Positions 1 to 64,000 of a stretch of 64,000 bases of DNA are shown here, one piece after another. The notes beneath the pieces were generated by a model. The model was not told the origin of the DNA and made no database searches. It worked only from the letters and a program-made list of their open reading frames with translations. The stretch is from contig JAHFUP010000014.1 in NCBI GenBank assembly GCA_023265025.1, positions 1 through 64,000 of the forward strand. The letters are read 5' to 3'. Both the position numbers and the translations under genes were made by a program. This DNA comes from Acidimicrobiia bacterium. Its GTDB lineage: Bacteria; Actinomycetota; Acidimicrobiia; Acidimicrobiales; AC-14. Position 1 is the stretch's first letter, and every line of letters begins with the position of its first letter.

Positions 1-198
1 GAGGTGGCGGACGACGTCCTCGTCGCCCGTCGTGGCGGGGAACACGTCAACGAAGCGGAACAGCTGGGTCTTGAACGACGGGTGCGACATCGCCCACTCG
101 AGCATCCGCTCGCTCCACCAGGAGGAGGACACGATATGTCCCCTGGTCTCCATGGAGTCGGAGAGTTGCTGAGCGATCTCCCTGGCAGTGTCGGCCAT
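1..198 (-). CDS. putA: PutA-type proline dehydrogenase, N-terminal part, runs off the left edge
   Basis: Only the first 66 codons lie in the window. The peptide contains SSSWW at residues 24-28 and LFRFVDVFP at residues 46-54, which is the conserved N-terminal block of actinobacterial PutA proteins. These oxidise proline to glutamate through an FAD proline dehydrogenase and a P5C dehydrogenase domain. I chose the ATG at 198. The first 22 or so codons differ from the likely original start, which lies at 6538: a mobile element has inserted at the SSSWW codons and supplies a replacement 5' end. No good Shine-Dalgarno sequence precedes 198. The family call is by recognition of a short conserved block; the rest of the gene is outside the window. 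Confidence 0.75.
   Translation of the reverse strand, partial: MADTAREIAQQLSDSMETRGHIVSSSWWSERMLEWAMSHPSFKTQLFRFVDVFPATTGDEDVVRHL
114..135. other. attL attachment site
   Basis: TCCACCAGGAGGA at 114-126, then one differing base and GACACGAT. It matches the site at 6439-6460 at 21 of 22 positions. On the minus strand the core encodes the SSWW part of PutA, and here it joins element DNA to the PutA body. Confidence 0.8.
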
Positions 199-250
199 GA
201 GCCATGATCCCAGGTACCCCTGGTGACCTCGCAACGTAGGCTCGTGCTGC

Positions 251-742
251 ATGGGCGAGGCGATCTTCGGGCTGATCGGCGTGATCGTCGGTGGCCTCAT
301 CACCGCTGGGACGCAGCTGTGGAACGAACGTCTTCGCAACCGGAACGAGTTTCAGCGGGCGAAACGCCTCATCGAAAGCGAGTTGCTCAACGCCGAATAC
401 TTCATGGACACCCTGGTCAAGACTGCGGAGTTCGCCCCATACCCCAACGTTGACGACGTCCTTCCGACCTCGGCGTGGCGAGAGTACGCACCTGCCGTCG
501 TCTCCAGCCTGGACGACAAGCTTTGGAAGCGCCTCGTTATGACCTACGGCAACCTCGAACATGTCAAGGCGATGATGACGTCGAACACGCCGGACATGCT
601 CACCCCAGACAAATGGGTCGATCTGCGAGGAGGCTTAGCGGGCCAGGCACAGTGGCTCAAGCGCAACCGTGAGGAGCTGGCCTCCGTCGCGCTCCCGTCC
701 GCTTGGCGAAAGGGCAAAGCTATGGCACGAACGGAGCCATAG
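251..742 (+). CDS. Small membrane-anchored protein of unknown function
   Basis: 163 residues. Residues 4-22 form a hydrophobic, glycine-rich helix (IFGLIGVIVGGLITAGTQL) followed by positively charged residues, so the protein is probably anchored in the membrane with the C-terminal 140 residues in the cytoplasm. The soluble part is helical and charged and has no motif I recognise. It is the first gene inside the left end of the element and reads away from putA. Similar short proteins with one N-terminal helix are common as cargo in actinobacterial islands, but no function can be given. Confidence 0.6.
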   Translation: MGEAIFGLIGVIVGGLITAGTQLWNERLRNRNEFQRAKRLIESELLNAEYFMDTLVKTAEFAPYPNVDDVLPTSAWREYAPAVVSSLDDKLWKRLVMTYGNLEHVKAMMTSNTPDMLTPDKWVDLRGGLAGQAQWLKRNREELASVALPSAWRKGKAMARTEP

Positions 743-890
743 AACCGGTCGGTGCTATCGGCTCCAGCGCGGTCGTGAGAGAGTTAGCACAAGGTTGAAC
801 GTTCAACGGCCCCGCCGTGTGCATGCGGACCCGGCGACTGCGTCAACCAACCCAAGTTGTCGACACCTAAACCCCCGAGGGAGGCCTGGC

Positions 891-1097
891 ATGACCAGTG
901 ACGATCGGCAAGCCGAGATCGCTGCAATGGTGGCTCTCCTGCTGCCGATCGAGATCTCTCAGACGATGCCGAGACGGCTAGCGGCGGGGCTTCGCCGCAT
1001 ACTGGAACTCCTGCCACCATCTGATCAGAAACCCATGGACCGAGCCATGCGCCGTGACCTCCTCACCGGTGCCGAGGCACTCGACCAGCACACGTAA
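891..1097 (+). CDS. Small protein of unknown function
   Basis: 68 residues starting at the ATG at 891, preceded by a purine-rich GAGGGAGG about 7 bases upstream, which is the main reason to accept it. It is predicted mostly helical (for example MPRRLAAGLRRILELLPPSD). It lies 55 bases before the small serine recombinase in the same direction and might be its partner or a regulator. No family recognised. Confidence 0.45.
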   Translation: MTSDDRQAEIAAMVALLLPIEISQTMPRRLAAGLRRILELLPPSDQKPMDRAMRRDLLTGAEALDQHT

Positions 1098-1152
1098 GTC
1101 CCGAAGTAGGGCGTGTACACGTAAACGGTTCGAATATGTGTACAGTTGGCTC

Positions 1153-1860
1153 ATGACACCCCGGCGGAACCGTGGCTTGCGAGCTGGTGAGACCGTCCGC
1201 CGTCTCGCATACGTTCGTGTGAGCACGGAAGAGCAGGCGGATTCGGGCCTGGGAGTCGCTGCCCAAAGGGCCGCCATCCTTGCGGACTGTGCCCGGCGCG
1301 GGTGGGACGAGCCCACCTTCATCGTCGACGAGGGCTATAGCGCCAAGAACCTCGACCGTCCGGGAATTACACAGGTGCTCGATGCGCTCGGGTCTGGTGC
1401 AGCCAGCACTGTGATGGTGGCAAAGCTCGACCGCCTGAGTAGAAGCCTGCTCGACTTCGCCGGGCTGGTGGAAAGAGCTCGACGTGAGGGCTGGGAACTG
1501 ATCGCGCTCGACACCCCCGTGGATATGAGCACACCGACCGGGGAGATGATGGCAGCCATTGTCGCCACCTTCGGCCAGTACGAGCGCCGCCTGATTGCCG
1601 ACCGCACCAAAGGCGCCCTGCGGGCAAAGAAGGCCGCCGGGGCGCGGCTTGGGCGCCCACGGCTACTTCCGGACGCAACCCTCTACCGCATCGGGGCGAT
1701 GCACGATGCTGGCGCCAGTGTGCGGGCGATTGCCAGCATCCTGACGGACGAGGCCGTACCGACCGCCACGGGCGGCGCCATATGGCACCCCACCGCAGTC
1801 GGTCGTGCACTACGAAGCCTTGCTCTCGACCGGGAAGCTGCTTCTGCGAGGGCCTCGTAG
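1153..1860 (+). CDS. Small serine recombinase (resolvase/invertase family)
   Basis: 235 residues. The N-terminal catalytic domain shows YVRVSTEEQ with the nucleophilic Ser24, then AKLDRLSRS and GQYERRLIADRT, the arginine-rich blocks of the resolvase/invertase family. The C-terminus (about residues 170-225) looks like a helix-turn-helix DNA-binding region. Length fits a small resolvase or invertase rather than a large integrase. I chose the ATG at 1153 because the catalytic domain begins right after it; an upstream in-frame ATG at 1054 would add 33 residues unlike the family. Two TGTACA palindromes lie just upstream (about 1112-1117 and 1138-1143) and could be part of its own site or operator. 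It could resolve element dimers or invert a segment. Confidence 0.85.
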   Translation: MTPRRNRGLRAGETVRRLAYVRVSTEEQADSGLGVAAQRAAILADCARRGWDEPTFIVDEGYSAKNLDRPGITQVLDALGSGAASTVMVAKLDRLSRSLLDFAGLVERARREGWELIALDTPVDMSTPTGEMMAAIVATFGQYERRLIADRTKGALRAKKAAGARLGRPRLLPDATLYRIGAMHDAGASVRAIASILTDEAVPTATGGAIWHPTAVGRALRSLALDREAASARAS

Positions 1861-1902
1861 GCCGAAGGGGACAGCGTCCTGGACAACGCTACAGTCAGCC
1901 CC

Positions 1903-2661
1903 GTGCCCGCGTGGAGTCACACCGTGACGGTCGCGTGGCCCCCGTCACTCAAATTCTTCGAACGACGAAGTGACCTACTGGGGCAGCTGGAGAGTCAGGA
2001 CCTCGTGTCGGCGTTCCGCTGGTCCGAAAACCTGATCGGAGCACGACTCGGCCGAGGTGAGGTCCTGGAGGTCTCGTCGTTGGGGGCGATGCTGATCACG
2101 ATCGGCCCAGACGCTCGTCAGGACAATGCTCGTAACGCGCTCAAACTGGCGATTGAGACGCTGGAGCCAACAAACCTGGTGCTTGCCCAGGCGCTCTTCC
2201 AGTTCATGCTGCCGGTGGATCGTGAGTACGCAGCAGCTCGACGGCACTCTGCCCGTAGGCTCGTCACCCCCCTGTTGCCGCACGCCAGACCAGACGACTG
2301 GTCGATGTTGGTCGATGGACGGTCGCGCGTCAGCAATGCACCCTTTCAAGTGGAGTTCGGTGTCATCGACGAGCGAGAGGCGCCCGACAGGCTCTCCAGA
2401 CGAGTCGGTCGGATGCACGCTCACGAGCTCGCGCCATTCCCGGAGGACTTCTTCGAGGATCACGAGTACCCTGAGTGTGCGCTCTTCTTCGACTGGCGCT
2501 GGTTCCCAAACCGGCAGTTCGCCCCGGCGGCGGTTGATCCCGACATGTTCGCCTTCTGGGATGCGCTCGCCGGAGAGAGCGAAGCGATGTGCCAGACAGT
2601 TCAGTCTGGCGTTGGACTAGTCGAAGAGGGTAGAGATACGGACGTGGAGGCAGAGAGATGA
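1903..2661 (+). CDS. Hypothetical protein, first gene of a three-gene cargo set
   Basis: 252 residues, no signal peptide or membrane segment. It begins WPPSLKFFERRSDLLGQLES and ends with an acidic tail. It overlaps the next gene at ATGA (2658-2661), so the two are translated together. The general layout (a sensor-like soluble protein of about 250 residues) recalls the sporadically distributed TIGR04255 proteins of mobile islands, but the likeness is weak and I do not assign it. It is cargo of the integrated element. Confidence 0.6.
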   Translation: MPAWSHTVTVAWPPSLKFFERRSDLLGQLESQDLVSAFRWSENLIGARLGRGEVLEVSSLGAMLITIGPDARQDNARNALKLAIETLEPTNLVLAQALFQFMLPVDREYAAARRHSARRLVTPLLPHARPDDWSMLVDGRSRVSNAPFQVEFGVIDEREAPDRLSRRVGRMHAHELAPFPEDFFEDHEYPECALFFDWRWFPNRQFAPAAVDPDMFAFWDALAGESEAMCQTVQSGVGLVEEGRDTDVEAER

Positions 2662-2843
2662 GTAGCAGCACGGCGGCGCTTCTGGACCGGCCCAGCATGG
2701 TGGCCGAGTGGATCGAACTGTACCCTCATCGTTCGACGCGCCCAGTGCGGCTTTTGGAGCGGCCGGTCGAGGTCGTCGACGTCGAGGAGAGCTACCCGGC
2801 TATCAGGCTGGTGCCATACCAGGGCGATCTAGACGTCGTCTGA
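2658..2843 (+). CDS. Small hypothetical protein, translationally coupled
   Basis: 61 residues, start codon overlapping the stop of the previous gene (ATGA). Acidic and soluble, with RPVEVVDVEESYPAIRLVPY in the C-terminal half. The tight overlap is the main support that it is real. It could be a small partner or antidote of its neighbours; nothing in the sequence proves that. Confidence 0.5.
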   Translation: MSSSTAALLDRPSMVAEWIELYPHRSTRPVRLLERPVEVVDVEESYPAIRLVPYQGDLDVV

Positions 2844-2869
2844 AAGGCCCGCAGGTCGTCTGCTGAGCG

Positions 2870-3394
2870 ATGCTGCCCTGCTTGCCCTGGCTCCGCCAAG
2901 GCGACGTGTTCGAAGATGTTCATTGGCTAACCGTCACTAGCAGCGACGACGATGACGACTTCGTCGCTTCGTTGGGTTCCGGTGCCGCTCTGCTCATCAC
3001 TCACGGGTGCCAGATGGATAAGAGGACGAACGCAGGGCGGCCGAAGGCGAAGAGGCTCCAGTTCCTACCGGTCCATCCGATCACCGACCTGAACCACGAC
3101 AGTCAGGAGCGGCTTCGCCGGCATGAAGTGAGCCCTCCCGAAGCCGTGTTCGTTGGCGCTCTCCCCGATGGTCGCGAGTGCTTCGGCCTGCTCGGTGAGG
3201 CGTACACGCTGCCGACGTCCTACTTCCATCCTCATGTGGAGTCCTTCGAGGGCCATTCCCAGGCCGATCAGGCCGACCCGTACCATCTTGTCGCCACTAG
3301 ACATGACGAGCGTCTGGGGACCATCGAGGACGAGCTGGTCGAGCTGATGCACAGCAAGATTGTTGCCTACTGGCTCGGCGCTCAGCGGGCGTGA
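2870..3394 (+). CDS. Hypothetical protein with LPWLRQGDVF start
   Basis: 174 residues, soluble. The N-terminal LPWLRQGDVFEDVHW and the following ALLITHGCQMDK resemble a scattered family of unknown proteins from phage and island regions that carry a QGDVF block and a later block like THDCDLDK. The middle holds PEAVFVGALPDGREC and the end is helical. It lies 26 bases after the small gene and probably belongs to the same transcript. Function is unknown; a role in defence or element maintenance is only a guess from context. Confidence 0.55.
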   Translation: MLPCLPWLRQGDVFEDVHWLTVTSSDDDDDFVASLGSGAALLITHGCQMDKRTNAGRPKAKRLQFLPVHPITDLNHDSQERLRRHEVSPPEAVFVGALPDGRECFGLLGEAYTLPTSYFHPHVESFEGHSQADQADPYHLVATRHDERLGTIEDELVELMHSKIVAYWLGAQRA

Positions 3395-3522
3395 AGGCTG
3401 GGCGCCGTGTGAGCACGTTCAGGACGCCCGTGTGCTCCTCCGGCGGCGACACCAGGATGGCAGCGTGGCTGGCTCCCGGACCGACCCCGACGACGGCGTC
3501 GAGGGAGAGCGGCTCGTGTAGG

Positions 3523-4388
3523 TCACGGTGGGCGAGGTCGCGCCGCACGACAGATACTCCGGGGTGGTCGAGGTGACCTCTGCTGCCGGTGCCCAGAGCA
3601 GTAGTGACGCACCGGCAGGGTGTCCCTGATCGGGTCTAGGAGGGGCCTAGGGCGGGCAGGAGCCGGGGCAGCCGAGGGCACCGTACGCTGCCTGCGGTGG
3701 GCCTGGCGCCCGTTCACTTGGTTCTCCTTCTGCCGAGGGGCCACGGACAAGGAGCACGGGTTGCCCTCTGCATCCCGGTAGAAGCGTCGCGTATGGTGGC
3801 CCAGCCGGTTGCCGTTGACCCTCAGGTACTCGGTGCTCGTGCTGGGGTCGGCCGCCATCTTCATGCCGTAGTCGATGGGGCCGGTGTGGTGGGTGTACGC
3901 CACCACGTCGGTCCAACCGATCGCCGCCGAGGCGGCGACCTCGGCGATGTAGGGCGTCGGGTCGTCTCCGTGCTGGTAGGCGTGGACGTGGTAGCCGGTA
4001 CCCGCGGGGTTCGGCTCGACGTGCCAGGTGTGCTCGTAGCTCACGCCCTTGGCCCGGAGCTTCTCTACCAACTTGTTGACCTGGCCTGAGTGGTGGCGAA
4101 GTCGTCGCTCAGGCCGGTGAGCAGAATCATCCGTTGGGGTTTAGCGCGCATGATGGCGTAGCCCACCTGCCTGATGTTGATGGGGAGACAGTAAGCACAA
4201 GAGAGGCGTCTGCAACGATCTGGCCGGAGTTCACCAGTAGAACGGTCGAGCCAGAAGCCGCGGCTGTCTGGGCATGAGCTTCCGGGAGGATGGCGCGTAC
4301 TAGTAACAAGAGAGGTGCGGCCGGGCGTGATGGGCACCAGCGGAACGACATGCCGCTCCCGCTGTAGCACCCTTGTACTAGCCTTCAC
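3523..4388 (-). pseudogene. HUH-type replication protein (Rep), broken by a frameshift
   Basis: The upstream part has a Cys cluster (CRRLSCAYC) and ends in frame at 4065 after LSDDFATTQA. The downstream part picks up in another frame at about 4085 with QVNKLVEKLRAKG and carries HVHAYQ (the HUH metal-binding motif) and DYGMKMA (a Tyr-x-x-Lys nicking motif). Together they look like one Rep of the type found in actinobacterial plasmids and integrative elements, which nicks an origin and starts rolling-circle replication. Adding one base near 4083 would restore a single frame. I place the start at the GTG at 4388, which has AGGAAGGG upstream. It may be a decayed gene, a sequencing error or, less likely, a programmed shift. 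The true C-terminus is uncertain. Confidence 0.7.
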
Positions 4389-4460
4389 CCACGGTCCCTT
4401 CCTCGCTTGGGGGGCGATACGAGGGGTCGGGCTTCGGGCCTGGCCCCTCTCTCTTTTGTC

Positions 4461-4507
4461 GACCACCACCCCCCGATTTACTTAGCGGCGGGTTCGGGGT
4501 GGTGGTC
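4461..4507. repeat. 12-base inverted repeat, candidate replication origin hairpin
   Basis: GACCACCACCCC at 4461-4472 and its exact reverse complement at 4496-4507 enclose a 23-base loop containing GATTTACTTAG. It lies just upstream of the Rep gene, where the nick site of HUH Rep proteins is often found. It could also act as a terminator. Confidence 0.55.
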
Positions 4508-4668
4508 CCAAGACAGGGGGATATAGCCGTGGGTGATATCGGCGCTGACTATAGTCGTAGACCAGAGCGCATTTCCTATTAACGCAAGAGAGCATGTACT
4601 AGATGGACCGCCAGATGCTCACCCTGTCATTGTTGCTTTACTGAGCGGTCGAGGATACTACTGGAGAT

Positions 4669-5007
4669 GTGCGCCACGATCACGGCCGGTTCCCGAGGGC
4701 CTACGCGCGTGCCCTCACCGCTCTCCGGCTCGCCTACCCCGAGGAATTCGCCGCAGCAAGGGCGGCGCGCTCAGATGAGAACAACCTGGCCAGCTACCGC
4801 CACGCCCTCGCGGTCCTGAGGACGGCTCACGAGCCGGAGTTCCGGGCGCGGTGTGTCCTGGAGATGACGGACGGGGTGGACGTACTCCGGCGTGCCCCCT
4901 GGGGTCAGGGAAGCGGACGAGGGCGGCGTCGTGACCTGGGTGGTCACCGACACCGACATAGCCCGGCAGCTAGCCCGGCTGATCCTCCGTCCCGTCGCGA
5001 AGCGTGA
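4669..5007 (+). CDS. Hypothetical protein (uncertain)
   Basis: 112 residues from a GTG at 4669. Residues 8-75 look like real protein: a helical, alanine-rich segment with YPEEFAAARAARSD and SYRHALAVLRTAHEPEFR. The last 30 residues are Arg/Gly-rich and run antisense to the 3' end of the integrase, with which it overlaps by 38 bases, so the true end may differ. The ribosome site is poor. The 160 bases before it hold no gene that I can see. Confidence 0.35.
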   Translation: MRHDHGRFPRAYARALTALRLAYPEEFAAARAARSDENNLASYRHALAVLRTAHEPEFRARCVLEMTDGVDVLRRAPWGQGSGRGRRRDLGGHRHRHSPAASPADPPSRREA

Positions 5008-6421
5008 CCTTCACGCGGGTGGGGTCGAAGCGGTTGTATCCCCGGCGACCAGGGTGGACGGTGATGCGCTCGACCACGAGGCCCACGACCTCCCGGCGCC
5101 ATGCGAGGTCATCGCCCTCCCAGCGGGCCAGCAAGGCGTGGGCGGTGTCCGGCAAGCCTCCCAGTACTCGGTGCCCACGTACCTCTGACAGGCGTCCCAT
5201 GAGGTCGGCCCGCTTGGCTTCCAGCCCCGCCCTGATCCTCTTGTAAGCGTCCTTGGTGATCGTGGCCTCGACGTAGTGGTCCTGCTCGGCGTTCAGGAGC
5301 CGCTGTTCAATGGACCGAAGCTCGGCGGCGAGGGCACGGCGGTCCTCTCCCTGCTCGACCTCCTGGTCAATGGCGTCGTGGACCATGGGCGAGGTCAGGG
5401 CCTCGATGACGCCATCGCGCACGAGGTCTTCCAGGGGTCCGGCCATGATCTTCTGCTGGTGGCCCGCCACCTTCTCGGCACAAATGTAGCTCCGGGTCCC
5501 ATCGGGCCGGGGGCGGGCGAACATCTTCGAGCCACAGGTGCCGCAGTACACCAGCCCGACCAGGAGGTACCTCCGGGCGTTGGGGCCGGCGTAGGTGGTG
5601 CGGTTGGGGTCGTTGAGCACCGCCCGCAACTCTTCCAGGGTGGCGAGGTCCACGATGGGACCCCAGGCCGCCGGGGTCTCCTTGCCGTTGTGGGTGCGCA
5701 GCCCGGCGATGCGGGCGGAGGTCAGCACCCTCTTGACGCCCTGCACCTTCCATGGCCCGCCCTTCACCGTGGGAATGCCCTTGCCGTTCCAGTCCGTGAC
5801 GATCGAGCGCACGGAGGCCCCGTCCTCCAGGACGCGCCGGGCGGCCTCGCGGATGAGACCGGCCTCGAACTCGTTCACGGTCCACTCGAAGGTGTCCCGA
5901 GAACGACCGTTGATCATGGGCATGACGTAGTAGCCGAACGGACGTTGGCCCCCTGCCGGACGCCCAGCGGCGGCGGCGGCGTTGTGGCGAAGGCGGGCGC
6001 GCTCAGCCTTGTGCTCGCTCTCGTACCTGGCGGTGGCTCCGACGATTCGGGCACCGAGGCGACCCGTCGGCGTGGTCAGGTCGTAGGTGCCGCCCTGCAC
6101 CATCATGACGCCGGCCCCGGTGCGCTCCACCACGTCGATGAAGGACTCCAACTCCTTCGGGGAGCGGTGCAGGCGGTCGTTGTGCCAGCAGATGACCCCG
6201 GCTGCGCCGGCATCGAGATAGGCCAGGAGTTGCTGGTAGGCGGGCCGCTTGCCCTTGTACGCGGAGCGGTCATTGTCTTCGAGCACCCCGGCGACAGGAA
6301 GCCCTTCGCTCTCGGCGAGGGCGATGCACTCACCCCGCTGGTTCTCGACGCCTGCCCGGAGACCGAGGGGGTCGGACGAGATACGGACGTACACCCACCA
6401 GCCGGATGGCGTCGTGTTCAT
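4970..6421 (-). CDS. Large serine integrase of the element
   Basis: 483 residues from the ATG at 6421. The catalytic domain has WVYVRISSDP (nucleophile Ser15), VICWHNDRLHRS and a TPTGRLGARIVGATARYES helix. A recombinase domain follows (about 150-260), then a zinc-ribbon (CGTCGSKM followed by a later Cys in YICAEK) and a coiled-coil stretch with many Glu/Arg near residues 365-420. This is the order of phage-type large serine integrases. Opening the frame further gives an ATG at 6538, but those 39 extra codons are the original PutA N-terminus carried over through attR. The gene ends beside the attachment site, as expected, and it probably catalyses integration at putA. A TACGGT box 7 bases before 6421 could give a leaderless transcript. 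Confidence 0.9.
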   Translation of the reverse strand: MNTTPSGWWVYVRISSDPLGLRAGVENQRGECIALAESEGLPVAGVLEDNDRSAYKGKRPAYQQLLAYLDAGAAGVICWHNDRLHRSPKELESFIDVVERTGAGVMMVQGGTYDLTTPTGRLGARIVGATARYESEHKAERARLRHNAAAAAGRPAGGQRPFGYYVMPMINGRSRDTFEWTVNEFEAGLIREAARRVLEDGASVRSIVTDWNGKGIPTVKGGPWKVQGVKRVLTSARIAGLRTHNGKETPAAWGPIVDLATLEELRAVLNDPNRTTYAGPNARRYLLVGLVYCGTCGSKMFARPRPDGTRSYICAEKVAGHQQKIMAGPLEDLVRDGVIEALTSPMVHDAIDQEVEQGEDRRALAAELRSIEQRLLNAEQDHYVEATITKDAYKRIRAGLEAKRADLMGRLSEVRGHRVLGGLPDTAHALLARWEGDDLAWRREVVGLVVERITVHPGRRGYNRFDPTRVKVTLRDGTEDQPG

Positions 6422-6438
6422 GGGATATACCGTAGCGG

Positions 6439-6460
6439 TCCACCAGGAGGACGACACGAT
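6439..6460. other. attR attachment site
   Basis: TCCACCAGGAGGA at 6439-6451, one differing base, GACACGAT at 6453-6460. It joins the chromosomal PutA start (to its right) with element DNA and lies 18 bases upstream of the integrase ATG. Confidence 0.8.
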
Positions 6461-6538
6461 GCCGGACCGCTCCTCGCCGCCGAGTTCGGCCAGGTGGCGG
6501 GCCAGGGCGGTGGCGGCCTTGTCCAGAGTGGTCGGCAT
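6440..6538 (-). pseudogene. putA: Original 5' end of putA, cut off by the insertion
   Basis: The ATG at 6538 has CGGAG a few bases upstream and lies 10 bases after the end of the DUF5995 gene, so it was probably the start of the native putA. It encodes 33 residues ending in GIVSSSWW, the same motif found at residues 22-28 of the left-edge PutA fragment. After the core the frame continues without a stop into the integrase, making a 522-residue fused frame. Confidence 0.75.
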
Positions 6539-6548
6539 AGCTCCGACG

Positions 6549-7280
6549 TTACGGCGAGTCGAGCGTTACCCGGCCCAGGGCGTCGATGACGGCGACGACA
6601 TCGTCGGACTCCGTCGCGGCCACGACGTCGACCGCCCGCTGCAGCAGCCCGCCCGGGTGGGCGACGAGCTTGCCCAGCACGGCGACGTGGCGGTCGAGTG
6701 AGTCGATCAGCTGGGCGCGGCGAGCGTCGTCCGCGGTCGAGGCCAGGGTCACCGCCTGCTGCCACGCCTCGTCGCGCGCCACCCGGATGCTGAACCGCAG
6801 GACTTCGTCGTCGCCGCCGCCGCCGACGCGATCGATCACGTCGAGCAGCGGCGAGAACCGACCGATGCACCCACGGACCTTTGGCATGAGCGCGGCGAGG
6901 ACGGCGTTGACGCGCATGAAGTCGTCGTGGAGGAAGGGGATCCGCTCCCCCGGGCACACCTCGGCGGCGACGACGGCCAGGTCGAGGTTGATGTGGGCGT
7001 TGATGCCCAGGAGCAGGTGCTGGAGGATGACGTGGTGGCGGGAGCGGGCGGCGTCGAAGGCGACCTGCCAGCATCGGGGCACGGTGCCGCCGCCGAGCGG
7101 GCCGAGGTAACGGCCGGCGAACCGGGTCACGAACTCCTCCATACGGGGGGCGTCGTCGAAACCGCCGGCAGCCACCTGGGCCCGGACGGTGCTCGTCGTC
7201 TGGCGGTACATCGCCGCGAACCAGCCCAGGCGGTCATGGCGCCGGCGGGCGTCGGCAACGGCGTCGTCGAGCGCGGTCAC
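6549..7280 (-). CDS. DUF5995 family protein
   Basis: 243 residues, soluble, mostly helical. The central block VAFDAARSRHHVILQHLLLG followed by NAHINLDL is typical of DUF5995, a family of unknown function common in actinobacteria. The histidines in this block may bind a metal. It lies just before the native putA start with 10 bases between, so in the ancestral genome the two were probably co-transcribed; today the integrase follows it. Confidence 0.8.
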   Translation of the reverse strand: MTALDDAVADARRRHDRLGWFAAMYRQTTSTVRAQVAAGGFDDAPRMEEFVTRFAGRYLGPLGGGTVPRCWQVAFDAARSRHHVILQHLLLGINAHINLDLAVVAAEVCPGERIPFLHDDFMRVNAVLAALMPKVRGCIGRFSPLLDVIDRVGGGGDDEVLRFSIRVARDEAWQQAVTLASTADDARRAQLIDSLDRHVAVLGKLVAHPGGLLQRAVDVVAATESDDVVAVIDALGRVTLDSP

Positions 7281-7631
7281 GACCGCATCTATTCGGGGCG
7301 TGGAAATAGATGTCAGTGTCGGCTACCTTCCATCCGACCGTAGCCAGCGACGTGGGGACGCCGTATTCTCGCCTGCCGCCGCGCTCGGGCGCGTGCCTTC
7401 CGGTTCGTCGCCCTCTCGGCCACCGTCGTCGCCGGCGCTCCGGGGGTGGCGATGGGCGCCGGCGCCGGGCTTTCCACGCTCGGCCCGGTGCGGTTCGAGG
7501 CCCTCGCCGCCGGGGACGGCATCACCGTCGCCGGCGCCGGCACCTACCGCAGGAACGGCGCCGGCCTGGCGGCCGCCGCCTTGTTGTGCTGGCCGGCTTT
7601 CGCGTCCCTCAGAGCGTCAAAAACGTGCACC
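7281..7631. other. Intergenic region without a convincing gene
   Basis: About 350 bases. On the plus strand roughly 7391-7560 reads like a secreted-protein fragment (FRFVALSATVVAGAPG, GDGITVAGAGTYRRNG), but it has no start codon in frame and runs antisense into the next gene. It may be a decayed gene end. Otherwise nothing is seen. Confidence 0.4.
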
Positions 7632-8804
7632 TCAGGGACGCGGAACGCCGGCGCACGGCCGGCGCCGGCGCCTCCGCCGGCCGGGGATGAGCCGGAGCAG
7701 CCCGCCGGCAATCCCGGCCACGTTGTGGGCCGCCACCCGGTGGAGGGCGTAGCGCGCCCGGTGCTCGGGCTGGTTGAGGGCCAGGGGGGAGTACCGGTCG
7801 ACGTGGGCCGACACGTTGTTCCCCTTCCCCACGGTGATGTGGAGGCTGTGGGTGGGCGAGACCTCCCGCAACGACACCTTGCCCCGGTGGAAGATGGCGC
7901 CCAGGCGGGTGTCGCGGCGGAACCGGCCGCTGTCCTCGAGCTCCCGCAGCAGGGCCGTCGGGTCGTCGGTGGTGAAGTGGTGGGGGGCGCCCCGGCGCAA
8001 CGGCTGACCGCCGATGGACTCCACCGGTGAGGAGAGGCCCAGCTCGGCGACCCGATGGGGCACCGGCTTGGCCCCCGGCGCCATGGGCCGGCGGGTCGCC
8101 GGCCGGACGTCGTGGACCGCCCAGCCCCGCCGCTCGGCCACCTTGCGGAGCTGGCGGTCGGGGTTGACGACCTCCGCGCTGCCGACCAGCTCCAGCAGGG
8201 GCAGGTCGTTGATGGAGTCGGAATAGGCGACCGACGCCGACAGGTCGATGCCCGCCCGTGCCGCGTGGTCCCGGACGGCGCCGGCCTTGGCCGCACCCTG
8301 GAGGACCGTGCCGGTGAGCCGGCCGCTGTAGCGCTCGTCGTCGTCGACCTCGGCCGTGGTGCCGAGGCCGCCGGTCATGCCCAGGCCCTGGGCGACGATC
8401 TCGGCCAGCTCGGCCGGCGCCGCGGTGGCGACGAAGGTCAGCGCCCCCGCAGCCCGGTGGGCCTCGATCAGCTGGGCGAGGTCGGGGTACACCGTCGGGA
8501 CGATCGTCTCGTCGGCGATCTCACGAGCCAGGGCCCGCAATTCGGGACGGTGCTTGCCGGCGACGAAGGAAAGGGCGGCGTCCTCGGTGGCGGTGGCGGG
8601 ACCGGCCCGGAAGACCAGGCGCTGCCAGGCGAAGCCCAGCAGGTCGGCCCGGCCGTAGAAGTGCCGGCGCTGGAGGCCCTGGGCCAGCAGGTAGAGGCTG
8701 GAGCCGGGGATGAGCGTGTCGAGCCCGAAGAATGCCGCCGCTCGCCGCTCGGTGGGATGGGGTGGAGGCGCCTCGGGCTCGGGCGCGCCGATGGAGTTGT
8801 GCAT
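7632..8804 (-). CDS. HAD-like (subfamily IB, SerB-type) protein lacking the nucleophile
   Basis: 390 residues from the ATG at 8804, which has AGGAAGGG upstream. Residues 20-250 follow the HAD-IB plan: FFGLDTLIPGSS in place of the usual FFDxDGTL, VATAAPAEL (motif II), a conserved Lys, and YSDSINDLPLLE (motif III). The first Asp, the phosphoryl acceptor, is Gly here and one residue of the loop is missing, so phosphatase activity is doubtful. The C-terminal 150 residues form a second domain of unknown type (HFTTDDPTALL, HSLHITVGKGN, VSAHVDRYSP) and end in an Arg-rich tail. It may be a regulatory or lipid-linked relative; function unknown. Confidence 0.7.
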   Translation of the reverse strand: MHNSIGAPEPEAPPPHPTERRAAAFFGLDTLIPGSSLYLLAQGLQRRHFYGRADLLGFAWQRLVFRAGPATATEDAALSFVAGKHRPELRALAREIADETIVPTVYPDLAQLIEAHRAAGALTFVATAAPAELAEIVAQGLGMTGGLGTTAEVDDDERYSGRLTGTVLQGAAKAGAVRDHAARAGIDLSASVAYSDSINDLPLLELVGSAEVVNPDRQLRKVAERRGWAVHDVRPATRRPMAPGAKPVPHRVAELGLSSPVESIGGQPLRRGAPHHFTTDDPTALLRELEDSGRFRRDTRLGAIFHRGKVSLREVSPTHSLHITVGKGNNVSAHVDRYSPLALNQPEHRARYALHRVAAHNVAGIAGGLLRLIPGRRRRRRRPCAGVPRP

Positions 8805-8949
8805 CTGGTGGTTCCCTTCCTGAAAGGTGCGATGCCGCCGGCGGTCCTTCGACCCGAGCGGGTCCGGACCCGTCCTCAGCGGCTCTGCGCGCACCTTAGC
8901 AGCGGAATGCCCACTATGTGATTCATTTCACAAGGCCGCCGGCAAGCGT

Positions 8950-9849
8950 TCAACCGCTGTTCACGTCGACCAGGGCGTAGGTCGGCGGCCGCCCCTCGGT
9001 GCCGGCGCCGCAGCTCAGGAGACGCGCGTCGGCGGCCGGCCGTACCCGGACGCCCACGTCGTAGGACCGTCCGCCCAGGGCGGCGAAGGTCACCCGGACG
9101 AGCCCGCCGCCGTGGCCCTGGTACCCGGTCACCCGCAGGTCGTCGACCCCGAGCAGGCCTTCGCTCTCCCGGAGGAACTGCTCGGCGGCCTGGGCGGCGA
9201 AGGGCTCCCCCGCCCGGCCCCGGTAGTGCTCCAGGTCGACGGTGCCGGCCTCGTAGCCGTCCACCACGGCCACGGCGTCCGCCGGCGAGAGCCGGCCGAA
9301 GTAGAGGCCGTGGGGCAGGCAGACCAGATTGCCGGCGAACCGGTCACCGCCGTAGTGGGACGACTCCCAGACCGAACCCTCACCCCGCGCGTGGAGCGCT
9401 CTGGCGACCGGGCGGCCGAGGTTGGCGCAGCACTGGTCGTGGCGGCCGTTGGTGCACACCAGGTAGAGGGGCGCCTCACGGAGCGCGCCGAACCCGAGGG
9501 TCTCACCGTCGGCGAGGGGCGAGAAGTCCAGATCGAGGAGCTCCTCCAGGTCGCCCAGCGTGCGCTCCTCGATCCAGCGCCGGCGCCGGCCCGAGTGGGC
9601 GACGAAGCACTGCCGGGAGCCGTCGGACGGCCGGACCGGCCGGCGGATAAGCAGGACGCGGAACCAGTGCCGGCGGGAACGGGCCTCCAGCCCGTGCACG
9701 ACGTGCTCGGGAAGCCCGCTCTGGCTCAGTGCCACCGGGCCCCACGCCCCGGGATGCTCGATCAGCACCCAGTTCCGGACCATCGAGGCGGTGGCCCAGA
9801 GGGGCTCGTCGAAGGCGAGCGAGACGGCCGAACAGACCGGGTCAGGCAA
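8950..9849 (-). CDS. Suc_Fer-like (sucrase/ferredoxin-like) thioredoxin-fold protein
   Basis: 299 residues. CTNGRHDQCCANLGRPVAR around residue 140 and SHYGGDRFAGNLVCLPHGL further on are the conserved blocks of the sucrase/ferredoxin-like family (thioredoxin-like ferredoxin fold), whose Cys residues can hold an Fe-S cluster. The biochemical role is not settled for this family. The frame overlaps the end of the upstream cupin gene by 8 bases; the only usable start there is a TTG at 9849, directly before PDPVCSAVS. The two genes are thus translationally coupled. Confidence 0.8.
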   Translation of the reverse strand: MPDPVCSAVSLAFDEPLWATASMVRNWVLIEHPGAWGPVALSQSGLPEHVVHGLEARSRRHWFRVLLIRRPVRPSDGSRQCFVAHSGRRRRWIEERTLGDLEELLDLDFSPLADGETLGFGALREAPLYLVCTNGRHDQCCANLGRPVARALHARGEGSVWESSHYGGDRFAGNLVCLPHGLYFGRLSPADAVAVVDGYEAGTVDLEHYRGRAGEPFAAQAAEQFLRESEGLLGVDDLRVTGYQGHGGGLVRVTFAALGGRSYDVGVRVRPAADARLLSCGAGTEGRPPTYALVDVNSG

Positions 9850-10900
9850 GGGCGACGATCTCCAGCAGCCCCTCGACCACCAGCCGGCGGGCGAGGACCA
9901 GGCGGCTGGGGCCGTCGAGCAGGTCGGCGAGGTCGGCCGGGCGGAAGTCGCCGGCGCCGGCGATGCGGGCCATGGCCACCTGCAGCGCGGCGGGCATGTC
10001 GAGCTCCCGGCCGCCGCCGAGGACGACGGTGAGCCGCTCGCCGTCCCCGACGAGGTGGCAGACCCCGCCGTCCCGCCGGCGCAGGATCGAGTCGTCGTGG
10101 AGGTCGTCGACCATCGCGAGCTGGTGGAGCTGGCCGGCGAGGAGAGGCGGCCGGCCGGCGAGGAAGCGCCGGACGGCAGCGGCGGCGACCGCTTCGGCGT
10201 CGACGATGTCGAGCCACTTCCGCAGCCGGCCGACGATCTCCTCCACGCCGGCGGCCAACGCCGCCGGATCGTCCGCGTACCCGGCCGGCAGCGCCCGCCG
10301 GAACTCGGGCTCGTCGGCCACGCCGGCCACGATCTCCCGCACGACGTCGTGCCAGGTGGTGGTGTTGACGCCGATGGTGAGGTGGGCGGAGAGCGCGTCC
10401 TGGGCCCGGGCCGAATGCAGGAACCCACGGGGCACGTAGAGGCAGTCGCCGGCCTGCAGCTCCACCGTCATCACTGGCGGGCCGGCGTCGTCCGCCGTGC
10501 CCTTCCACGGCTGGGACACCAGCGGGTCGACGAGGACCGGCTCGTGGATCGACCACGCCTTGGTGCCGGCCAGCTGGAGGACGAAGACGTCGTGGGTGTC
10601 GTAGTGGACGCCGAGGCCCCGCGAGCCGGCGGGGGTGACGTAGGCGTTGGCCTGGACGCTGTGCGACAGATCCAGCTCCAGCGCCCGGCAGAAGCGGGTC
10701 AGGGGCGGGCAGGACCGGTGGAGCCCCTGGAACACGATGGTGGCGCCGGCCCGGAACTCCTCGAAGATCCGGCCGGGGTCGCCGACGCCGGCCACCGTCT
10801 GGCCGCCGATCCTGGCCGAGCGGGTGTAGCGGGAGACGTCGAGAGGCTTGCCGTCACGGACCAGCCGGAACGTCGGCAGCCGGGGGGACGACGACGCCAC
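9842..10900 (-). CDS. Cupin/JmjC-like oxygenase (ribosomal-oxygenase type), start unclear
   Basis: 352 residues from the GTG at 10900. GVHYDTHDVFVLQLAGTKAW gives the His-x-Asp iron ligands and the later HSARAQDALSAHLTIG the distal His region of the 2-oxoglutarate/Fe(II) JmjC-like cupins, which hydroxylate proteins such as ribosomal proteins. The coding signal goes on upstream for 47 codons (AAFLDHHWTRAPLHRPAADP is the usual family N-terminus) up to about 11041 with no ATG, GTG or TTG in frame; only a CTG at 11029 is available. The true start is therefore upstream of 10900 or the gene is damaged. It is followed by the Suc_Fer gene in the same unit. Confidence 0.75.
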   Translation of the reverse strand: MASSSPRLPTFRLVRDGKPLDVSRYTRSARIGGQTVAGVGDPGRIFEEFRAGATIVFQGLHRSCPPLTRFCRALELDLSHSVQANAYVTPAGSRGLGVHYDTHDVFVLQLAGTKAWSIHEPVLVDPLVSQPWKGTADDAGPPVMTVELQAGDCLYVPRGFLHSARAQDALSAHLTIGVNTTTWHDVVREIVAGVADEPEFRRALPAGYADDPAALAAGVEEIVGRLRKWLDIVDAEAVAAAAVRRFLAGRPPLLAGQLHQLAMVDDLHDDSILRRRDGGVCHLVGDGERLTVVLGGGRELDMPAALQVAMARIAGAGDFRPADLADLLDGPSRLVLARRLVVEGLLEIVALA

Positions 10901-11039
10901 GATCGCGTCGACGTCGTCGACGGAGAACAGGTCGGCGAACGCGCCGGGATCGGCCGCCGGTCGGTGCAGCGGCGCCCTGGTCCAGTGGTGGTCGAGGAAG
11001 GCGGCGACGTCGCCGACGCACCGGGCCAGCCCGGCGGAG

Positions 11040-11255
11040 CTAGGCGTCGGTGCCGTCGACGTCGGTGGCGTCGGTGCTGTCCGAGTCGGAGTCGGTCCCG
11101 TCGGAGTCGGTGGCGGGGGTGTCGCCCTCGTCGGCCGTGTCGGTGGTGTCGCCGGTGTCGGTGGAGTCGTCGGTGTCGTCGGACAACATGCGGGTGGCCT
11201 GCACCCCGCGCGTGGTGATGTCGCCGTCGGTGAGCCCTGTCAGCACGTTGGTCAT
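11040..11255 (-). CDS. Small Asp/Thr-rich acidic protein
   Basis: 71 residues. A short ordered start (MTNVLTGLTDGDITTRG) is followed by a tail of nearly pure Asp, Thr and Ser, so the second half is disordered and strongly acidic. No Shine-Dalgarno is seen, but TATAGT lies 6 bases before the ATG, the spacing of a leaderless promoter. The gene ends exactly where the upstream extension of the cupin gene begins. No family recognised; the tail could bind cations or act as a spacer. Confidence 0.55.
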   Translation of the reverse strand: MTNVLTGLTDGDITTRGVQATRMLSDDTDDSTDTGDTTDTADEGDTPATDSDGTDSDSDSTDATDVDGTDA

Positions 11256-11285
11256 GGCCGAACTATAAGTCGCCCCGACGGAGGG

Positions 11286-12263
11286 TTACGGCAGGATGAC
11301 GGTGCCCCCGAGCACCAGCACGCTGCCGAGGATGGCGGTGTTGTTGGCCGACGGCGTGGAGCCGGAGCTCGACGACCCCGAGGGCCCGGTGGGGGCCGAG
11401 AGACCGGTCAGGCTGAAGGGGCCTGACAGCGACGAACTGGTGGCCGGGCCGGTGCGGCCGAAGTTGGACGAGCCCGACGCCGCGGTGGTGAAGCCGGAGC
11501 TCCCCGACGTGGCGAGCGGCATGGCCGACAGGATCGACGCGCCGCCGGTGCCGCCGCCGGCCGCCGCCGAGCCCACGCTGGAGCCGCCGGCGGCGGCGAG
11601 GCCGCCGGGCGACAGGAGGGCGAGGAGGTTCAGGATCCCGCCGCCACCGCCGGCCACGGGAACCGCGGCGCCGGCCGGACCGCCGGAGCCACCCGACGAG
11701 AAGGCGGTGATGCCGTTGGCGGCCGTGCCTGTCGTGCCGGAGAGGGCGACGGCGTTGGAGCCGGCGCCGCTGTTGGCGGCCGAGTCGGCACCGCCGGCGG
11801 CGAGCGCCGCCCCGGTGCCGCCCGAGCTGCCGGTGCCGCCGGTGGTGACCGCGCCGCCGACGGCAGTCGCCGAGCCGAGGATCGCCGAGTTGGTGGCTGT
11901 CGGAGACGAAGTGGCGCCGCCGGTGCCGCCGGTGGTGCCGGAGTTGCCGGACTGCGCGACGGGCTGCGCCGCGGCCGTCGAGGCGGCCGGGCCGGTGTCG
12001 CCCGTGTTCGTGCTGCCGGACTGCGCGTTGGCGCCGCCCGAGGAGCCCGACGTCGCCGTGGGGTTGATGGTGACGGTCGACGCGCCGCCGCTGCCGCCGT
12101 TCGCCGTCCCGGTGGCCACACCGCTGCCGCCGGTGCCCGAGACGATCTGGGCGCCGGCGGGACGCACTGCGCCCATCACGGCGGCCGCGGCCAGCGCGAA
12201 GGCGAAGGCCACTTCGGACCTGCGCCGGGCGGTCGCGGACAGTGCCGCAGCTCTAGAAGACAT
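11286..12263 (-). CDS. Secreted Gly/Ala/Ser-rich low-complexity protein
   Basis: 325 residues from the ATG at 12263, chosen because GAGGTG lies 8 bases upstream; an ATG at 12290 is an alternative. A signal peptide ends at about ...RPAGAQ. The mature part is almost only Gly, Ala, Ser, Thr and Pro, with a motif like TNSAILGSATAVGG in the middle repeated as NNTAILGSVLVLGG at the very C-terminus, which is hydrophobic and may anchor the protein. It could be a surface or wall-associated structural protein. The opposite strand stays open over the whole length, which is a codon-bias shadow. Confidence 0.6.
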   Translation of the reverse strand: MSSRAAALSATARRRSEVAFAFALAAAAVMGAVRPAGAQIVSGTGGSGVATGTANGGSGGASTVTINPTATSGSSGGANAQSGSTNTGDTGPAASTAAAQPVAQSGNSGTTGGTGGATSSPTATNSAILGSATAVGGAVTTGGTGSSGGTGAALAAGGADSAANSGAGSNAVALSGTTGTAANGITAFSSGGSGGPAGAAVPVAGGGGGILNLLALLSPGGLAAAGGSSVGSAAAGGGTGGASILSAMPLATSGSSGFTTAASGSSNFGRTGPATSSSLSGPFSLTGLSAPTGPSGSSSSGSTPSANNTAILGSVLVLGGTVILP

Positions 12264-12393
12264 CGTCACATTCACCTCGTTCGCCGCCATGGGGAAGTTT
12301 CGGCTGGCTCACCCTACCAACCGCCCGGCGGTGTGGCGACGAGAAGCCGCGACGGGCCGCCGTAGAGTCGGAGATCTCCGTGGGAGGTGGACC

Positions 12394-13425
12394 ATGCGTT
12401 ACAAGCTGTTGGGCCGTACCGGGCTCCGTGTCTCCGAGCTGGCCCTGGGCACCATGACGTTCGGCCCGGACTGGGGCTGGGGCGCCGACAAGGACGAGTC
12501 CCGGGCCATGTTCGACGCCTTCGCCGAGGCCGGCGGCAACTTCATCGACACCGCCAACCGCTACACCAACGGCACGGCCGAGAGCTTCGTCGGGCAATTC
12601 GTGGGCGCCGACCGCGAGCGGTTCGTCATCGCCACCAAGTACACGCTGAGCCGGGACAGCCAGGAACCGAACGGCGCCGGCAACCACCGCAAGAGCCTGG
12701 TGGAGTCGCTGGACGCCAGCCTGCGGCGCCTCGCCACGGACTACATCGACATCTACTGGGCCCACATCTGGGACCCGTGCACGCCGATCGACGAGATGAT
12801 GCGGGCCCTCGACGACCAGGTTCGGGCCGGGAAGATCCTGTACATCGGCATCTCCGACGCGCCGGCGTGGGTCATCTCCCGGGCCGTCACCATGGCCGAG
12901 CTCCGCGGGTGGACTCCGTTCAGCGCCATCCAGAGCCAGTACAGCCTGGTCGAGCGCAACGCCGAGCGGGAGCTGCTGCCCATGACCCGCAACCTTGACT
13001 TGGCCTTCACCGCCTGGGGCGCCCTGGGCACCGGCGTGCTCACCGGCAAGTACAACAAGGACCCGAAGGGCGACGGCGGGCGCTTAGCCCAGTGGGGCGG
13101 CCTCGACGAGCGCAAGCTCGCCATCGCCCGGGAGGTGGCCACAGTTGCCGAGGAGCTGGGCGTGTCCGCGTCCCAGGTGGCCCTCAGCTGGGTCCGCCAG
13201 CAGTCCCCGACGATGATCCCCGTGATCGGCGCCCGCAAGGTCAGCCAGCTGAAGGACAACCTCGGCTGCCTCGACGTCACCCTGTCCGCCGAGCAGCTCG
13301 AGCGCCTCGACGCCGTGAGCCGGATCGAGCGGGGGTTCCCCTACGACTTCATCACCGGCGGGCGGCCCTCGTTCATGGGTGAGATCTCCGCAAGGGTCGA
13401 CGACCACCGCCACACGGTCGTCTGA
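12394..13425 (+). CDS. Aldo/keto reductase
   Basis: 343 residues. The start MRYKLLGRTGLRVSELALGT, DTANRYTNGTAE (catalytic Asp and Tyr), a Lys in the ATKYTLSR strand and a His in WAHIWDP form the standard tetrad region of the aldo/keto reductase superfamily, and the C-terminal VIGARKVSQLKDNLG binds NADPH. It resembles the bacterial YajO/PhdYeFn-type reductases. GGGAGGTGG precedes the ATG at 12394 by 3 bases. It is transcribed away from the Gly-rich gene. The substrate cannot be told. Confidence 0.9.
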   Translation: MRYKLLGRTGLRVSELALGTMTFGPDWGWGADKDESRAMFDAFAEAGGNFIDTANRYTNGTAESFVGQFVGADRERFVIATKYTLSRDSQEPNGAGNHRKSLVESLDASLRRLATDYIDIYWAHIWDPCTPIDEMMRALDDQVRAGKILYIGISDAPAWVISRAVTMAELRGWTPFSAIQSQYSLVERNAERELLPMTRNLDLAFTAWGALGTGVLTGKYNKDPKGDGGRLAQWGGLDERKLAIAREVATVAEELGVSASQVALSWVRQQSPTMIPVIGARKVSQLKDNLGCLDVTLSAEQLERLDAVSRIERGFPYDFITGGRPSFMGEISARVDDHRHTVV

Positions 13426-14266
13426 CCTGACCGCCCTCGACGCCCTCGCCGGCTGGGACGCGCCCGACGCCCGGGCCGCGGTCGTCGGCCCCTCGGGCGT
13501 GCTCGACGTGCGGGGTGACGTGACCCTGGCCGGCGAGTGGGCGTCGGTGACCAAGCTGGTGACGGCGCTGGCCGTGCTGGTGGCGGTCGAGGAGGAGACG
13601 CTCGCCCTCGACGATCCCGCGGGGCCGCCGGGCGCCACGGTTCGCCATGTGCTGGCCCACGCCTCGGGCATGGCGTTCGACAGCGACATGGTGCTCGACC
13701 GTCCCGGCCGCCAGCGGATCTACTCCAACCGGGGCTTCGAACTGCTGGGCGCGCTGGTGGCCGACCGGGCGGGGATGCCGTTCTCCTCCTATCTGGCCGA
13801 GGGGGTGCTGGCGCCGCTCGGGATGAGGGCCACCCGCCTGGAGGGGACGGCCGCCGCCGGCCTCGTCGGGCCGCTGGACGACCTGGTCCGCCTCGCCGGC
13901 GAGCTGCTGGCCCCGACGCTGGTCTCGCCGGCGACGCTTTCGGGGGCGACGACGGTGGCGTTCCCGGGCCTCGGCGGCGTGCTGCCCGGCTTCGGGCGCC
14001 AGCACCCGCTCGACTGGGGCCTCGGCTTCGAGGTGCGGGACGGCAAGTCGCCCCACTGGACGGGGACGCACAACTCCCCCGCCACGTTCGGCCATTTCGG
14101 CCGGAGTGGGTCGTTCCTGTGGGTCGACCCGGACGCGGAGCTGGCGCTGGCCGTCGTCGGTGGGCAGGACTTCGCGCCCTGGTGCCGGGACGCCTGGCCG
14201 GCGCTGTCCGACGCGGTGCTCGATTCCTATGGGCTCGACGCGCACGCAACAGGCCGGCGCCCGTAG
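13379..14266 (+). CDS. Serine hydrolase of the class C beta-lactamase family
   Basis: 295 residues. ASVTKLVTAL contains the Ser-x-x-Lys catalytic pair, IYSNRGFELLG the Tyr-x-Asn motif and FGHFGRSGS the third motif (His-x-Gly in place of Lys-Thr-Gly). This fits esterase-like members of the beta-lactamase/penicillin-binding family. There is no signal peptide, so it acts in the cytoplasm and is more likely an esterase or peptidase than a resistance enzyme. The GTG at 13379 overlaps the end of the aldo/keto reductase gene by 47 bases; a start nearer LTALDALAG is possible. A strong hairpin ends the gene. Confidence 0.85.
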   Translation: MRSPQGSTTTATRSSDLTALDALAGWDAPDARAAVVGPSGVLDVRGDVTLAGEWASVTKLVTALAVLVAVEEETLALDDPAGPPGATVRHVLAHASGMAFDSDMVLDRPGRQRIYSNRGFELLGALVADRAGMPFSSYLAEGVLAPLGMRATRLEGTAAAGLVGPLDDLVRLAGELLAPTLVSPATLSGATTVAFPGLGGVLPGFGRQHPLDWGLGFEVRDGKSPHWTGTHNSPATFGHFGRSGSFLWVDPDAELALAVVGGQDFAPWCRDAWPALSDAVLDSYGLDAHATGRRP

Positions 14267-14280
14267 GCGCCGGCCTGTTG
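14247..14280. terminator. Strong hairpin terminator between convergent genes
   Basis: CAACAGGCCGGCGCC and its exact reverse complement, 15 base pairs with a CGTA loop, spanning the stop codon of the serine hydrolase. It faces the end of the metallothionein-like gene on the other strand, so it probably serves both. Confidence 0.8.
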
Positions 14281-14289
14281 TTGCTGCTG

Positions 14290-14406
14290 CTACTTCTTCG
14301 CCGGCTCCTGCTCGCCGGCGCCGCACCCGCAGGTGCAGTCGTCGGCCGTGCCGGTGTCGGTGTCGGGCTTGGTCGCGCAGCCGCAGCTGCAGTTCTCGTC
14401 GCTCAT
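14290..14406 (-). CDS. Metallothionein-like Cys-rich peptide
   Basis: 38 residues with six Cys in two clusters, CSCGC and CTCGC, spaced by an acidic linker and followed by GAGEQEPAKK. Such CxCxC clusters bind Zn, Cd or Cu. The ATG overlaps the stop of the MerR gene (ATGA) and has AAGGAG 5 bases upstream, inside the MerR gene, so expression is tied to the regulator. The two genes form a minimal metal-sensing and sequestration unit. I infer the function from composition and context only; it is too short for family assignment by eye. Confidence 0.75.
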   Translation of the reverse strand: MSDENCSCGCATKPDTDTGTADDCTCGCGAGEQEPAKK

Positions 14407-14864
14407 GGCATCTCCTTCTTCTTCTGATTTTCAGTGATACTGGGTGATCGATTTCCGAACGGGTTGGGCGGCCCGATCTGGAGGAGGTCGGTGCTACAGC
14501 CCCAGTCGCCGCCGGCCGGGAGGTCGTCGAGCATCGACGCGATGTCGGCGCGGAGCCGGCCGAGCGAGGACATCTCCTCGTCCAGCTCGGCCACCTTCTC
14601 CTCCAGCAGCTTGCGGGTGTGGCCGCACGGGCAGAGGCCCCGCCGGCGGACGTCGAGCAGCTCGGCGATGGCCTCCAGCTTGAGGCCGAAGCGCTGGGCC
14701 TGCCTGATGAAACGCAGGCGTTCGACCGCCTCGTCCCCGTAGAGCCGGTAGCCGGACGCGCTGCGCTCGGTCTCCGGCAGGAGACCGATGCGCTCGTAGT
14801 ACCGCACGGTGTCGGCGGACGTGCCCGCCTGCTCGGCGAGCTTCGACACGGTCAACTGGCTCAT
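14403..14864 (-). CDS. MerR-family metal-responsive regulator
   Basis: 153 residues. The N-terminal winged helix (LAEQAGTSADTVRYYERIGL, then SGYRLYGDEAVERLRFI) is classic MerR. The metal region has CPCGHT at about residue 79, before the dimer helix, and GCSTD near residue 123, like regulators for mercury, lead, cadmium or zinc. Which metal cannot be read off. The gene starts at 14864, 13 bases from its operator, and carries the metallothionein-like gene as its second cistron. Confidence 0.9.
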   Translation of the reverse strand: MSQLTVSKLAEQAGTSADTVRYYERIGLLPETERSASGYRLYGDEAVERLRFIRQAQRFGLKLEAIAELLDVRRRGLCPCGHTRKLLEEKVAELDEEMSSLGRLRADIASMLDDLPAGGDWGCSTDLLQIGPPNPFGNRSPSITENQKKKEMP

Positions 14865-14877
14865 GCCGCCAGGATAA

Positions 14878-14899
14878 ACCTTGGAGTCGACTCCAAGGT
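14878..14899. promoter_or_regulatory. MerR operator with overlong promoter spacer
   Basis: ACCTTGGAGT-CG-ACTCCAAGGT, a perfect 22-base palindrome. On the minus strand it lies between TTGACC (-35) and TTATCC (-10), which are 19 bases apart, the spacing that MerR proteins correct by DNA untwisting. The -10 lies 7 bases before the MerR ATG, so the transcript is nearly leaderless. Confidence 0.9.
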
Positions 14900-14921
14900 C
14901 AAGCGGTTTCCCCGAATGGTA

Positions 14922-15374
14922 TTACGCGGGTTGCAGCTGCCCCCGCAGCGCGCCGGCGGCGTAGAGCGGCTGGGTGTGGATGTTGATGTAGTACTGGCCC
15001 GGGTTGGCGGCGATGTTGTCGAGCAACGCCTCGTTCTCGACGGTGACGCACTGGTAGGCCTGGTTCGTCGTCGGGTTGGCGAAGGGGACGACGATCGGGC
15101 CGGGCGCCGTCGTCGGGGCGAAGTGGATGTGGAGCCCGGTCGCCGGCAGCGTGATGTCGGTGAACTGGATCGTCATGCACAGCTGGTTGGCCGCGTCGTT
15201 GATGGTGATGTACGCCCGGCCGACCCCGTCGGGGTCCCCCGGCCCGGGCCGCTCGTTGGCGCCGAGCATGTAGGCGACGAGGCGGGCGTCGCCGGCGCCG
15301 GCCGGTGCGGCCGCGGCCACCAGGAGGCCGGCGAAGCAGGAGATGACGGCGAATGAGACGAGCCTTCGCTTCAT
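14922..15374 (-). CDS. Secreted CHRD-domain protein
   Basis: 150 residues from the ATG at 15374, which has GGAGGAAC 6 bases upstream; the ATG at 15392 lies within this ribosome site region and is less likely. A signal peptide (MKRRLVSFAVISCFAGLLVA) ends at AGAG. The mature part shows LGANERPGPGDPDGVGRAYI, TGLHIHFAP and a C-terminal YINIHTQPLYAAGALRGQL, the pattern of CHRD domains, a small beta-fold found in chordin and many bacterial secreted proteins of unknown role. Confidence 0.85.
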   Translation of the reverse strand: MKRRLVSFAVISCFAGLLVAAAAPAGAGDARLVAYMLGANERPGPGDPDGVGRAYITINDAANQLCMTIQFTDITLPATGLHIHFAPTTAPGPIVVPFANPTTNQAYQCVTVENEALLDNIAANPGQYYINIHTQPLYAAGALRGQLQPA

Positions 15375-15435
15375 GAGTGTTCCTCCGCTCAAAGGGTGCT
15401 GGGAGAATAGGTCGCACCGGGCCGGCGCGCCCGGA

Positions 15436-16632
15436 TCAGTCCGGCAGGATCGGCACCGTCATCCCTTGACGCCGGCCGAGCTGGACGGCCCGGTTCACGG
15501 ACGAGTTGCCGAACCGCCGGCGGATGTCGTCGAGCGCGGCGTCGAGGTCGGCGCCGTTGGAGTGCTCGAAGGGCAGCGGGAGCTGGACGGCCCGGGCGTC
15601 GTCCAGGTTCCCGACGGCCATGCCGACCAGGGTGATGCCCTGTCGGGCGATGAGCGGCATGGCGCCGGCGAGGAGGTCGCGCACCGTCGCGAGGATGGGC
15701 CGGGTGTCGGCCGTGGCCCGGGGCAGGGTGCGCGACCGGGTCGCACGGGTGAAGTCGTCGAAGCGCAGCCGCAGGGTGATCGTGCGCCCGACCCGGCCGG
15801 CGGCCCGCATGCGGCGGGTGACCCGGTCGACCAGGCCCAGCACCACGGCGTCGAGCGACTCAGCCGACCGGCGGGAGCGCCCGAGCGCGCTCTGCGACCC
15901 GATCGAACGGCGCCGGCGGCCCACCACCACCGGCCGGGGGTCGCGGTTGTGGGCCAGGGCGTGCAGGTGGTGACCCGACGCCGGACCGAGCATCGAGACC
16001 AGGGCCGCCTCGGGTAGGGACGCCACGTCGCCCACGGTGGCGATGCCCCGCGCTCGGAGCTTTTCCGACGTCACCCGGCCCACGCCCCACAGCCGCTCCA
16101 CGGCCAGCGGATGCAGGAACTCGAGCTCGCCGTCGGGCGGCACGACCAGGAGGCCGTCGGGCTTGGCGACGCCGCTGGCCACCTTGGCCAGGAACTTGGT
16201 CCGCGCCACGCCCACCGTGATCCGCAGGCCGACCCGGGCCAACACCTCCCGCCGGAGCCGGGCGGCGATGTCCGCCGGCGGCCCCGACACCCGCCGCAGC
16301 CCGCCGACGTCGAGAAACGCCTCGTCGATCGACAGCCCCTCGACCAGCGGACTGGTGTCGTCGAAGACGCTGAACACCGCCTTGCTGGCCTCGGAGTAGG
16401 CCGAGATGCGGGCGGGGACGACGACCGCCTGCGGGCAGAGGCGGCGGGCCTGGGTGACGCCCATGGCCGTGCGCACCCCGTACGCCTTGGCCTCGTAGCT
16501 GGCGGCCAGGACCACGCCGGGCCCGACGATCACCGGACGGCCGCGCAGCTTCGGGTCGTCGCGCTGCTCGACCGACGCGTAGAACGCATCGAGGTCGGCG
16601 TGGAGGATGGTGGCCTGGCCTGGCACGAACAC
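15436..16632 (-). CDS. dinB: DNA polymerase IV (Y family)
   Basis: 398 residues. ILHADLDAFYASVEQRDDP carries the first catalytic Asp, GLSIDEAFLDV the Asp-Glu pair, followed by the little-finger region. Length and motifs fit translesion polymerase IV, which copies past damaged bases. I chose the GTG at 16632; a GTG at 16626 is also possible. A LexA box overlaps the start, so the gene should be induced by DNA damage. Confidence 0.92.
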   Translation of the reverse strand: MFVPGQATILHADLDAFYASVEQRDDPKLRGRPVIVGPGVVLAASYEAKAYGVRTAMGVTQARRLCPQAVVVPARISAYSEASKAVFSVFDDTSPLVEGLSIDEAFLDVGGLRRVSGPPADIAARLRREVLARVGLRITVGVARTKFLAKVASGVAKPDGLLVVPPDGELEFLHPLAVERLWGVGRVTSEKLRARGIATVGDVASLPEAALVSMLGPASGHHLHALAHNRDPRPVVVGRRRRSIGSQSALGRSRRSAESLDAVVLGLVDRVTRRMRAAGRVGRTITLRLRFDDFTRATRSRTLPRATADTRPILATVRDLLAGAMPLIARQGITLVGMAVGNLDDARAVQLPLPFEHSNGADLDAALDDIRRRFGNSSVNRAVQLGRRQGMTVPILPD

Positions 16633-16639
16633 ATGTTCG
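16626..16639. promoter_or_regulatory. LexA (SOS) box at dinB
   Basis: CGAAC-ACAT-GTTCG, a perfect match to the actinobacterial LexA consensus CGAAC-N4-GTTCG. It sits directly over the GTG start candidates of the polymerase gene. Confidence 0.85.
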
Positions 16640-16657
16640 CACACGGGTGCGACACTG

Positions 16658-17386
16658 CTATCCGAGGTGGTGCTCGCGGAGTGTGGACGGCCGGCGGTCC
16701 ACGATGCGCTGGGCGATCTCCCGCAGCTTGACGTTCTCCCGTTGTGAGGCCTGGCGCAGCAAGCCGAAGGCATCCTCGGCGGTGAGCTCCGGCGACCGGG
16801 CCATGAGGATGCCTTTGGCCTGCTCGATCACCGCCCGGCTCCTCATCGCCTCGCTCAGCTGCTCGCTGAGCTGGGCCGCCTCCCAGTACGCGCTGGCGTT
16901 GGCCAGGACGATCGACGCCGCCGCGGCCAGGTCGACACCAATGGCCTCGTCGGCGTCGGCGAAGCCGTGGGGCACCCGGGCATAGAGGTTCAGGGCGCCC
17001 AGCCCCTGGTCAGCCGCGACCAGGGGGAGGGAAAGGCTGCTCTCGATCCCGTGAGCCTGCGCCGCCCTGGCGAACTCGGGGTATCTGGTCGTGGCTTGCT
17101 CGGCCATCGTGTCAAGGCGCACGACGCGCGTCTCGCGCCAGCTGTCCAAGCAGGGGCCCCGTCCGGATTCGTACTGGGCGATGTCGATCTCAGGGGCGTC
17201 GGGGTCGGTGAAGACGCTGGTCCGCGGCTTGCCGTCCTCGGCCAGCATCGTGATCCCGGCCATGGCCGCCGCCGGCATCGCCTCCGTCGTGATCTCACTC
17301 ACGCGCAAGAGGGTGTCGCCCAGCGAGGTCTTGGCGACCAGAAAACTCGACAGCGCACGCAAAGCCTGCGCCCGGGCGTCGGACAT
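16658..17386 (-). CDS. GAF-ANTAR regulator
   Basis: 242 residues. Residues 10-165 form a GAF sensor domain (DTLLRVSEITTEAMP, SGRGPCLDSWRE, ESSLSLPLV), the rest an ANTAR RNA-binding domain (RAVIEQAKGILMAR and FGLLRQASQRENVKLREIA). ANTAR proteins bind paired hairpins in mRNA leaders and prevent termination. Target hairpins are not obvious next to it. A ribosome site GAGGGGAG precedes the ATG. GAF-ANTAR single proteins are typical of actinobacteria. Confidence 0.92.
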   Translation of the reverse strand: MSDARAQALRALSSFLVAKTSLGDTLLRVSEITTEAMPAAAMAGITMLAEDGKPRTSVFTDPDAPEIDIAQYESGRGPCLDSWRETRVVRLDTMAEQATTRYPEFARAAQAHGIESSLSLPLVAADQGLGALNLYARVPHGFADADEAIGVDLAAAASIVLANASAYWEAAQLSEQLSEAMRSRAVIEQAKGILMARSPELTAEDAFGLLRQASQRENVKLREIAQRIVDRRPSTLREHHLG

Positions 17387-17489
17387 TGGAAAAGGCTCCC
17401 CTCGTCGGGTGGAGCCATCCCTTGTCTCTGAAGGACGACAGTTCCCAGTCTACCGACCCTGACGTGGCACCCCTCGGTGAGGGCCCGCG

Positions 17490-17966
17490 TCAGCCCGCGT
17501 AAAGCGCGGCCCGCCACCCGCCGGTGAGAGGGATCGTGGAGAGCAGCCGGGCCGCCCGGAGCAGCCAGTCCAGGGCTTCGCCGGCGCCGACCTCAGGCGG
17601 CACGGCCACGACCAGCCCTTTGCGGACGTGGTCCTGGACGACAGGCCATCCTTCGGGGACCGGGTGCCCGAGCTGGGCCAGCAGCGACTTGGCCCTGGAC
17701 CCCGCCGGGTGCTGGAGACCGAGCATCGCCGGCTCGCGCCGGCCCCGGCGGGTCACGGTCCCCGGCGTCCAGGTGCCCAGGGGCACGACCGGCCCCCGGC
17801 CTGAGAGGAAGGAGAAAGCGCCCCTGTCCGGCGGGACGTCGTCGACGTTGACCGCCGGCTCGAAGTTCACCCACCCCTTGCCCGCCTCCGCCATGGCCGC
17901 CATGGTCCGCACGACGTCCTGGGCGTCCTCCGGCCGGAACTCGACGTATCGCGGCTCGATCGTCAT
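17490..17966 (-). CDS. Conserved protein of unknown function
   Basis: 158 residues, soluble, beginning MTIEPRYVEFRPEDAQDVV and ending WLLRAARLLSTIPLTGGWRA. Composition and length look like a real actinobacterial protein, and the ORF is flanked by non-coding DNA. No catalytic motif or known family recognised. Confidence 0.65.
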   Translation of the reverse strand: MTIEPRYVEFRPEDAQDVVRTMAAMAEAGKGWVNFEPAVNVDDVPPDRGAFSFLSGRGPVVPLGTWTPGTVTRRGRREPAMLGLQHPAGSRAKSLLAQLGHPVPEGWPVVQDHVRKGLVVAVPPEVGAGEALDWLLRAARLLSTIPLTGGWRAALYAG

Positions 17967-18172
17967 GGTTCTCGTACGCTCTCAGTAGAGCCCAAATGCA
18001 AATCTCCAGTTCAGCGGGGGTGCGCTACGCGTAGACACAAGACGCATCTACTCTCACGCTCGGTATAGCTTGGACATTCCTATTGCAGCGTTTCCGCCGT
18101 TCTGGTTGGATGAGGCCTAACGAGCGGGGCGCCAGGCGCCCCCCTACAACGAGAAAAGGTGGGCAACCTGCA

Positions 18173-18766
18173 ATGAACCTCCGCAAGAAGGTCACGACCG
18201 TATTCGGTGCAGCGGCTGCTGCGTCCGTCATCGCTGGCGCAGCGGCTTTCGCCTGCACCAACCTGGCCACCCTCAACCTGTCCAGCACCGCTGGCAAGGC
18301 TGGCGACTCCGTCACCGTCACCGGCTCCTCGTTCCGGGTGAACTCGGCCAACGTGGCCTCCTCCGACCCCGTCGTCCTGCGTTGGAACGGCACTGAGGGC
18401 ACCCAGCTCGCCAGCGTCGTCCCCGACAAGGCCGGCAACATCTCCGCGACGTTCGCCATCCCCGAGGGCCAGCCCGGCTACTACGTGATCGTGGCCACCC
18501 AGAAGGACGCCAAGGGCGTTGACGCCTACGGCACCCCGGCCCGTGCTTCCTTCCAGATCCTCGGCGCCAACGGCCAGTCCGTTGTCACCCCGGCCGTTTC
18601 CTCCGCTGGTAGCACGGTTGCTTCCTCGCCGTCCTCCTCGGGCATCATCGCCCTGACCGTCGGCCTCGGCGCCCTCGGCCTGGCCCTGTTCGGCGCTGGC
18701 TTCGTGGCCTTCGTCCGTCAGGCCCGCCGCCGTGACGTCCCCGTCACCGCTTCGGTGCGCAAGTAA
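18173..18766 (+). CDS. Secreted, C-terminally anchored Ig-like protein
   Basis: 197 residues from the ATG at 18173, which has AGGTGG upstream. A signal peptide (KKVTTVFGAAAAASVIAGAA) precedes a domain of about 100 residues with GKAGDSVTVTGSSFRVNSA and a hydrophobic strand pattern as in IPT/TIG or other Ig-like folds. After a Ser/Val linker, residues 160-185 form a membrane helix followed by RQARRR, so the protein is held in the membrane with the Ig-like part outside. Codon use is strongly biased to C-ending codons, suggesting high expression. Role unknown. Confidence 0.75.
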   Translation: MNLRKKVTTVFGAAAAASVIAGAAAFACTNLATLNLSSTAGKAGDSVTVTGSSFRVNSANVASSDPVVLRWNGTEGTQLASVVPDKAGNISATFAIPEGQPGYYVIVATQKDAKGVDAYGTPARASFQILGANGQSVVTPAVSSAGSTVASSPSSSGIIALTVGLGALGLALFGAGFVAFVRQARRRDVPVTASVRK

Positions 18767-18774
18767 CACTCAGT

Positions 18775-18814
18775 AGCTAGAAGCAGTCTGCAGCTAGAAG
18801 CAGTCCGTAGCTAG
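18775..18814. repeat. Short tandem repeat after the Ig-like gene
   Basis: AGCTAGAAGCAGTCTGC (18775-18791) is followed directly by AGCTAGAAGCAGTCCGT (18792-18808, 15 of 17 identical) and a partial third AGCTAG. It starts 8 bases after the stop codon. Confidence 0.7.
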
Positions 18815-18830
18815 CAACACCGGTTCCGAC

Positions 18831-18858
18831 CTCTGCCGGGCCTTCGGGCCCGGCAGAG
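18831..18858 (+). terminator. Hairpin terminator with TTCG loop
   Basis: CTCTGCCGGGCC-TTCG-GGCCCGGCAGAG, a perfect 12 base-pair stem with a very stable tetraloop, 65 bases after the Ig-like gene. No T-run follows, as is usual in high-GC actinomycetes. Confidence 0.8.
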
Positions 18859-18893
18859 TCGCGTCCGGGCCCGGGCTCGATCGGCGCCCCCTC

Positions 18894-18941
18894 GATCTGG
18901 CTGCAGTTGACCGCGTCTGTGCGGGGAACTGCAGCCAGATC
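18894..18941. terminator. Inverted repeat at the 3' end of mshC-like gene
   Basis: GATCTGGCTGCAGTT and its exact reverse complement, 15 bases each with an 18-base loop, ending 6 bases from the stop codon of the gene on the minus strand. Probably its terminator; together with 18831-18858 it insulates convergent genes. Confidence 0.65.
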
Positions 18942-18946
18942 GCTGG

Positions 18947-20050
18947 TTAGAACAGTCCGAGGAGGGCGCCGACGGCGCGGAGGGTGTGGCCGCCGGCCTC
19001 CTCGGCGATGTCGAGGGCCCGGGGCACGTCGAGGTCGTCCAGCAGGGCGTCGACCGCGGCCTGCTCGGCGCCGGCGTCGGCGGCCGACGTGCCCGCCCGG
19101 GACCACAGCCGGTCGAGGCGGGCGGCGGCGTCGGCCAGGGCGCCGGCGCTGTAGTCCCACGAGGCGGCCCAGGGGCGGTCGATCAGGAGCAGGCGGATCG
19201 CGCCCGCCGGCCAGTTGTCCTCCAGCAGGTCGTGGACGAGCACCAGGTTGCCGGTCGACTTGGCCATCTTCTCGCCGCCGACGGTGACGGTGCCGGCGTG
19301 GAGCCAGGACCGGGCGAAGGGGCGGACGCCGGTGGCGTCCTCGGCCTGGGCCGCCTCGAAGGCGTGGTGGGGGAAGGCGAGGTCGGCCCCGCCGCCGTGC
19401 ACATCGATGCCGGGGCCGAGGGTGGCCAGGGCCATGGCCGCGCACTCCGAGTGCCAGCCCGGGCGCCCCGGGCCCCACGGGCTGGGCCACGCCGGCTCGC
19501 CCTCGGCCGACCGCTGCCACACCGGCGAGTCCAGCGGATCGTCCTTGCCGGCGTCGGTCGCATGCCGTCCGCCGTGCTCGGCCAGCAGCGCCAGCGCCGC
19601 ATCACGGTCCAGGCCGGCCCGCTCGGCGACCGGCGCCCCCCGCTGGTAGACCGCTCCCCCCCGCTCGTAGGCCACGCCGGCGGCCAGCAGGGCCTCGGCC
19701 AGGGCGATGACCTCGTCGATGTAGACGTGGGCCTGCGGCTCGTAGGTCGGGTGGCCGACGCGGAGGACGCGCATGTCCTCCTCGAACCGGTAGGTCTGGC
19801 GGGTGGCCAGGGTGCGCCAGTCGGCGTTCTGCCGGCGGGCCTGGTCGAACATGTCGTCGTCGACGTCGGTGATGTTCCGGCACACCTCGACCTCGACGCC
19901 GGTGTGGCGGAGCACACGGGCCAGCACGTCGATCCACACGAAGGTGGAGGCGTGGCCGAGGTGGGTCGTCCCGTACGGCGTGATGCCGCATACGTAGATG
20001 CGGGCGGTGCCGATGACCGGGACGGGCCGGCCGTTGAGGCGCAGGGTCAT
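18947..20050 (-). CDS. mshC: Cysteine:glucosaminyl-inositol ligase-like (MshC), CysS family
   Basis: 367 residues from the ATG at 20050. YVCGITPYGTTHLGHAS is the HIGH-type nucleotide motif in the form seen in MshC (GITPY, THLGHA) rather than in cysteinyl-tRNA synthetase (GPTVY, HIGNAR). GWHSECAAMA holds zinc ligands and GEKMAKSTGNL is the KMSKS loop. MshC joins cysteine to glucosaminyl-inositol in mycothiol synthesis. The protein is about 40 residues shorter than mycobacterial MshC, mainly at the N-terminus, and lacks the tRNA-binding tail of CysS. I am confident of the family and fairly confident of MshC over CysS. Confidence 0.8.
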   Translation of the reverse strand: MTLRLNGRPVPVIGTARIYVCGITPYGTTHLGHASTFVWIDVLARVLRHTGVEVEVCRNITDVDDDMFDQARRQNADWRTLATRQTYRFEEDMRVLRVGHPTYEPQAHVYIDEVIALAEALLAAGVAYERGGAVYQRGAPVAERAGLDRDAALALLAEHGGRHATDAGKDDPLDSPVWQRSAEGEPAWPSPWGPGRPGWHSECAAMALATLGPGIDVHGGGADLAFPHHAFEAAQAEDATGVRPFARSWLHAGTVTVGGEKMAKSTGNLVLVHDLLEDNWPAGAIRLLLIDRPWAASWDYSAGALADAAARLDRLWSRAGTSAADAGAEQAAVDALLDDLDVPRALDIAEEAGGHTLRAVGALLGLF

Positions 20051-20122
20051 GGGCGGAGCGTAGGCCGTCGCTCCCCGGCCGGGCCCCGGTAGAGTCTGCT
20101 CGGTCGACGAGAACGAGGCCGC

Positions 20123-23100
20123 GTGACACCCAACGACGACCGGGCCGGACCCCACCGGCGGGTACGCGTCCGGCTGTTGGGCCCGCTCCGGGTCTACGTC
20201 GACGGGGCGAGGATCGACGACCCTCCGGCCGGCCGCGCCGCCAGCCTGCTGGCCCTTCTGGCGATCGACGCCGGCCACCTGATCCCCCTCGACCGCGTCA
20301 TCGACGACCTATGGCCCGCCGGCCCGCCGGCCAAGGCGAGGGAGAACGTGGCGTCGCTGGCCAGCCGATTGCGCCGGGTCGTGGGCCGTGACCGTATCGA
20401 GGGCAGCACCGCCGGCTACCGGCTCGTCGCGGGCGACGGCCTGTCGACTGATCTCGGCGACGCGGAGTCGGCGGTGGCCGACGCCGAAGCCCACCTGGCG
20501 ACGGGCGCCCTGGCGTCGGCCTGCGCCGCCGCCCGCCAGGCGCTCCAGCTCCTCGATGCCGGCGACCTCCTGGAGGACGACCCCTACGCCCAATGGCTCG
20601 AGGCGCCCCGCCGGCGGGTCGAGGGCCTCAGGCGGCGAGCCCGCCGCGGCCTCTGGACGGCGGCGCTGGCCCTGGAGGACCCCCGCTCGGCGGTCGAGGC
20701 GGCCACCGCCGCGGTCGAGAGCGACCCCTTCGACGAGGAGGCGTACCGGGCGCTCATGCGGGCCGACCACCGCCTCGGCGACCGGGGTGCGGCGCTGCTC
20801 GCCTTCAAGCGCCTCGATCAAGGCCTCCGCGAGGAGCTGGGCGCCGGCCCCACCCGCGAGACCGTCGCCCTCTACGAAGCCATCGTCGCCGGGCGGCCCG
20901 AGCCCGACCCCGCCGCCGGCTACGACCCGCTCGGCGCCGGCCACGGGCCCCGCCCCGCCCCCCTGGTCGGCCGCGCCGCCGAGCTGGCCGTCCTGCGCAG
21001 CGCATGGAACGACGCCGTCGCCGGGCGGGCCTCGATGGTGTTCCTTTGCGGCCCCGCCGGGTCGGGCAAGTCGCGACTGGCCGCCGAGCTCGTCGCCGTG
21101 GCCGAGGACACCGGCGGGACGGCCATGCGGGCCCGCTGCAACGAGGCCGAGCGCTCGCTGTTCCTCCAACCCATCCTCGAGGCGCTGCGGGGCTACCTGG
21201 AGCCGGCGCCGGCCGGCGTGGTCGACGACCTCGTCGGCAGTTGGGCCGGCACCATCGCGGAGCTGCTGCCCAGTCTGCGGGCGGACCTGGGCGACGTCGA
21301 CTACGAACGCACCGGCCCCGAGCTGGAGCACCGCCGGTCGCTGGAGGCGGTGACCGAGGTCGTCGCCCGCATGGCCCAGCGCCGGCCGACCGTGCTGGTG
21401 CTCGAGGATCTGGAGCACGCCGGCGCATCCACCTTGGAGGCCCTGCGGTTCATGGCCGGCCGCCTCCGGGCTGAGCGCCTGCTGATCGTCGTGACCGTGC
21501 GGCCCGAGGAGGGTCGGGAGGCCATCGAGACGCTGGAGCACGCCGGCCGTGAGATACGCCTCAGCCCGTTCACCGAGACGGAGGTCGAGCAGCTGGCCAT
21601 GGCCATGGGCACGCCTCGGCTGGGTCGCCCCGTCCACCAGCTCACCGGCGGCGACGTGCTGTTCTCCGTCGAGGCGCTCCGGCTGGCGGCGGCGACCGAC
21701 CGGGCCGCCGACGCCCTCCAGGTGGCCCGCTCGCTGGCCGAGGTCGTGACCGAGCGGGTGCGCAACGCCGGCGCCGACGTGGAGGAGTTCCTGCGCATGG
21801 CCGCGGTGGTGGGCGACGCCTTCGACCTCGACCTGGTCGGCCGGGTCCAGGGCACCGACCCCGAACGGGCGGCCCGGCTGGCCGAGCGGGCGCTCGACGC
21901 CGGCCTGCTGACGTCGAGGGACCACGAGCTGGCCTTCGCCAACCGGGTCATCCACGAGGTCCTCTACGACAGCACGCCGCCGGCGGTGCGGGTCAGCCGC
22001 CACCGCCGCATCGCCGAGCTGGTGGCCGACCGGCCGGAGACCGCCGCCGCCCACCACGAAGCAGCCGGCGACTGGGCCGCCGCCTGCCGGGCCTGGGCGG
22101 TGGCCGCCGAGGGGGCCCAGCGCCGCTTCGCCAATCGCGACGCCGAGCGCCTGCTCACCGCCGCGGTCACCGGCGCCGAGCGGGCCGGCGACGAGGCGAC
22201 GCTGGCGGCGACCTCTCTGCGCCGGGGCCAGGTCCGCGAGGAGCTGGGCGACTACGCCGGCGCCCGGGCCGACCACCAGCGGGCCCTCGCCGTGGCCCGG
22301 GCCCTGGGTGACGGCCGGCTCGAAGCTCTGGCCCTCGAACGCCTGGGCTGGACCGCCTACTACGGCCGCGACGTCGAGCAGGCTGTCGACCTGGCCGAGC
22401 AGGCGACCGCCCTGGCCGAAGCGGCCGCCGCCGCGCCCGGCGCCAGGCCCAGCGCGCTGGTGCTCGTCGGTCGGGTCCGGCACTGGGCCGGCGACATGAC
22501 GGGCGCGGCGGCGGCCTACGGCGAGGCCATGGCCGGCGGGGCCGAGCCGGCGACGGTGGCGTCGGCCCTCAGCTGCCTCGGCGCGCTGCTGGAGCACGGC
22601 GACCGCTTCGACGAGGCCCGCGACGTCCTGACCCGGGCCATGACCCAGTGCCAGGAGACGGGCTCGTTCCGGGCCCTGCTCCGCACGCTGTTCTTCGCCG
22701 GCCTGGCCCGGGCCAACCTCGGCGACATGGTGGGCGCCCTCCGGGTGTTGGAGCGCAAGCTGGCGCTGCTCGACCGCTACGAGGTCCGCTTCTACCGGGC
22801 CCGCACCAACACCACCCTGTCCTGGGTGTGGCGGGAGCTCGGGGACCTCGGCCGGGCCGAGGACCTGGCCCACACCGCGATCGAGCAGTCGCGCGAGGTC
22901 TCAAGCGGCTCACTGCAGACCGAGCAGGAGCTCCACGCCCTGCTGGCCGCGGCTGAGTGCCGGCTCCTCGCCGGCGACCCGGCCACGGCCGCCACGCACA
23001 TCGGGGAAGCCGAGGCGCTGCTGCGGACGTGGATGCCGTTCCGCTGGCGGGCCGAGCTGCGACTGGTCGACGTGGCCGGCCGCCTGGAGCCCGAGCGGGC

Positions 23101-23350
23101 CGAGCACCTCCTCGACATGGCCCGCCAACGCGGGTCGGCAAAGTACGAGGCACTGGCCCTCGGCCGCCTCCGCCGGCACGAGGAGGCGGCGACTGTCGCC
23201 GAACGCACCGGCTCCCCGCTCCTGCTGGCCGAGGTGGCACCGGCCGCCGAGGCTCGGGCCGCCCTCCAGCAGATTGCCGCCTCACTCCCCCGCGAGATGC
23301 GATCCCGCTTCGCCATGCACGGCCGCTTGACGGCGCCCCTGCGCAGCTAA
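20123..23350 (+). CDS. Large BTAD / AAA ATPase / TPR transcriptional regulator
   Basis: 1075 residues. The N-terminal 100 residues form a winged-helix (VRLLGPLRVYVDGARIDDPP, ENVASLASRLRRVVG), followed by a bacterial transcriptional activation domain with TPR-like helices to about 255. An ATPase domain has GPAGSGKSR (Walker A, near residue 310) and TVLVLEDLEHAG (Walker B). The rest to the end is helical repeat with YAGARADHQRALAVA-type units. This is the AfsR/SARP or large ATP-binding regulator design. It starts with GTG, divergent from the MshC-like gene with 72 bases between, and may control neighbours; targets are unknown. Confidence 0.88.
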   Translation: MTPNDDRAGPHRRVRVRLLGPLRVYVDGARIDDPPAGRAASLLALLAIDAGHLIPLDRVIDDLWPAGPPAKARENVASLASRLRRVVGRDRIEGSTAGYRLVAGDGLSTDLGDAESAVADAEAHLATGALASACAAARQALQLLDAGDLLEDDPYAQWLEAPRRRVEGLRRRARRGLWTAALALEDPRSAVEAATAAVESDPFDEEAYRALMRADHRLGDRGAALLAFKRLDQGLREELGAGPTRETVALYEAIVAGRPEPDPAAGYDPLGAGHGPRPAPLVGRAAELAVLRSAWNDAVAGRASMVFLCGPAGSGKSRLAAELVAVAEDTGGTAMRARCNEAERSLFLQPILEALRGYLEPAPAGVVDDLVGSWAGTIAELLPSLRADLGDVDYERTGPELEHRRSLEAVTEVVARMAQRRPTVLVLEDLEHAGASTLEALRFMAGRLRAERLLIVVTVRPEEGREAIETLEHAGREIRLSPFTETEVEQLAMAMGTPRLGRPVHQLTGGDVLFSVEALRLAAATDRAADALQVARSLAEVVTERVRNAGADVEEFLRMAAVVGDAFDLDLVGRVQGTDPERAARLAERALDAGLLTSRDHELAFANRVIHEVLYDSTPPAVRVSRHRRIAELVADRPETAAAHHEAAGDWAAACRAWAVAAEGAQRRFANRDAERLLTAAVTGAERAGDEATLAATSLRRGQVREELGDYAGARADHQRALAVARALGDGRLEALALERLGWTAYYGRDVEQAVDLAEQATALAEAAAAAPGARPSALVLVGRVRHWAGDMTGAAAAYGEAMAGGAEPATVASALSCLGALLEHGDRFDEARDVLTRAMTQCQETGSFRALLRTLFFAGLARANLGDMVGALRVLERKLALLDRYEVRFYRARTNTTLSWVWRELGDLGRAEDLAHTAIEQSREVSSGSLQTEQELHALLAAAECRLLAGDPATAATHIGEAEALLRTWMPFRWRAELRLVDVAGRLEPERAEHLLDMARQRGSAKYEALALGRLRRHEEAATVAERTGSPLLLAEVAPAAEARAALQQIAASLPREMRSRFAMHGRLTAPLRS

Positions 23351-23940
23351 AGCGGGCGCAGCCGCACCCACAGGGCCCGTGCCGGGTCCCGCCCATCGTT
23401 CTGCCAGCGGTGGGGCCGGTCGGTGCGGAAGTGGAGGGCGTCGCCCGGCCCGACCCGGTACGCCAGCCCGTCGACCTCGAAGTCGAGGGCGCCGTCGAGC
23501 ACGAAGACCAGCTCCTCCCCTTGGCGCTGGACCACGCCGGCCCCCGTGCCGGCGCCGGGCGCCACCGTGGTCATCTCGCCGTCGAGGAAGAACCGGGCGT
23601 AGGACCCCGAGATGGACCGGCACTCCACGCCGCTGTAGGGCGTGTACGCCGCACCCCGGTCGGGGGCGGCGGTGAAGGCGACCGGGCCGGCGCCGTCGGC
23701 CTCCTCGTCCACGAAGTAGCCCACCGGGCGGTCGAAGGCGTCGGCCAGCTTGAGCAGCGTGGTGATGGTGGGCACCATCCCGTTGCGCTCGATCTTGTGG
23801 ATGGCGGCGGCCGACACGCCGGCCCGCTCGGCCAGCTGCTGCAACGACAGGCTCTGCTGCAGCCGCAGCTCCCGGAGCCGGGGACCGATGGAGCTGACGA
23901 TCCGATCCACTGCTGTCTCAGCGGGGGCGAGGTCGGTCAT
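23347..23940 (-). CDS. XRE-family regulator with C-terminal cupin domain
   Basis: 197 residues. Residues 18-75 are a helix-turn-helix (LRELRLQQSLSLQQLAERAG, VSAAAIHKIERNG), residues 115-195 a cupin barrel (GEELVFVLDGALDFEVDG, FRTDRPHRWQN). Such regulators sense a small ligand and control a nearby amine, amino-acid or nitrile pathway. The gene faces the flavoprotein/nitrile hydratase operon across a 95-base AT-rich gap, so it is the probable regulator of that operon. Its stop overlaps the end of the BTAD gene by 4 bases. AAGGAG lies 11 bases before the ATG. Confidence 0.9.
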   Translation of the reverse strand: MTDLAPAETAVDRIVSSIGPRLRELRLQQSLSLQQLAERAGVSAAAIHKIERNGMVPTITTLLKLADAFDRPVGYFVDEEADGAGPVAFTAAPDRGAAYTPYSGVECRSISGSYARFFLDGEMTTVAPGAGTGAGVVQRQGEELVFVLDGALDFEVDGLAYRVGPGDALHFRTDRPHRWQNDGRDPARALWVRLRPL

Positions 23941-23955
23941 TTCGGGTGCGTCTCC

Positions 23956-24004
23956 TTGACAAGCAGTCGAATCGATATTCAGTATAGTAAACGGACGTAC
24001 ATCT
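23956..24004. promoter_or_regulatory. Divergent promoter/operator of the nitrile hydratase operon
   Basis: AT-rich island with TTGACA at 23956-23961 and TATAGT at 23983-23988 on the plus strand (21 bases apart, too long for a normal promoter) and TATACT on the minus strand overlapping the latter. ACTATACTGAAT (minus strand, 23977-23988) recurs with one change upstream of the carbamate kinase gene. Confidence 0.5.
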
Positions 24005-24035
24005 ATCGTCCATGCCCTGGGAGGCGGTGGTCACG

Positions 24036-25370
24036 ATGAGGATCGTTGTCGTCGGTGGTGGTGCGGCCGGCATCGGCGCGGCCGGCGCGGCCAAGGGCAC
24101 CGACAAGAGCGCCGAGGTCGTCGTCTACACCGAGTACGAGGACGCGGCCTACAGCCCCTGCGGCATCCCCTACGTGCACGGCAAGGAGATCGCCGACTTC
24201 CAGTCGCTCTTCCTCGCCACCAAGGAGTCGTACCGGGAGGCCGGCATCGACATCCACTACGAGACCGCGGTCACCGGCCTCGACGTGGCGAAACGGACCG
24301 TCACAGTCAAAGGCGAGGGCGACGTGTCGTGGGACCGCCTGATCCTGGGCACCGGCTTCAACTACGCCGACCCCGGCGTGCCCGGCACCGACCTCGACGG
24401 CCTGTACTACGTGAAGAACATCCGCGAGGCCATCGAGTGGGACAAGGTCCTGGACAACACCAAGGTCGCGGTGGTGATCGAGGCGTCGCCGCTGGGCCTG
24501 GAGATGGTCACCGCCCTGGCCCACCGCGGCATCGAGACCCATCTGGTCGACCACCACCCGTGGGCGCTGGCCGAGGCCACCGACCCCGACATCGCCGCCC
24601 CGGTCGAGGAGTCGTGGGCCGAGATGGGCGTCAAGATGCACTTCAACACCAAGCTCGAAGCCTTCGTCGGCGACGGCGCCGGCAAGGTCCGGGCCGTCAA
24701 GACCGATCAGGGCGAGCTGCCCGCCGACCTGGTGGTGGTCTGCACCAAGAAGCAGCCCAACACCACGCTGGCCGCCCGCGCCGGGCTCAAGACCGGCTCC
24801 ACCGGCGGCATCGTCGTCGACGAGCGGATGGCTACGTCGGTCCCCGGCATCTTCGCCGCCGGCGACTGCATCGAGATCCCCCACGGCGTCAGCAACGTCC
24901 CGATCCAGGGCCTCTCCGGCAGCCACGCCTACGCCCAGGGCAAGGTCGCGGGCACGAACGCCGCCGGCGGGAAACGGGCCTACCAGCCGGTGTACGTTCC
25001 GTGGGGCATGGTGGCGGGCAAGTGGATGATCGGTGGCGTGTCCTTCGGCGAGACGCTGGCCACCGCCCTGGGGGTGCCGTTCGTGCTCGGCCAGGCCACA
25101 GGGATCTCGCGGGCCCGGTACTACCCGGGCGTGAGGAAGATCAAGGTCAAGCTGCTGGCCGAGCCGGGCAGCCTCAAGCTCATCGGCGCCCAGATGGTCG
25201 GCCAGGAAGGGATCAAGGAGCGGGCCGACTTCCTCGCCATGTGCGTGAAGACCGGCATCACCCTCACCGACCTGGCGTACATGGAGAACGTCTACTCGCC
25301 GCCCATCGGCGCCCTCAATGAGCCCATCGCGGTCGCGGCCCAGAACGGCCTGAACTCGTTGAAGTCCTGA
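24036..25370 (+). CDS. FAD-dependent CoA-disulfide-reductase/NADH-oxidase-like protein
   Basis: 444 residues from the ATG at 24036. IVVVGGGAAGIGAAGAAKG is the FAD Rossmann motif, SPCGIPY holds the redox Cys42 used by CoA-disulfide reductases and Npx-type NADH oxidases, and SVPGIFAAGDCIEI binds FAD. The middle NAD(P) domain has VVIEASPLGLEM where GGGxxG is usual, so nucleotide binding there may be altered. It is the first gene of the operon with nitrile hydratase. It may keep thiols or a per/polysulfide carrier in the right redox state, but the substrate is unknown. Confidence 0.85.
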   Translation: MRIVVVGGGAAGIGAAGAAKGTDKSAEVVVYTEYEDAAYSPCGIPYVHGKEIADFQSLFLATKESYREAGIDIHYETAVTGLDVAKRTVTVKGEGDVSWDRLILGTGFNYADPGVPGTDLDGLYYVKNIREAIEWDKVLDNTKVAVVIEASPLGLEMVTALAHRGIETHLVDHHPWALAEATDPDIAAPVEESWAEMGVKMHFNTKLEAFVGDGAGKVRAVKTDQGELPADLVVVCTKKQPNTTLAARAGLKTGSTGGIVVDERMATSVPGIFAAGDCIEIPHGVSNVPIQGLSGSHAYAQGKVAGTNAAGGKRAYQPVYVPWGMVAGKWMIGGVSFGETLATALGVPFVLGQATGISRARYYPGVRKIKVKLLAEPGSLKLIGAQMVGQEGIKERADFLAMCVKTGITLTDLAYMENVYSPPIGALNEPIAVAAQNGLNSLKS

Positions 25371-25371
25371 C

Positions 25372-25707
25372 ATGGCGACCTCGTTCCCGCGCTGGTTGCG
25401 TCAGAACTCCGAGCACTACCTGATGATGGACGCCCAGCGCCGGATGGCCACCAAGTACGGCCGCCAGCCGCCCCCGAAGCCGCACGGCCTCACCGAGCGG
25501 TTCTGGCTGAGCGTGTTCGCCCCCGTCTACCGGCTGCTGCCCTGGAAGATGCGCAGCTTCACCATGCAGTTGATGCCCGGCAGCCACCGCCAGCACTGGA
25601 GCCGGCCGGCGGTGCGAGGGGTTCCCGCGGTCGGCCCGACCGGCCCGGAACCACGGGTTCCACCAAGAGCTACACCCGAGACAGTTCCCGAAACCGGAGG
25701 AGAGTAG
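25372..25707 (+). CDS. Small protein of unknown function in the nitrile hydratase operon
   Basis: 111 residues, basic. The first 75 residues are helical with many aromatic and basic residues (FWLSVFAPVYRLLPWKMRSF), perhaps peripheral to the membrane; the rest is Pro-rich and probably disordered. It starts 1 base after the flavoprotein stop and ends exactly where the next gene begins, so it is clearly part of the operon. No family recognised. Confidence 0.7.
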   Translation: MATSFPRWLRQNSEHYLMMDAQRRMATKYGRQPPPKPHGLTERFWLSVFAPVYRLLPWKMRSFTMQLMPGSHRQHWSRPAVRGVPAVGPTGPEPRVPPRATPETVPETGGE

Positions 25708-26196
25708 ATGCCCAAGACCGTGAACGTCGACCGTCCCGCAGACGGCGAGGTCCTGTACAACACCGACGAGAAGATCTTCCCGGACCTCAAGGCCGAACCC
25801 GGCGAGAAGGCCTTCGTCTTCATCCACACCGTCCCCTACGAGGGCTCGGTGGCGCTCGTCAACCTGCTGACCTCGACCCGCCTCGTGCGCAAGGGCTTCG
25901 ACGTCAGCATCATCCTGTACGGGCCGGGCGTGCTCCTCGCCTCCGGCACCCGCGGCTTCCCCGCTGTCGGCCAGGAGGCCTTCCCCGGCCACATGGCCAT
26001 CAACAACCAGATCAAGACCCTCATCAAGGAGGGGGCGACGATCTACGCCTGCCGCTTCGCCATGGGCGCCCTCTACGGCTTCCGCGAGGACGACCTCATC
26101 GAGGGCGTCAAGCCCTTCCACCCGCTGGACGTGCTCGACTCCGCCCTCACCGCGTGGCGGGCCGGCGCCTTCCAGATCAACACCTGGACGGTCTGA
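25708..26196 (+). CDS. DsrE-like protein resembling the MSMEG_0572 nitrogen-starvation family
   Basis: 162 residues. [57 protein letters not shown] and the end INTWTV match my memory of the MSMEG_0572 family, which has a DsrE-like fold and is the first gene (NitB) of the Nit1C cluster required for growth on cyanide as nitrogen source. The single Cys in YACRFAM sits where DsrE proteins carry sulfur. Here it precedes nitrile hydratase rather than nitrilase. GGAGGAGAGT gives a strong ribosome site. Role unknown; a sulfur- or cyanide-handling step is possible. Confidence 0.75.
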
Positions 26197-26215
26197 GCTT
26201 CCCGTTCCCGTTCTG

Positions 26216-26253
26216 GCACTCCCCTCGGCCAGGATGTTGGTCGAGGGGAGTGC
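26216..26253 (+). terminator. Hairpin between the DsrE-like and nitrile hydratase genes
   Basis: GCACTCCCCTCGGCC and its reverse complement with one G-U pair, 15 bases each, 8-base loop, followed by TCTCTTC. It lies in the middle of the operon and may partly terminate or protect mRNA so that the two parts are made in different amounts. Confidence 0.7.
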
Positions 26254-26288
26254 TCTCTTCACGCAGCACATTCATCTGGAGGTGATCC

Positions 26289-26951
26289 ATGGACACCATC
26301 GCCGACATGGGCGGCATGCAGGGCCTCGGGCCGGTGCAGCTCACGCCGCCGGACGATCCGCCGTTCCACGAGGAGTGGGAGCGCCGGGCCTTCGCCATGG
26401 CCCTGCTCTCCATGCGGGTGTCGGGCACCAACCTCGACGCCTTCCGCCACGCCCTCAACCGCCAGCACCCCCTCGACTACCTGGCGGACGGTTACTACGG
26501 CCGGTGGCTGAACTGTGCCGAGAACCTGCTCACCGACAGCTCGATCATCGCCCCCGGCGCCGTCGAGGCTCGGGCCCGCACGCTGGCCGGCGAGGACGTC
26601 GAGGAGCCGCCGGCGCCCGAGCCGAACAAGCCCGACTACGCGCCCACCGCCGGCGGCTCGCTACGCCAGATCGACACGCCCCCGAAGTTCGCCGTGGGCG
26701 ACCGGGTGCGGGCCAAGGACATCCACCCGATCGGCCACACCCGCCTGGCCCGCTACCTCCGCGGGCGGGTGGGCATCGTCGAGATCCTGCAGCCAGCGGC
26801 GCTGCTGCCCGATACCCACGCCCACTTCCTGGGCGAGAACGCCCAGCACGTCTACAACGTGTCCTTCACCTCCGACGAGCTGTGGGGCCCGGAGGCGGAG
26901 CCGTTCGAGCTGCGCTACGACCTGTACGAGGACTACCTGGAGCCCGCATGA
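26289..26951 (+). CDS. nthB: Nitrile hydratase beta subunit
   Basis: 220 residues. [17 protein letters not shown] is the standard beta-subunit start, followed by the helical domain ([14 protein letters not shown]) and the C-terminal SH3-like barrel ([20 protein letters not shown], and [13 protein letters not shown]). With the alpha subunit it hydrates nitriles to amides. The beta-alpha-activator order is that of cobalt enzymes. GGAGGTGATCC gives an excellent ribosome site. It overlaps the alpha gene by 4 bases. Confidence 0.95.
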
Positions 26952-27538
26952 CACACGAGACCACGCGTCTGCCCATCGCCCTGCGCACCGAGGCCCTGGA
27001 GTCGATCCTGCTGGAGCGCCAGCTCGTCGACCCCAAGGTCATGGACACCTACATCCGCATGTACGAGTCCGACATCGGCCCGCTCAACGGGGCCAAGGTC
27101 GTGGCCAAGGCGTGGGTCGACCCCGAGTACAAGGCCCGCCTGCTCGCCGAGGGCACCAGCGCCATCGCCGAGCTGGGGTTCAAGGGCCCCCAGGGGGAGC
27201 ACATCGTCGTCGTGGAGAACACGCCGGCGGTGCACAACGCGGTCGTCTGCACGCTCTGCTCCTGCTACCCGTGGCCGGTCCTCGGCCTGCCGCCGACCTG
27301 GTACAAGGACCCCGCCTATCGCGCCCGCATGGTGCGCGAGCCCCGCGCCCTGCTGGCCGAGATGGGCCTCACCCTCGACGAGAACGTCGACGTCCGCGTC
27401 TGGGACAGCAGCTCCGAGGTCCGCTACATGATCCTGCCCGAGCGGCCGGCGGGTACCGAGAACCTCTCGGAGGAGGAGCTGGCCGCCCTGGTCACACGCG
27501 ACGCGATGGTGGGCGTGGCCAAGGTCGCCGCACCGTGA
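26948..27538 (+). CDS. nthA: Nitrile hydratase alpha subunit, cobalt type
   Basis: 196 residues. VCTLCSC at residues 100-106 is the metal-binding loop (Cys101, Cys104, Cys106); Thr at the second position marks the cobalt type, while iron enzymes have Ser. [19 protein letters not shown] follows as in all alpha subunits, and [20 protein letters not shown] near the end. Two of the cysteines are normally oxidised after translation. The gene overlaps its neighbours on both sides (ATGA, GTGA), so subunits and activator are made together. Confidence 0.95.
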
Positions 27539-27897
27539 CCGCGCCGGCCCCGACCGCTGTCCTCGACGTCGACGGTCCCGCCGCCCCACCCCGTAGCAAC
27601 GGGGAGCTGGTCTTCGCCGCGCCGTGGGAGAGCCGGGCCTTCGGCCTGGCCATGGCCCTGCACGCCGGCGGTGTCTTCGACTGGGAGGACTTCCGCCGCC
27701 AACTCATCGCCGCCGTCGCTGAGGCCGAGCGTGAGGCCGACGAGCCGTTCAGCTACTACCGGTGCTGGCTGCTGGCGCTCGAGCGGGTGCTGGCCGCCGG
27801 CGGCGTGGTCAGCACCGAGCAGCTGCTCGACCGGGCCGAGGAGCTCGACGCCCGCCCCGCCGGCCACGACCATGACGGGCACGATCACGAGCACTGA
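27535..27897 (+). CDS. Nitrile hydratase activator/metallochaperone
   Basis: 120 residues from a GTG overlapping the alpha stop. It resembles the N-terminal helical domain of the beta subunit ([35 protein letters not shown]), as do the known P14K/NhlE-type activators that insert cobalt or exchange alpha subunits. The tail [11 protein letters not shown] is His-rich and probably binds cobalt. The end overlaps the OsmC gene by 26 bases. Confidence 0.85.
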
Positions 27898-28297
27898 CCG
27901 TCCCAAGACCCTCTCGGTCGACGCCACGTGGGAGGGCGGCTACCGCTGCCGGGTGCAGGCCCGGGACCACGTGATGATCGTCGACGAGCCGACGACCGCC
28001 GGCGGCGCCGACGCCGGCCCCCACCCCACCGAGGTCTTCCTGGCCTCGGTGGCCTCGTGCTTCACGCTGGCCGTCTACCACGTCGCCCACAAGCGGGGTG
28101 TCGAGCTCGCCGACCTGGCCGTGCGCGCCGTCGGCACCTACGACGGCCCCAGGTTCGTCCACGTGCGGGTCGAGGTCACCTCCACCCATCCCCACGACGA
28201 GCTCGAACCGCTGCTCCAGCGGGCCTCGGCGGTCTGCTACGTGTCCAACACCATGCGGTCGGTCGACGATATCGAGGTCGTGCTCACGTCGTCCTAG
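27872..28297 (+). CDS. OsmC-family thiol peroxidase-like protein
   Basis: 141 residues. Two Cys, Cys63 in ASVASCFTLAVYHVA and Cys122 in ASAVCYVSNTMRSV, are the peroxidatic and resolving pair of OsmC/Ohr proteins. Starts inside the activator gene, so it belongs to the nitrile hydratase operon. It may reduce organic peroxides and protect the Cys-sulfenate site or its redox partner; that link is inferred from position. Confidence 0.85.
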   Translation: MTGTITSTDRPKTLSVDATWEGGYRCRVQARDHVMIVDEPTTAGGADAGPHPTEVFLASVASCFTLAVYHVAHKRGVELADLAVRAVGTYDGPRFVHVRVEVTSTHPHDELEPLLQRASAVCYVSNTMRSVDDIEVVLTSS

Positions 28298-28406
28298 ATC
28301 CGGAGCAGCCGGTATGTTGCGGGCGCACACATTCACCGCCCCCGTGCACCAGAGCCCCGACGCAGCCGCGATACCTCCGATGACCACCCCCGCCTACCAT
28401 CGCCCG

Positions 28407-30407
28407 ATGCTGCTGGGGGGTAGGACGCACGGGTCATGGGCCGCGCTGGCCGGCGTGCTGGGTGTCCTGGTCGCCATGGCGTGGAGCCCGGCTCCCGCCC
28501 AGGCCCACGCGCTCCTGGTGGCGTCGATCCCCGCCGACGGCGAGAGCGTCGACGTCTCGCCGGCGCAGGTGCTGCTGACGTTCACCGAGGTTCCGGACCT
28601 GAAGCTGACGACCATCCACGTCGTGGACTCGACCGGCAAGCAGCTGGAGACCGGTCCGGTGGTGCCGGTGCCGGGGCAATCGACCCAGGTGAGCGTGGGC
28701 GTCGGGACGCTGCCGAAGGGCGTCTACACGACCACCTGGCGGACCACCTCGGCCTCGGACGGCCACACCACCGCGGGCTCGGTCGCGTTCGGGGTGGGCG
28801 TGCCCGCGGTCGCCGCCGGCACGAACGGCACGGCCAGCGCGGTGAAGTCGCCGCCGCCCACCGCGATCGGGATCGCCGGGCGCTGGCTGTTCTACGTCGG
28901 GGCGGTGCTGATGCTCGGAGCCACCGTCGTCGGCGTCTTCGTCGCCGCCGACATCCGCACCGTGCCGGGGCGCGCCGTCCTCGCCGCCTGGTCGGCGGCC
29001 GCCGGCGGGCTGGCGCTGACCATCGTCGATCAGCGGGCCAAGGCCGAGACCAGCCTGGGCAACCTGCTCTCGTCGTCGACCGGCCACAAGCTGCTCACCG
29101 AGGTGGCGGCGGTCTCCCTCGCCGGCGTGGCCGTGGGCTGGTCGGTCATCAGGCCGAGCCGGCGGGCGCTGCTGGCCGTCGGGGCCGGCGCCGCCGCGGT
29201 GATGCTCGGCCGCACGCTCGCTGGCCACGCCGACTCGTCCACGGTCCGTTGGTTCACGGTGAGCGTGCACTGGGCCCACCTCGTCTCCGTCGGGGCGTGG
29301 GTCGGTGGCCTGCTCTGGCTGCTGGTCGCCATCAAGCGGGGCGACCCCGGCCAGGGCCGCGGCCTGGCCCGTCGCTTCTCGTCGGTGGCGGGCGTGACGC
29401 TGGCCGTCGTCGCCGTCTCCGGGACCCTGCGCGCGGTGAACCTGGTGGGCGCCTGGAACCGGCTGACGGGCACGGACTTCGGCGTTGCCCTCCTGGTGAA
29501 GCTCGCCCTGTTCGCCGGGCTCGTCGGCCTGGGCGCGGTCAGCCGCTTCCGCCACGTCCCCGCGGTCGCCACCGCCGGCCTGGGCCGGCTCCGGGGCGTG
29601 GTGCGGGGCGAGGTGGCCATCGCCGCCGGCGTCCTCGGCGCGACCGCGGTCCTCGCCGGGCTGCCGCCGTCGGCCATCCTCGCCGCCGCGTCCCGATCCA
29701 CCGCGCCGGCGACGGTCGTCGTGAGCGGCAACGACTACGCCACCTCGGTGCGAGTGCGGCTGGTGGTGAGCCCCGGGCTGCCCGGCCCAAACCGGTTCGA
29801 CGCCACCGTGTCGGACTACGACTCGGGCCAGCCCGTGCCCGCCGAGGCGGTGTCGCTCCGCTTCCAGATCAAGGACTTCCCCGACGTGGCGCCGGCCACC
29901 CTCGATCTCACCCGCACCGAGAACGGCCGGTGGGGCGCATTCGGGCGACCCCTGTCGATCGACGGACGCTGGACGGTCACGGCCATGGTCCAGACCGCGA
30001 CGGACGCCGTCGAGGTGCCGATGGAGCTGGTCCCCCGCAAGCCCGACACGTCGGCCACGCCCGTGGCCGGATCCGATGCCGCCGGGGCGTGCGGGCAAGG
30101 CAAGCCCGACGACGCCGTCACCGTGACCTGGGACTCCGACCCCAACCCGCCCAAGGCCGAGGGGGCGGTCCTACAGCTCACCGTGCGCCGTGACGGGCGG
30201 GTGGTAACGGGCGCCAAGGTGTGCGTGGCCGCCGACATGCCCGACATGCAGCACCCCGGCATCACCAAGGTGACCAAGGAGGTCGGCGCCGGCCGCTACG
30301 ACGCCGAGTTGAAGTTCGGCATGCCCGGGGCGTGGGCCGCGTCGATCACCATCGCCGAGCCGGGGCGGTCGTCGGTGCTCGTGCCTCTCAAGCTCGAGGT
30401 GAAGTAG
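28407..30407 (+). CDS. CopC-CopD fusion with C-terminal Ig-like domain
   Basis: 666 residues from the ATG at 28407. A signal peptide ends at AQA, so the mature protein begins with the His of HALLVASIPADGES, the copper-binding N-terminus of CopC. TTWRTTSASDGHTTAGS gives the other ligands. Residues 150-430 hold about eight membrane helices of the CopD type (WFTVSVHWAHLVSVGAWVGG), followed by an outside part of about 200 residues with CGQGK and MPDMQHPGITKV, like FixH/YtkA domains. It probably imports or handles copper. TACCAT 6 bases before the ATG suggests a leaderless start. Confidence 0.85.
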   Translation: MLLGGRTHGSWAALAGVLGVLVAMAWSPAPAQAHALLVASIPADGESVDVSPAQVLLTFTEVPDLKLTTIHVVDSTGKQLETGPVVPVPGQSTQVSVGVGTLPKGVYTTTWRTTSASDGHTTAGSVAFGVGVPAVAAGTNGTASAVKSPPPTAIGIAGRWLFYVGAVLMLGATVVGVFVAADIRTVPGRAVLAAWSAAAGGLALTIVDQRAKAETSLGNLLSSSTGHKLLTEVAAVSLAGVAVGWSVIRPSRRALLAVGAGAAAVMLGRTLAGHADSSTVRWFTVSVHWAHLVSVGAWVGGLLWLLVAIKRGDPGQGRGLARRFSSVAGVTLAVVAVSGTLRAVNLVGAWNRLTGTDFGVALLVKLALFAGLVGLGAVSRFRHVPAVATAGLGRLRGVVRGEVAIAAGVLGATAVLAGLPPSAILAAASRSTAPATVVVSGNDYATSVRVRLVVSPGLPGPNRFDATVSDYDSGQPVPAEAVSLRFQIKDFPDVAPATLDLTRTENGRWGAFGRPLSIDGRWTVTAMVQTATDAVEVPMELVPRKPDTSATPVAGSDAAGACGQGKPDDAVTVTWDSDPNPPKAEGAVLQLTVRRDGRVVTGAKVCVAADMPDMQHPGITKVTKEVGAGRYDAELKFGMPGAWAASITIAEPGRSSVLVPLKLEVK

Positions 30408-30440
30408 ACCGCGTTCCCCGGCGGAGTTGGGGATTCGTTG

Positions 30441-30459
30441 GGCGCCCTTTGGGGGCGCC
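30441..30459 (+). terminator. Hairpin terminator after CopC-CopD
   Basis: GGCGCCC-TTTGG-GGGCGCC, 7 base-pair GC stem, 33 bases after the stop codon. Confidence 0.6.
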
Positions 30460-30571
30460 TTGGGCCGCAGGCGGGATGCTGGGTGGGCGAACGAAGGACA
30501 GGCACACCCGTGGACGTCACCGAACACGTGATGATGGTTGCGACGGGCGGGACGGCCGGTCGGTCGTTCGC

Positions 30572-32269
30572 ATGAGAATCCAGATGGGTCACGGCGTCAC
30601 CGCCCGGGGTGAACCGGATGGGCTGGCGGTCCGGATGGTGGCCCGCCTCCGGGTCGCGGTGGCGATCGGCGTGGCCGCCGCCGGCTCCTTCCTCCCCGAC
30701 ATGGCCGGCCGGCGGGCCTGGCTGTTCCTGATCATCGGCCTGGCATGGGTGCCGTGGGCGGGTGTCGTGCTCCTCGCCGCCGACGGCGACTCGAAAAGGC
30801 TGCGGTTGTGGGGAGGCCCGGTCGGGGACCTGCTCGTGCTGTTCGCCGTGCAGGTCCTCGCCCCGGGGATGGCCAACGCCGCACTCCCCGGCTACGCGGC
30901 CGTCGTGGCCTTCGCGGCCTACACCGGCGGGAGGGGGTTCGCCTCGTTCCTCGCCGCCGGCGCGCTCACCCTGGCCCTGGCTGCCCAGCAGTTGGGCCCG
31001 GCGTCCGCGCTCGACAACTCGGCCGCCGCGCTCCTCGGGGCCGTGCTGGTCGCGCTCGTGCTGCTCCTCGACCGCACCGCCGGCCTGCAACACCAGGCCC
31101 AGGCCCACTCCGCCCGGGTGGAAGGCCGGTCCGACGCCATCCTGGCCCACATCGCCGACGGGGTCATGGTGACCGACGCCAGCAGCCGGCTCACCCAATG
31201 CAACCCGGCACTCGGGCGGCTCCTCGGACGGGCGGAGGGCAGCCTCGTCGGCCTCTCCTGCTCGCAGGTGCTCGGGTTGCGGGCCGGCGAGCGGGCCCTG
31301 GACTGCTCCGGAGGCTGCGCCCTGCTCGCCGGCGGCAGCCACGGCGACGCCGCCCTGGGACGGGAGGTCTGGCGGGCCGAGGCCGACGGGCGCCGGCAGC
31401 CGCTCCTCGCCAACGCGGTGGCCGTCGGACATGCCGACGGATCGCAGGAGGTCGTGCACTCCCTGCGCGACATCACCAAGGTCAAGCAGGCCGACGAGGC
31501 CAAGACCCTGTTCCTGGCCACCGCCTCGCACGAGTTGCGGACACCCCTCACCGTGATCAACGGCTTTGCCAGCGCCCTGCGCAGTGAGCCGGACACGGAC
31601 CCCGTCATGCGGGACCGGGCCCTGGACGCCATCGAGCGTCGCAGCCTGGAGCTGACGCGGATCATCGACCGGCTTCTGCTGTCCAGCCGCATCGAGGCTG
31701 GTCGCGTCGACCTCAAGCTGCGGGCCACCGATCTCCGCCCCCTCCTCCGTGAGCGGACCGAGGCACTGGCCGCCGCCACCCGCCGCCGGGTCGACCTGGA
31801 GATCGACGACGACCTCCCCGACGTCCGGGCCGACGTCCAGGCCCTGGTGACCGTCGTCGACCACCTGCTCGACAACGCCATCAAATACTCGCCGGGCGGG
31901 GAGCCGGTCGCGCTCCGGGCCCGGCTGACCGGCGGTCAGGTCCGCGTCGAGGTGGCCGACGCCGGGGTGGGCATGGACGCCGACCAGCTGGCCCACTGCT
32001 TCGAGAAGTTCTGGCAGGCGGAGTCCACCGACGTCCGCCGCTTCGGCGGCACCGGCATCGGCCTCTACATCGTCCGCTCGCTCGTCGATGCGATGAAGGG
32101 CGACATCGAGGTAACGAGCGTGCTCGGCGCCGGCTCCACGTTCGGCGTGGTCCTCCGCGTCGCCGGCGACGACGCTCCCCGGGACGAGGACCCGGTGCCG
32201 GCCGGCGAGCCGTCGGTCATCCGGGAGTTCATGCGCCAGATCGGCGTGCCCATGAGGGTGGACGCATGA
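30572..32269 (+). CDS. Membrane histidine kinase with PAS domain
   Basis: 565 residues from the ATG at 30572. Five or six membrane helices fill residues 20-165. A PAS domain follows (HIADGVMVTDASSRLTQCNP), with an insertion rich in Cys (GERALDCSGGCALL), then the HisKA box ATASHELRTPLTVINGF with the phosphorylated His, and the ATPase boxes DNAIKYSPGG, DAGVGMD and FGGTGIGLYIV. No response regulator is adjacent, so it is an orphan kinase. The signal is unknown; it follows the copper gene. Confidence 0.9.
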   Translation: MRIQMGHGVTARGEPDGLAVRMVARLRVAVAIGVAAAGSFLPDMAGRRAWLFLIIGLAWVPWAGVVLLAADGDSKRLRLWGGPVGDLLVLFAVQVLAPGMANAALPGYAAVVAFAAYTGGRGFASFLAAGALTLALAAQQLGPASALDNSAAALLGAVLVALVLLLDRTAGLQHQAQAHSARVEGRSDAILAHIADGVMVTDASSRLTQCNPALGRLLGRAEGSLVGLSCSQVLGLRAGERALDCSGGCALLAGGSHGDAALGREVWRAEADGRRQPLLANAVAVGHADGSQEVVHSLRDITKVKQADEAKTLFLATASHELRTPLTVINGFASALRSEPDTDPVMRDRALDAIERRSLELTRIIDRLLLSSRIEAGRVDLKLRATDLRPLLRERTEALAAATRRRVDLEIDDDLPDVRADVQALVTVVDHLLDNAIKYSPGGEPVALRARLTGGQVRVEVADAGVGMDADQLAHCFEKFWQAESTDVRRFGGTGIGLYIVRSLVDAMKGDIEVTSVLGAGSTFGVVLRVAGDDAPRDEDPVPAGEPSVIREFMRQIGVPMRVDA

Positions 32270-32330
32270 CCGGCCCGGGAGGCCGGTCCAGCAAGCACTC
32301 ACTGGGCCGTCCCTCGAAGAGGGTGGACCA

Positions 32331-33107
32331 GTGACAGTCGTGGCCGTCGCCGCCCTCAACCTCCTGCTGGGCGTCGTGTACATCAGCTACGGCGTCATGA
32401 CGATCATCGACCTGCGCCGGGGCTGGGACCAGCGGGGCTTCTCCCATTTCGGGCTGGCGTGGATCGCCATGGCCTTCACCTGCGGGCCCCACCACTTCGA
32501 GCACGGGCTGCACGTCGCCCTGGCCGGCCGGGCCGGGGGTCCCCTCGACCTCTTCGCCGTCATCGTCGGGCTTCCCGCCGGCGTCATCTGGTTCCTGCTG
32601 CGGGTCGAGGCGCTGACCGGCGGCCGGGGCGACCGGTTCATCTCCCACACCCCTCGCTGGGTGGCCGCCCTGCCGGCGGTGAGCGTGGCCTACGTGGTGC
32701 TTCTGGTGGGGGCCGCCGGCGCCATCCTGCGTCACGGCGCCGAGTTCGGTCCCAAAATGACGCCGAACGTCCTCCTCCTCGCCGTGTACTTCCTCATCGG
32801 CTACTACCTGCTGCGCACCCAGCTCCGCAACCACGGGCCCCTCGGCGGGTGGTCGGTCTCCGGCCTGTCGCTGACGTTCGTCTTCCCGACGTGCGGGCTG
32901 ATGCACATCGCCTTCGTGGTGTACGCAGCCTCGGGCCGGTACGCGGTCGACACCCACGGCCTCGTGATCGACTGGCTGGCCGTCCCTGCCGCCCTGTACT
33001 TCGTCTGGGTCGTCCGGTCGATGATCTACCTCCAGACATTCGAGGACTGGAACCGCTCCAGCGCGGGCACGGTGCCCGAGCCGGAGCTCGAGCCGGTGAA
33101 CGCCTAG
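32331..33107 (+). CDS. Seven-helix membrane protein of unknown function
   Basis: 258 residues with about seven hydrophobic helices. The second and third carry GPHHFEHGLHVA, a cluster of His residues that could bind a metal or haem, and another His is in GLMHIAFVVYA. GTG start at 32331, 61 bases after the kinase gene, with which it is probably co-transcribed; it could be the kinase partner or a metal-related membrane protein. The C-terminal 20 residues are acidic and cytoplasmic. No family recognised. Confidence 0.75.
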   Translation: MTVVAVAALNLLLGVVYISYGVMTIIDLRRGWDQRGFSHFGLAWIAMAFTCGPHHFEHGLHVALAGRAGGPLDLFAVIVGLPAGVIWFLLRVEALTGGRGDRFISHTPRWVAALPAVSVAYVVLLVGAAGAILRHGAEFGPKMTPNVLLLAVYFLIGYYLLRTQLRNHGPLGGWSVSGLSLTFVFPTCGLMHIAFVVYAASGRYAVDTHGLVIDWLAVPAALYFVWVVRSMIYLQTFEDWNRSSAGTVPEPELEPVNA

Positions 33108-33114
33108 CCGACGC

Positions 33115-33774
33115 CTAGCCGGCCATCTCGCGGTCGTCGCGGTAGGCCTCGTAGGCCGCCGAGTACTCCATGACCCGGGCCACCTCGGCGATCACGCCCT
33201 CCTCCCACCCCGCCCGCCGGAGCAGGTGGAAGCCCATCTCCATGCCGGAGGTGATGCCGCCGGCAGTGATGATGCGGCCGGCGTCGACCACCCGGGCCCG
33301 GCTGATGCGGGCCTTCGGGGCGATGTCGGCCAGGCGGTCCAGGGGGACCTTGCCGTTGGGGCCGGACTCGACCTTGTCGGGCTCCTTGCGGTTGGTGGCG
33401 GGCAGGCCGTCGAGGAGGCCCATGTGGCCGTACACCCATGAGCCGGTGCAGACGCTGGTCAGCAGCGTCGAGTCGGGCAGGGCGCGAATGAACGCGTGCA
33501 GGCGGCCGTTGTAGACCTCCTGGCGGGTACCGAAGCCGCCGGGGATCAGGAAGGCGTCCATGGCCGGTTCGTCGGCGAAGCTGTAGTTGGGCAGGACGGT
33601 GAAGCCGGCCTGGGCCTGGACGGGGCGGTTCGAGTCCGCGATGAGGAAGGCGTCGAGCTCGGGGTCGTAGCGGCGGGCGACGGAGAACACGCCGTGGGGA
33701 GCGGCGAAGTCGACGATCTCTGCGTCCTTGAAGACGTAGATGCCGAGGCGGAACCCGGGCTTGCGATCGGTCAT
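33115..33774 (-). CDS. DJ-1/PfpI family protein, isonitrile-hydratase-like
   Basis: 219 residues. TSVCTGSWVYGHMGLLDGLP has the nucleophilic Cys in the elbow typical of DJ-1/PfpI proteins, and FLIPGGFGTRQE precedes it with the conserved oxyanion glycine region. Members near this type include isonitrile hydratase (InhA) and N-terminal domains of AraC-like regulators; no DNA-binding part is present here. A role on isonitrile or a related substrate fits the nitrile genes nearby but is inference. GATCGGTC lies before the ATG; the start overlaps the upstream gene. Confidence 0.85.
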   Translation of the reverse strand: MTDRKPGFRLGIYVFKDAEIVDFAAPHGVFSVARRYDPELDAFLIADSNRPVQAQAGFTVLPNYSFADEPAMDAFLIPGGFGTRQEVYNGRLHAFIRALPDSTLLTSVCTGSWVYGHMGLLDGLPATNRKEPDKVESGPNGKVPLDRLADIAPKARISRARVVDAGRIITAGGITSGMEMGFHLLRRAGWEEGVIAEVARVMEYSAAYEAYRDDREMAG

Positions 33775-34085
33775 CTGCGCCCCCGGCCGACCAGCGCCGG
33801 CTCGGCCCGGCGGGAGGCGACGTCGATGGCCAGGCTGAACAGGCGGGCGGCCAGCTCGGGGTCACGCCAGTTGTGGGCGGCGGCGAAGTCCATCCAGTCA
33901 CACGGCGGGATCACCGCCTCGTCGCTGTAGTCCAGCTCCTCCCAGGTGGTTGCCAGCTCGAGTAGCTCGACCGTGGTGGCCACGTCGGCCTCGACATTGA
34001 GGAGCAGGTCGTGGTGCCGGGGTGCGAGCCGGGCGAACCGGCAGTGGCACGTCTCAGCGGGTCGTCGGGCGCATGTCGTCTTGGA
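33771..34085 (-). CDS. Small protein of unknown function, TTG start
   Basis: 104 residues if the TTG at 34085 is used. I chose it because GGAGG lies exactly 7 bases upstream; an ATG at 34139 would add 18 residues but has no ribosome site. CHCRFARL near residue 15 could bind a metal; the rest is helical (VATTVELLELATTWEELDYS). It overlaps the DJ-1 gene at ATGA, so the two are coupled. No family recognised. Confidence 0.6.
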   Translation of the reverse strand, partial: SKTTCARRPAETCHCRFARLAPRHHDLLLNVEADVATTVELLELATTWEELDYSDEAVIPPCDWMDFAAAHNWRDPELAARLFSLAIDVASRRAEPALVGRGRR

Positions 34086-34184
34086 CAAAGGGACGCCTCC
34101 ACTGTCTCGAGGTGGGGTGAAGTGGCCAGCATGCCCCATAGCCGTTGCATGTGGATTGCACGGCCGTGCAATGTCAGACCCAGG

Positions 34185-34946
34185 TCATGGGATCGCTGCA
34201 ATCGCAAGGCGGAGGCCGAAGGCCAGATCGGCGCCCGAACTGTGGCCGAAGCGAAGCAGGTCGGCCAGCGCCGCCGTCGCACAGGCGGCATCCTGCCCCG
34301 CCGACGCGGTGAGGAAACGGTGGACCGGCTCGATGCTCTGGCCCCGGGCCGCCCACGCCATGAAGGCGCCGGCGATGTCGTTCGTCCTGGCCCGTTGCGC
34401 CTGCTCGACGAGCGCCGGCTCCGCCGCCGGCCCCAGTCGAGCCCGGGTCACCAGGAGGATGCCGGCCAGGGTGTCGTCGCCGGCGGGGGTGAGGCCCGGA
34501 CCGAGGCCGGCGAGGGCGTCGACCACGCCGGCCAGGTCGCCCCGGTCGAGGTGGGCCACCGCCCCGGCGAGGCGGGGCTCGAAGGCCGCGTCGGCGAGGG
34601 CGGAGGGCCCGGCCCCGACGAGGACCTCGAGGGCGACGCCGGCCCCAGCCGCCAGCTCGCCGGCGCTCGGCAGTGGTCCCCGCCACACGGTGGCGCCGGC
34701 GAGATCGACGGTCACACCGCCGGCGTACAGGTGCGACGCCGTCACGGTGACCGGGTCGCCGGCCACCAGCCGCTGGATGGGGAGCGCGCCCCGGGCGTGG
34801 AGGGGCCCCGACGGCACGTCGTCGGTGGTGAGGGCGAACAGCCCGGCAGGCAGGCGCAGGTAGGCCGCGTTCCGGAACACCGCGGTCACGGAGCCCCGGC
34901 CGCCGGCCGCCAGCACCGCCTCGGCGCCGGCGCCCAGCTCGAGCAT
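34185..34946 (-). CDS. DUF2877 protein, AllH-type subunit of oxamate carbamoyltransferase
   Basis: 253 residues. LAGLGPGLTPAGDDTLAGIL is the hallmark of DUF2877, the family of E. coli YlbF/AllH. In E. coli this protein, YlbE/AllG and FdrA/AllF together form the transferase that makes carbamoyl phosphate and oxamate from oxalurate in allantoin use. The AllG-type gene lies 3 bases upstream in the same unit, and FdrA with carbamate kinase lies 10 kb away on the other strand. The real acceptor here may not be oxamate, since no allantoin genes are seen. It is the last gene of a seven-gene unit. Confidence 0.85.
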   Translation of the reverse strand: MLELGAGAEAVLAAGGRGSVTAVFRNAAYLRLPAGLFALTTDDVPSGPLHARGALPIQRLVAGDPVTVTASHLYAGGVTVDLAGATVWRGPLPSAGELAAGAGVALEVLVGAGPSALADAAFEPRLAGAVAHLDRGDLAGVVDALAGLGPGLTPAGDDTLAGILLVTRARLGPAAEPALVEQAQRARTNDIAGAFMAWAARGQSIEPVHRFLTASAGQDAACATAALADLLRFGHSSGADLAFGLRLAIAAIP

Positions 34947-34949
34947 CGG

Positions 34950-36356
34950 TCAGGCCAGGCGGCGGTCGAGGGCGAGCAGCGCCTCCCGGAAGCACTCGAT
35001 CGGCGCCTCGGCAACGCCGGCGCCCACCTGTCCCGTGCCGTCGGTGGCGTGGAGGATGCCGGTGTTGACCTTGGGCGTGATGCCGAGCTCGACGACCTTG
35101 CGGACGTCGATGCCCATGGGCGTGCCCCGGTAGTCGAGCGTCGGCAGCTTGAGCCGGGTGCTGCGGGCCACCGCGATCCGGTCGACCTCCTCGGTGGTGG
35201 CGATGGCGTCGGCCATCGTGCCACCGACGAAGGCGGCCACCGCCGGCGACGCCGCCGCGGCCGAGCCGCCGAGGCCGATCAGCTCCAGCACCGCGCTGTC
35301 GCCGATGTCGGGGGCGGCCTGGTCGGGGCCGAAGCCGGAGTAGTACATGGCGTTGCCGACCGGCGGCGACGCGGTGATGAACCACTCGTCGGAGCCCGAC
35401 AGCCGGATCCCGTAGTCGGTGCCGTTGCGGGACATCGTCGTCACCAGGCTGGAGCCCTCGACCTGCTCGGCCCACAGCGTCAGGGACTTGGCCGCGGCCA
35501 TGGCCAGGTTGAGGAAGAACAGGTGGTTGCCGGCGAGGAACGTGCCCAGCTCGGCCCGGCGGGGCGAGTCGAGGCCGAGGAGCTGGGGCAGGATGGCCCG
35601 CACGAACAGGTTGGTCGTGGCCTGGGTCCGCATGTGGAGGTCGTCGCCCATCTGCAGGCCCTGGCTGGCCAGCCCGAAGATGTCGATCGGCCCGGTGCCG
35701 GCCAGGCACTCGGCCAGCAGCGGCCCGGCCACCTCGCGCAGGAACACCAGCCGCTCGACGGCCGCCGGCGTCTCCCGCCCGAACCACGGCACCTCGCCAG
35801 GGCCCTGGTTGATCGCCGAGTAGGCGCAGGTGCCGCCCTGGGGGTTGTCGACCACGAACACCGGCATGGACGGACCGATGGCGCTGGCCATGGGGACGAC
35901 GGCCTGGTGGAGGTTGGCCGGCTCCAGCTCGACCTCGCCGGCCGTCAGCAGCGCGTCCGCCCCATCCGGCGAGTCGGCCCATCCCTCGGCCATGACCGCG
36001 GCCCGCACGGAACGGCGCAGGGGGTCGCACACCCGGTCCCAGTTGATCCTGGGCCCGCAGTGGACGATCGTCCGCTCCCCCACCCCGGGGAGGGCGACGC
36101 CGGCGGCCCCGATGCCGACGAGCACAGGGATGCCCTGGTCCAGCCGGCGGGCGACCTCGGCATTGGCCTCGTCGATCGCCGCCGCCCGCTTCCCGTAGAG
36201 GCGACTGAGGGCGGCGACGACCGTGAGGTCCCCGTCGGCCGGCGGGCGCCAGTCGACGTGGACCACCGGGCGGCCCTGGTCGCCGATGGCGTCGGCGAAC
36301 AGGGGCAGGCCGAGGTTGACCACCTCGATCTCGCCCGGCAGAGCGATGACCGTCAT
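34950..36356 (-). CDS. DUF1116 protein, AllG-type subunit of oxamate carbamoyltransferase
   Basis: 468 residues. EVEVVNLGLPLFADAI-like start (here IEVVNLGLPLFADAI), VPMASAIGPSMPVFVVDNP, FGLASQGLQMGDDLHMRTQA and LFFLNLAMAAAKS are the conserved blocks of DUF1116 (YlbE/AllG). The N-terminal 130 residues match the CoA-ligase-like Rossmann part. Its start overlaps the stop of the lyase gene upstream (ATGA). It is expected to act with DUF2877 and FdrA. Family assignment is firm; the physiological substrate in this organism is open. Confidence 0.88.
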   Translation of the reverse strand: MTVIALPGEIEVVNLGLPLFADAIGDQGRPVVHVDWRPPADGDLTVVAALSRLYGKRAAAIDEANAEVARRLDQGIPVLVGIGAAGVALPGVGERTIVHCGPRINWDRVCDPLRRSVRAAVMAEGWADSPDGADALLTAGEVELEPANLHQAVVPMASAIGPSMPVFVVDNPQGGTCAYSAINQGPGEVPWFGRETPAAVERLVFLREVAGPLLAECLAGTGPIDIFGLASQGLQMGDDLHMRTQATTNLFVRAILPQLLGLDSPRRAELGTFLAGNHLFFLNLAMAAAKSLTLWAEQVEGSSLVTTMSRNGTDYGIRLSGSDEWFITASPPVGNAMYYSGFGPDQAAPDIGDSAVLELIGLGGSAAAASPAVAAFVGGTMADAIATTEEVDRIAVARSTRLKLPTLDYRGTPMGIDVRKVVELGITPKVNTGILHATDGTGQVGAGVAEAPIECFREALLALDRRLA

Positions 36357-37864
36357 GACGCAACCTCCTGTGTGTCGTCGGTGATGGCGCGAGCCTCGGC
36401 GAGCAGCGCTTCTTCGGCGGCGTCGAAGGTGTCCTTCCACCTGGCCGCTTCGGCGTGCAGGGCGCCGGCCTCGGCCCGGCACGACTCGACCATGGCCGCC
36501 AGCGCCTCGGGTGCGGCGCCGCCCTGGGCCGAGCGGGTCAGCACGATCAACCGGGGGTCAAGCACCGGCGTCAGGTCGTGGCCGGCCAGCCCGAGCGGGC
36601 GACCCTCCAACTCGATCGACGCGTTGTCGAGCATCTCCCCGGTGATGTCCACGCCCCGCAGCCCCTTGGCCGCCGCCTCCCGCACCGTCCGGCCGACGAT
36701 GAGGTAGGCGGTGCGGTAGTCGATCCGGCAGACGGTGACGATGTGCTCGGCCAGGTCGGTGGCCTGGGTGAACCCCGACGTGAGGGCGTCGGCCATGCGG
36801 CTGGCGTTGACGTGCAACGTGCGGACGACGCCGCTCATCAGCCGGGTCACCCGGCACGCCAGGTCCAGCGAACGGGGCACCTCGCCGTAGGCGAAGATCA
36901 GGTTGTCGCTGCGGGCCGACGGGCTCTTGACCACGGCCAGGAACCCGCTGAGCCGGCCGATCAGGATGCCCGATGCCCCCCGCACGATCGACAGCGAGTA
37001 CGGGTTGCGCTTCTGCGGCATGAGCACGCTGGACCGGGTGTAGCCGCTGTCCAGGTCGACGTAGTCGAACTCGCCGCTCGACCAGATCTCCAGGTCCTCG
37101 GCCAGCTTGCTCTGGTTCGAGAGCATGCTGGCCGTCGTGGCCAGGATGTTGATGAGACCGTCGACCTGCCACATGGCGTCGCGGGTGTGCTCGATCACGC
37201 CGTCGAAGCCGAGGAGGCCGGCGATGACCGTCCGGTCCTCCAGGAGGCGGCTGCCGTTCACGCAGCCCGCGCCGCCCGGGCTGGTGTCGACCCACGCAAG
37301 GCCGTCGAGCAGGCGGCGGGCGTCGCGCAGCGTCGGGTAGGCGAAGGACAGGACGTAGTGGCCGAACGTCGACGGCTGGGCCTGCTGCAGGTACGTCTGG
37401 TCCGGCATGAGCGTCTCGGCGTGGGCCGCGGCCTGGCCGACGACGCTGTCGACGAAGCCGGCGGCGTCCTCGACGAGCTCGACGAGCTGGCGGCGCAGCA
37501 ACAGGCGCAGCGCCAGCCGGGTGGCCTCCCGGCGGGGCCGGCCGGCGTGCAGCCAGCCGGCGACGTCGCCCAGCCGCGAGGCGAAGTAGTGCTCCCGGGA
37601 GTTGTAGGCCTCGCCGTAGGACGGGTCGTAGGGGAAGTCGTCGGCCGGCGTGACGTAGACCTCCAGCAGGAGGGTGAGCAGCTGGCGGGCCGCGTCCTCG
37701 GGCACCACCCGCCGGCCCCGGAGGTCGATGACGTGGGCGATGTCGGCCAGGTTCAGGCCGTGGTGCAGCAGGGGCGCGTCGGCGTTCTCGAGGGCGAACC
37801 CCGACTCGATCAGCTCGCGTGCCGGCGCGCCGGTGACCGCCGCGGCGCCGGTGACGTCGCTCAC
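36353..37864 (-). CDS. Argininosuccinate-lyase-like enzyme (fumarase/aspartase superfamily)
   Basis: 503 residues from the GTG at 37864. SSVLMPQKRNPYSLSIVRGA is the superfamily signature with the catalytic Ser loop, and YLQQAQPSTFGHYVLSF is the second conserved region (usually TH-QPAQPxTxGH). It resembles ArgH but has changes at substrate-binding places and no arginine-synthesis genes lie near, so the substrate is probably a different succinyl or dicarboxylic adduct. Genes on both sides overlap it by 4 bases. One product would be fumarate or a related unsaturated acid. Confidence 0.85.
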   Translation of the reverse strand: MSDVTGAAAVTGAPARELIESGFALENADAPLLHHGLNLADIAHVIDLRGRRVVPEDAARQLLTLLLEVYVTPADDFPYDPSYGEAYNSREHYFASRLGDVAGWLHAGRPRREATRLALRLLLRRQLVELVEDAAGFVDSVVGQAAAHAETLMPDQTYLQQAQPSTFGHYVLSFAYPTLRDARRLLDGLAWVDTSPGGAGCVNGSRLLEDRTVIAGLLGFDGVIEHTRDAMWQVDGLINILATTASMLSNQSKLAEDLEIWSSGEFDYVDLDSGYTRSSVLMPQKRNPYSLSIVRGASGILIGRLSGFLAVVKSPSARSDNLIFAYGEVPRSLDLACRVTRLMSGVVRTLHVNASRMADALTSGFTQATDLAEHIVTVCRIDYRTAYLIVGRTVREAAAKGLRGVDITGEMLDNASIELEGRPLGLAGHDLTPVLDPRLIVLTRSAQGGAAPEALAAMVESCRAEAGALHAEAARWKDTFDAAEEALLAEARAITDDTQEVAS

Positions 37865-38808
37865 AGGTGCGCCGCCGCCGACAGGATCCCGCCGGTGTGC
37901 CAGAAGACGATGGGGCCCGTCCGGCCGCGCTCGACGAGGTCGAGGACGACGGCGAACGCCTTGGCCGTGTAGACGGGATCGAGGAGCAGCCCCTCCGTGC
38001 GCAGGGCGGTGGCTGCGGCCCGCTCCCCCGCGTCCGACGGGCGGGCGAAGCCGGGCCCGCGGGCGTCGACGAGCTCGAAGGGGCCCGATTCGACACCGAG
38101 GAGGGTGGCGCAGCTGGACGCCAGGGCGGCGATCTCCTCGTTCGCGTCGTCGGGCGGACGGCTCACTGACGCGCCCAGAACCCGCCAGCCTGTACCACTC
38201 AGCGACGTGCCGACGGCGAGGCCGGCGCACGTGGTCCCGGAGCCGCTGGCGATGACGACGACCTCGGGCTCGACGCCGGCGTCGTCGAGCTGGCCGGCGA
38301 GCTCCTGGGCGGCAACGACCATCCCGACCGTCCCGACGGCGACGGCGCCGCCCCGAGGCACGGCGTACGGCCGCCGGCCGGCGGCCTCCAGGTCAATGGC
38401 GACCTGGACGACCGCGATGTCGACCCGGGCCCGGTCGGGGTCACCCGTCCAGCGGACGTTGGCGCCACAGGCTCGGGCCAAGGCCAGGCTCGGGTGGGCG
38501 TGCGTCGGCTCGTCGCCGTAGATGACCAGCTCGCAGCCGATGCCGGCGGCCGCGGCCGCGGCGGCCGCGGCGGGGCAGAAGTTCGATCCCGGGCCGCCGC
38601 CGGTGACGAGGACGTCGCAGCCCTCGGCCAGGGCGGCGCCGACGATGAACTCCAGCGGGCGGGCCTTGTGGCCGGCGCCGGCGAAGCCGGTGAGGTCGTC
38701 ACGCTTGATGTAGATCGGGGGCCCGGCGACCCGCGCCTCCAGCCGGTGGGCCCGGACCAGCGGGGTCGGCAGGATGGCCAGCGGGAACCGGTCGAGGTCT
38801 ATGCCCAC
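37861..38808 (-). CDS. PLP enzyme of the D-cysteine desulfhydrase / ACC deaminase family
   Basis: 315 residues. YIKRDDLTGFAGAGHKARPLEF has the PLP lysine, TGGGPGSNFCPA the phosphate-binding loop after it, and ASGSGTTCAGLAVG the second glycine-rich loop. This is the fold-type II group of D-cysteine desulfhydrase, ACC deaminase and L-cysteate sulfo-lyase, which release ammonia (or sulfide, sulfite) and a keto acid. The GTG at 38808 overlaps the upstream lyase gene by 10 bases. Cysteate lyase is worth thinking of because a ComA-like gene is in the same unit. Confidence 0.85.
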   Translation of the reverse strand: MGIDLDRFPLAILPTPLVRAHRLEARVAGPPIYIKRDDLTGFAGAGHKARPLEFIVGAALAEGCDVLVTGGGPGSNFCPAAAAAAAAAGIGCELVIYGDEPTHAHPSLALARACGANVRWTGDPDRARVDIAVVQVAIDLEAAGRRPYAVPRGGAVAVGTVGMVVAAQELAGQLDDAGVEPEVVVIASGSGTTCAGLAVGTSLSGTGWRVLGASVSRPPDDANEEIAALASSCATLLGVESGPFELVDARGPGFARPSDAGERAAATALRTEGLLLDPVYTAKAFAVVLDLVERGRTGPIVFWHTGGILSAAAHL

Positions 38809-40142
38809 CGGTCGGCCTCCACCAGGCGGGCGGCGCGGGAGCGGGCGACGACCTCGTCGACCATGGCCTGGGCGCCTTCGATGGCCGGGCTGGCCAGCAC
38901 GTCGGCCAGCTCGCCGGCGTCGAGCAGCCCCGACTCGTCGAGCGCGGCGGGGCGGTCGGCCCCCGGCTGGAGCGCCCGGTGCATCCGGGCCTGGGCCTCG
39001 TGCTTCCCGAGCCGCGCGCTGAGCGTGGCCAGGACCCGCTCCGAGCCGGCGGTCGAGCCGACATTGGCGGCCATCCTGTCGACGTCGACCTCCAGGCCCG
39101 ACAGGAGCCCGATCGCCGTCCGCAGGGCCACGCCGGTCAGCAGGCACACCTCCGGCAACGCCACCCACTCGGCCTTCCACCCCCGACCGTCGCGTTCGTG
39201 GATCTGGACCATGCCCTCCAGCAGGACGCCGGCGTTGGCCCGCACGAGGCGGGCGAGGGTGTCGAGGTGCTCGCTGCGCTCGGGGTTGCGCTTGTGGGGC
39301 ATGGTGATGCTGCCGACCGCGTCGCCGGTGGTCGGCTCCCGGAGCTCGCCGATCTCCGGGCGCTGGAGCTCCAGGACCTCGTTGCCGATCCGGGCCAGCG
39401 TCCCGCACACCATGGCCAGGACATGGGCGAACTCAGCCAGGCGGTCCCGCGACGTGAGCCACGAGATGCCGGGATCGGACAGGCCCAGCTCGGCGCAGAA
39501 CGCCGAGCGCAGCGCCGGCCCGGCGGCGCCGAAGAACCCGAGCACGCCCACCGCCCCACCGAGCTGGGCGACGAGCCAGCGGGGCCGGCCCTCCTGGAGG
39601 CGGTCGAGGTGCCGGCGGAGCTCGTCGGCCCACGACGCGGCCTTGAACCCGAAGGTGATCGGCGCGCCGGGCTGGCCATGGGTGCGACCGACCATGACCG
39701 TGTCGCGGTGGCGCTCGGCCAGGTCGACCACAAGGCCCTCGGTGGCCCGCAGGTCCCGCCACACCACCCGACCGACCTCACGCAGGGCGACGGCCGCCCA
39801 CGTGTCGGTGACGTCCTGCACGGTGGCGCCGAGGTAGACGTGCTCCGACGCCGGCGCCGGCAGCACCTGCTGCAAACCGTGGATGAGCCCGAGGGTGGAG
39901 TGCGACGTCCGCCGGGTCTCCTCGGCCACGAAGGCCAGATCCAGCAGTTCGACATCGGCCGCCTTGGTGATCGCCTCGGCCGACTCGGGCGGGATGATCC
40001 CGAGCGTGGCCTGGGCCCGGGCCAGGGCGGCGAGGATGTCGAGCCAGGACTGGAGCCGGGCCCGCTCGTCGAAGATGGCCCGGAGCTCGTCGGTGCCCCA
40101 CAGGTGGGCGTAGAGCTCGGACTCGGCTATGCGGGCGCCCAT
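38799..40142 (-). CDS. Adenylosuccinate-lyase-family enzyme
   Basis: 447 residues. VGRTHGQPGAPITFGFK holds a catalytic His, GSITMPHKRNPERSEHL the signature loop of the fumarase/aspartase superfamily. EHVYLGATVQDVTDT is the first conserved region. It is closest to the adenylosuccinate lyase / carboxymuconate cycloisomerase branch. It is the second superfamily member in the same unit, and probably acts on another intermediate of the same pathway. It is unlikely to be the housekeeping PurB, as no purine genes accompany it. Confidence 0.87.
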   Translation of the reverse strand: MGARIAESELYAHLWGTDELRAIFDERARLQSWLDILAALARAQATLGIIPPESAEAITKAADVELLDLAFVAEETRRTSHSTLGLIHGLQQVLPAPASEHVYLGATVQDVTDTWAAVALREVGRVVWRDLRATEGLVVDLAERHRDTVMVGRTHGQPGAPITFGFKAASWADELRRHLDRLQEGRPRWLVAQLGGAVGVLGFFGAAGPALRSAFCAELGLSDPGISWLTSRDRLAEFAHVLAMVCGTLARIGNEVLELQRPEIGELREPTTGDAVGSITMPHKRNPERSEHLDTLARLVRANAGVLLEGMVQIHERDGRGWKAEWVALPEVCLLTGVALRTAIGLLSGLEVDVDRMAANVGSTAGSERVLATLSARLGKHEAQARMHRALQPGADRPAALDESGLLDAGELADVLASPAIEGAQAMVDEVVARSRAARLVEADRWA

Positions 40143-41011
40143 GCCCGATCCGCAGCCTTGGCGATGCCGGCGAGGGCCTCCTTCACCTGCTCCAGCGACG
40201 CCCCCCAGGGCACGGCGACGGTCGCGCCGTCATCCGCGTTGGTGTCCTCCAGCAGGCAGCACTTGGTCAGGAGCGGCCGGCCGTCGGCCGGGAACAGCAC
40301 CCGGGGGCACAGCTCGACCGCCTCGTCGGGGCACTGACCGTAGAACCACGCGTGGATGCCTCGCGACCGCTCGCAACCGATGAGGGTCCAGTCGTCGTGC
40401 GGCGGCCGCTCGTCGAGGAAGGCGATCGAGCCCGGCCCGTCGAGGGTGAACCCCGACCCCCGGCACGGCAGGAGGTAGTGCTGGGCGGGGTGGCCCTGGG
40501 CGAGGTCGACGAGATCCACCACGTCGGCGACCAGCTCGATCGGCGGTAGGTCCTCGGCCAGCTCCAGCACCCGGCTGGCCTGGTCGAACAGCTTCGCCGG
40601 CCGGGGCGGGACGACGTCGCCCACCCGGATGCGGATGGGCGCCGGGTCGAGGATGAAGCTCACGTGGTGGTAGCGGCCCTCGACGACGACGCACCTCGTG
40701 CCGGGCGCCCGCTCGCCGGCCACCCGGCCGAGGGCGGAGGGGATGCCGGTGTCGACGTCGGGTGCGTCGACCCAGGCTGTCTCGTCGGGGCCGGCGAGCA
40801 GCTCGACGCCGGTGATCGGCTCGAACAGCTGGGTGTTGCCCTTCGTGACCTTGACGAGCGCCGTCTGTCCGCCGGCGCGGGCCACGATGAAGCGGGTGTG
40901 GCGGTACGCCTCCCGACCGAGGAAGTGGGCGGTCAGCGCCTCGACGGTGAGGGGCACGCCGACCGTCGCCACCGACACCCGCCGGTACTGGCCGGGGACG
41001 ACGTTGCTCAT
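40127..41011 (-). CDS. Conserved protein of unknown function in the lyase operon
   Basis: 294 residues, soluble. Blocks of note are YHHVSFILDPAPIRIRVGDV in the middle, QHYLLPCRGSGFTLDGPG, and the Cys-rich end ELCPRVLFPADGRPLLTKCC. The Cys at CRGSG, CPDEAVELCPR and KCC could bind metal. ATGA overlap upstream and a 16-base overlap downstream make it an integral part of the operon. I do not recognise the function; the even spread of Cys and Asp suggests an enzyme rather than a structural protein. Confidence 0.75.
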   Translation of the reverse strand: MSNVVPGQYRRVSVATVGVPLTVEALTAHFLGREAYRHTRFIVARAGGQTALVKVTKGNTQLFEPITGVELLAGPDETAWVDAPDVDTGIPSALGRVAGERAPGTRCVVVEGRYHHVSFILDPAPIRIRVGDVVPPRPAKLFDQASRVLELAEDLPPIELVADVVDLVDLAQGHPAQHYLLPCRGSGFTLDGPGSIAFLDERPPHDDWTLIGCERSRGIHAWFYGQCPDEAVELCPRVLFPADGRPLLTKCCLLEDTNADDGATVAVPWGASLEQVKEALAGIAKAADRAWAPA

Positions 41012-41784
41012 TGCCGGCGGGCGGTGTCCGAGACCTGCCGCATGGTGTCGGCCCGCAGCCCGAGGCGGAGCGTCTCCAGGCCGAGCACGTCGGCGATGGG
41101 GATGTTGGCCAGGTTCACGTTGGGGCCGCAGTGCTCGATGAACCATGCCTGCTGGTCCTTGCGGGGCGCCTCGAACACGACCCGGTCGGTGCCGCCGGCG
41201 CCGATCACCGCGGCGATGACGTCCTCCCGGACGGTGCCGGCGGCGTCGTAGATCCCGACCGTGCCGCTCTCCCGGCCCTCGGTCAGCACCCATCGGGCGC
41301 CGGCGGCCAGGTCGCCGGCGACCTCGTCGGCCCAGTCGGTGCACGGCATCCTGTCAGCCGCGCTCTTGGCGCCGACCTCGGAAAGGACGGTGAACCGTCG
41401 CGTGGCCAGGCGGATGAGGTCGTACTTCTCGTCGGGGCGCATGGGCGCCGCCCCGCGCGAGACCTCCACGCACGGGAAGCCGACGCCGGCGGCCCACGCC
41501 AGGAACTCGTCGACGCGGCGCTGGACCCACGCCACCTCCAGCAGCGTGCCGCCGACGCAGGCCAGGATGCCCCGCTCGGCCAACGCGTCGAGCTTCGACT
41601 CCACGCCGGGATCGAGGTAGGCCGTGCCCCAGCCGAACTTCCAGATGTCGATGTACTTCCCGCACGTCTCGAGCACGCCGGCCAGCTCGCCGGCGGGTAG
41701 GCCCTTGTCGAGGACGTGGGTGATCCCCACCCGGCGGGGCTTCGACGGGCGCTCCGGAAGGTCGAGGGGGAAGGGCTGGCCCAC
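41008..41784 (-). CDS. ComA-like phosphosulfolactate synthase family protein
   Basis: 258 residues. KPRRVGITHVLDKGLPAGEL, YIDIWKFGWGTAYLDP, CVGGTLLEVAW and VLSEVGAKS are conserved in (2R)-phospho-3-sulfolactate synthase, a TIM-barrel enzyme that adds sulfite to phosphoenolpyruvate. VIFEAPRK-like text (VVFEAPRKDQQAWFI) near the end also fits. No ComB or ComC is present, so the product may differ; it could add another nucleophile to an enol-phosphate. It is the first gene of the minus-strand operon; TACTAT 7 bases before the GTG suggests a leaderless start. Confidence 0.85.
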   Translation of the reverse strand: MGQPFPLDLPERPSKPRRVGITHVLDKGLPAGELAGVLETCGKYIDIWKFGWGTAYLDPGVESKLDALAERGILACVGGTLLEVAWVQRRVDEFLAWAAGVGFPCVEVSRGAAPMRPDEKYDLIRLATRRFTVLSEVGAKSAADRMPCTDWADEVAGDLAAGARWVLTEGRESGTVGIYDAAGTVREDVIAAVIGAGGTDRVVFEAPRKDQQAWFIEHCGPNVNLANIPIADVLGLETLRLGLRADTMRQVSDTARRQ

Positions 41785-41790
41785 GCACCC

Positions 41791-41814
41791 TATAGTAGAG
41801 GGCTGTCTACTTTA
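41791..41814. promoter_or_regulatory. Inverted repeat between divergent operons
   Basis: TATAGTAGA-GGGCTG-TCTACTTTA, arms matching at 8 of 9 positions, in the 57-base gap between the ComA-like and AIR-synthase-like genes. It overlaps the -10 region of the minus-strand operon, a good place for a regulator that controls both directions. Confidence 0.6.
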
Positions 41815-41841
41815 GTGCAAACAGGTCGAGGGGGCGCTGCC

Positions 41842-42780
41842 ATGGATCTCGGGGAGCTCGTCGGGGTACTGCGGGCCAACCCGGGCATGCGGAACAAGGC
41901 GCCGATCGCGTTGGTGCGGGAGGTTTTCGGTGCCGGCGACTGGATGGGCGGGCCGGGCGACGACGGGGCCGTCATCTCCGGCGGCGAAGGCTCGTTGGTG
42001 GTCGGCGGCGAGGCCATCCTGCCGGCGTTCGTCGCTCGCGACCCCTTCGGCGCCGGCGTGGCCGCAGTGCTGGCCAACGTGAACGATCTGGCCGCCATGG
42101 GGGCGGTGCCGCTGGCCATCGTCGATACGATCGTCGCCTCCGACGACGTGGCCCGCCTTGCGTTGGAGGGGATGCGCCACGCGGCTCGGTTGTACGACGT
42201 GCCGGTGGTGGGCGGGCACTTGACCCGCCACGACGGCCCGCCGGCGATCTCCGCCTTCGGCTTGGGGCGAGCGTCGTCCGTGCTGTCGGTGCGGAACGCA
42301 GTGCCGGGCCAGTCGCTCGTGCTCGCGTGCGTCACCGAGGGCGCCATGCGGCCCGACTTCGGGTTCTTCGCCTCGTTCGACGAGCGGGGCGGGCGTCTGG
42401 CCGGCGACGTGCGGACGCTCGCCGCCGTCGCTGGCGACGGCTCCTGCGTGGCGGCCAAGGACGTCAGCATGGCCGGCGTCATCGGTTCGCTGGCCATGCT
42501 GCTGGAGTGCCACCGCCTCGGTGCCACCGTCGACCTGGACGCCGTGCCGACGCCGGCCGGCGTGGCCATGGCCGACTGGCTCGTCGCCTTCCCGTGCTTC
42601 GCCTTCCTCCTGTGCGTCCCGCCCGGTAGGGAAGACGACTGCGCCGGCCCGTTTCTTGCCCGGGGCATCCACGCCGCGGTCGTCGGCACCCTCGACGACT
42701 CCGGCGAGGTGGCGGTGGCGGCCGGCGGCCGGCGTGAAGTGGTGATCGACCTCACGACCGAGTCGGTGACCGGCCTCTGA
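41842..42780 (+). CDS. AIR-synthase-like protein of the Sll0787 / Nit1C family
   Basis: 312 residues. GPGDDGAVI, AVLANVNDLAAMGAVPLAIVD and VVGGHLTRHDGPPAISAFGLG are PurM-superfamily blocks that bind ATP and magnesium. Similar stand-alone proteins (Sll0787 family) occur in the Nit1C cluster next to a radical SAM protein and a GNAT protein, as here. They probably phosphorylate or activate a carbonyl group of an unknown substrate. GAGGGGG precedes the ATG. It is transcribed away from the ComA-like operon and convergent with the GNAT gene. Confidence 0.85.
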   Translation: MDLGELVGVLRANPGMRNKAPIALVREVFGAGDWMGGPGDDGAVISGGEGSLVVGGEAILPAFVARDPFGAGVAAVLANVNDLAAMGAVPLAIVDTIVASDDVARLALEGMRHAARLYDVPVVGGHLTRHDGPPAISAFGLGRASSVLSVRNAVPGQSLVLACVTEGAMRPDFGFFASFDERGGRLAGDVRTLAAVAGDGSCVAAKDVSMAGVIGSLAMLLECHRLGATVDLDAVPTPAGVAMADWLVAFPCFAFLLCVPPGREDDCAGPFLARGIHAAVVGTLDDSGEVAVAAGGRREVVIDLTTESVTGL

Positions 42781-42783
42781 GGC

Positions 42784-42832
42784 GAAGTGGGCACACTTTT
42801 ACAGTCCTGGACTGCAAAACCGTGCCCACTTC
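42784..42832. terminator. Long nested palindrome between convergent genes
   Basis: Outer arms GAAGTGGGCAC (42784-42794) and GTGCCCACTTC (42822-42832) are perfect; inside them TTTT-A-CAGTC and GACTG-C-AAAA pair again around a CTG loop. The whole makes a hairpin of about 20 base pairs. It ends on an A/T run on either strand and is probably a two-way terminator. Confidence 0.75.
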
Positions 42833-42835
42833 CCT

Positions 42836-43321
42836 TTACCGGCGGGCGGCCTGGAGGTCGATGGCCATGGGCTGGTGGTGGACGCCGACGTAGACCTCGA
42901 CGTCGCCGTGCTTGTGCCAGCCGAGGCGCTCGAACAGGGCGACGTTCTGGAGCTGGATGTGGGCGACCATGACCCGCCCGTCGCGCTCCCCTGCCGTCTT
43001 CACCGCGAACCGCACGAGGGGGCGGCCGAGGCCGTGGATGCGGGCGGATCGGAGGACGGCGAGGCGGTCGCCCTGCCACAGGCGGTCGGCCCGGTCGAGT
43101 GGAAAGAGCCGGACCGTGCCCACCGCCTCGCCGTTCATGAACGCGAGGACGTGGACGACGTCGGGGTCGGTGTCGTAGGCGTCGCGGTCGGTGCCGGAGA
43201 AGAGTTGCTGCTCGGTGACGAATACCTCGTGGCGGATGCGGTAGTGCGTGTCCAGCTCCTCCGCAGTGAGCGCCGGCCGGCACTCCACCCGCAGCCGGCG
43301 ACCCGTGCGCAGATCGCTCAT
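42836..43321 (-). CDS. GNAT acetyltransferase of the MSMEG_0567 / Sll0786 Nit1C family
   Basis: 161 residues. HYRIRHEVFVTEQQLF, VLAFMNGEAVGTVRLFPLD, and AHIQLQNVALFERLGWHKHG are typical of this GNAT group, which is found with the MSMEG_0568 radical SAM protein in the Nit1C cluster. The acetyl-CoA loop is represented by IHGLGRPLVRFAV. The ATG overlaps the radical SAM stop (ATGA). Its substrate is unknown. Confidence 0.85.
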   Translation of the reverse strand: MSDLRTGRRLRVECRPALTAEELDTHYRIRHEVFVTEQQLFSGTDRDAYDTDPDVVHVLAFMNGEAVGTVRLFPLDRADRLWQGDRLAVLRSARIHGLGRPLVRFAVKTAGERDGRVMVAHIQLQNVALFERLGWHKHGDVEVYVGVHHQPMAIDLQAARR

Positions 43322-44442
43322 CCCGGAGCCTTCGACAACGCCACCGCCCGCTCCACCATGCTCATGGCCGAGCATGCCTGGCAGCGGGCGCAGCCGGCGG
43401 TGGCGCCCTCGGCGCTGAGCCCACGAGCCGTCAAATACGGAACGACCTGGCGATAGACAGCCTCGGTGTATTCCGCCGACGGCGGCGGGAGATCCTCCAT
43501 CAGGCTGCCGGCGATCGGGCGCAGCGGCACGACGAAGGGGTAGACGCCCATGTCGATGGCCCGCTTGCAGCCGTCGACGGTCAGCTGCGGGTCCTCCCCC
43601 ATCCCGAGGATCACGTAGGTCGACACCTGACCGACGCCGAACAGCGACACCGCCCGCTCCCACGCCCCGAAGTACCCCTCGATGCCGGTCCGGGCTTTGG
43701 CCGGGGCGATGCGGGCCAACACCGCGGGGTCGAACGTCTCCACGTGGATGCCGACGGAGTCGATGCCCATGGCGTGGACCTGGTCGATGACGTCGAGGTC
43801 GTCGGGCGGCTCGAACTGGACCTCGACGGGCAGGCCGGCGGCCTCCTTCACCGCCTGGCCGCAGCGCGCAACGTACAAGGCCCCTTTGTCGGCGCCGTAG
43901 GTGCTGCCCGTCGTCAGGGTGGCGTCGACCGCCCCGTCGAGCTCCTTGGCCGCCACCGCCACCTCGGCCAGCTGGTCGGGGCGCTTCTTGGCCGTCGTGC
44001 GCTTGGCGCTCAACGACAGCCCGATGCCGCAGAACTGGCACTGGTCGGAGTTGCCCCAGTAGGCGCAGGTCTGCACGACGGTGCTGGCCAGCGAGTCCAG
44101 GTGGAGGAGGGCGATCTTCCAGTACGGGATGCCGTCGGCGGTCTGAAGGTCGTAGTAGCGGGGACGGGGGGCGCCGGCGGCGGCGGCCAGGCGCTCGCCG
44201 TCGAGGTAGATGCCGAAGCCGTCGTCCTCGGCCCGCAGCGAGTACGGCGACGACTTGGCGAAGGCGGCGTCGACCGGGACGGTGACGGCCACGCCTTCGA
44301 TCCAGAGCATTCCGGAGTCACTGGGGCCGGCGCCGCCGTGGCGGGCCTCCATGGCGGCTTCGACCCGGAGCCCCTTGCTCTGGAGCTCGGTCACGAGATG
44401 GGCGAGGGTGGCCGGAGGGCCGACGAGCGAGTCGGTCGACAA
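43318..44442 (-). CDS. Radical SAM protein of the MSMEG_0568 / Nit1C family
   Basis: 374 residues from a TTG at 44442 with AGGAG 6 bases upstream. CAYWGNSDQCQFCGIG provides the three Cys for the 4Fe-4S cluster, with eight residues between the first two in place of the usual three. DATLTTGSTYGADKGA and QFEPPDDLDVI follow in the barrel. A C-terminal CARCQAC may hold a second cluster or zinc. This protein is the marker of the Nit1C cluster needed for growth on cyanide in some bacteria; its reaction has not been established as far as I know. Confidence 0.9.
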   Translation of the reverse strand: MSTDSLVGPPATLAHLVTELQSKGLRVEAAMEARHGGAGPSDSGMLWIEGVAVTVPVDAAFAKSSPYSLRAEDDGFGIYLDGERLAAAAGAPRPRYYDLQTADGIPYWKIALLHLDSLASTVVQTCAYWGNSDQCQFCGIGLSLSAKRTTAKKRPDQLAEVAVAAKELDGAVDATLTTGSTYGADKGALYVARCGQAVKEAAGLPVEVQFEPPDDLDVIDQVHAMGIDSVGIHVETFDPAVLARIAPAKARTGIEGYFGAWERAVSLFGVGQVSTYVILGMGEDPQLTVDGCKRAIDMGVYPFVVPLRPIAGSLMEDLPPPSAEYTEAVYRQVVPYLTARGLSAEGATAGCARCQACSAMSMVERAVALSKAPG

Positions 44443-44472
44443 CGAGACTCCTACTTGACGGTGCGGATGTGT

Positions 44473-44501
44473 CCTATAGGAAACGTTTGTGCTCTAGACA
44501 A
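44473..44501 (-). promoter_or_regulatory. Promoter of the radical SAM-GNAT unit
   Basis: TTGTCT (44496-44501) and TATAGG (44473-44478) on the minus strand, 17 bases apart, in an AT-rich island. The CCTATAGG around the -10 is a palindrome. Confidence 0.55.
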
Positions 44502-44525
44502 CATGGGCGCGGACGGCGATGTCAA

Positions 44526-44882
44526 CTACGAACTCCGGTTGGCGGCCAGCTCGCGGTAGCGGATGGAGAAGGCGGCGCCGGCGATCATGTTCAGGTCGAT
44601 GTCATCCGAGGTGGCCGGGTCGAACGACGCCACCCGCTCTGCCATCGCCCGGCCCCCGGCGTCGGCCGCCACCAGGCTGGGCAGGTCGGCGCAGGAGGCG
44701 CGGAGCTGCTCAGCGATGCGGCCGACGAGGCGGACGACGGTCTCGTAGCGCTCGGGGAGGACCATGGCCACGGGGTACAGCCGCTCCTCGGCATGGAACC
44801 AGCGGGCCAGCAACTCGGAAGGCACCTCGGGGTCGCGGAACGGGCCGACCGGGAACGTCGAGCCACTGGTCATGGTCACCAT
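44526..44882 (-). CDS. Small helical protein of unknown function
   Basis: 118 residues, soluble, helical. ELLARWFHAEERLYPVAMVL and ERYETVVRLVGRIAEQLRAS suggest a bundle; DLNMIAGAAFSIRYRELAAN ends it. TATAGT lies 5 bases before the ATG at 44882, which suggests a leaderless transcript; a second ATG at 44873 is possible. It stands between two Nit1C/carbamoyl units and shares a promoter island with the carbamate kinase gene. No family recognised. Confidence 0.65.
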   Translation of the reverse strand: MVTMTSGSTFPVGPFRDPEVPSELLARWFHAEERLYPVAMVLPERYETVVRLVGRIAEQLRASCADLPSLVAADAGGRAMAERVASFDPATSDDIDLNMIAGAAFSIRYRELAANRSS

Positions 44883-44895
44883 CCTACACTATAAT
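44867..44895 (+). promoter_or_regulatory. Promoter of the carbamate kinase-FdrA operon
   Basis: TGGTCA (44867-44872), 17 bases, TATAAT (44890-44895), a perfect -10. The same AT island drives the small gene on the other strand. ACTATAATGAAT at 44888-44899 resembles a 12-mer upstream of the nitrile hydratase operon. Confidence 0.55.
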
Positions 44896-44935
44896 GAATA
44901 AACATTTCGCATCGTGTTCTTCGAGGAGCTCCCAC

Positions 44936-45925
44936 ATGGCCAAGACCGCCGTCGTCGCCCTCGGGGGGAACGCCCTGACCCGCGAGGGACAGGCCGGCAC
45001 CGCCGAGGAGATCGAGTTCAACGCCACCATGATGGCCAGGTCGGTGTGCTCATTGCTCCGCACCGGGTGGCGGGTGGTGCTGGTCCACGGCAACGGCCCC
45101 CAGGTCGGCAACCTGGCCATCCAGCAGGAAGAGGGCCAGGCGATCGTGCCGGCGCAGCCCCTGTTCGCCCTGGGGGCGATGACCGAGGGGCAGCTCGGCA
45201 GCACCATCTGCCTGGCCCTGCGCAAGGTCGGCGACGTCGGCCACCCGTCCTGGATGCGGGGCGCGGTCGCCGTGGTCACCCACGTCTCGGTCAGCCCCGA
45301 TGACCCCGCCTTCCAGAACCCGACCAAGCCGATCGGTCCCTTCTTCTCCAAGGACCAGGCCGAGACCCTCGCTGCCGAACGGGGATGGGTCGTCAAGGAG
45401 GACTCGAACCGGGGCTACCGCCGGGTGGTGCCGTCGCCCCAGCCGGTCACCATCCTGGAGACGGCCGCCATCCGGGCACTCCTGGAGCAGAACATGGTGG
45501 TGGTCGCCGCCGGCGGCGGCGGGGTGCCGGTCGTGCGGGGCAAGAGCGGCTACCAGGGCGTCGACGCCGTCATCGACAAGGACTACGCCGCCCAGCAGCT
45601 GGCGACCGCCCTGGCCGCCGAGGCGCTCGTCCTGGTGACCGGGGTCGAGTCGGTCCTCCTCCACTACGGCACGCCGGCGCAGATGCCCATCAAGGAGATG
45701 GCGGTCACCGAGGCCGAGCAGTACCTGGAGTCCGGCGAGTTCCCCGAGGGCAGCATGGGGCCGAAGATCCGTGCCGCCATCCAGTTCCTGCGCCGGGGTG
45801 GCGAGATCGCGGTGGTGACCACGCCCCAGCTCGTCTACGCGTCCCTGGAGGGCGCCATCTCCGAGCTGGAAGGCCAAGCCGGCACCCGCATCGTCCGCGT
45901 CCGCCCGCTGGTCGCAGCCGGATGA
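44936..45925 (+). CDS. arcC: Carbamate kinase
   Basis: 329 residues. AVVALGGNALTREGQ, VLVHGNGPQVGNLAIQQE, MVVVAAGGGGVPVV and YQGVDAVIDKDYAAQQLA are the standard blocks of carbamate kinase in the amino-acid kinase fold. It makes ATP and carbamate from carbamoyl phosphate and ADP. It overlaps fdrA (ATGA). In E. coli a carbamate kinase gene also lies beside fdrA, ylbE and ylbF. GAGGAG precedes the ATG. Confidence 0.95.
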   Translation: MAKTAVVALGGNALTREGQAGTAEEIEFNATMMARSVCSLLRTGWRVVLVHGNGPQVGNLAIQQEEGQAIVPAQPLFALGAMTEGQLGSTICLALRKVGDVGHPSWMRGAVAVVTHVSVSPDDPAFQNPTKPIGPFFSKDQAETLAAERGWVVKEDSNRGYRRVVPSPQPVTILETAAIRALLEQNMVVVAAGGGGVPVVRGKSGYQGVDAVIDKDYAAQQLATALAAEALVLVTGVESVLLHYGTPAQMPIKEMAVTEAEQYLESGEFPEGSMGPKIRAAIQFLRRGGEIAVVTTPQLVYASLEGAISELEGQAGTRIVRVRPLVAAG

Positions 45926-47454
45926 GCGCCCGCGTCAAGGTCTTCGCCGACACGTACCTGGACTCGGTCCTCCAGCTGTCGGGCACGCGAACGATGTTCG
46001 AGGTCGACGGGGTGGAGTGGGCGGCGGCGGCCATGGCCACGCCGGCCAACGTCGAGACGCTGCTGGAGAAGGGCTTCGAGGTCGGGAAGACCTCGGCCAA
46101 CGACCTGTTCATCGCCGTGCGGGCCGCCGACGACAACATCGTCGAGGAAGCGATCGAGGCCTGCGAGCAGGCGCTGTTCGCCACTCGCGGCGGCGGCGCC
46201 ACCGATCATGCGGAGCGCAAGGCCCGGACGATCGGCGAGGCCATCGACCTCCAGCCGGGCACCAACGTCGCCATCGTGTCGGTCCCGGGCGACTACGCGG
46301 CGCTGGAGGCGCACAAGGCGCTGTCCGCCGGCCTGCACGTGCTGCTGTTCAGCGACAACGTGTCCGTCGAGGAAGAGATCGCCCTGAAGGACCGCGCTGG
46401 CGAGGTCGGCCGGCTGCTCATGGGCCCCGGCGCCGGCACGGCCATGCTGGGCGGCATCGGCCTCGGGTTCGCCAACGTGGTGAAGCGGGGCCGGGTGGGC
46501 GTCATCGCCGCCGCCGGCACCGGCGCGCAGGAGGCCATGGCCCTCCTCGACCGGTGGGGAGCCGGCGTGTCGCACGTCATCGGCCTCGGTGGGCGGGACC
46601 TCAACGAGAAGGTCGACGGCCGGATGGCCAAGCTGGCCATCGCCGCCATGCGCGACGACCCCGGCACCGACGCCATCCTGTTTGTCTCCAAGCCGCCGTC
46701 GCCCCGGGTGGCCCGCGACATCGTCGGCCTGGCCGGCGGCACACCGCTGATCGCGTCGATGGTCGGCCTCGAGGAGCCCATGGATTTGCCCAAGGGGGTG
46801 GAGGTGCTGACCACCCTGGAGGAGGGCGCGGTGCGGGCCCTGGCCGCGGTGGGCATCACCGCACCGGACCCGTCGGAAGGCCTGGCCGCCGAGGTCGAGA
46901 ACGCCTGCGCCGGCCTGGCCGACGCACGCCGGCTGGTGCGGGGACTGTTCTCGGGCGGGACCCTCTGCTACGAATCGCTGGTGATCATGTCCCGGCTGCT
47001 CGGGCCGATCTGGTCCAACACCCCCCTCGACAAGCAGTACTGCGTGCCGGCGCCGGCCGGCAGCCACGTCTGCCTCGACCTCGGCGAGGAGGAGTACACC
47101 AAGGGCCGGCCCCACCCGATGATCGACCCCGAGGCCCGCGTCGAGCTGCTGCGGGAGGAGGGCCGGTCGACGGAGACTGCGGTCGTGCTGCTCGACGTCG
47201 TCCTCGGCCACGGCTCCCACCCCGACCCCGCCGGCGAGCTCGCACCGGTCTGCGCCGACATCATCGCCGGCGGCGCCGGCCCGAGGGTCGTGGCCTACGT
47301 CCTGGGCACCGAGGGCGACCCGCAGGGCTTCGAGGGCCAGCGGGCCAAGCTCCGGGAGGCCGGGTGCATCGTCACCGAAACCGCGGCGCGAGCGTCGCTG
47401 GCCGCAGCCGCCATCGCCCTCCGGGAGCCGGCGAGGGTCACCGGGAGGCCGTGA
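45922..47454 (+). CDS. fdrA: FdrA, acyl-CoA-synthetase-like subunit of oxamate carbamoyltransferase
   Basis: 510 residues. TGAQEAMALLDRWGAGVSHV, GLGGRDLNEKVDGRM and LFSGGTLCYESLVIMSRLLG are the blocks of FdrA, a relative of succinyl-CoA synthetase whose His-phosphate chemistry suits carbamoyl transfer. GYESLV-like CYESLV and LGHGSHPDPAG near the end are also conserved. It should act with the DUF1116 and DUF2877 proteins coded at 34185-36356. It is coupled to carbamate kinase upstream and to the glycosyltransferase downstream (GTGA). Confidence 0.93.
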   Translation: MSARVKVFADTYLDSVLQLSGTRTMFEVDGVEWAAAAMATPANVETLLEKGFEVGKTSANDLFIAVRAADDNIVEEAIEACEQALFATRGGGATDHAERKARTIGEAIDLQPGTNVAIVSVPGDYAALEAHKALSAGLHVLLFSDNVSVEEEIALKDRAGEVGRLLMGPGAGTAMLGGIGLGFANVVKRGRVGVIAAAGTGAQEAMALLDRWGAGVSHVIGLGGRDLNEKVDGRMAKLAIAAMRDDPGTDAILFVSKPPSPRVARDIVGLAGGTPLIASMVGLEEPMDLPKGVEVLTTLEEGAVRALAAVGITAPDPSEGLAAEVENACAGLADARRLVRGLFSGGTLCYESLVIMSRLLGPIWSNTPLDKQYCVPAPAGSHVCLDLGEEEYTKGRPHPMIDPEARVELLREEGRSTETAVVLLDVVLGHGSHPDPAGELAPVCADIIAGGAGPRVVAYVLGTEGDPQGFEGQRAKLREAGCIVTETAARASLAAAAIALREPARVTGRP

Positions 47455-48617
47455 CGACTGCACCCCGGGTCGCGCTGGTCACCTACTCCACCAGGCCCCG
47501 GGGCGGCGTGGTGCACACGCTGGCGCTGGCGGAGGCGCTGCACACCGCCCGGTTCGACGTGACGGTCGTCGCCCTAGGCGACCCCGACACGGGGTTCTTC
47601 CGGCCGGTGGCAGCGCCGACGATCATCGTGCCGGCGCCGCCGTGGGCCGACACCCTCGACGAGCGGGTCTTCCGGTCGGTCGACGCACTGGCCGACGGGC
47701 TGACCACGCTGACCGACCGGTTCGACATCTTCCACGCCCAGGACTGCATCGCGGCGCGCGCCGCGGCCCGGGTCCGCGACGCCGGCGCCCGCATCCCCGT
47801 CGTCCGTACCGTCCACCACGTCGACGACTTCACCACCCAGGCCCTCGTCGACTGCCAGCGCCAGGCCATCCTGGAGCCCGACGTCGTCCTGGTCGTGAGC
47901 CGCCACTGGCGCACACTGCTGAAGGACGAGTACGGCGTCGACGCCGGCGTCGTCTACAACGGCGTCGACCGGCTGCGGTTCGGGGCCATCTCGTCGGAGC
48001 GCCGGCAGGCCCTGCGCGCCCGGGTCGGCGCCGAGGACCGCTTCCTGTTCCTCGCCGTCGGCGGCATCGAGCCCCGGAAGGGAAGCGTCCACCTCTTCGA
48101 GGCCTTGGGGCGACTCAAGGCCGACGTGTCGCCGAGCCCGGTGCTGGCGGTGGTCGGCGGGCACTCGTTCCAGGACTACGCCGAATACCGGAAGGCGGCG
48201 CTGGACAGCCTGCCCGGCCTTGGCCTGGAGCTCGACCGCGACGTCGTCCTCCTCGGCACCGTCGCCGACGACGAGCTGCCCGCCTGGTACGGCGCGGCCG
48301 ACGCCCTGGCCTTCCCGTCGATCAAGGAGGGGTGGGGCCTCGCCGTGCTCGAAGCGATGAGCGCCCGCCTGCCGGTCGTCACCTCCGACATCCCGGTGTT
48401 CCGGGAGTACCTGACCGACGGCGTCGACGCCCTGCTGGTGCCGCCGGGCAACGCCGGCGCCCTGGCCACGGCCATGCGGTCGCTGGTGGACGACGCCGGC
48501 CTGCGGGAGCGCCTCCGCGCCGCGGGCGCCCGGGTGGCCGGGCGGTTCACCTGGCAGGCGGCCGCCGCCCGCCACGTCGACGTCTACGACGGCATCGGCA
48601 CGCGGGCCGGCGTCTGA
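47451..48617 (+). CDS. GT4-type glycosyltransferase of the MSMEG_0565 family
   Basis: 388 residues from a GTG overlapping the fdrA stop. VALVTYSTRPRGGVVHTLAL is the N-terminal glycine loop, VYNGVDRLRFGAI and VGGIEPRKGSVHLFEAL the donor-binding middle, and SIKEGWGLAVLEAMSARLPV the GT4 EX7E region. This family is regularly found with the Nit1C genes in actinobacteria, for reasons not known. Its place after fdrA ties the carbamoyl and Nit1C parts into one transcript. Confidence 0.88.
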   Translation: MTTAPRVALVTYSTRPRGGVVHTLALAEALHTARFDVTVVALGDPDTGFFRPVAAPTIIVPAPPWADTLDERVFRSVDALADGLTTLTDRFDIFHAQDCIAARAAARVRDAGARIPVVRTVHHVDDFTTQALVDCQRQAILEPDVVLVVSRHWRTLLKDEYGVDAGVVYNGVDRLRFGAISSERRQALRARVGAEDRFLFLAVGGIEPRKGSVHLFEALGRLKADVSPSPVLAVVGGHSFQDYAEYRKAALDSLPGLGLELDRDVVLLGTVADDELPAWYGAADALAFPSIKEGWGLAVLEAMSARLPVVTSDIPVFREYLTDGVDALLVPPGNAGALATAMRSLVDDAGLRERLRAAGARVAGRFTWQAAAARHVDVYDGIGTRAGV

Positions 48618-48618
48618 C

Positions 48619-48637
48619 CGAATTGGCAGCCAATTCG
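48619..48637. terminator. Short palindrome between convergent genes
   Basis: CGAATTGGC-A-GCCAATTCG, directly after the glycosyltransferase stop and before the end of the next gene on the other strand. The core CCGAATTGGC recurs in the loop of the palindrome at 57027-57088. Confidence 0.6.
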
Positions 48638-48645
48638 AAGCGGGC

Positions 48646-50016
48646 TCAGTCGGCCAGCAACCGGCCCATGGTCTCGTGGTCGGGGCCGGCCGGCGGCGGC
48701 GGATCGGACTCCAGCTCGCGCCACACGGCGTCGACCCGGGCCCGTATGTCCTCGTTGCCCCAGTACGACGCCGGCGGGTCGAGCAGCTGGAAGGACCGGT
48801 GCATGGCCCGGCGCACGACCGGGTCGCGCTCGGTAGCGTGGGGCGCCCCCCGGGCGAAGCGCACCTCAGGGTCGTCGCCGGCGGCGCCGATCGACTCCCA
48901 CCGCTCCCCCGCCACCAGCCGGCGCCCGATGGTCCGGCGCACCCGGTCGCCGGCCACCGCGGCGTGGTACCAGGGCTCCAGCTCGGTCCGGGTCACGTCC
49001 TCGAACGCCGGCGTGACCGCCGCGGGATCCTCGCCGACGCCGGCCAGTACCCCGGCGAGCGCCCGGGCATGGAACAGCGCCAGGCCGACGCCCCGGCCGT
49101 AACCGGGGTTCGTGCACATGGCGGCGTCGCCGAGCAGGACGATGCCGGCGAGCCCGGGCGCCAGTCGGACCATCCGGTTGTTGCGGTCCGCCATCGACAG
49201 CACGCCGGTCACACACGTCGCCCGGTCGGGGTCGGTCCACACCGCCAGCGCCGGCGTGGCGGCCACCGCGGCGTCGAAGGCGGCCGAGTCCCGTAGCCGG
49301 GCCATGACGGGGTCGCCGGGCAGGCACCCGAACGTGACGCAGAACATCCCGCCGTCCGCCGGCGCGACCACGCCGGCGGCGTACCCGAGGTCGGCCCGGA
49401 CCAGCGCCGACTCGGGCTCCACCCGGAGCTGGTACCAGCGGGTATAGGCGACCGAGCCCTCGGTGTCCTCGTCCCGCTCGGGCGCCGGCAGCCCGAGCGC
49501 AGCCATCCACAGCCCGGCCTGCGACCGGCGCCCGGACGCATCGACCACAAGGTCGGCCGCCCACTCGACGCCGTCGGCGGTGCGCACCCCGGTCACCCGG
49601 GCCCCGTCGGCCACCAACCCCGCCACCGTCGTGTCACCCACGAACCGCACCCGGCTGTCCTCCAGCACCGCCCGCCGCAGCACCATCTCGTAGGTGGTGC
49701 GCCGGCAGGTCAGCCGCACGAGCTCTTCGTCGTCGGGGCCACCGAGCTGTATGCGGCCGGCGCCGGCGGCGTGCAGTGCGTCAAGCACCGCCGGCGCCTC
49801 CTCCCGCAGGACGTTCCGGCCCCGGGCGTTGAACAGGTGGATGTGCCGGAGCTGCGGCACACCCCGCCGGGGCCACCGGGCCCAGGCGTCGTCCGGGCCC
49901 GACGGCAGGTCGGCGGGGTCCCGGTCGAGGATGGTGACGTCGTGGCCCCGCGGGGCCAGGAACAAGGCGGTCGCCAGCCCGCCGATCCCACCACCCACCA
50001 CGACGATGCGCGCCAC
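48646..50016 (-). CDS. FAD-dependent monooxygenase-like protein (PHBH/halogenase fold)
   Basis: 456 residues. ARIVVVGGGIGGLATALFLA is the FAD motif, DLVVDASGRRSQAG the DG-type second motif, and GIVLLGDAAMCTNPGYGRGV the GD motif contacting the ribityl chain, with GYGRG in the place of GQG. It belongs to class A flavoprotein monooxygenases and is close to those that lack a dedicated NADPH site. It differs from the flavoprotein of the Nit1C cluster as far as I can judge. Not in an operon; convergent with the glycosyltransferase gene. Substrate unknown. Confidence 0.85.
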   Translation of the reverse strand: MARIVVVGGGIGGLATALFLAPRGHDVTILDRDPADLPSGPDDAWARWPRRGVPQLRHIHLFNARGRNVLREEAPAVLDALHAAGAGRIQLGGPDDEELVRLTCRRTTYEMVLRRAVLEDSRVRFVGDTTVAGLVADGARVTGVRTADGVEWAADLVVDASGRRSQAGLWMAALGLPAPERDEDTEGSVAYTRWYQLRVEPESALVRADLGYAAGVVAPADGGMFCVTFGCLPGDPVMARLRDSAAFDAAVAATPALAVWTDPDRATCVTGVLSMADRNNRMVRLAPGLAGIVLLGDAAMCTNPGYGRGVGLALFHARALAGVLAGVGEDPAAVTPAFEDVTRTELEPWYHAAVAGDRVRRTIGRRLVAGERWESIGAAGDDPEVRFARGAPHATERDPVVRRAMHRSFQLLDPPASYWGNEDIRARVDAVWRELESDPPPPAGPDHETMGRLLAD

Positions 50017-50040
50017 CGCGCCATCATGGCGGCTGACGAG

Positions 50041-51498
50041 CTACCGGCCGTACCTGACGTAGATGGGGTTGTACGTGCACTTGCTCGGCTGGCCCGCCAC
50101 CTCGGTCACGAAGTAGCCGAAGCCGGCGAAAAGGTTGCCGTTGCGCTGCGCCGGCCGGGTGGTCAGGTAGTCGCCGAACCGCTGCACCGTCCGCGTGCTG
50201 TCGTCGCGGAACCACACGACGAAGTCGCCGATGATCCCCATGGCGCAGTTGGCGTGGTTGGCGGCCCCGCCCCAGCCCAGGATGATGCCGACCTCGTTCT
50301 TCGAGTTCGCGGCCAGCGCCGGGTACGCGAAGGCGTAGTCGGGGTTCCACACCTGCATCTCGCTGACGACGGACCTGGTGCCCATGTCGATCTCGGCCAC
50401 CCGCCCGTGGGTGTTGGGGAAGTCGAATCCCGACGAGGAGCCCTTCCCGCTGCTGGCGCTCCACGCCAGCACCACGTTGCCGCCCCGTCGCTCGACGCCG
50501 CCCGTCACCGCGAAGTTGGGGAAGTCGCGCAGCTTGGTGAGCCAGTCGTTCCCGTCGGGGCCGACCGAGCTGTGGCTGCCGTTCGGCCAGGTGGCGACGG
50601 GGACGGTGAAGGACGAGTAGGTGCTCCCGCCGTCGGGCATGGTGAACACCTCCAGCGTGGAGTTGTTCGGCTGGCCGACCCACACGGCCTGTGACCGCGT
50701 CTGCTGGACGAGGTGGGCACCCCACGCCGACGTCGACTTGGCCGGGTCGGTGTACTGGTAATTGATCGTCCCGCCGGCGGCCAGCTCGTCCAGCGGGATG
50801 CGCATCACGAGCCGGCCCCCGCTACCGAACACGTCGGTGCTGGCGTAGAGGAACCGGCTCGAGCACGCCAGGTCCGGATAGTCCATGTCGCTGGTGGCGT
50901 AGCCGAAGTCGCCGGCGACGAAGTCCCAGTACGTCCACGCCGTCGGGTCGTCGCCCACCGATTCCGAGGAGGCGGACGCGATCCGGAACGCCCCCTGGCC
51001 GCCGGCGTCGGCACCGTACTGGAGGAACCACACGAAGCGGTCGAACTTGGGCACGTAGATGACGATCTGGTCGCAGCAGAAGCCGCCGGCGAGGGTCTCC
51101 GGGAAGATCGTGGTCGGATCGAGACGGGTCCAGCTCCCGCCTCCGTCGGTGGAGACGTCGCAGTACCAGTTGCCGGAGAGCATGACCACGTCACGCTCCG
51201 AGTCCGCGCCGCTCATGTCCGCCGCGTTGGTGAGGTTCTTCGTCAGCGTGCCCGGCGTCCCGTACTCGTGGAACCGCACGGGCTTGCGGCCCTTGGGTGG
51301 GCGGTCGTCAGCCCGCGCCACCCGTGCCGGCTCGCTCGGCGCCCGGAGCCGGCGGGGCTTCCGGGTCGATGGCACCTCCCGCAGCGGGCGCGGCTGCTTG
51401 TCGTACAACTTCGACGGGTCAACCCGCGGATGGGGCGCCCCCTTCACAAAGACGCCGTCGACCTGACCCCTGCCGAGCTTCGCGCTACGAACCGCCAT
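50041..51498 (-). CDS. BNR/sialidase-like beta-propeller protein
   Basis: 485 residues from the ATG at 51498 with GGAGG 6-7 bases upstream. DVVMLSGNWYCDVSTDGGGSW carries an Asp-box (S-x-D-x-G-x-x-W), a mark of BNR-type propellers. Other repeats are weak. There is no signal peptide; the first 75 residues are basic and Pro-rich (probably disordered). The C-terminal RYGR ends the frame. Catalytic residues of sialidases are not evident. It may bind carbohydrate or another surface; the lack of an export signal is odd for this fold. Confidence 0.7.
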   Translation of the reverse strand: MAVRSAKLGRGQVDGVFVKGAPHPRVDPSKLYDKQPRPLREVPSTRKPRRLRAPSEPARVARADDRPPKGRKPVRFHEYGTPGTLTKNLTNAADMSGADSERDVVMLSGNWYCDVSTDGGGSWTRLDPTTIFPETLAGGFCCDQIVIYVPKFDRFVWFLQYGADAGGQGAFRIASASSESVGDDPTAWTYWDFVAGDFGYATSDMDYPDLACSSRFLYASTDVFGSGGRLVMRIPLDELAAGGTINYQYTDPAKSTSAWGAHLVQQTRSQAVWVGQPNNSTLEVFTMPDGGSTYSSFTVPVATWPNGSHSSVGPDGNDWLTKLRDFPNFAVTGGVERRGGNVVLAWSASSGKGSSSGFDFPNTHGRVAEIDMGTRSVVSEMQVWNPDYAFAYPALAANSKNEVGIILGWGGAANHANCAMGIIGDFVVWFRDDSTRTVQRFGDYLTTRPAQRNGNLFAGFGYFVTEVAGQPSKCTYNPIYVRYGR

Positions 51499-51708
51499 GC
51501 TGGTCCTCCTCCGTGTGCGTGGGATCGGACGGGCCTTCGTCCGGCGCACGCTCCCGGCCGGCGGTGGGGACGTGCCGGCGGGGACGCGCAGGACCGTCCG
51601 ACTGGCGCCGGCCCGGAGGGAGCTGACCGCCCCGGACGGCGTTCGGCACCTTGGTGCCCCGGTCGAGCTCCTCCGGCTCGTCCTCCGGCCCGGGCCGCTC
51701 GGGGTCGT

Positions 51709-51948
51709 TCAGCGCAACTCCACCGCGGCCCGCCGGAACTCGGTGCGGGCCAGCACGACGGCGACCACAGTCGCGCCGGCCAGGACGGCCACGATCGTCC
51801 ACTCCAGGGCGCCGGATCCGCCGTCGGGATCGACGCCGAAGACCACCTCGATCCATTCGCGCGACACCAGGGTGAGGAGGGCCAGAAACCCGGTCGCCAC
51901 CGCGAGCACCGTCTCGACCCAGAAGCGCTTCCGAAGCGTGCGTGGCAT
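51709..51948 (-). CDS. Small two-helix membrane protein
   Basis: 79 residues with two hydrophobic helices ([19 protein letters not shown] and [18 protein letters not shown]) joined by an acidic loop. A common actinobacterial small membrane protein of unknown role. The 210 bases between it and the BNR gene can be read as a hydrophilic peptide rich in Pro, Glu and Arg, but I see no start codon for it and do not call it. Confidence 0.65.
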
Positions 51949-52097
51949 CGATCCCCCACTTCCGGGGCCGGACCGCCGACCCGCAGGTGATGTTCGCGCC
52001 GGCGCGACCTGGATGGCAAGGGTGTGGAGCCTCCCAGTGGTCTCCCAGGTTGGCGGCCCGCTGTAGCTATGACCGCGTCCGCTATTAACGTCGCACT

Positions 52098-52958
52098 ATG
52101 CGAGTGGCGCGCGAGCCGGCCGAGCTGCGCGACAACTCCGCGCCCGCCGACCCGCCGGCCCCGCCGGTCGCGCCCCGCCGCCGGCCACAGTGGTGGCTGG
52201 CCGCCGCCGTCGTCGTGCTCGTCGGCGCCGCCCTCGTCGCCGTCGACCGTCGGGCCACCTCCCGGCCGGCGACGAGCAAGGCCGACGTCAACGCCATCGT
52301 CGACGGCAAGGTCGACGCCGCGGTGAAGGCGCTGCAGTCCGAGCCGCCGGCCAGTGTGACGGTCTACAACGCGATCACGCCCCCGCTTGTCGTCATCCGA
52401 ACCGACCGCCAGGTCGGGACGGCCGGTGACCGATCGGGGCTCGGATCCGGGGTCATCGTCAACGCCGACGGGGAGATACTCACCTCGCTCCACGTTGTCC
52501 AGAACGCGGGCAGCATCAGGGTGTCCTTCTTTGATGGCACCGAGTCACCGGCGACGATCAGCTCGACCGACCCCGACCACGACATCGCCGTGCTCACGCC
52601 GGCCCGGTTGCCACAGGTCGTGGTGCCCGCGGTCCTGGGCGGCGGCGCCCGGATAGGCGACGAGACGTTCGCCGTGGGGCATCCGCTCGGCCTCGTCGCC
52701 TCGCTGTCCGCCGGCGTCATCTCCGGCCTCAACCGCTCGTTCCCACTCGCCAACGGAAAGACATTGACCGGCATGATCCAATTCGACGCCGCGGTGAACC
52801 CCGGCAACTCCGGCGGGCCGCTGCTCAACGCAGCCGGCCAGGTGATCGGCATCGTCACCGGCCTGGCCAACCCGGCCGGCGACGACGAGTTCATCGGCAT
52901 CGGCTTCGCCGTCCCCATCGGCACCGCCGGCGGCGCGGCAGGAGCACCGGGCCGGTGA
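52098..52958 (+). CDS. Membrane-anchored trypsin-like serine protease (S1C, DegP-like, no PDZ)
   Basis: 286 residues. A membrane helix (residues 31-50) follows a Pro-rich cytoplasmic start. The protease domain shows LTSLHVVQNAG (His), DPDHDIAVL (Asp) and NPGNSGGPLLNAAG (Ser). It ends in an Ala/Gly stretch with no PDZ domain. The active part lies outside the membrane. Its stop overlaps the MoxR start (GTGA), which ties it to the ATPase operon. Confidence 0.88.
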   Translation: MRVAREPAELRDNSAPADPPAPPVAPRRRPQWWLAAAVVVLVGAALVAVDRRATSRPATSKADVNAIVDGKVDAAVKALQSEPPASVTVYNAITPPLVVIRTDRQVGTAGDRSGLGSGVIVNADGEILTSLHVVQNAGSIRVSFFDGTESPATISSTDPDHDIAVLTPARLPQVVVPAVLGGGARIGDETFAVGHPLGLVASLSAGVISGLNRSFPLANGKTLTGMIQFDAAVNPGNSGGPLLNAAGQVIGIVTGLANPAGDDEFIGIGFAVPIGTAGGAAGAPGR

Positions 52959-54007
52959 GTGCAGGCCCCACCACCGACGCGGCCCTCGAGGAGGTCCTCT
53001 ACCAGGTCAAGCGGATCATCGTCGGCCAGGACGTCCTGCTCGAGCGCATGGTCGTCGCGCTTCTCGCGAAGGGTCACCTCCTCGTCGAGGGCGTCCCCGG
53101 GCTGGCCAAGACCCTCGCCGTCAAGGCCATGGCCGACGCCCTCGGCGTCGAGTTCCAGCGCATCCAGTTCACCCCCGACCTGGTGCCGGCCGACATCGTC
53201 GGCACCCGCATCTTCAACCAGAAGGCCGGCGAGTTCCAGGTGTCGCTCGGGCCCATCTTCGCCAACCTCGTGCTGGCCGACGAGATCAACCGGGCGCCGG
53301 CCAAGGTCCAGAGCGCGCTGCTGGAGGCGATGCAGGAGCGCCAGGTCACCATCGGGCGACAGACCCATCGCCTCCCTGACCCGTTCCTCGTGATGGCCAC
53401 CCAGAACCCGATCGAGTCCGACGGCACCTATCCCCTGCCCGAGGCGCAGGTCGACCGGTTCATGCTCAAGGTGCTGGTCGACTACCCGACGAGCACCGAG
53501 GAGTTCGTGATCGTCGAGCGTATGGTCACCGGGCTCGAGACCATCCAGAGCGTCCTGGACGCGTCGCAGCTGCTGGCCCTCCAGCAGGCCACGCGCGATG
53601 TCTACGTCGACCCCTCGCTCATCGAGTACGCCGTGCGCGTCTCCACCGCCACTCGTGACCTTCCGTCCGTGGGCCTGACCGACATGGCTCGCTACGTCAC
53701 ATTCGGCGCCAGCCCTCGGGCGTCGATCTACATGATCCTTGCCGCCCAGGCGCTCGCCCTCATTCGCGGCCGTGACTACACGCTTCCCGACGACGTGCGC
53801 AGCGTGGCACCCGATGTGCTGCGCCACCGCCTGGTGCTGTCCTACGAGGCGCTCGGCGACAACGTCACGCCAGAGGACGTGCTCGGCGCCATCCTGGCCA
53901 ACGTGCCGCTGCCCCAGGGCCTGCTCCAGGACCAGAGCGCCGGCGGGCGCAGTTGGCCCACCGCCGGCGCCGGTGACGACAGGGTATGGGCGCCACCGCC
54001 CCGCTGA
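52955..54007 (+). CDS. MoxR-type AAA ATPase
   Basis: 350 residues. LLVEGVPGLAKTLAVKAMAD is Walker A, ANLVLADEINRAPAKVQSAL is Walker B, and VMATQNPIESDGTYPLPEAQ the sensor region, all typical of MoxR. Such ATPases work with the DUF58 and VWA proteins coded downstream to mature or fold extracytoplasmic complexes. Overlaps its neighbours on both sides. Confidence 0.93.
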   Translation: MSAGPTTDAALEEVLYQVKRIIVGQDVLLERMVVALLAKGHLLVEGVPGLAKTLAVKAMADALGVEFQRIQFTPDLVPADIVGTRIFNQKAGEFQVSLGPIFANLVLADEINRAPAKVQSALLEAMQERQVTIGRQTHRLPDPFLVMATQNPIESDGTYPLPEAQVDRFMLKVLVDYPTSTEEFVIVERMVTGLETIQSVLDASQLLALQQATRDVYVDPSLIEYAVRVSTATRDLPSVGLTDMARYVTFGASPRASIYMILAAQALALIRGRDYTLPDDVRSVAPDVLRHRLVLSYEALGDNVTPEDVLGAILANVPLPQGLLQDQSAGGRSWPTAGAGDDRVWAPPPR

Positions 54008-54879
54008 CCGCCGACCGGGTCCTCCGCCGGCTCGACTGGCAGGTGATCCGGCGCCTCGACGGACGGCTCCAGGGGAACTACCGCACGGTGCTGCGCGGCC
54101 AGGGGACGGACTTCCGCGACGTGCGGGAGTACGAGACGGGCGACGACGTCCGCCACATCGACTGGAACGTCACGGCCCGCATGGACGAGATGTTCGTGCG
54201 GGAGTACACCGAGGACCGGGAGCTGACCTCCTGGCTCCTGCTGGACCGCTCGCCCTCGATGGGCTTCGGCCCCGTCTCCCGGACGAAGGAGCGGGTGCTG
54301 TGCGAGGTGGCGGCGACCATCGCCCAGCTGTTCGTCCGCGGCGGCAACCGGGTCGGTGCCATCCTCTACGACAACGACACCACGCGGACGATCCCACCCC
54401 GCCAGGGCCGCAACCAGGTCCTGGCCCTGATCGACGAGCTCCTCCGGCCGGTGAGCGCGCACCGGACGGTCACCGACCTCCGCAAGCTGCTCGATGTCGC
54501 CCCCCGCATGATCCGCCGGCGCTCGCTCGTCGTGCTCGTGTCGGACTTCATCAGCCAGCCGGGGTGGGAGCGGTCCCTGCTGCGGCTGACCGAGCGGCAC
54601 GAGCTGGTCGCCGTGCGCCTGGTGGACCGTCGGGAGTTCGAGCTGCCCGACGCCGGCCTGATCGTCGTGCAGGACGCGGAGACCGGCGAGCAGCTGACCG
54701 TCGACTCGAGCGACCCGGAGTTCCGGCGCCGGCTCAAGGCGGCGGGCGACGCCCAGGAGGCCGCCGTCCGTGACGCCGTGCGGCGGTCCGGCGTCGACCT
54801 CCACGTCATCACCACCGACGACGACCTCGTGTCCGCCTTCGTCCGCATCGTCGAATCCCGCAAACGGCGCCGACGCTGA
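53986..54879 (+). CDS. DUF58 / VWA-like protein
   Basis: 297 residues. RLQGNYRTVLRGQGTDFRDVREY and HIDWNVTARMDEMFVREYTE are the DUF58 signature, followed by a VWA-like part with LLLDRSPSMGFG (a MIDAS-type DxSxS). Soluble. Second member of the MoxR operon, overlapping both partners. Confidence 0.92.
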   Translation: MGATAPLTADRVLRRLDWQVIRRLDGRLQGNYRTVLRGQGTDFRDVREYETGDDVRHIDWNVTARMDEMFVREYTEDRELTSWLLLDRSPSMGFGPVSRTKERVLCEVAATIAQLFVRGGNRVGAILYDNDTTRTIPPRQGRNQVLALIDELLRPVSAHRTVTDLRKLLDVAPRMIRRRSLVVLVSDFISQPGWERSLLRLTERHELVAVRLVDRREFELPDAGLIVVQDAETGEQLTVDSSDPEFRRRLKAAGDAQEAAVRDAVRRSGVDLHVITTDDDLVSAFVRIVESRKRRRR

Positions 54880-55868
54880 TGACGTTCCGCTCGCCCTGGA
54901 TGCTCGTGCTGCTGGCGGTGGTGCCTGCGATGGTGTGGGCGTACGTCAAGTCCCGGCGCCGGGGCGCGCCGCGGGCCGCCACCCTCGCCGAGCAGGGGCT
55001 GGTGGCCACCGCGGCCTCGTCGAAGATGCGCATCCGCCGCCACGTGCCGTTCGCCCTCTTCGCCCTCGCGTTGACCGTCCTCCTCGTCGGCATGGCCCGC
55101 CCGATGACCAGCGTCACGACGCCCCGGCGCGAGGGCACGGTCATCCTGGCCATGGACGTGTCGAACAGCATGAAGGCCGACGACGTCAAGCCGACGCGCA
55201 TCGACGCATCGAGGGCCGCGGCCAAGGCGTTCGTGGAGCGCCAGCCTCCAGAGGTGAAAGTCGGTGTCGTCGCCTTCGGCGACGGTGCGGTCATCGTGCA
55301 GACCCCGACCAGCGAGCACGCCGACGTGATGAAGGCCATCGACCGGCTCTCCGTCGCCGGCGGTACCTCGCTCGGCCAGGGGCTGGTGTCGGCGCTCAGC
55401 GCCATCGCCGGCAAGCCGGTGACCATCGACGCCGAAGCGCTCGCCAGCGACTCGGCCCAGGTCGACATCGGCTACTTCGGCTCCGCCACCATCCTGCTGC
55501 TCTCCGACGGCGAGGAGACCAATCAGCCCGACCCGATCTCGGTGGCCGAGGTGGCCTCCGTCGCCGGCGTCCGCATCCACACCATCGGGATCGGCACGGA
55601 AGCCGGCGCCGTCGTGCAGATCGAGGGGTTCAGCGTCGCCACCGCCCTCGACAGCGAGCTGCTCGAGCAGGTGGCCGAGATCACCGACGGGACGTACCAC
55701 CAGGGCGAGGATGCGGCCGCCCTGTCCGAGGTCTCCAAGACGATCGACCTGCGGTTCAAGCTCGTCTCCGAGCACACCGAGGTCACCGGGCTGTTCTCGG
55801 CCGCCGGCATCGTGCTGCTCTTCGCCGGGGCCCTGCTCTCGGTCCTGTGGTTCGGACGGGTGGTCTGA
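54879..55868 (+). CDS. VWA-domain membrane protein (BatA-like)
   Basis: 329 residues. A start with two membrane helices (MLVLLAVVPAMVWAYV and FALFALALTVLLVGMA), then a VWA domain with VILAMDVSNSMKADDV (MIDAS) and LLLSDGEETNQPD, and a final helix near the C-terminus (AGIVLLFAGALLSVLWFG). The VWA part is outside or in the cytoplasm between helices, as in BatA/BatB. It probably recognises a partner of the MoxR ATPase. Confidence 0.9.
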   Translation: MTFRSPWMLVLLAVVPAMVWAYVKSRRRGAPRAATLAEQGLVATAASSKMRIRRHVPFALFALALTVLLVGMARPMTSVTTPRREGTVILAMDVSNSMKADDVKPTRIDASRAAAKAFVERQPPEVKVGVVAFGDGAVIVQTPTSEHADVMKAIDRLSVAGGTSLGQGLVSALSAIAGKPVTIDAEALASDSAQVDIGYFGSATILLLSDGEETNQPDPISVAEVASVAGVRIHTIGIGTEAGAVVQIEGFSVATALDSELLEQVAEITDGTYHQGEDAAALSEVSKTIDLRFKLVSEHTEVTGLFSAAGIVLLFAGALLSVLWFGRVV

Positions 55869-55869
55869 C

Positions 55870-56973
55870 ATGACGTTCGCGTGGCCGCTGTTCCTGTTCC
55901 TGGCCCTCGCCATCCCGATCGTGCTGGGCGTCTACCTGCTGACCATGCGGCGCCGCCGCAAGCGGGCGGTGAGCTACTCCAGTGTCGCCCTGCTGCGCTC
56001 GGTGCTCCCCCGCCGGTCGCGCTGGCGCCGGCACCTCCCGGTGGCGATGCTGCTGTCGAGCCTCGGTCTGCTGTCGATCGCCGCGGCCCGGCCGCAGATG
56101 GTGCGAGACGTGCCCATCGGGCGGACGTCGATCATCCTCGCCCTCGACGTGTCGCGGTCGATGTGCGCGTCCGACGTCGACCCGAACCGGATGGCGGTGG
56201 CGCAGCAGGCGGCCCGCGACTTCGTCAACGACCAGCCGTCCGGCAGCAGGATGGGGCTCGTCGTCTTCTCGGGCTTCGCCCAGCTCGCCGTCCCCCCGAC
56301 GACCGACCACAAGACCCTGCTCGCCGCCATCGACGGGCTCACAACCGCCCGGGGCACGGCCATCGGTGCGGCCATGCTGAAGGCGATCGACGCCATCGCC
56401 GAGGTCAACACCGAGGTGCAGCCGGTGGGCGACGCGGCGGCGGTCGTCGACCCGAGGGCCCCTGGCGCCGGCGCCGCCCCGACTCCGGCGCCCGGCGTCG
56501 GCGGCTTCGTCCCCGACATCGTCGTGTTGCTGACCGACGGGGCCAACACGAGGGGGATCACGCCGCTGGACGCGGTGCCATTCGCAGTCGAGCGGCGGGT
56601 CCGCGTCTACACGATCGGGTTCGGCACCACCCGGCCGGCCCAGCTGGTCTGCTCGGCGCAGCAACTCGGCGGCGACACACAACGAGGGTTCGGCGGGGGC
56701 TTCGCCGGCGGTGGCGGTGGCGGGTTCGGGGGTGGCGGCGGGTCGCCGCTCCGGGCCGACAACGAGACGCTCCAGGCCATCGCCGACCGGACGGGCGGGG
56801 AGCACTACAGCGCCCAGGATGCATCGCAGCTGCGCAAGGTCTTCGCCGACCTGCCCAAGGACGTCACGGTCCAGAAGCGGCGCCAGGAGGTGACGGCGCC
56901 GTTCGTCTTCCTCGGCGCCGTGCTCGCCGCCGCCGCCATCGGCGCGTCGATCCGGTGGAGCGCCTACCCGTAG
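55870..56973 (+). CDS. VWA-domain membrane protein (BatB-like)
   Basis: 367 residues. It has the same plan as the gene before: two N-terminal helices, a VWA domain with IILALDVSRSMCASDV and VVLLTDGANTRGI, and a last helix (FVFLGAVLAAAAIGAS). A Gly-rich segment of about 25 residues (FGGGFAGGGGGGFGGGG) is inserted between the VWA strands and the C-terminal part and is unusual. The two VWA genes probably arose by duplication. Confidence 0.9.
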   Translation: MTFAWPLFLFLALAIPIVLGVYLLTMRRRRKRAVSYSSVALLRSVLPRRSRWRRHLPVAMLLSSLGLLSIAAARPQMVRDVPIGRTSIILALDVSRSMCASDVDPNRMAVAQQAARDFVNDQPSGSRMGLVVFSGFAQLAVPPTTDHKTLLAAIDGLTTARGTAIGAAMLKAIDAIAEVNTEVQPVGDAAAVVDPRAPGAGAAPTPAPGVGGFVPDIVVLLTDGANTRGITPLDAVPFAVERRVRVYTIGFGTTRPAQLVCSAQQLGGDTQRGFGGGFAGGGGGGFGGGGGSPLRADNETLQAIADRTGGEHYSAQDASQLRKVFADLPKDVTVQKRRQEVTAPFVFLGAVLAAAAIGASIRWSAYP

Positions 56974-57026
56974 CGACTGCAGCAGCCACGCCGGCGAGCG
57001 GGATGCCGGCGTTGCGGGACGACTGC

Positions 57027-57088
57027 CGGTGCGTTTCTGGTCGTGATCCGGTCCGAATTGGCCGAATTTCACGACCAGAAATGCACCG
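57027..57088. repeat. Long imperfect palindrome between convergent genes
   Basis: CGGTGCGTTTCTGGTCGTGA (57027-57046) pairs with 57069-57088 at 19 of 20 positions, with a 22-base inner part that is itself partly palindromic (GGTCCGAATTGGCC). It lies between the ends of the VWA gene and the FtsX-type gene. It could be a terminator or a copy of a REP-like dispersed element. Confidence 0.75.
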
Positions 57089-57141
57089 ACAAGGAGTCCT
57101 CCATTGGCGAGGCTCTGGTGGTCGTTGCAGGAGGGCTCGCG

Positions 57142-59562
57142 TCAGTCCAGGGCCTGGCGGGCGAACGTCGCCGGCTCCCGCCCGGCGAGGAGCCACGCCG
57201 CGCCGGTCGCCAGCGCCGGCAAGCCGAGGGCCAGCGCCGCGAGGTGGCCTACGGGCGGCCGAGCCAGCTCGGACAGGTCGGCGTGGTACGCCGCCAGCAG
57301 GGCGGCGTAGGCCGCGGCTGTGCTCAGCACCACGCCCAGTACGGCGAGGGCGCCGGCCGTGCCGGCGGTGACCGTGCGGCGGGCGCCGGCGCTCGCCCCT
57401 GTGGCGGTGAGTGTGCGCATGTCGCGGACGCCCTCGCTGCGGATGAGGCCAATCGTCATGGCCACGATGGCCAGCGCCAGCAGGCCCCCGACGCCCGTCG
57501 CCACCGTGCGCAGCGTGGCCAGGCCGTCCTGACCCGAGCGGGTCTCGACGGTCAGGCCGCCCGCGGCGGCCGCGGCCCGTGCCTTGGCGACCTGGTCCTT
57601 GGTGAGCGGGCTCGGCGACTCGACCAGCCACCCGGCCCGGGCGGCCACCCAGCCGTGCCGGCCCATGGCCTCCTCGGTCACCAGGGAGTTCGGCGCCGCC
57701 GAGTAGGTCGGGAGATCGACGCGCTGGACCAGGCTCCGCGCCGTCGCCGGGTCGGGGCGGGTGCCGATGTCGAGGAGCATCACGTCACCGTCGAGGGACG
57801 TGAGCAGTTCGGTGTCGCTTGCGATTGTGGCGGGGTCGATCCCGTACCGCCGCAGCAGCTCGGGGGTGGCGATGGCGGGGAAGGCTCGCCATCGGAACCC
57901 CTGGTCGACCGGCATGACCACCGAGATCGGCTCCCGGTCGCGGGCGTCGCCGGCGACCGTCGGTCGCATGGCCGCGTCGAGGGTGAAGACCGTCGCCCGT
58001 CCGATGACTGCGGTGACCGTCGCCGCCGCGGCGTCCAGCCGGGCCCGCTCCGCCTGGCTCAGATTCGGGTCGGGCGCGGTGCGCGGGTCGCCGACCCGGA
58101 CGACCAACTGGTGGTTCGACAAGTTGCCCTCGTCGCCCCGGTACTCGCCGGCCTTGGCCACCACCACGGTGGCGACGGAGATGCCCAGCACGAGGGTGAT
58201 GGCGGCAAGGGCCGCGGCGGCACGGGCCTGGTAGCGGACCAGGTCGCGCAGGGCCAGACGGGCGGCGAACGGCAGGCGCCCGGCGGGGACCCGCAAGACG
58301 CGGATGGCCGCCGGCGAGGCGAAGACCACGCCGGCCACCATGGCCAGCACGCCGGCGATGAGCACCAACGGCCGGGCCCGATCACTGGTCGGCCGGGCGG
58401 CGACGATGGCGCCGGCGCCGGCGGCGCCGAGGACGAGGGCGACGCCGAGCGAGCGGTGCACGGGCGACGGGCGGGCCGGGCGCCCGGACAGCGCCGACAT
58501 CACCGGCAGGCGGGCCATGGTCCGCGCCGGCCACCAGGCGGCCGCCGTGCAGGCCAGCACCGCGATCGCCAGGCACTCGGCGATCAGTGCCCACGGGACG
58601 TCCAGCCGGTCGATGCGATGCGCCGCCGCCGTCTCGACCGCCGGCGTCGCCACCACCCAGCCGGCGATCCCGATGGCGGCGCCCACCAGCGCGGCGACGG
58701 CCCCGACGATGGCGCCATTGGCCAGCATCACCAGGCGAAGGTGGCGCGAGGTCGCCCCGATGGCGGCCAGCAGGCCCAGCTGGCGCTGCCGGCGCTGGGC
58801 CACGACGACGAATCCGGCGGCGGCGACCAGACCCACCAGCGCCATGGCGAGCGTGGTCGCAACCAGCACGAGGGCCACCACGACCTTCTCGTCGTCCGGG
58901 GCGACCATGATCCCGAAGTTGATGCCCGACGACCCGCCCGCTCCGTCGGCCACGGGACCGGCACGGTCGTCCGGGTTGATCAGCAGCGTCAGGGAGTCGG
59001 CCGTGGCCGCCTCGGCGGCGGGGACGAGGGCGAACTCGTCGTTCAGGTCGCCGGGGTTCTCGACCCGCCCGACGACGGTGCGTTCCACGCGGCCGAGGAC
59101 GACACGATCACCGACACGTGCGGCGAGCAGGTCCGCCGGCCCGTCGGTCAGCGCCACCTCGCCCGCCCGCTCGGGGTACCGCCCCGAACGCAGGGCGAGC
59201 AACGGGCTGCCGAAGACGCCGGCCGGGTCCTGGGCGCGCACGTCGAGCGGTAGCGCGGAGCCGGGCACGGCCACGGCCGAGTGACCGATCACCTCGACCG
59301 TGCCGAAGCGCTGCCGGGCGGCGGCGACAGTGGCCGTCGCCGACGCCGCGTCCCTGGGTTGCAGGTGCACCATGCCGCCGGCGTTGCCGAACTGGTCCTC
59401 GGCCTTCGACGCGGCGTTGACGGCCATCGACGCCCCCGCCACCGCCACCGCGACGGCCACCGTGACCATCGCCAGCAGGAGCGCCTGCTGGCGCCACTCC
59501 CGCCGGAACATCCGCCACGCCCAGCGCAGCACCGCCCGCCGGCCGGGGCCGGAGCCGCTCAC
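57142..59562 (-). CDS. FtsX-type ABC transporter permease
   Basis: 806 residues from the GTG at 59562, which overlaps the ATPase stop (GTGA). One N-terminal helix (ALLLAMVTVAVAVAVAG) is followed by a large external domain, three central helices with VVAQRRQRQLGLLAAIGATS, a further set around residue 330, a second external part and three last helices: the FtsX/MacB layout, doubled. It forms an exporter or lipoprotein/peptide-release complex with the next gene. Confidence 0.9.
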   Translation of the reverse strand: MSGSGPGRRAVLRWAWRMFRREWRQQALLLAMVTVAVAVAVAGASMAVNAASKAEDQFGNAGGMVHLQPRDAASATATVAAARQRFGTVEVIGHSAVAVPGSALPLDVRAQDPAGVFGSPLLALRSGRYPERAGEVALTDGPADLLAARVGDRVVLGRVERTVVGRVENPGDLNDEFALVPAAEAATADSLTLLINPDDRAGPVADGAGGSSGINFGIMVAPDDEKVVVALVLVATTLAMALVGLVAAAGFVVVAQRRQRQLGLLAAIGATSRHLRLVMLANGAIVGAVAALVGAAIGIAGWVVATPAVETAAAHRIDRLDVPWALIAECLAIAVLACTAAAWWPARTMARLPVMSALSGRPARPSPVHRSLGVALVLGAAGAGAIVAARPTSDRARPLVLIAGVLAMVAGVVFASPAAIRVLRVPAGRLPFAARLALRDLVRYQARAAAALAAITLVLGISVATVVVAKAGEYRGDEGNLSNHQLVVRVGDPRTAPDPNLSQAERARLDAAAATVTAVIGRATVFTLDAAMRPTVAGDARDREPISVVMPVDQGFRWRAFPAIATPELLRRYGIDPATIASDTELLTSLDGDVMLLDIGTRPDPATARSLVQRVDLPTYSAAPNSLVTEEAMGRHGWVAARAGWLVESPSPLTKDQVAKARAAAAAGGLTVETRSGQDGLATLRTVATGVGGLLALAIVAMTIGLIRSEGVRDMRTLTATGASAGARRTVTAGTAGALAVLGVVLSTAAAYAALLAAYHADLSELARPPVGHLAALALGLPALATGAAWLLAGREPATFARQALD

Positions 59563-60290
59563 GCCGGCGGCCGTGGGCCCGAGGCGAGGAGGGACTCGGG
59601 CCCGGAAGGGGCGGCGGTCTGGTCGACCAACCGCCCGTCTCGCAGGAACACGACCCGGTCGGCCCACGACGCGAGCTGCGCATCGTGGGTCACCACCACC
59701 ACGGCCGCGCCCCGCCGGCTGATCTCCCGCAGCAGCCGCATCACCGCCTCGCTGTTGACAGAGTCCAAGGCACCGGTCGGCTCGTCGGCCAGGACCAGCC
59801 GGCGCTCGCCGACCACGGCGCGGGCGATCGCCACCCGCTGGCGCTCGCCGCCGGAGAGGTCGTCGGGGAAGTGGCCGGCACGGTCCTCGATGCCGAGCTG
59901 CGCCAGCGCGGTCATGGCCACCTCGCGTGCGGCCCGGGCCGATGTGCCGTCGAGCTCGAGGGGCATCGACACGTTTTCCGCCGCGGTGAGGCCGGCCAGC
60001 AGGTTGAAGTCCTGGAAGACGAAGCCGATGGCCCGCCGGCGCAGCCGGGCCTTCTCCTTCTTGGACATCCCCTGGAGTACCGCGCCGCCGACCACCACCT
60101 GGCCGGTCGTGGCGTCCTCCAGGCTGCCGCCGATGGTCAGCAGGGTGCTCTTCCCCGAGCCGCTCGGCCCCATGACGGCCACCAGCTCGCCGGCGGCGAC
60201 GGCAAGGCCGACGTCGCGCAGCGCGTGCACGGCCGTGGGCCCGCCGCCGTAGACCTTCGACACGCCGCGCAACTCCAGCATGGCGTTCAC
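59559..60290 (-). CDS. ABC transporter ATPase (LolD/MacB type)
   Basis: 243 residues. GELVAVMGPSGSGKSTLLTI (Walker A), DDLSGGERQRVAIARA (signature), RRLVLADEPTGALDSVNSEA (Walker B) and VVVTHD (switch His). Overlaps the PadR gene upstream and the permease downstream, so the three form one operon. Confidence 0.95.
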   Translation of the reverse strand: MNAMLELRGVSKVYGGGPTAVHALRDVGLAVAAGELVAVMGPSGSGKSTLLTIGGSLEDATTGQVVVGGAVLQGMSKKEKARLRRRAIGFVFQDFNLLAGLTAAENVSMPLELDGTSARAAREVAMTALAQLGIEDRAGHFPDDLSGGERQRVAIARAVVGERRLVLADEPTGALDSVNSEAVMRLLREISRRGAAVVVVTHDAQLASWADRVVFLRDGRLVDQTAAPSGPESLLASGPRPPA

Positions 60291-60871
60291 CGCGACACCG
60301 CCCCGAGCCGGCCCACCGGAGCTTTCCGGGCCGGCGCAGCCGGCCGTCCCGCCGCCGCTCTGGGTGCGCGTCGCAGGCGGGCGTCGGCGGAGTCGAGCCA
60401 GCGCACGGCAGCGTCGATGCGGAACAGCTCGGCATCAACGACAAGGGCCAGGGCGACGTCGTCCTCGGGCGCGTCCGCCTTGACCGCGGTGTAGCGCTGC
60501 ATGAGCTCGATCAGATGGCGGCGGTGGACCTGGATCACGTCGTGCAGGTCGACACCGGGCACCTGGACGGCGACCAGCACCTTGATCAGCAGCTCATCGC
60601 GGGGTGGCTGGGCATCGGCGGACGGAGTCTGGAGCCAGTCAGTCAGCGCCCGGGCGCCGTCGGCGGTGATCGAGTAGCCCTTCTGCGGCCCGTCCTCACC
60701 ATCCTCCGACACGACCAGCCCGTCGCGCTCCAGGCGCTGGAGCGTCGTGTACACCTGGCCGACGTTGAGGGGCCACACCTCGCCCGTCCTGGCCTCGAAC
60801 TCCTGCCGCAGCTGGAGCCCGTACTTGGGCCCCTCGCTGAGCAGGGCCAGCAGGGCGTGACGCACGCTCAT
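60287..60871 (-). CDS. PadR-family regulator
   Basis: 194 residues. SVRHALLALLSEGPKYGLQL, VYTTLQRLERDGLV and the C-terminal dimerisation helices are typical of PadR. It is the first gene of the ABC operon and is expected to repress it in the absence of a substrate. The tail of 25 residues is basic and Pro/Ala-rich. GGAG lies 9 bases before the ATG. Confidence 0.92.
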   Translation of the reverse strand: MSVRHALLALLSEGPKYGLQLRQEFEARTGEVWPLNVGQVYTTLQRLERDGLVVSEDGEDGPQKGYSITADGARALTDWLQTPSADAQPPRDELLIKVLVAVQVPGVDLHDVIQVHRRHLIELMQRYTAVKADAPEDDVALALVVDAELFRIDAAVRWLDSADARLRRAPRAAAGRPAAPARKAPVGRLGAVSR

Positions 60872-60892
60872 CGCCTGATCTCCATACGGAGT

Positions 60893-60909
60893 AGAATACT
60901 CAGTATTCT
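60893..60909. promoter_or_regulatory. PadR operator
   Basis: AGAATACT-C-AGTATTCT, a perfect 17-base palindrome 21 bases upstream of the PadR start. It overlaps the putative -10 (TATTCT), which follows TTGACC at 16 bases on the minus strand. Confidence 0.75.
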
Positions 60910-60925
60910 CCCGCGGTCAACCCCC

Positions 60926-62074
60926 TCAGGACACCCCCGCCGGCCAGGTCCGACCGAACCACCGACGGATGCGGCTGCTGCCGAACTCGACCTTGTCGGC
61001 GACGAACTCGTACGCCGGCCCCTCGAGGTTACCGAACGGCTTCTGGCCCGGTAGGAACGTGACGTCGACCTTCGCCACCTGGTCGTGGCCGAACTCCAGC
61101 CAGCACATGCCGTTCCCGCCGTACTGCGCCGACCCGTCGTCGCCCCGCATCAGGGCGATGATCCGGTCGGCGACCACTGCGGCCTGTCCTTCGGCGAAGA
61201 CGCCGGCCTTCGGCGTCCCTACGCTGCTCACGTCACCGACGGCGTACACCCCGGGGAAGCTCGTCTCGAGCGTCAGCGGGTCGACCGGGATCCAACCGTC
61301 GACCGTCATGCCCGACGCCTCGACCACCGCCGGCACCCGGTGGACGGGGATGCCGAGGAAGAGGTCGTAGGGCAGCTCGCTCCCGTCGCTCAGGAGGGCG
61401 ACCTTCCGGGCCGGGTCAAGCCCGCTCACCAGCCGCCCGGGGAGCCAGTCGATGCCCCGCTCGGCGAAGGCCACGAGCAGCGCCTCCGACGCCGCCGGCG
61501 ACGGCGGGATCGGCACGGGCAACGGCATGACCAGGGAGATGGTCGACTGCTCCCGGCGCCCGCGAGCCGTCAGGAAGTCGTCCATCAGCAGCGCGGTCTC
61601 ACTCGGCGCCGGCGGGCACTTGAACGGGAGCGAGGTCACCCCGACGATCACCCGGCCGCCCTCGAAGGACTCGAGCACGTCGCGGAGGGCGAAGGCGCCG
61701 GCCACCGTGTAGAACTCGTTCCCGCCCTCCACCAGGCCGGGCGTGGCGTCGGGGTGCAGGTCGGCGCCGAGGGCGACGACGAGGACGTCCGCCTCGAAGG
61801 CGCCGGCGTCGGTCTCCACCCGCTTGTTCACCGGATCGATCGACCGCACCGTCGACTGGACGAAGCGCACCCCGGGCTTGACCACGTCGGCGTAGGGGTG
61901 ATGGACCTGGTCCGGCACTGCCCGCCCGAACATCACCTCCAGCTTCGAGAAACCGAAGACGAAGCCGTCCGCCTGGTCGACAAGCACGACGTCGGCCTCG
62001 TCCCCGAACTCCTCGGACAACCTCGTCGACAGCTCCAGCCCACCGAAACCAGCCCCGAGAATCACGACGCGCAT
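60926..62074 (-). CDS. SQR/NDH-2-like FAD-dependent oxidoreductase
   Basis: 382 residues. VVILGAGFGGLELSTRLSEE is the FAD motif, PFKCPPAPSE contains the Cys found in sulfide:quinone reductases and flavocytochrome c subunits, and GVYAVGDVSSVGTPKAGVFA binds FAD. No second redox Cys pair is clear, so sulfide oxidation is only likely. It faces the ABC operon across about 55 bases. The C-terminus has no membrane helix but FGRTWPAGVS could associate with the membrane. Confidence 0.85.
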   Translation of the reverse strand: MRVVILGAGFGGLELSTRLSEEFGDEADVVLVDQADGFVFGFSKLEVMFGRAVPDQVHHPYADVVKPGVRFVQSTVRSIDPVNKRVETDAGAFEADVLVVALGADLHPDATPGLVEGGNEFYTVAGAFALRDVLESFEGGRVIVGVTSLPFKCPPAPSETALLMDDFLTARGRREQSTISLVMPLPVPIPPSPAASEALLVAFAERGIDWLPGRLVSGLDPARKVALLSDGSELPYDLFLGIPVHRVPAVVEASGMTVDGWIPVDPLTLETSFPGVYAVGDVSSVGTPKAGVFAEGQAAVVADRIIALMRGDDGSAQYGGNGMCWLEFGHDQVAKVDVTFLPGQKPFGNLEGPAYEFVADKVEFGSSRIRRWFGRTWPAGVS

Positions 62075-62092
62075 GCCGCCGACCCTACCGGC

Positions 62093-64000
62093 TCAGCCCC
62101 GCAGTTCGACGCTCGGGGGGTTGTTCAGGAAGTACTCGTCGCGGGGCGCGAGGTCCCGGTTGAGGCCGCCCTCGTCGATCCGTTTGACCACCGAGACCTC
62201 GCCGGGGTCCACGGTCATCAGGAAGGTGGTGATCGACGCCACCTGGGCCGGCGAGAAGGCTTTGTTCGGGTCGAGGGCCCGGAAGCGCTCCAGGATTGCC
62301 GCCCGGTCGAACACGATGGGCTGCTGGCTGGCAATCATGAACTGCGACCCGTCATAGCTCGCCACCGACAGGCGCAGGACGTGGGGGAAGACCTCGGTGG
62401 CGCTGTTGAGCACCCGTGGCGTGGCGATCCACTGGGCGACGAGGCCTCCGGAGGCGAGGCGGCTCCGCAGTAGATCGTAGAACTCGACCGAGTAGAGGTT
62501 CCCGCTGAAGGCCGACTGGGGGCGGACCACGTCGACGGTCAGCACGTCGAAGCGTTCATCGGAGGAGAGGAGGAACTTCCGGCCGTCACCCACGTGGATG
62601 TCGACCCGGGGGTCGGTGAGCAAGCGGTCCATCTCCGTGGCGCCGCGCCGGGCGAGGACGTGGAGCAGGTCGACCTCGCCGCCACAGATCTCGACCACGT
62701 CGACGTGGTCGAGCCGCGGATCGCGGGACATCCCGTAGGGCGTGGCCCCGATACCGAGACCGACCGCCATCCCCTGCTGCGGGTCGGGATGCACGAGCGC
62801 GGGTAGCAGGCCGACGAGCACGTGGAAGTCGTCGAACGGATAGCCGTTCTGGGAGGTGGCATTGATGAACAGGAAGTCCTCGCCCTCCACCTTCTTGAGC
62901 GCGTTCACGCAGGCCCGGTCCTCGGCGAGGGCGAAGTCGCCGGCCTCGGCGCTGTGGAAATAGGCCCAGAGCCCGAAGTTCGACGGGAAGATCGCGACCA
63001 GGCCCAGCAGGAGGGCGACGGCCCCGGCCGCGAAGGCGGGGCGCCGTGCCCGGGGCGCCATCGCCGCCGCGGCCACGCCTGGGATCAGGAGCACGCCGGC
63101 CAGGAGGCGGAGGGTGCCAGACGTGCCGAGGGCGTCGATGAGCACGAAGCCGACGAGGAGGGTGCCGGTGACGTTGCCGGCGATATTGGCCAGCAGGAGC
63201 AGGCCGGTGCGCCGGCCCAGAGTGTCCACCCGCTCGGCTACCAGTCGCTGGACGAACGGGAACGACGCCCCCATGGCCAGCACCGGCAGTCCCATGAGCA
63301 GCAACGGCCCGGCGAGGTGCACGAACACGACCCGCAGGATCTCCTCCAGCGAATCGAACCGGTAGCCCCCGACGTTGTAGCCGTCGATGGCGAAGTGGGC
63401 CTTGAACGGGCCGTACACGCCCAGGCGCTTGGGCAGCTCGACCAGCACGAGGGGGCCCAGGAGGGCCAGCACGCCGATCGAGAACTGGATGCCCAGGAAC
63501 CACCGGTCCGGCCGCTTGACCCGGCCGACGAACCGTGACGCGACCGCGGCGCCGGTCCCGAACACGATCAGGTAGAGGGCGAGCACGTGCCCGAAGGTGT
63601 AGGAGTTCGATCGCATGAGGGCGTCGACCAGGCGGAAGAAGACGATCTCCAGGCCCAGCGCGACCGCCCCCGTCAGGCCGTAGACACCGAACCACGTCCA
63701 GGACCGACTCAGGGCCGCCGCGGCCACGGGCTCGTCGGCGACGGGCTCGGGTGCCGGCGCCGTGGCGCGGGCGGCCGTCCTCCACAAGGCCACGACGGAC
63801 ACCGCGGCGAGCAGGTTGAGCACCCCGGCGAAGCGGACCACCCCGACGAAACCGAGGCTGCCGATGAGGATCCACCCGGATACGCCGGCCCCCACGCCGG
63901 CACCGAGGGTGTTGGCTGCGTACAGCCGTCCGACCAGGGGGCCGGCGTCGTCGATCCGGTCGACGAGGCCCCGGGAGACGAGCGGCAGCGACAGGCCCAT
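62093..64000 (-). CDS. Membrane protein with spermidine-synthase-like domain, 5' end outside the window
   Basis: 635 residues seen, the start lies beyond 64000. About ten membrane helices fill residues 1-330 (GWILIGSLGFVGVV, GPLLLMGLPVLAMGASFPFV). The rest is a Rossmann-type domain with DVVEICGGEVDLLHVLA, RVDIHVGDGRKFLLSSDERF and VDVVRPQSAF, as in spermidine synthase-like methyltransferases. Such fusions (SpeE-like membrane proteins) have no known activity. The spermidine synthase catalytic Asp pattern is not clear. Confidence 0.85.
   Translation of the reverse strand: MGLSLPLVSRGLVDRIDDAGPLVGRLYAANTLGAGVGAGVSGWILIGSLGFVGVVRFAGVLNLLAAVSVVALWRTAARATAPAPEPVADEPVAAAALSRSWTWFGVYGLTGAVALGLEIVFFRLVDALMRSNSYTFGHVLALYLIVFGTGAAVASRFVGRVKRPDRWFLGIQFSIGVLALLGPLVLVELPKRLGVYGPFKAHFAIDGYNVGGYRFDSLEEILRVVFVHLAGPLLLMGLPVLAMGASFPFVQRLVAERVDTLGRRTGLLLLANIAGNVTGTLLVGFVLIDALGTSGTLRLLAGVLLIPGVAAAAMAPRARRPAFAAGAVALLLGLVAIFPSNFGLWAYFHSAEAGDFALAEDRACVNALKKVEGEDFLFINATSQNGYPFDDFHVLVGLLPALVHPDPQQGMAVGLGIGATPYGMSRDPRLDHVDVVEICGGEVDLLHVLARRGATEMDRLLTDPRVDIHVGDGRKFLLSSDERFDVLTVDVVRPQSAFSGNLYSVEFYDLLRSRLASGGLVAQWIATPRVLNSATEVFPHVLRLSVASYDGSQFMIASQQPIVFDRAAILERFRALDPNKAFSPAQVASITTFLMTVDPGEVSVVKRIDEGGLNRDLAPRDEYFLNNPPSVELRG

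Follow-up and report, generated by a model that had tools for sequence, protein, structure and literature searches.

A 6,325-bp element encoding a large serine integrase has very probably inserted into the 5′ part of putA, and a PutA-like head and start codon carried by the element keep the reading frame of the gene open. The evidence comes from a 64-kb window, the whole stretch of DNA that was analyzed, and from comparisons with related genomes.

An insertion within the 5′ coding part of putA

The element is bounded by two copies of TCCACCAGGAGGAnGACACGAT, at positions 114-135 and 6439-6460, and has a GC content of 0.65 vs. 0.73 in the flank. Elsewhere in the window this 22-bp sequence does not occur, even when up to 3 mismatches are allowed, and none of 100 shuffled sequences contained it at the same tolerance. 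The copies are identical at 21 of 22 bases, both translate on the minus strand as IVSSSWW, and the only difference between them is synonymous (TCC/TCG, serine), in agreement with an earlier note on this DNA, which had pointed to the shared bases and to the PutA motif encoded by each copy. The first copy lies within the predicted attL (97-142, minus strand, 46 bp), whose center is the dinucleotide at which crossover is predicted (119-120, TG on the minus strand). The second lies within the predicted attR (6422-6467, minus strand, 46 bp, center at 6444-6445), which adjoins the ATG of the integrase.

The two parts of putA are found on either side. On the host side of attL, the body of the gene (ERMLEWAMSHPSFKTQLFRFVDVFPATTGDEDVVRHL..., 1-126, minus strand) goes on in another contig, C184, as a 969-aa open frame. 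The native start and head (MPTTLDKAATALARHLAELGGEERSGIVS, 6452-6538, minus strand), which match same-genus PutA, are orphaned before the integrase. The earlier note had assigned the original putA start to the right copy, and this is where it is: the native head MPTTLDKAATALARHLAELGGEERSG aligns with same-genus PutA from residue 1, with the start at 6538. A DUF5995 gene (6549-7280, minus strand) ends 10 bp before this ATG; because it lies directly upstream of putA in the same-genus genome G002 as well, the two genes probably form one operon. Protein searches in the genome itself returned only the split pieces of putA, so no second PutA of that type was found.

Relatives show what the site looks like when empty. 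We built the predicted empty gene by joining positions 6452-6700 to 1-126. The join aligns through the junction to G002 (373 bp, 85.5%) and to another same-genus genome, G001 (236 bp, 85.6%), and other members of the family align likewise; the 117 N-terminal residues of the predicted protein are 87-91% identical to intact same-genus PutA. In G001 and G002, putA is uninterrupted exactly across the 6538-6440/126-1 join, and the sequences on both sides of the element, putA on its left and the flanking DNA on its right, match these genomes. The earlier note had reasoned that relatives without the element should have a continuous putA rather than two separate halves, and that the fragment at the left edge should resemble PutA. 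The former is what these genomes show, with conserved flanks, and the frame of the left copy matches Pfam PutA_N (E value of 2.4e-18), the match beginning within the part encoded by the element. The insertion is thus in the 5′ part of the coding sequence of a host gene whose site is empty in relatives, as for the elements of the prfC, dusA, and mutS type.

The position of the insertion at the edge of a contig calls for caution. The window and contig C79 begin at the same base, the remainder of putA is on C184, and the last 120 bases of C184 are an exact overlap with positions 1-120 of the window. One could therefore suspect an assembly artifact or a false join of contigs, with an intact putA elsewhere, since C79 begins at base 1, C184 ends at base 120, and a single 120-bp overlap makes the join. 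We regard this as highly improbable: attR and attL are on one contig, the overlap is present at only one further location in the genome, C184 carries the frame on perfectly with a flank that matches the region downstream of putA in relatives, and no intact copy of putA was found in the genome.

The predicted crossover dinucleotide is precisely where the overlap between the window and the end of C184 (L003) stops. The next base, 121, is the wobble position of a serine codon, at which relatives carry another base (TCG). Because of this difference, a co-assembled strain with an empty site could have produced the contig branch at base 120. We reject the break as proof of a mixed population, with which it is nevertheless consistent.

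The replacement head and the fate of putA

The start supplied by the element is ATG 198, and the head that follows (MADTAREIAQQLSDSMETRGHIVS, 127-198, minus strand) shares its frame with the putA body: MADTAREIAQQLSDSMETRGH leads from this ATG through the left copy into PutA, and the host's MPTTLDKAATALARHLAELGGEERSGIVSSSWW is replaced by the element-coded MADTAREIAQQLSDSMETRGHIVSSSWW. The run ATCGTGTCnTCCTCC, on the side of the crossover that belongs to the element, departs from the host sequence at a single base. We scored the head against a model of the PutA N termini of relatives, where it reached 108.4 bits, and compared it with 500 versions in which the 20 residues after the methionine were permuted (mean of 103.1, standard deviation of 1.8). 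As 6 of the 500 shuffles reached its score (P of about 0.012) and the other 494 scored lower, the likeness of the head to PutA is, by sequence comparison, genuine but modest. The new ATG followed by about 22 PutA-like codons, described in the earlier note, is therefore borne out. Its broader claim, that the insertion keeps putA open, stands as far as the open hybrid frame is concerned; that the cell uses the new start is something we infer. An in-frame start with a head resembling the native one is what elements replacing 5′ ends provide.

We propose that the element integrates at an attB close to the 5′ end of the only putA detected, within the codons of the conserved IVSSSWWSERM stretch. The half of attP facing the putA body would also encode a PutA-like head and a start codon, and integration would exchange the first 33 PutA codons (up to WW) for 28 codons of the element while leaving the frame open. 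In such a scheme, the integrase would still catalyze recombination, the element would supply a promoter, and a hybrid PutA would be made and would work. The scheme draws on two att sites, their common center of dyad symmetry, the empty site of relatives, and the open hybrid frames. Some points weigh against it: a scan poorly suited to actinobacteria recognized no promoter ahead of the new ATG, no gene for recombination directionality and no second copy of the element were identified, the likeness of the head is modest, with about 1% of shuffles doing equally well, an in-frame ATG nearby is not rare by chance, and putA had to be assembled from two contigs.

These points raise the question of whether the site-specific insertion could be real and the restored frame an accident, leaving putA weakly expressed or perhaps silent. 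PutA N termini are variable before SSWW, which makes a loose match easy, and the in-frame fusion to the integrase on the other side of the element has a chance of occurring that we roughly estimate at near 0.3. A sigma-70 promoter scan, which suits actinobacteria poorly, gave no match at either start, the new ATG of putA included. We nevertheless think that an accident is unlikely, given the score of the head in the shuffling analysis and the similar length of the two heads (28 vs. 33 codons to WW). Furthermore, with no more than a synonymous change, the element side of the crossover retains IVSSS, and putA is single copy, with a 969-codon body on C184 that lacks stops and shows no decay.

Another possibility is that the element acts mainly as a gene switch, its insertion lowering or altering the control of putA and its excision restoring the native gene. 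The SpyCI islands in mutL are a precedent (PMC3430984, PMC4689407), the insertion parts putA from the probable DUF5995-putA operon, and the contig break at the att core could correspond to a mixture of empty and filled sites. However, the frame is unbroken, unlike what a simple off-switch would leave, and the assembly has no contig with an empty site. A switch is compatible with the replacement of the putA head by the element, but as the main effect of the insertion it seems improbable.

The new putA start and a divergent open reading frame (ORF) of the element, starting at 251, are 52 bp apart (199-250). The interval includes a short palindrome-like sequence, CCAGGTACCCCTGG, which could be an operator.

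The integrase, its predicted sites, and the other genes of the element

The integrase (4970-6421, minus strand, 483 aa) has Resolvase, Recombinase, and zinc ribbon domains (PF00239, PF07508, and PF13408, all above their cutoffs) and matches the integrase family phrog_95 with an E value of 6.6e-85. Nine relatives align to it at 39-45%, and the catalytic motif is alignable. Its frame is open back to the native putA ATG (4970-6538, 522 aa), and its true start is likely ATG 6421, which gives the protein of 483 aa.

Swapping the half-sites back reconstructs attP as GGGACATATCGTGTCCTCCTCCTGGTGGACCGCTACGGTATATCCC and places attB inside GGCATCGTGTCGTCCTCCTGGTGGAGCGAGCGGATGCTC. The predicted attP is 46 bp long, has imperfect inverted repeats at its ends (12-bp arms matching at 10 of 12 positions), and abuts the integrase ATG. 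When 50 centers were tried in attP and 50 in attB, dyad symmetry was best at the same central TG (119-120, 6444-6445), with 14/25 for attP and 13/25 for attB; scores as high are reached at about 0.9% and 2.4% of the window positions, respectively. One study of serine integrases describes attP sites of 45 to 50 bp, with inverted repeats and a crossover dinucleotide, next to the integrase gene (PMC5311408). The pair predicted here has the same layout: 46 bp, beside the integrase, with a common central TG. The cores shared by attP and attB of serine integrases are usually shorter. Because of this, and because the copies here differ by one base, we infer that the half-site of the element may be constrained by both PutA coding and integrase binding. 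We did not identify a gene for recombination directionality in the element.

The core leaves four frames open. That of the host head with putA corresponds to the empty site, those of the element head with putA and of the host head with the integrase (522 aa) to the integrated state, and that of the element head with the integrase to the circle. It is tempting to see in the putA-integrase fusion a proof of regulatory design. We rejected this reading: since WW and the methionine of the integrase are just six codons apart, an open in-frame join would arise by chance about one time in three, and the fusion is weak evidence for design. That the swap of heads serves regulation, with the element head driving putA and the start of the DUF5995-putA operon driving the integrase, is a rather doubtful idea.

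A second, smaller serine recombinase, of the resolvase/invertase type (1153-1860, plus strand, about 235 aa) was identified by family matches. A possible rolling-circle replication initiator (3523-4469, minus strand) has a cysteine pair and the H-x-H motif YHVHAYQHG. It consists of two overlapping frames (4065-4469 and 3523-4071) with a stop near 4065, and is apparently frameshifted or affected by a sequencing error. Searches of phages, plasmids, and viral contigs gave no match to it; a 36% relative in genome G097, on a contig with other serine recombinases, falls just below the cutoff of Pfam REP_ORF2-G2P (25.1 bits for a cutoff of 27.8). Three more ORFs are on the plus strand: the one divergent from the new putA start (251-742, 163 aa), whose N terminus weakly matches the PADLOC system PDC-S67, and two without family match (1903-2661, 252 aa, and 2870-3394, 174 aa). 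Among the main ORFs of the element, Pfam, NCBIfam, and PHROGs revealed no relaxase or conjugation genes, as would be expected of conjugative or mobilizable elements. Virion structural and packaging genes, the mark of prophages, were not recognized either, the PHROGs matches in the 6.3 kb being to recombinases only. The element could be a small, plasmid-like integrative element.

Relatives and known systems

How widespread are such elements? By profile search, the closest relatives of the integrase are at 46-47% (genomes G001, G005, and G419). Scanning the genome_contigs collection with the single sequence gave no match, and scanning it with an alignment gave 80 relatives. In the viral_contigs collection, relatives were at 24% only, and in the phage and plasmid collections there was none of at least 60%, the best among the matches listed being at 33-38%. 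Around the related integrases, the search for long direct repeats gave short matches only. None of the relatives examined, including the 80 from genome_contigs, is near a PutA N terminus. When 397 genomes of the order were searched for the PutA N terminus, 85 gave a match, in some cases a weak one, and the present genome is the only one with a genuine split putA: three other candidates were rejected, being a scaffold gap (G271), a contig end (G750), and an interruption by runs of N (G714). The element has no known second copy and, with no relative beside putA and no other split putA, is alone within the data searched.

At L038/L093, a related serine integrase (L093, 3114-4472) is in frame with a long upstream ORF that, by eye, resembles a Mg chelatase protein of the ComM/YifB type; the shared frame suggests that its element is inserted inside that gene. 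At L075/L115, three related serine integrases are in tandem over about 5 kb, with a fourth near 156 kb on the same contig (G066:C22). At L066/L091, a 49% relative of the small recombinase and a 41% relative of the integrase are about 4-6 kb apart, and the pair may be a related element.

The earlier note had called the restoration of a 5′ end uncommon. Uncommon it is, but it has already been documented for prfC, dusA, and mutS (PMC4344509, PMC8409611, PMC5296598). The mutS elements of Vibrio splendidus 12B01 and others provide the gene with a promoter region and a new site of translation initiation, orphaning the start of the host; they differ from the present case in their target, in their PCR-shown excision, and in their many relatives at the same site, and the class of their recombinase is not stated in the study (PMC5296598). 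IMEVchUSA3 and other dusA-specific elements bring a new promoter and an altered N terminus of similar length, the head being related to the native one (61% over 35 residues), but they are mobilizable islands of Vibrio for which expression was measured (PMC8409611). SXT/R391 in prfC also targets a 5′ end (PMC4344509) and provides a new promoter and N terminus (PMC8409611), but it is a conjugative element of about 100 kb with gammaproteobacterial hosts (PMC4344509). SpyCI islands integrate at the 5′ end of mutL but block its transcription without giving it a new head, apart from a decayed copy that has a cryptic promoter (PMC3430984). The closest parallels in integrase and sites are serine-integrase phages and elements of actinobacteria such as phiJoe, with a large serine integrase, attP beside its gene, and a central dinucleotide; the available part of the phiJoe paper does not describe the rebuilding of a target's 5′ end (PMC5311408). 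The phage integrases are also distant, at about 33% identity for the best among the matches listed.

The principle of replacing the 5′ end of a target gene is thus known from SXT in prfC, IMEVchUSA3 in dusA, and the mutS elements, from which the putA element differs by its serine integrase, its target, and its actinobacterial host. The integrases of SXT/R391 and of the dusA elements belong to a different class, the tyrosine integrases. A limited search of the open literature found no paper with putA as such a site, and the use of a serine integrase and the choice of putA look new for this kind of replacement. Our results would extend it to serine integrases and, in actinobacteria, to a gene of catabolism; the serine integrase, together with its predicted attP/attB pair, also lends itself to direct testing. 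The results further suggest that an att half-site can double as protein-coding sequence, with the same bases recognized by the integrase and encoding PutA; the length of the shared core would thereby be explained. Finally, if the swap of heads did serve regulation, the start of the host operon would drive the integrase, and the supply of integrase, and with it excision, would track the control of proline catabolism by the host.
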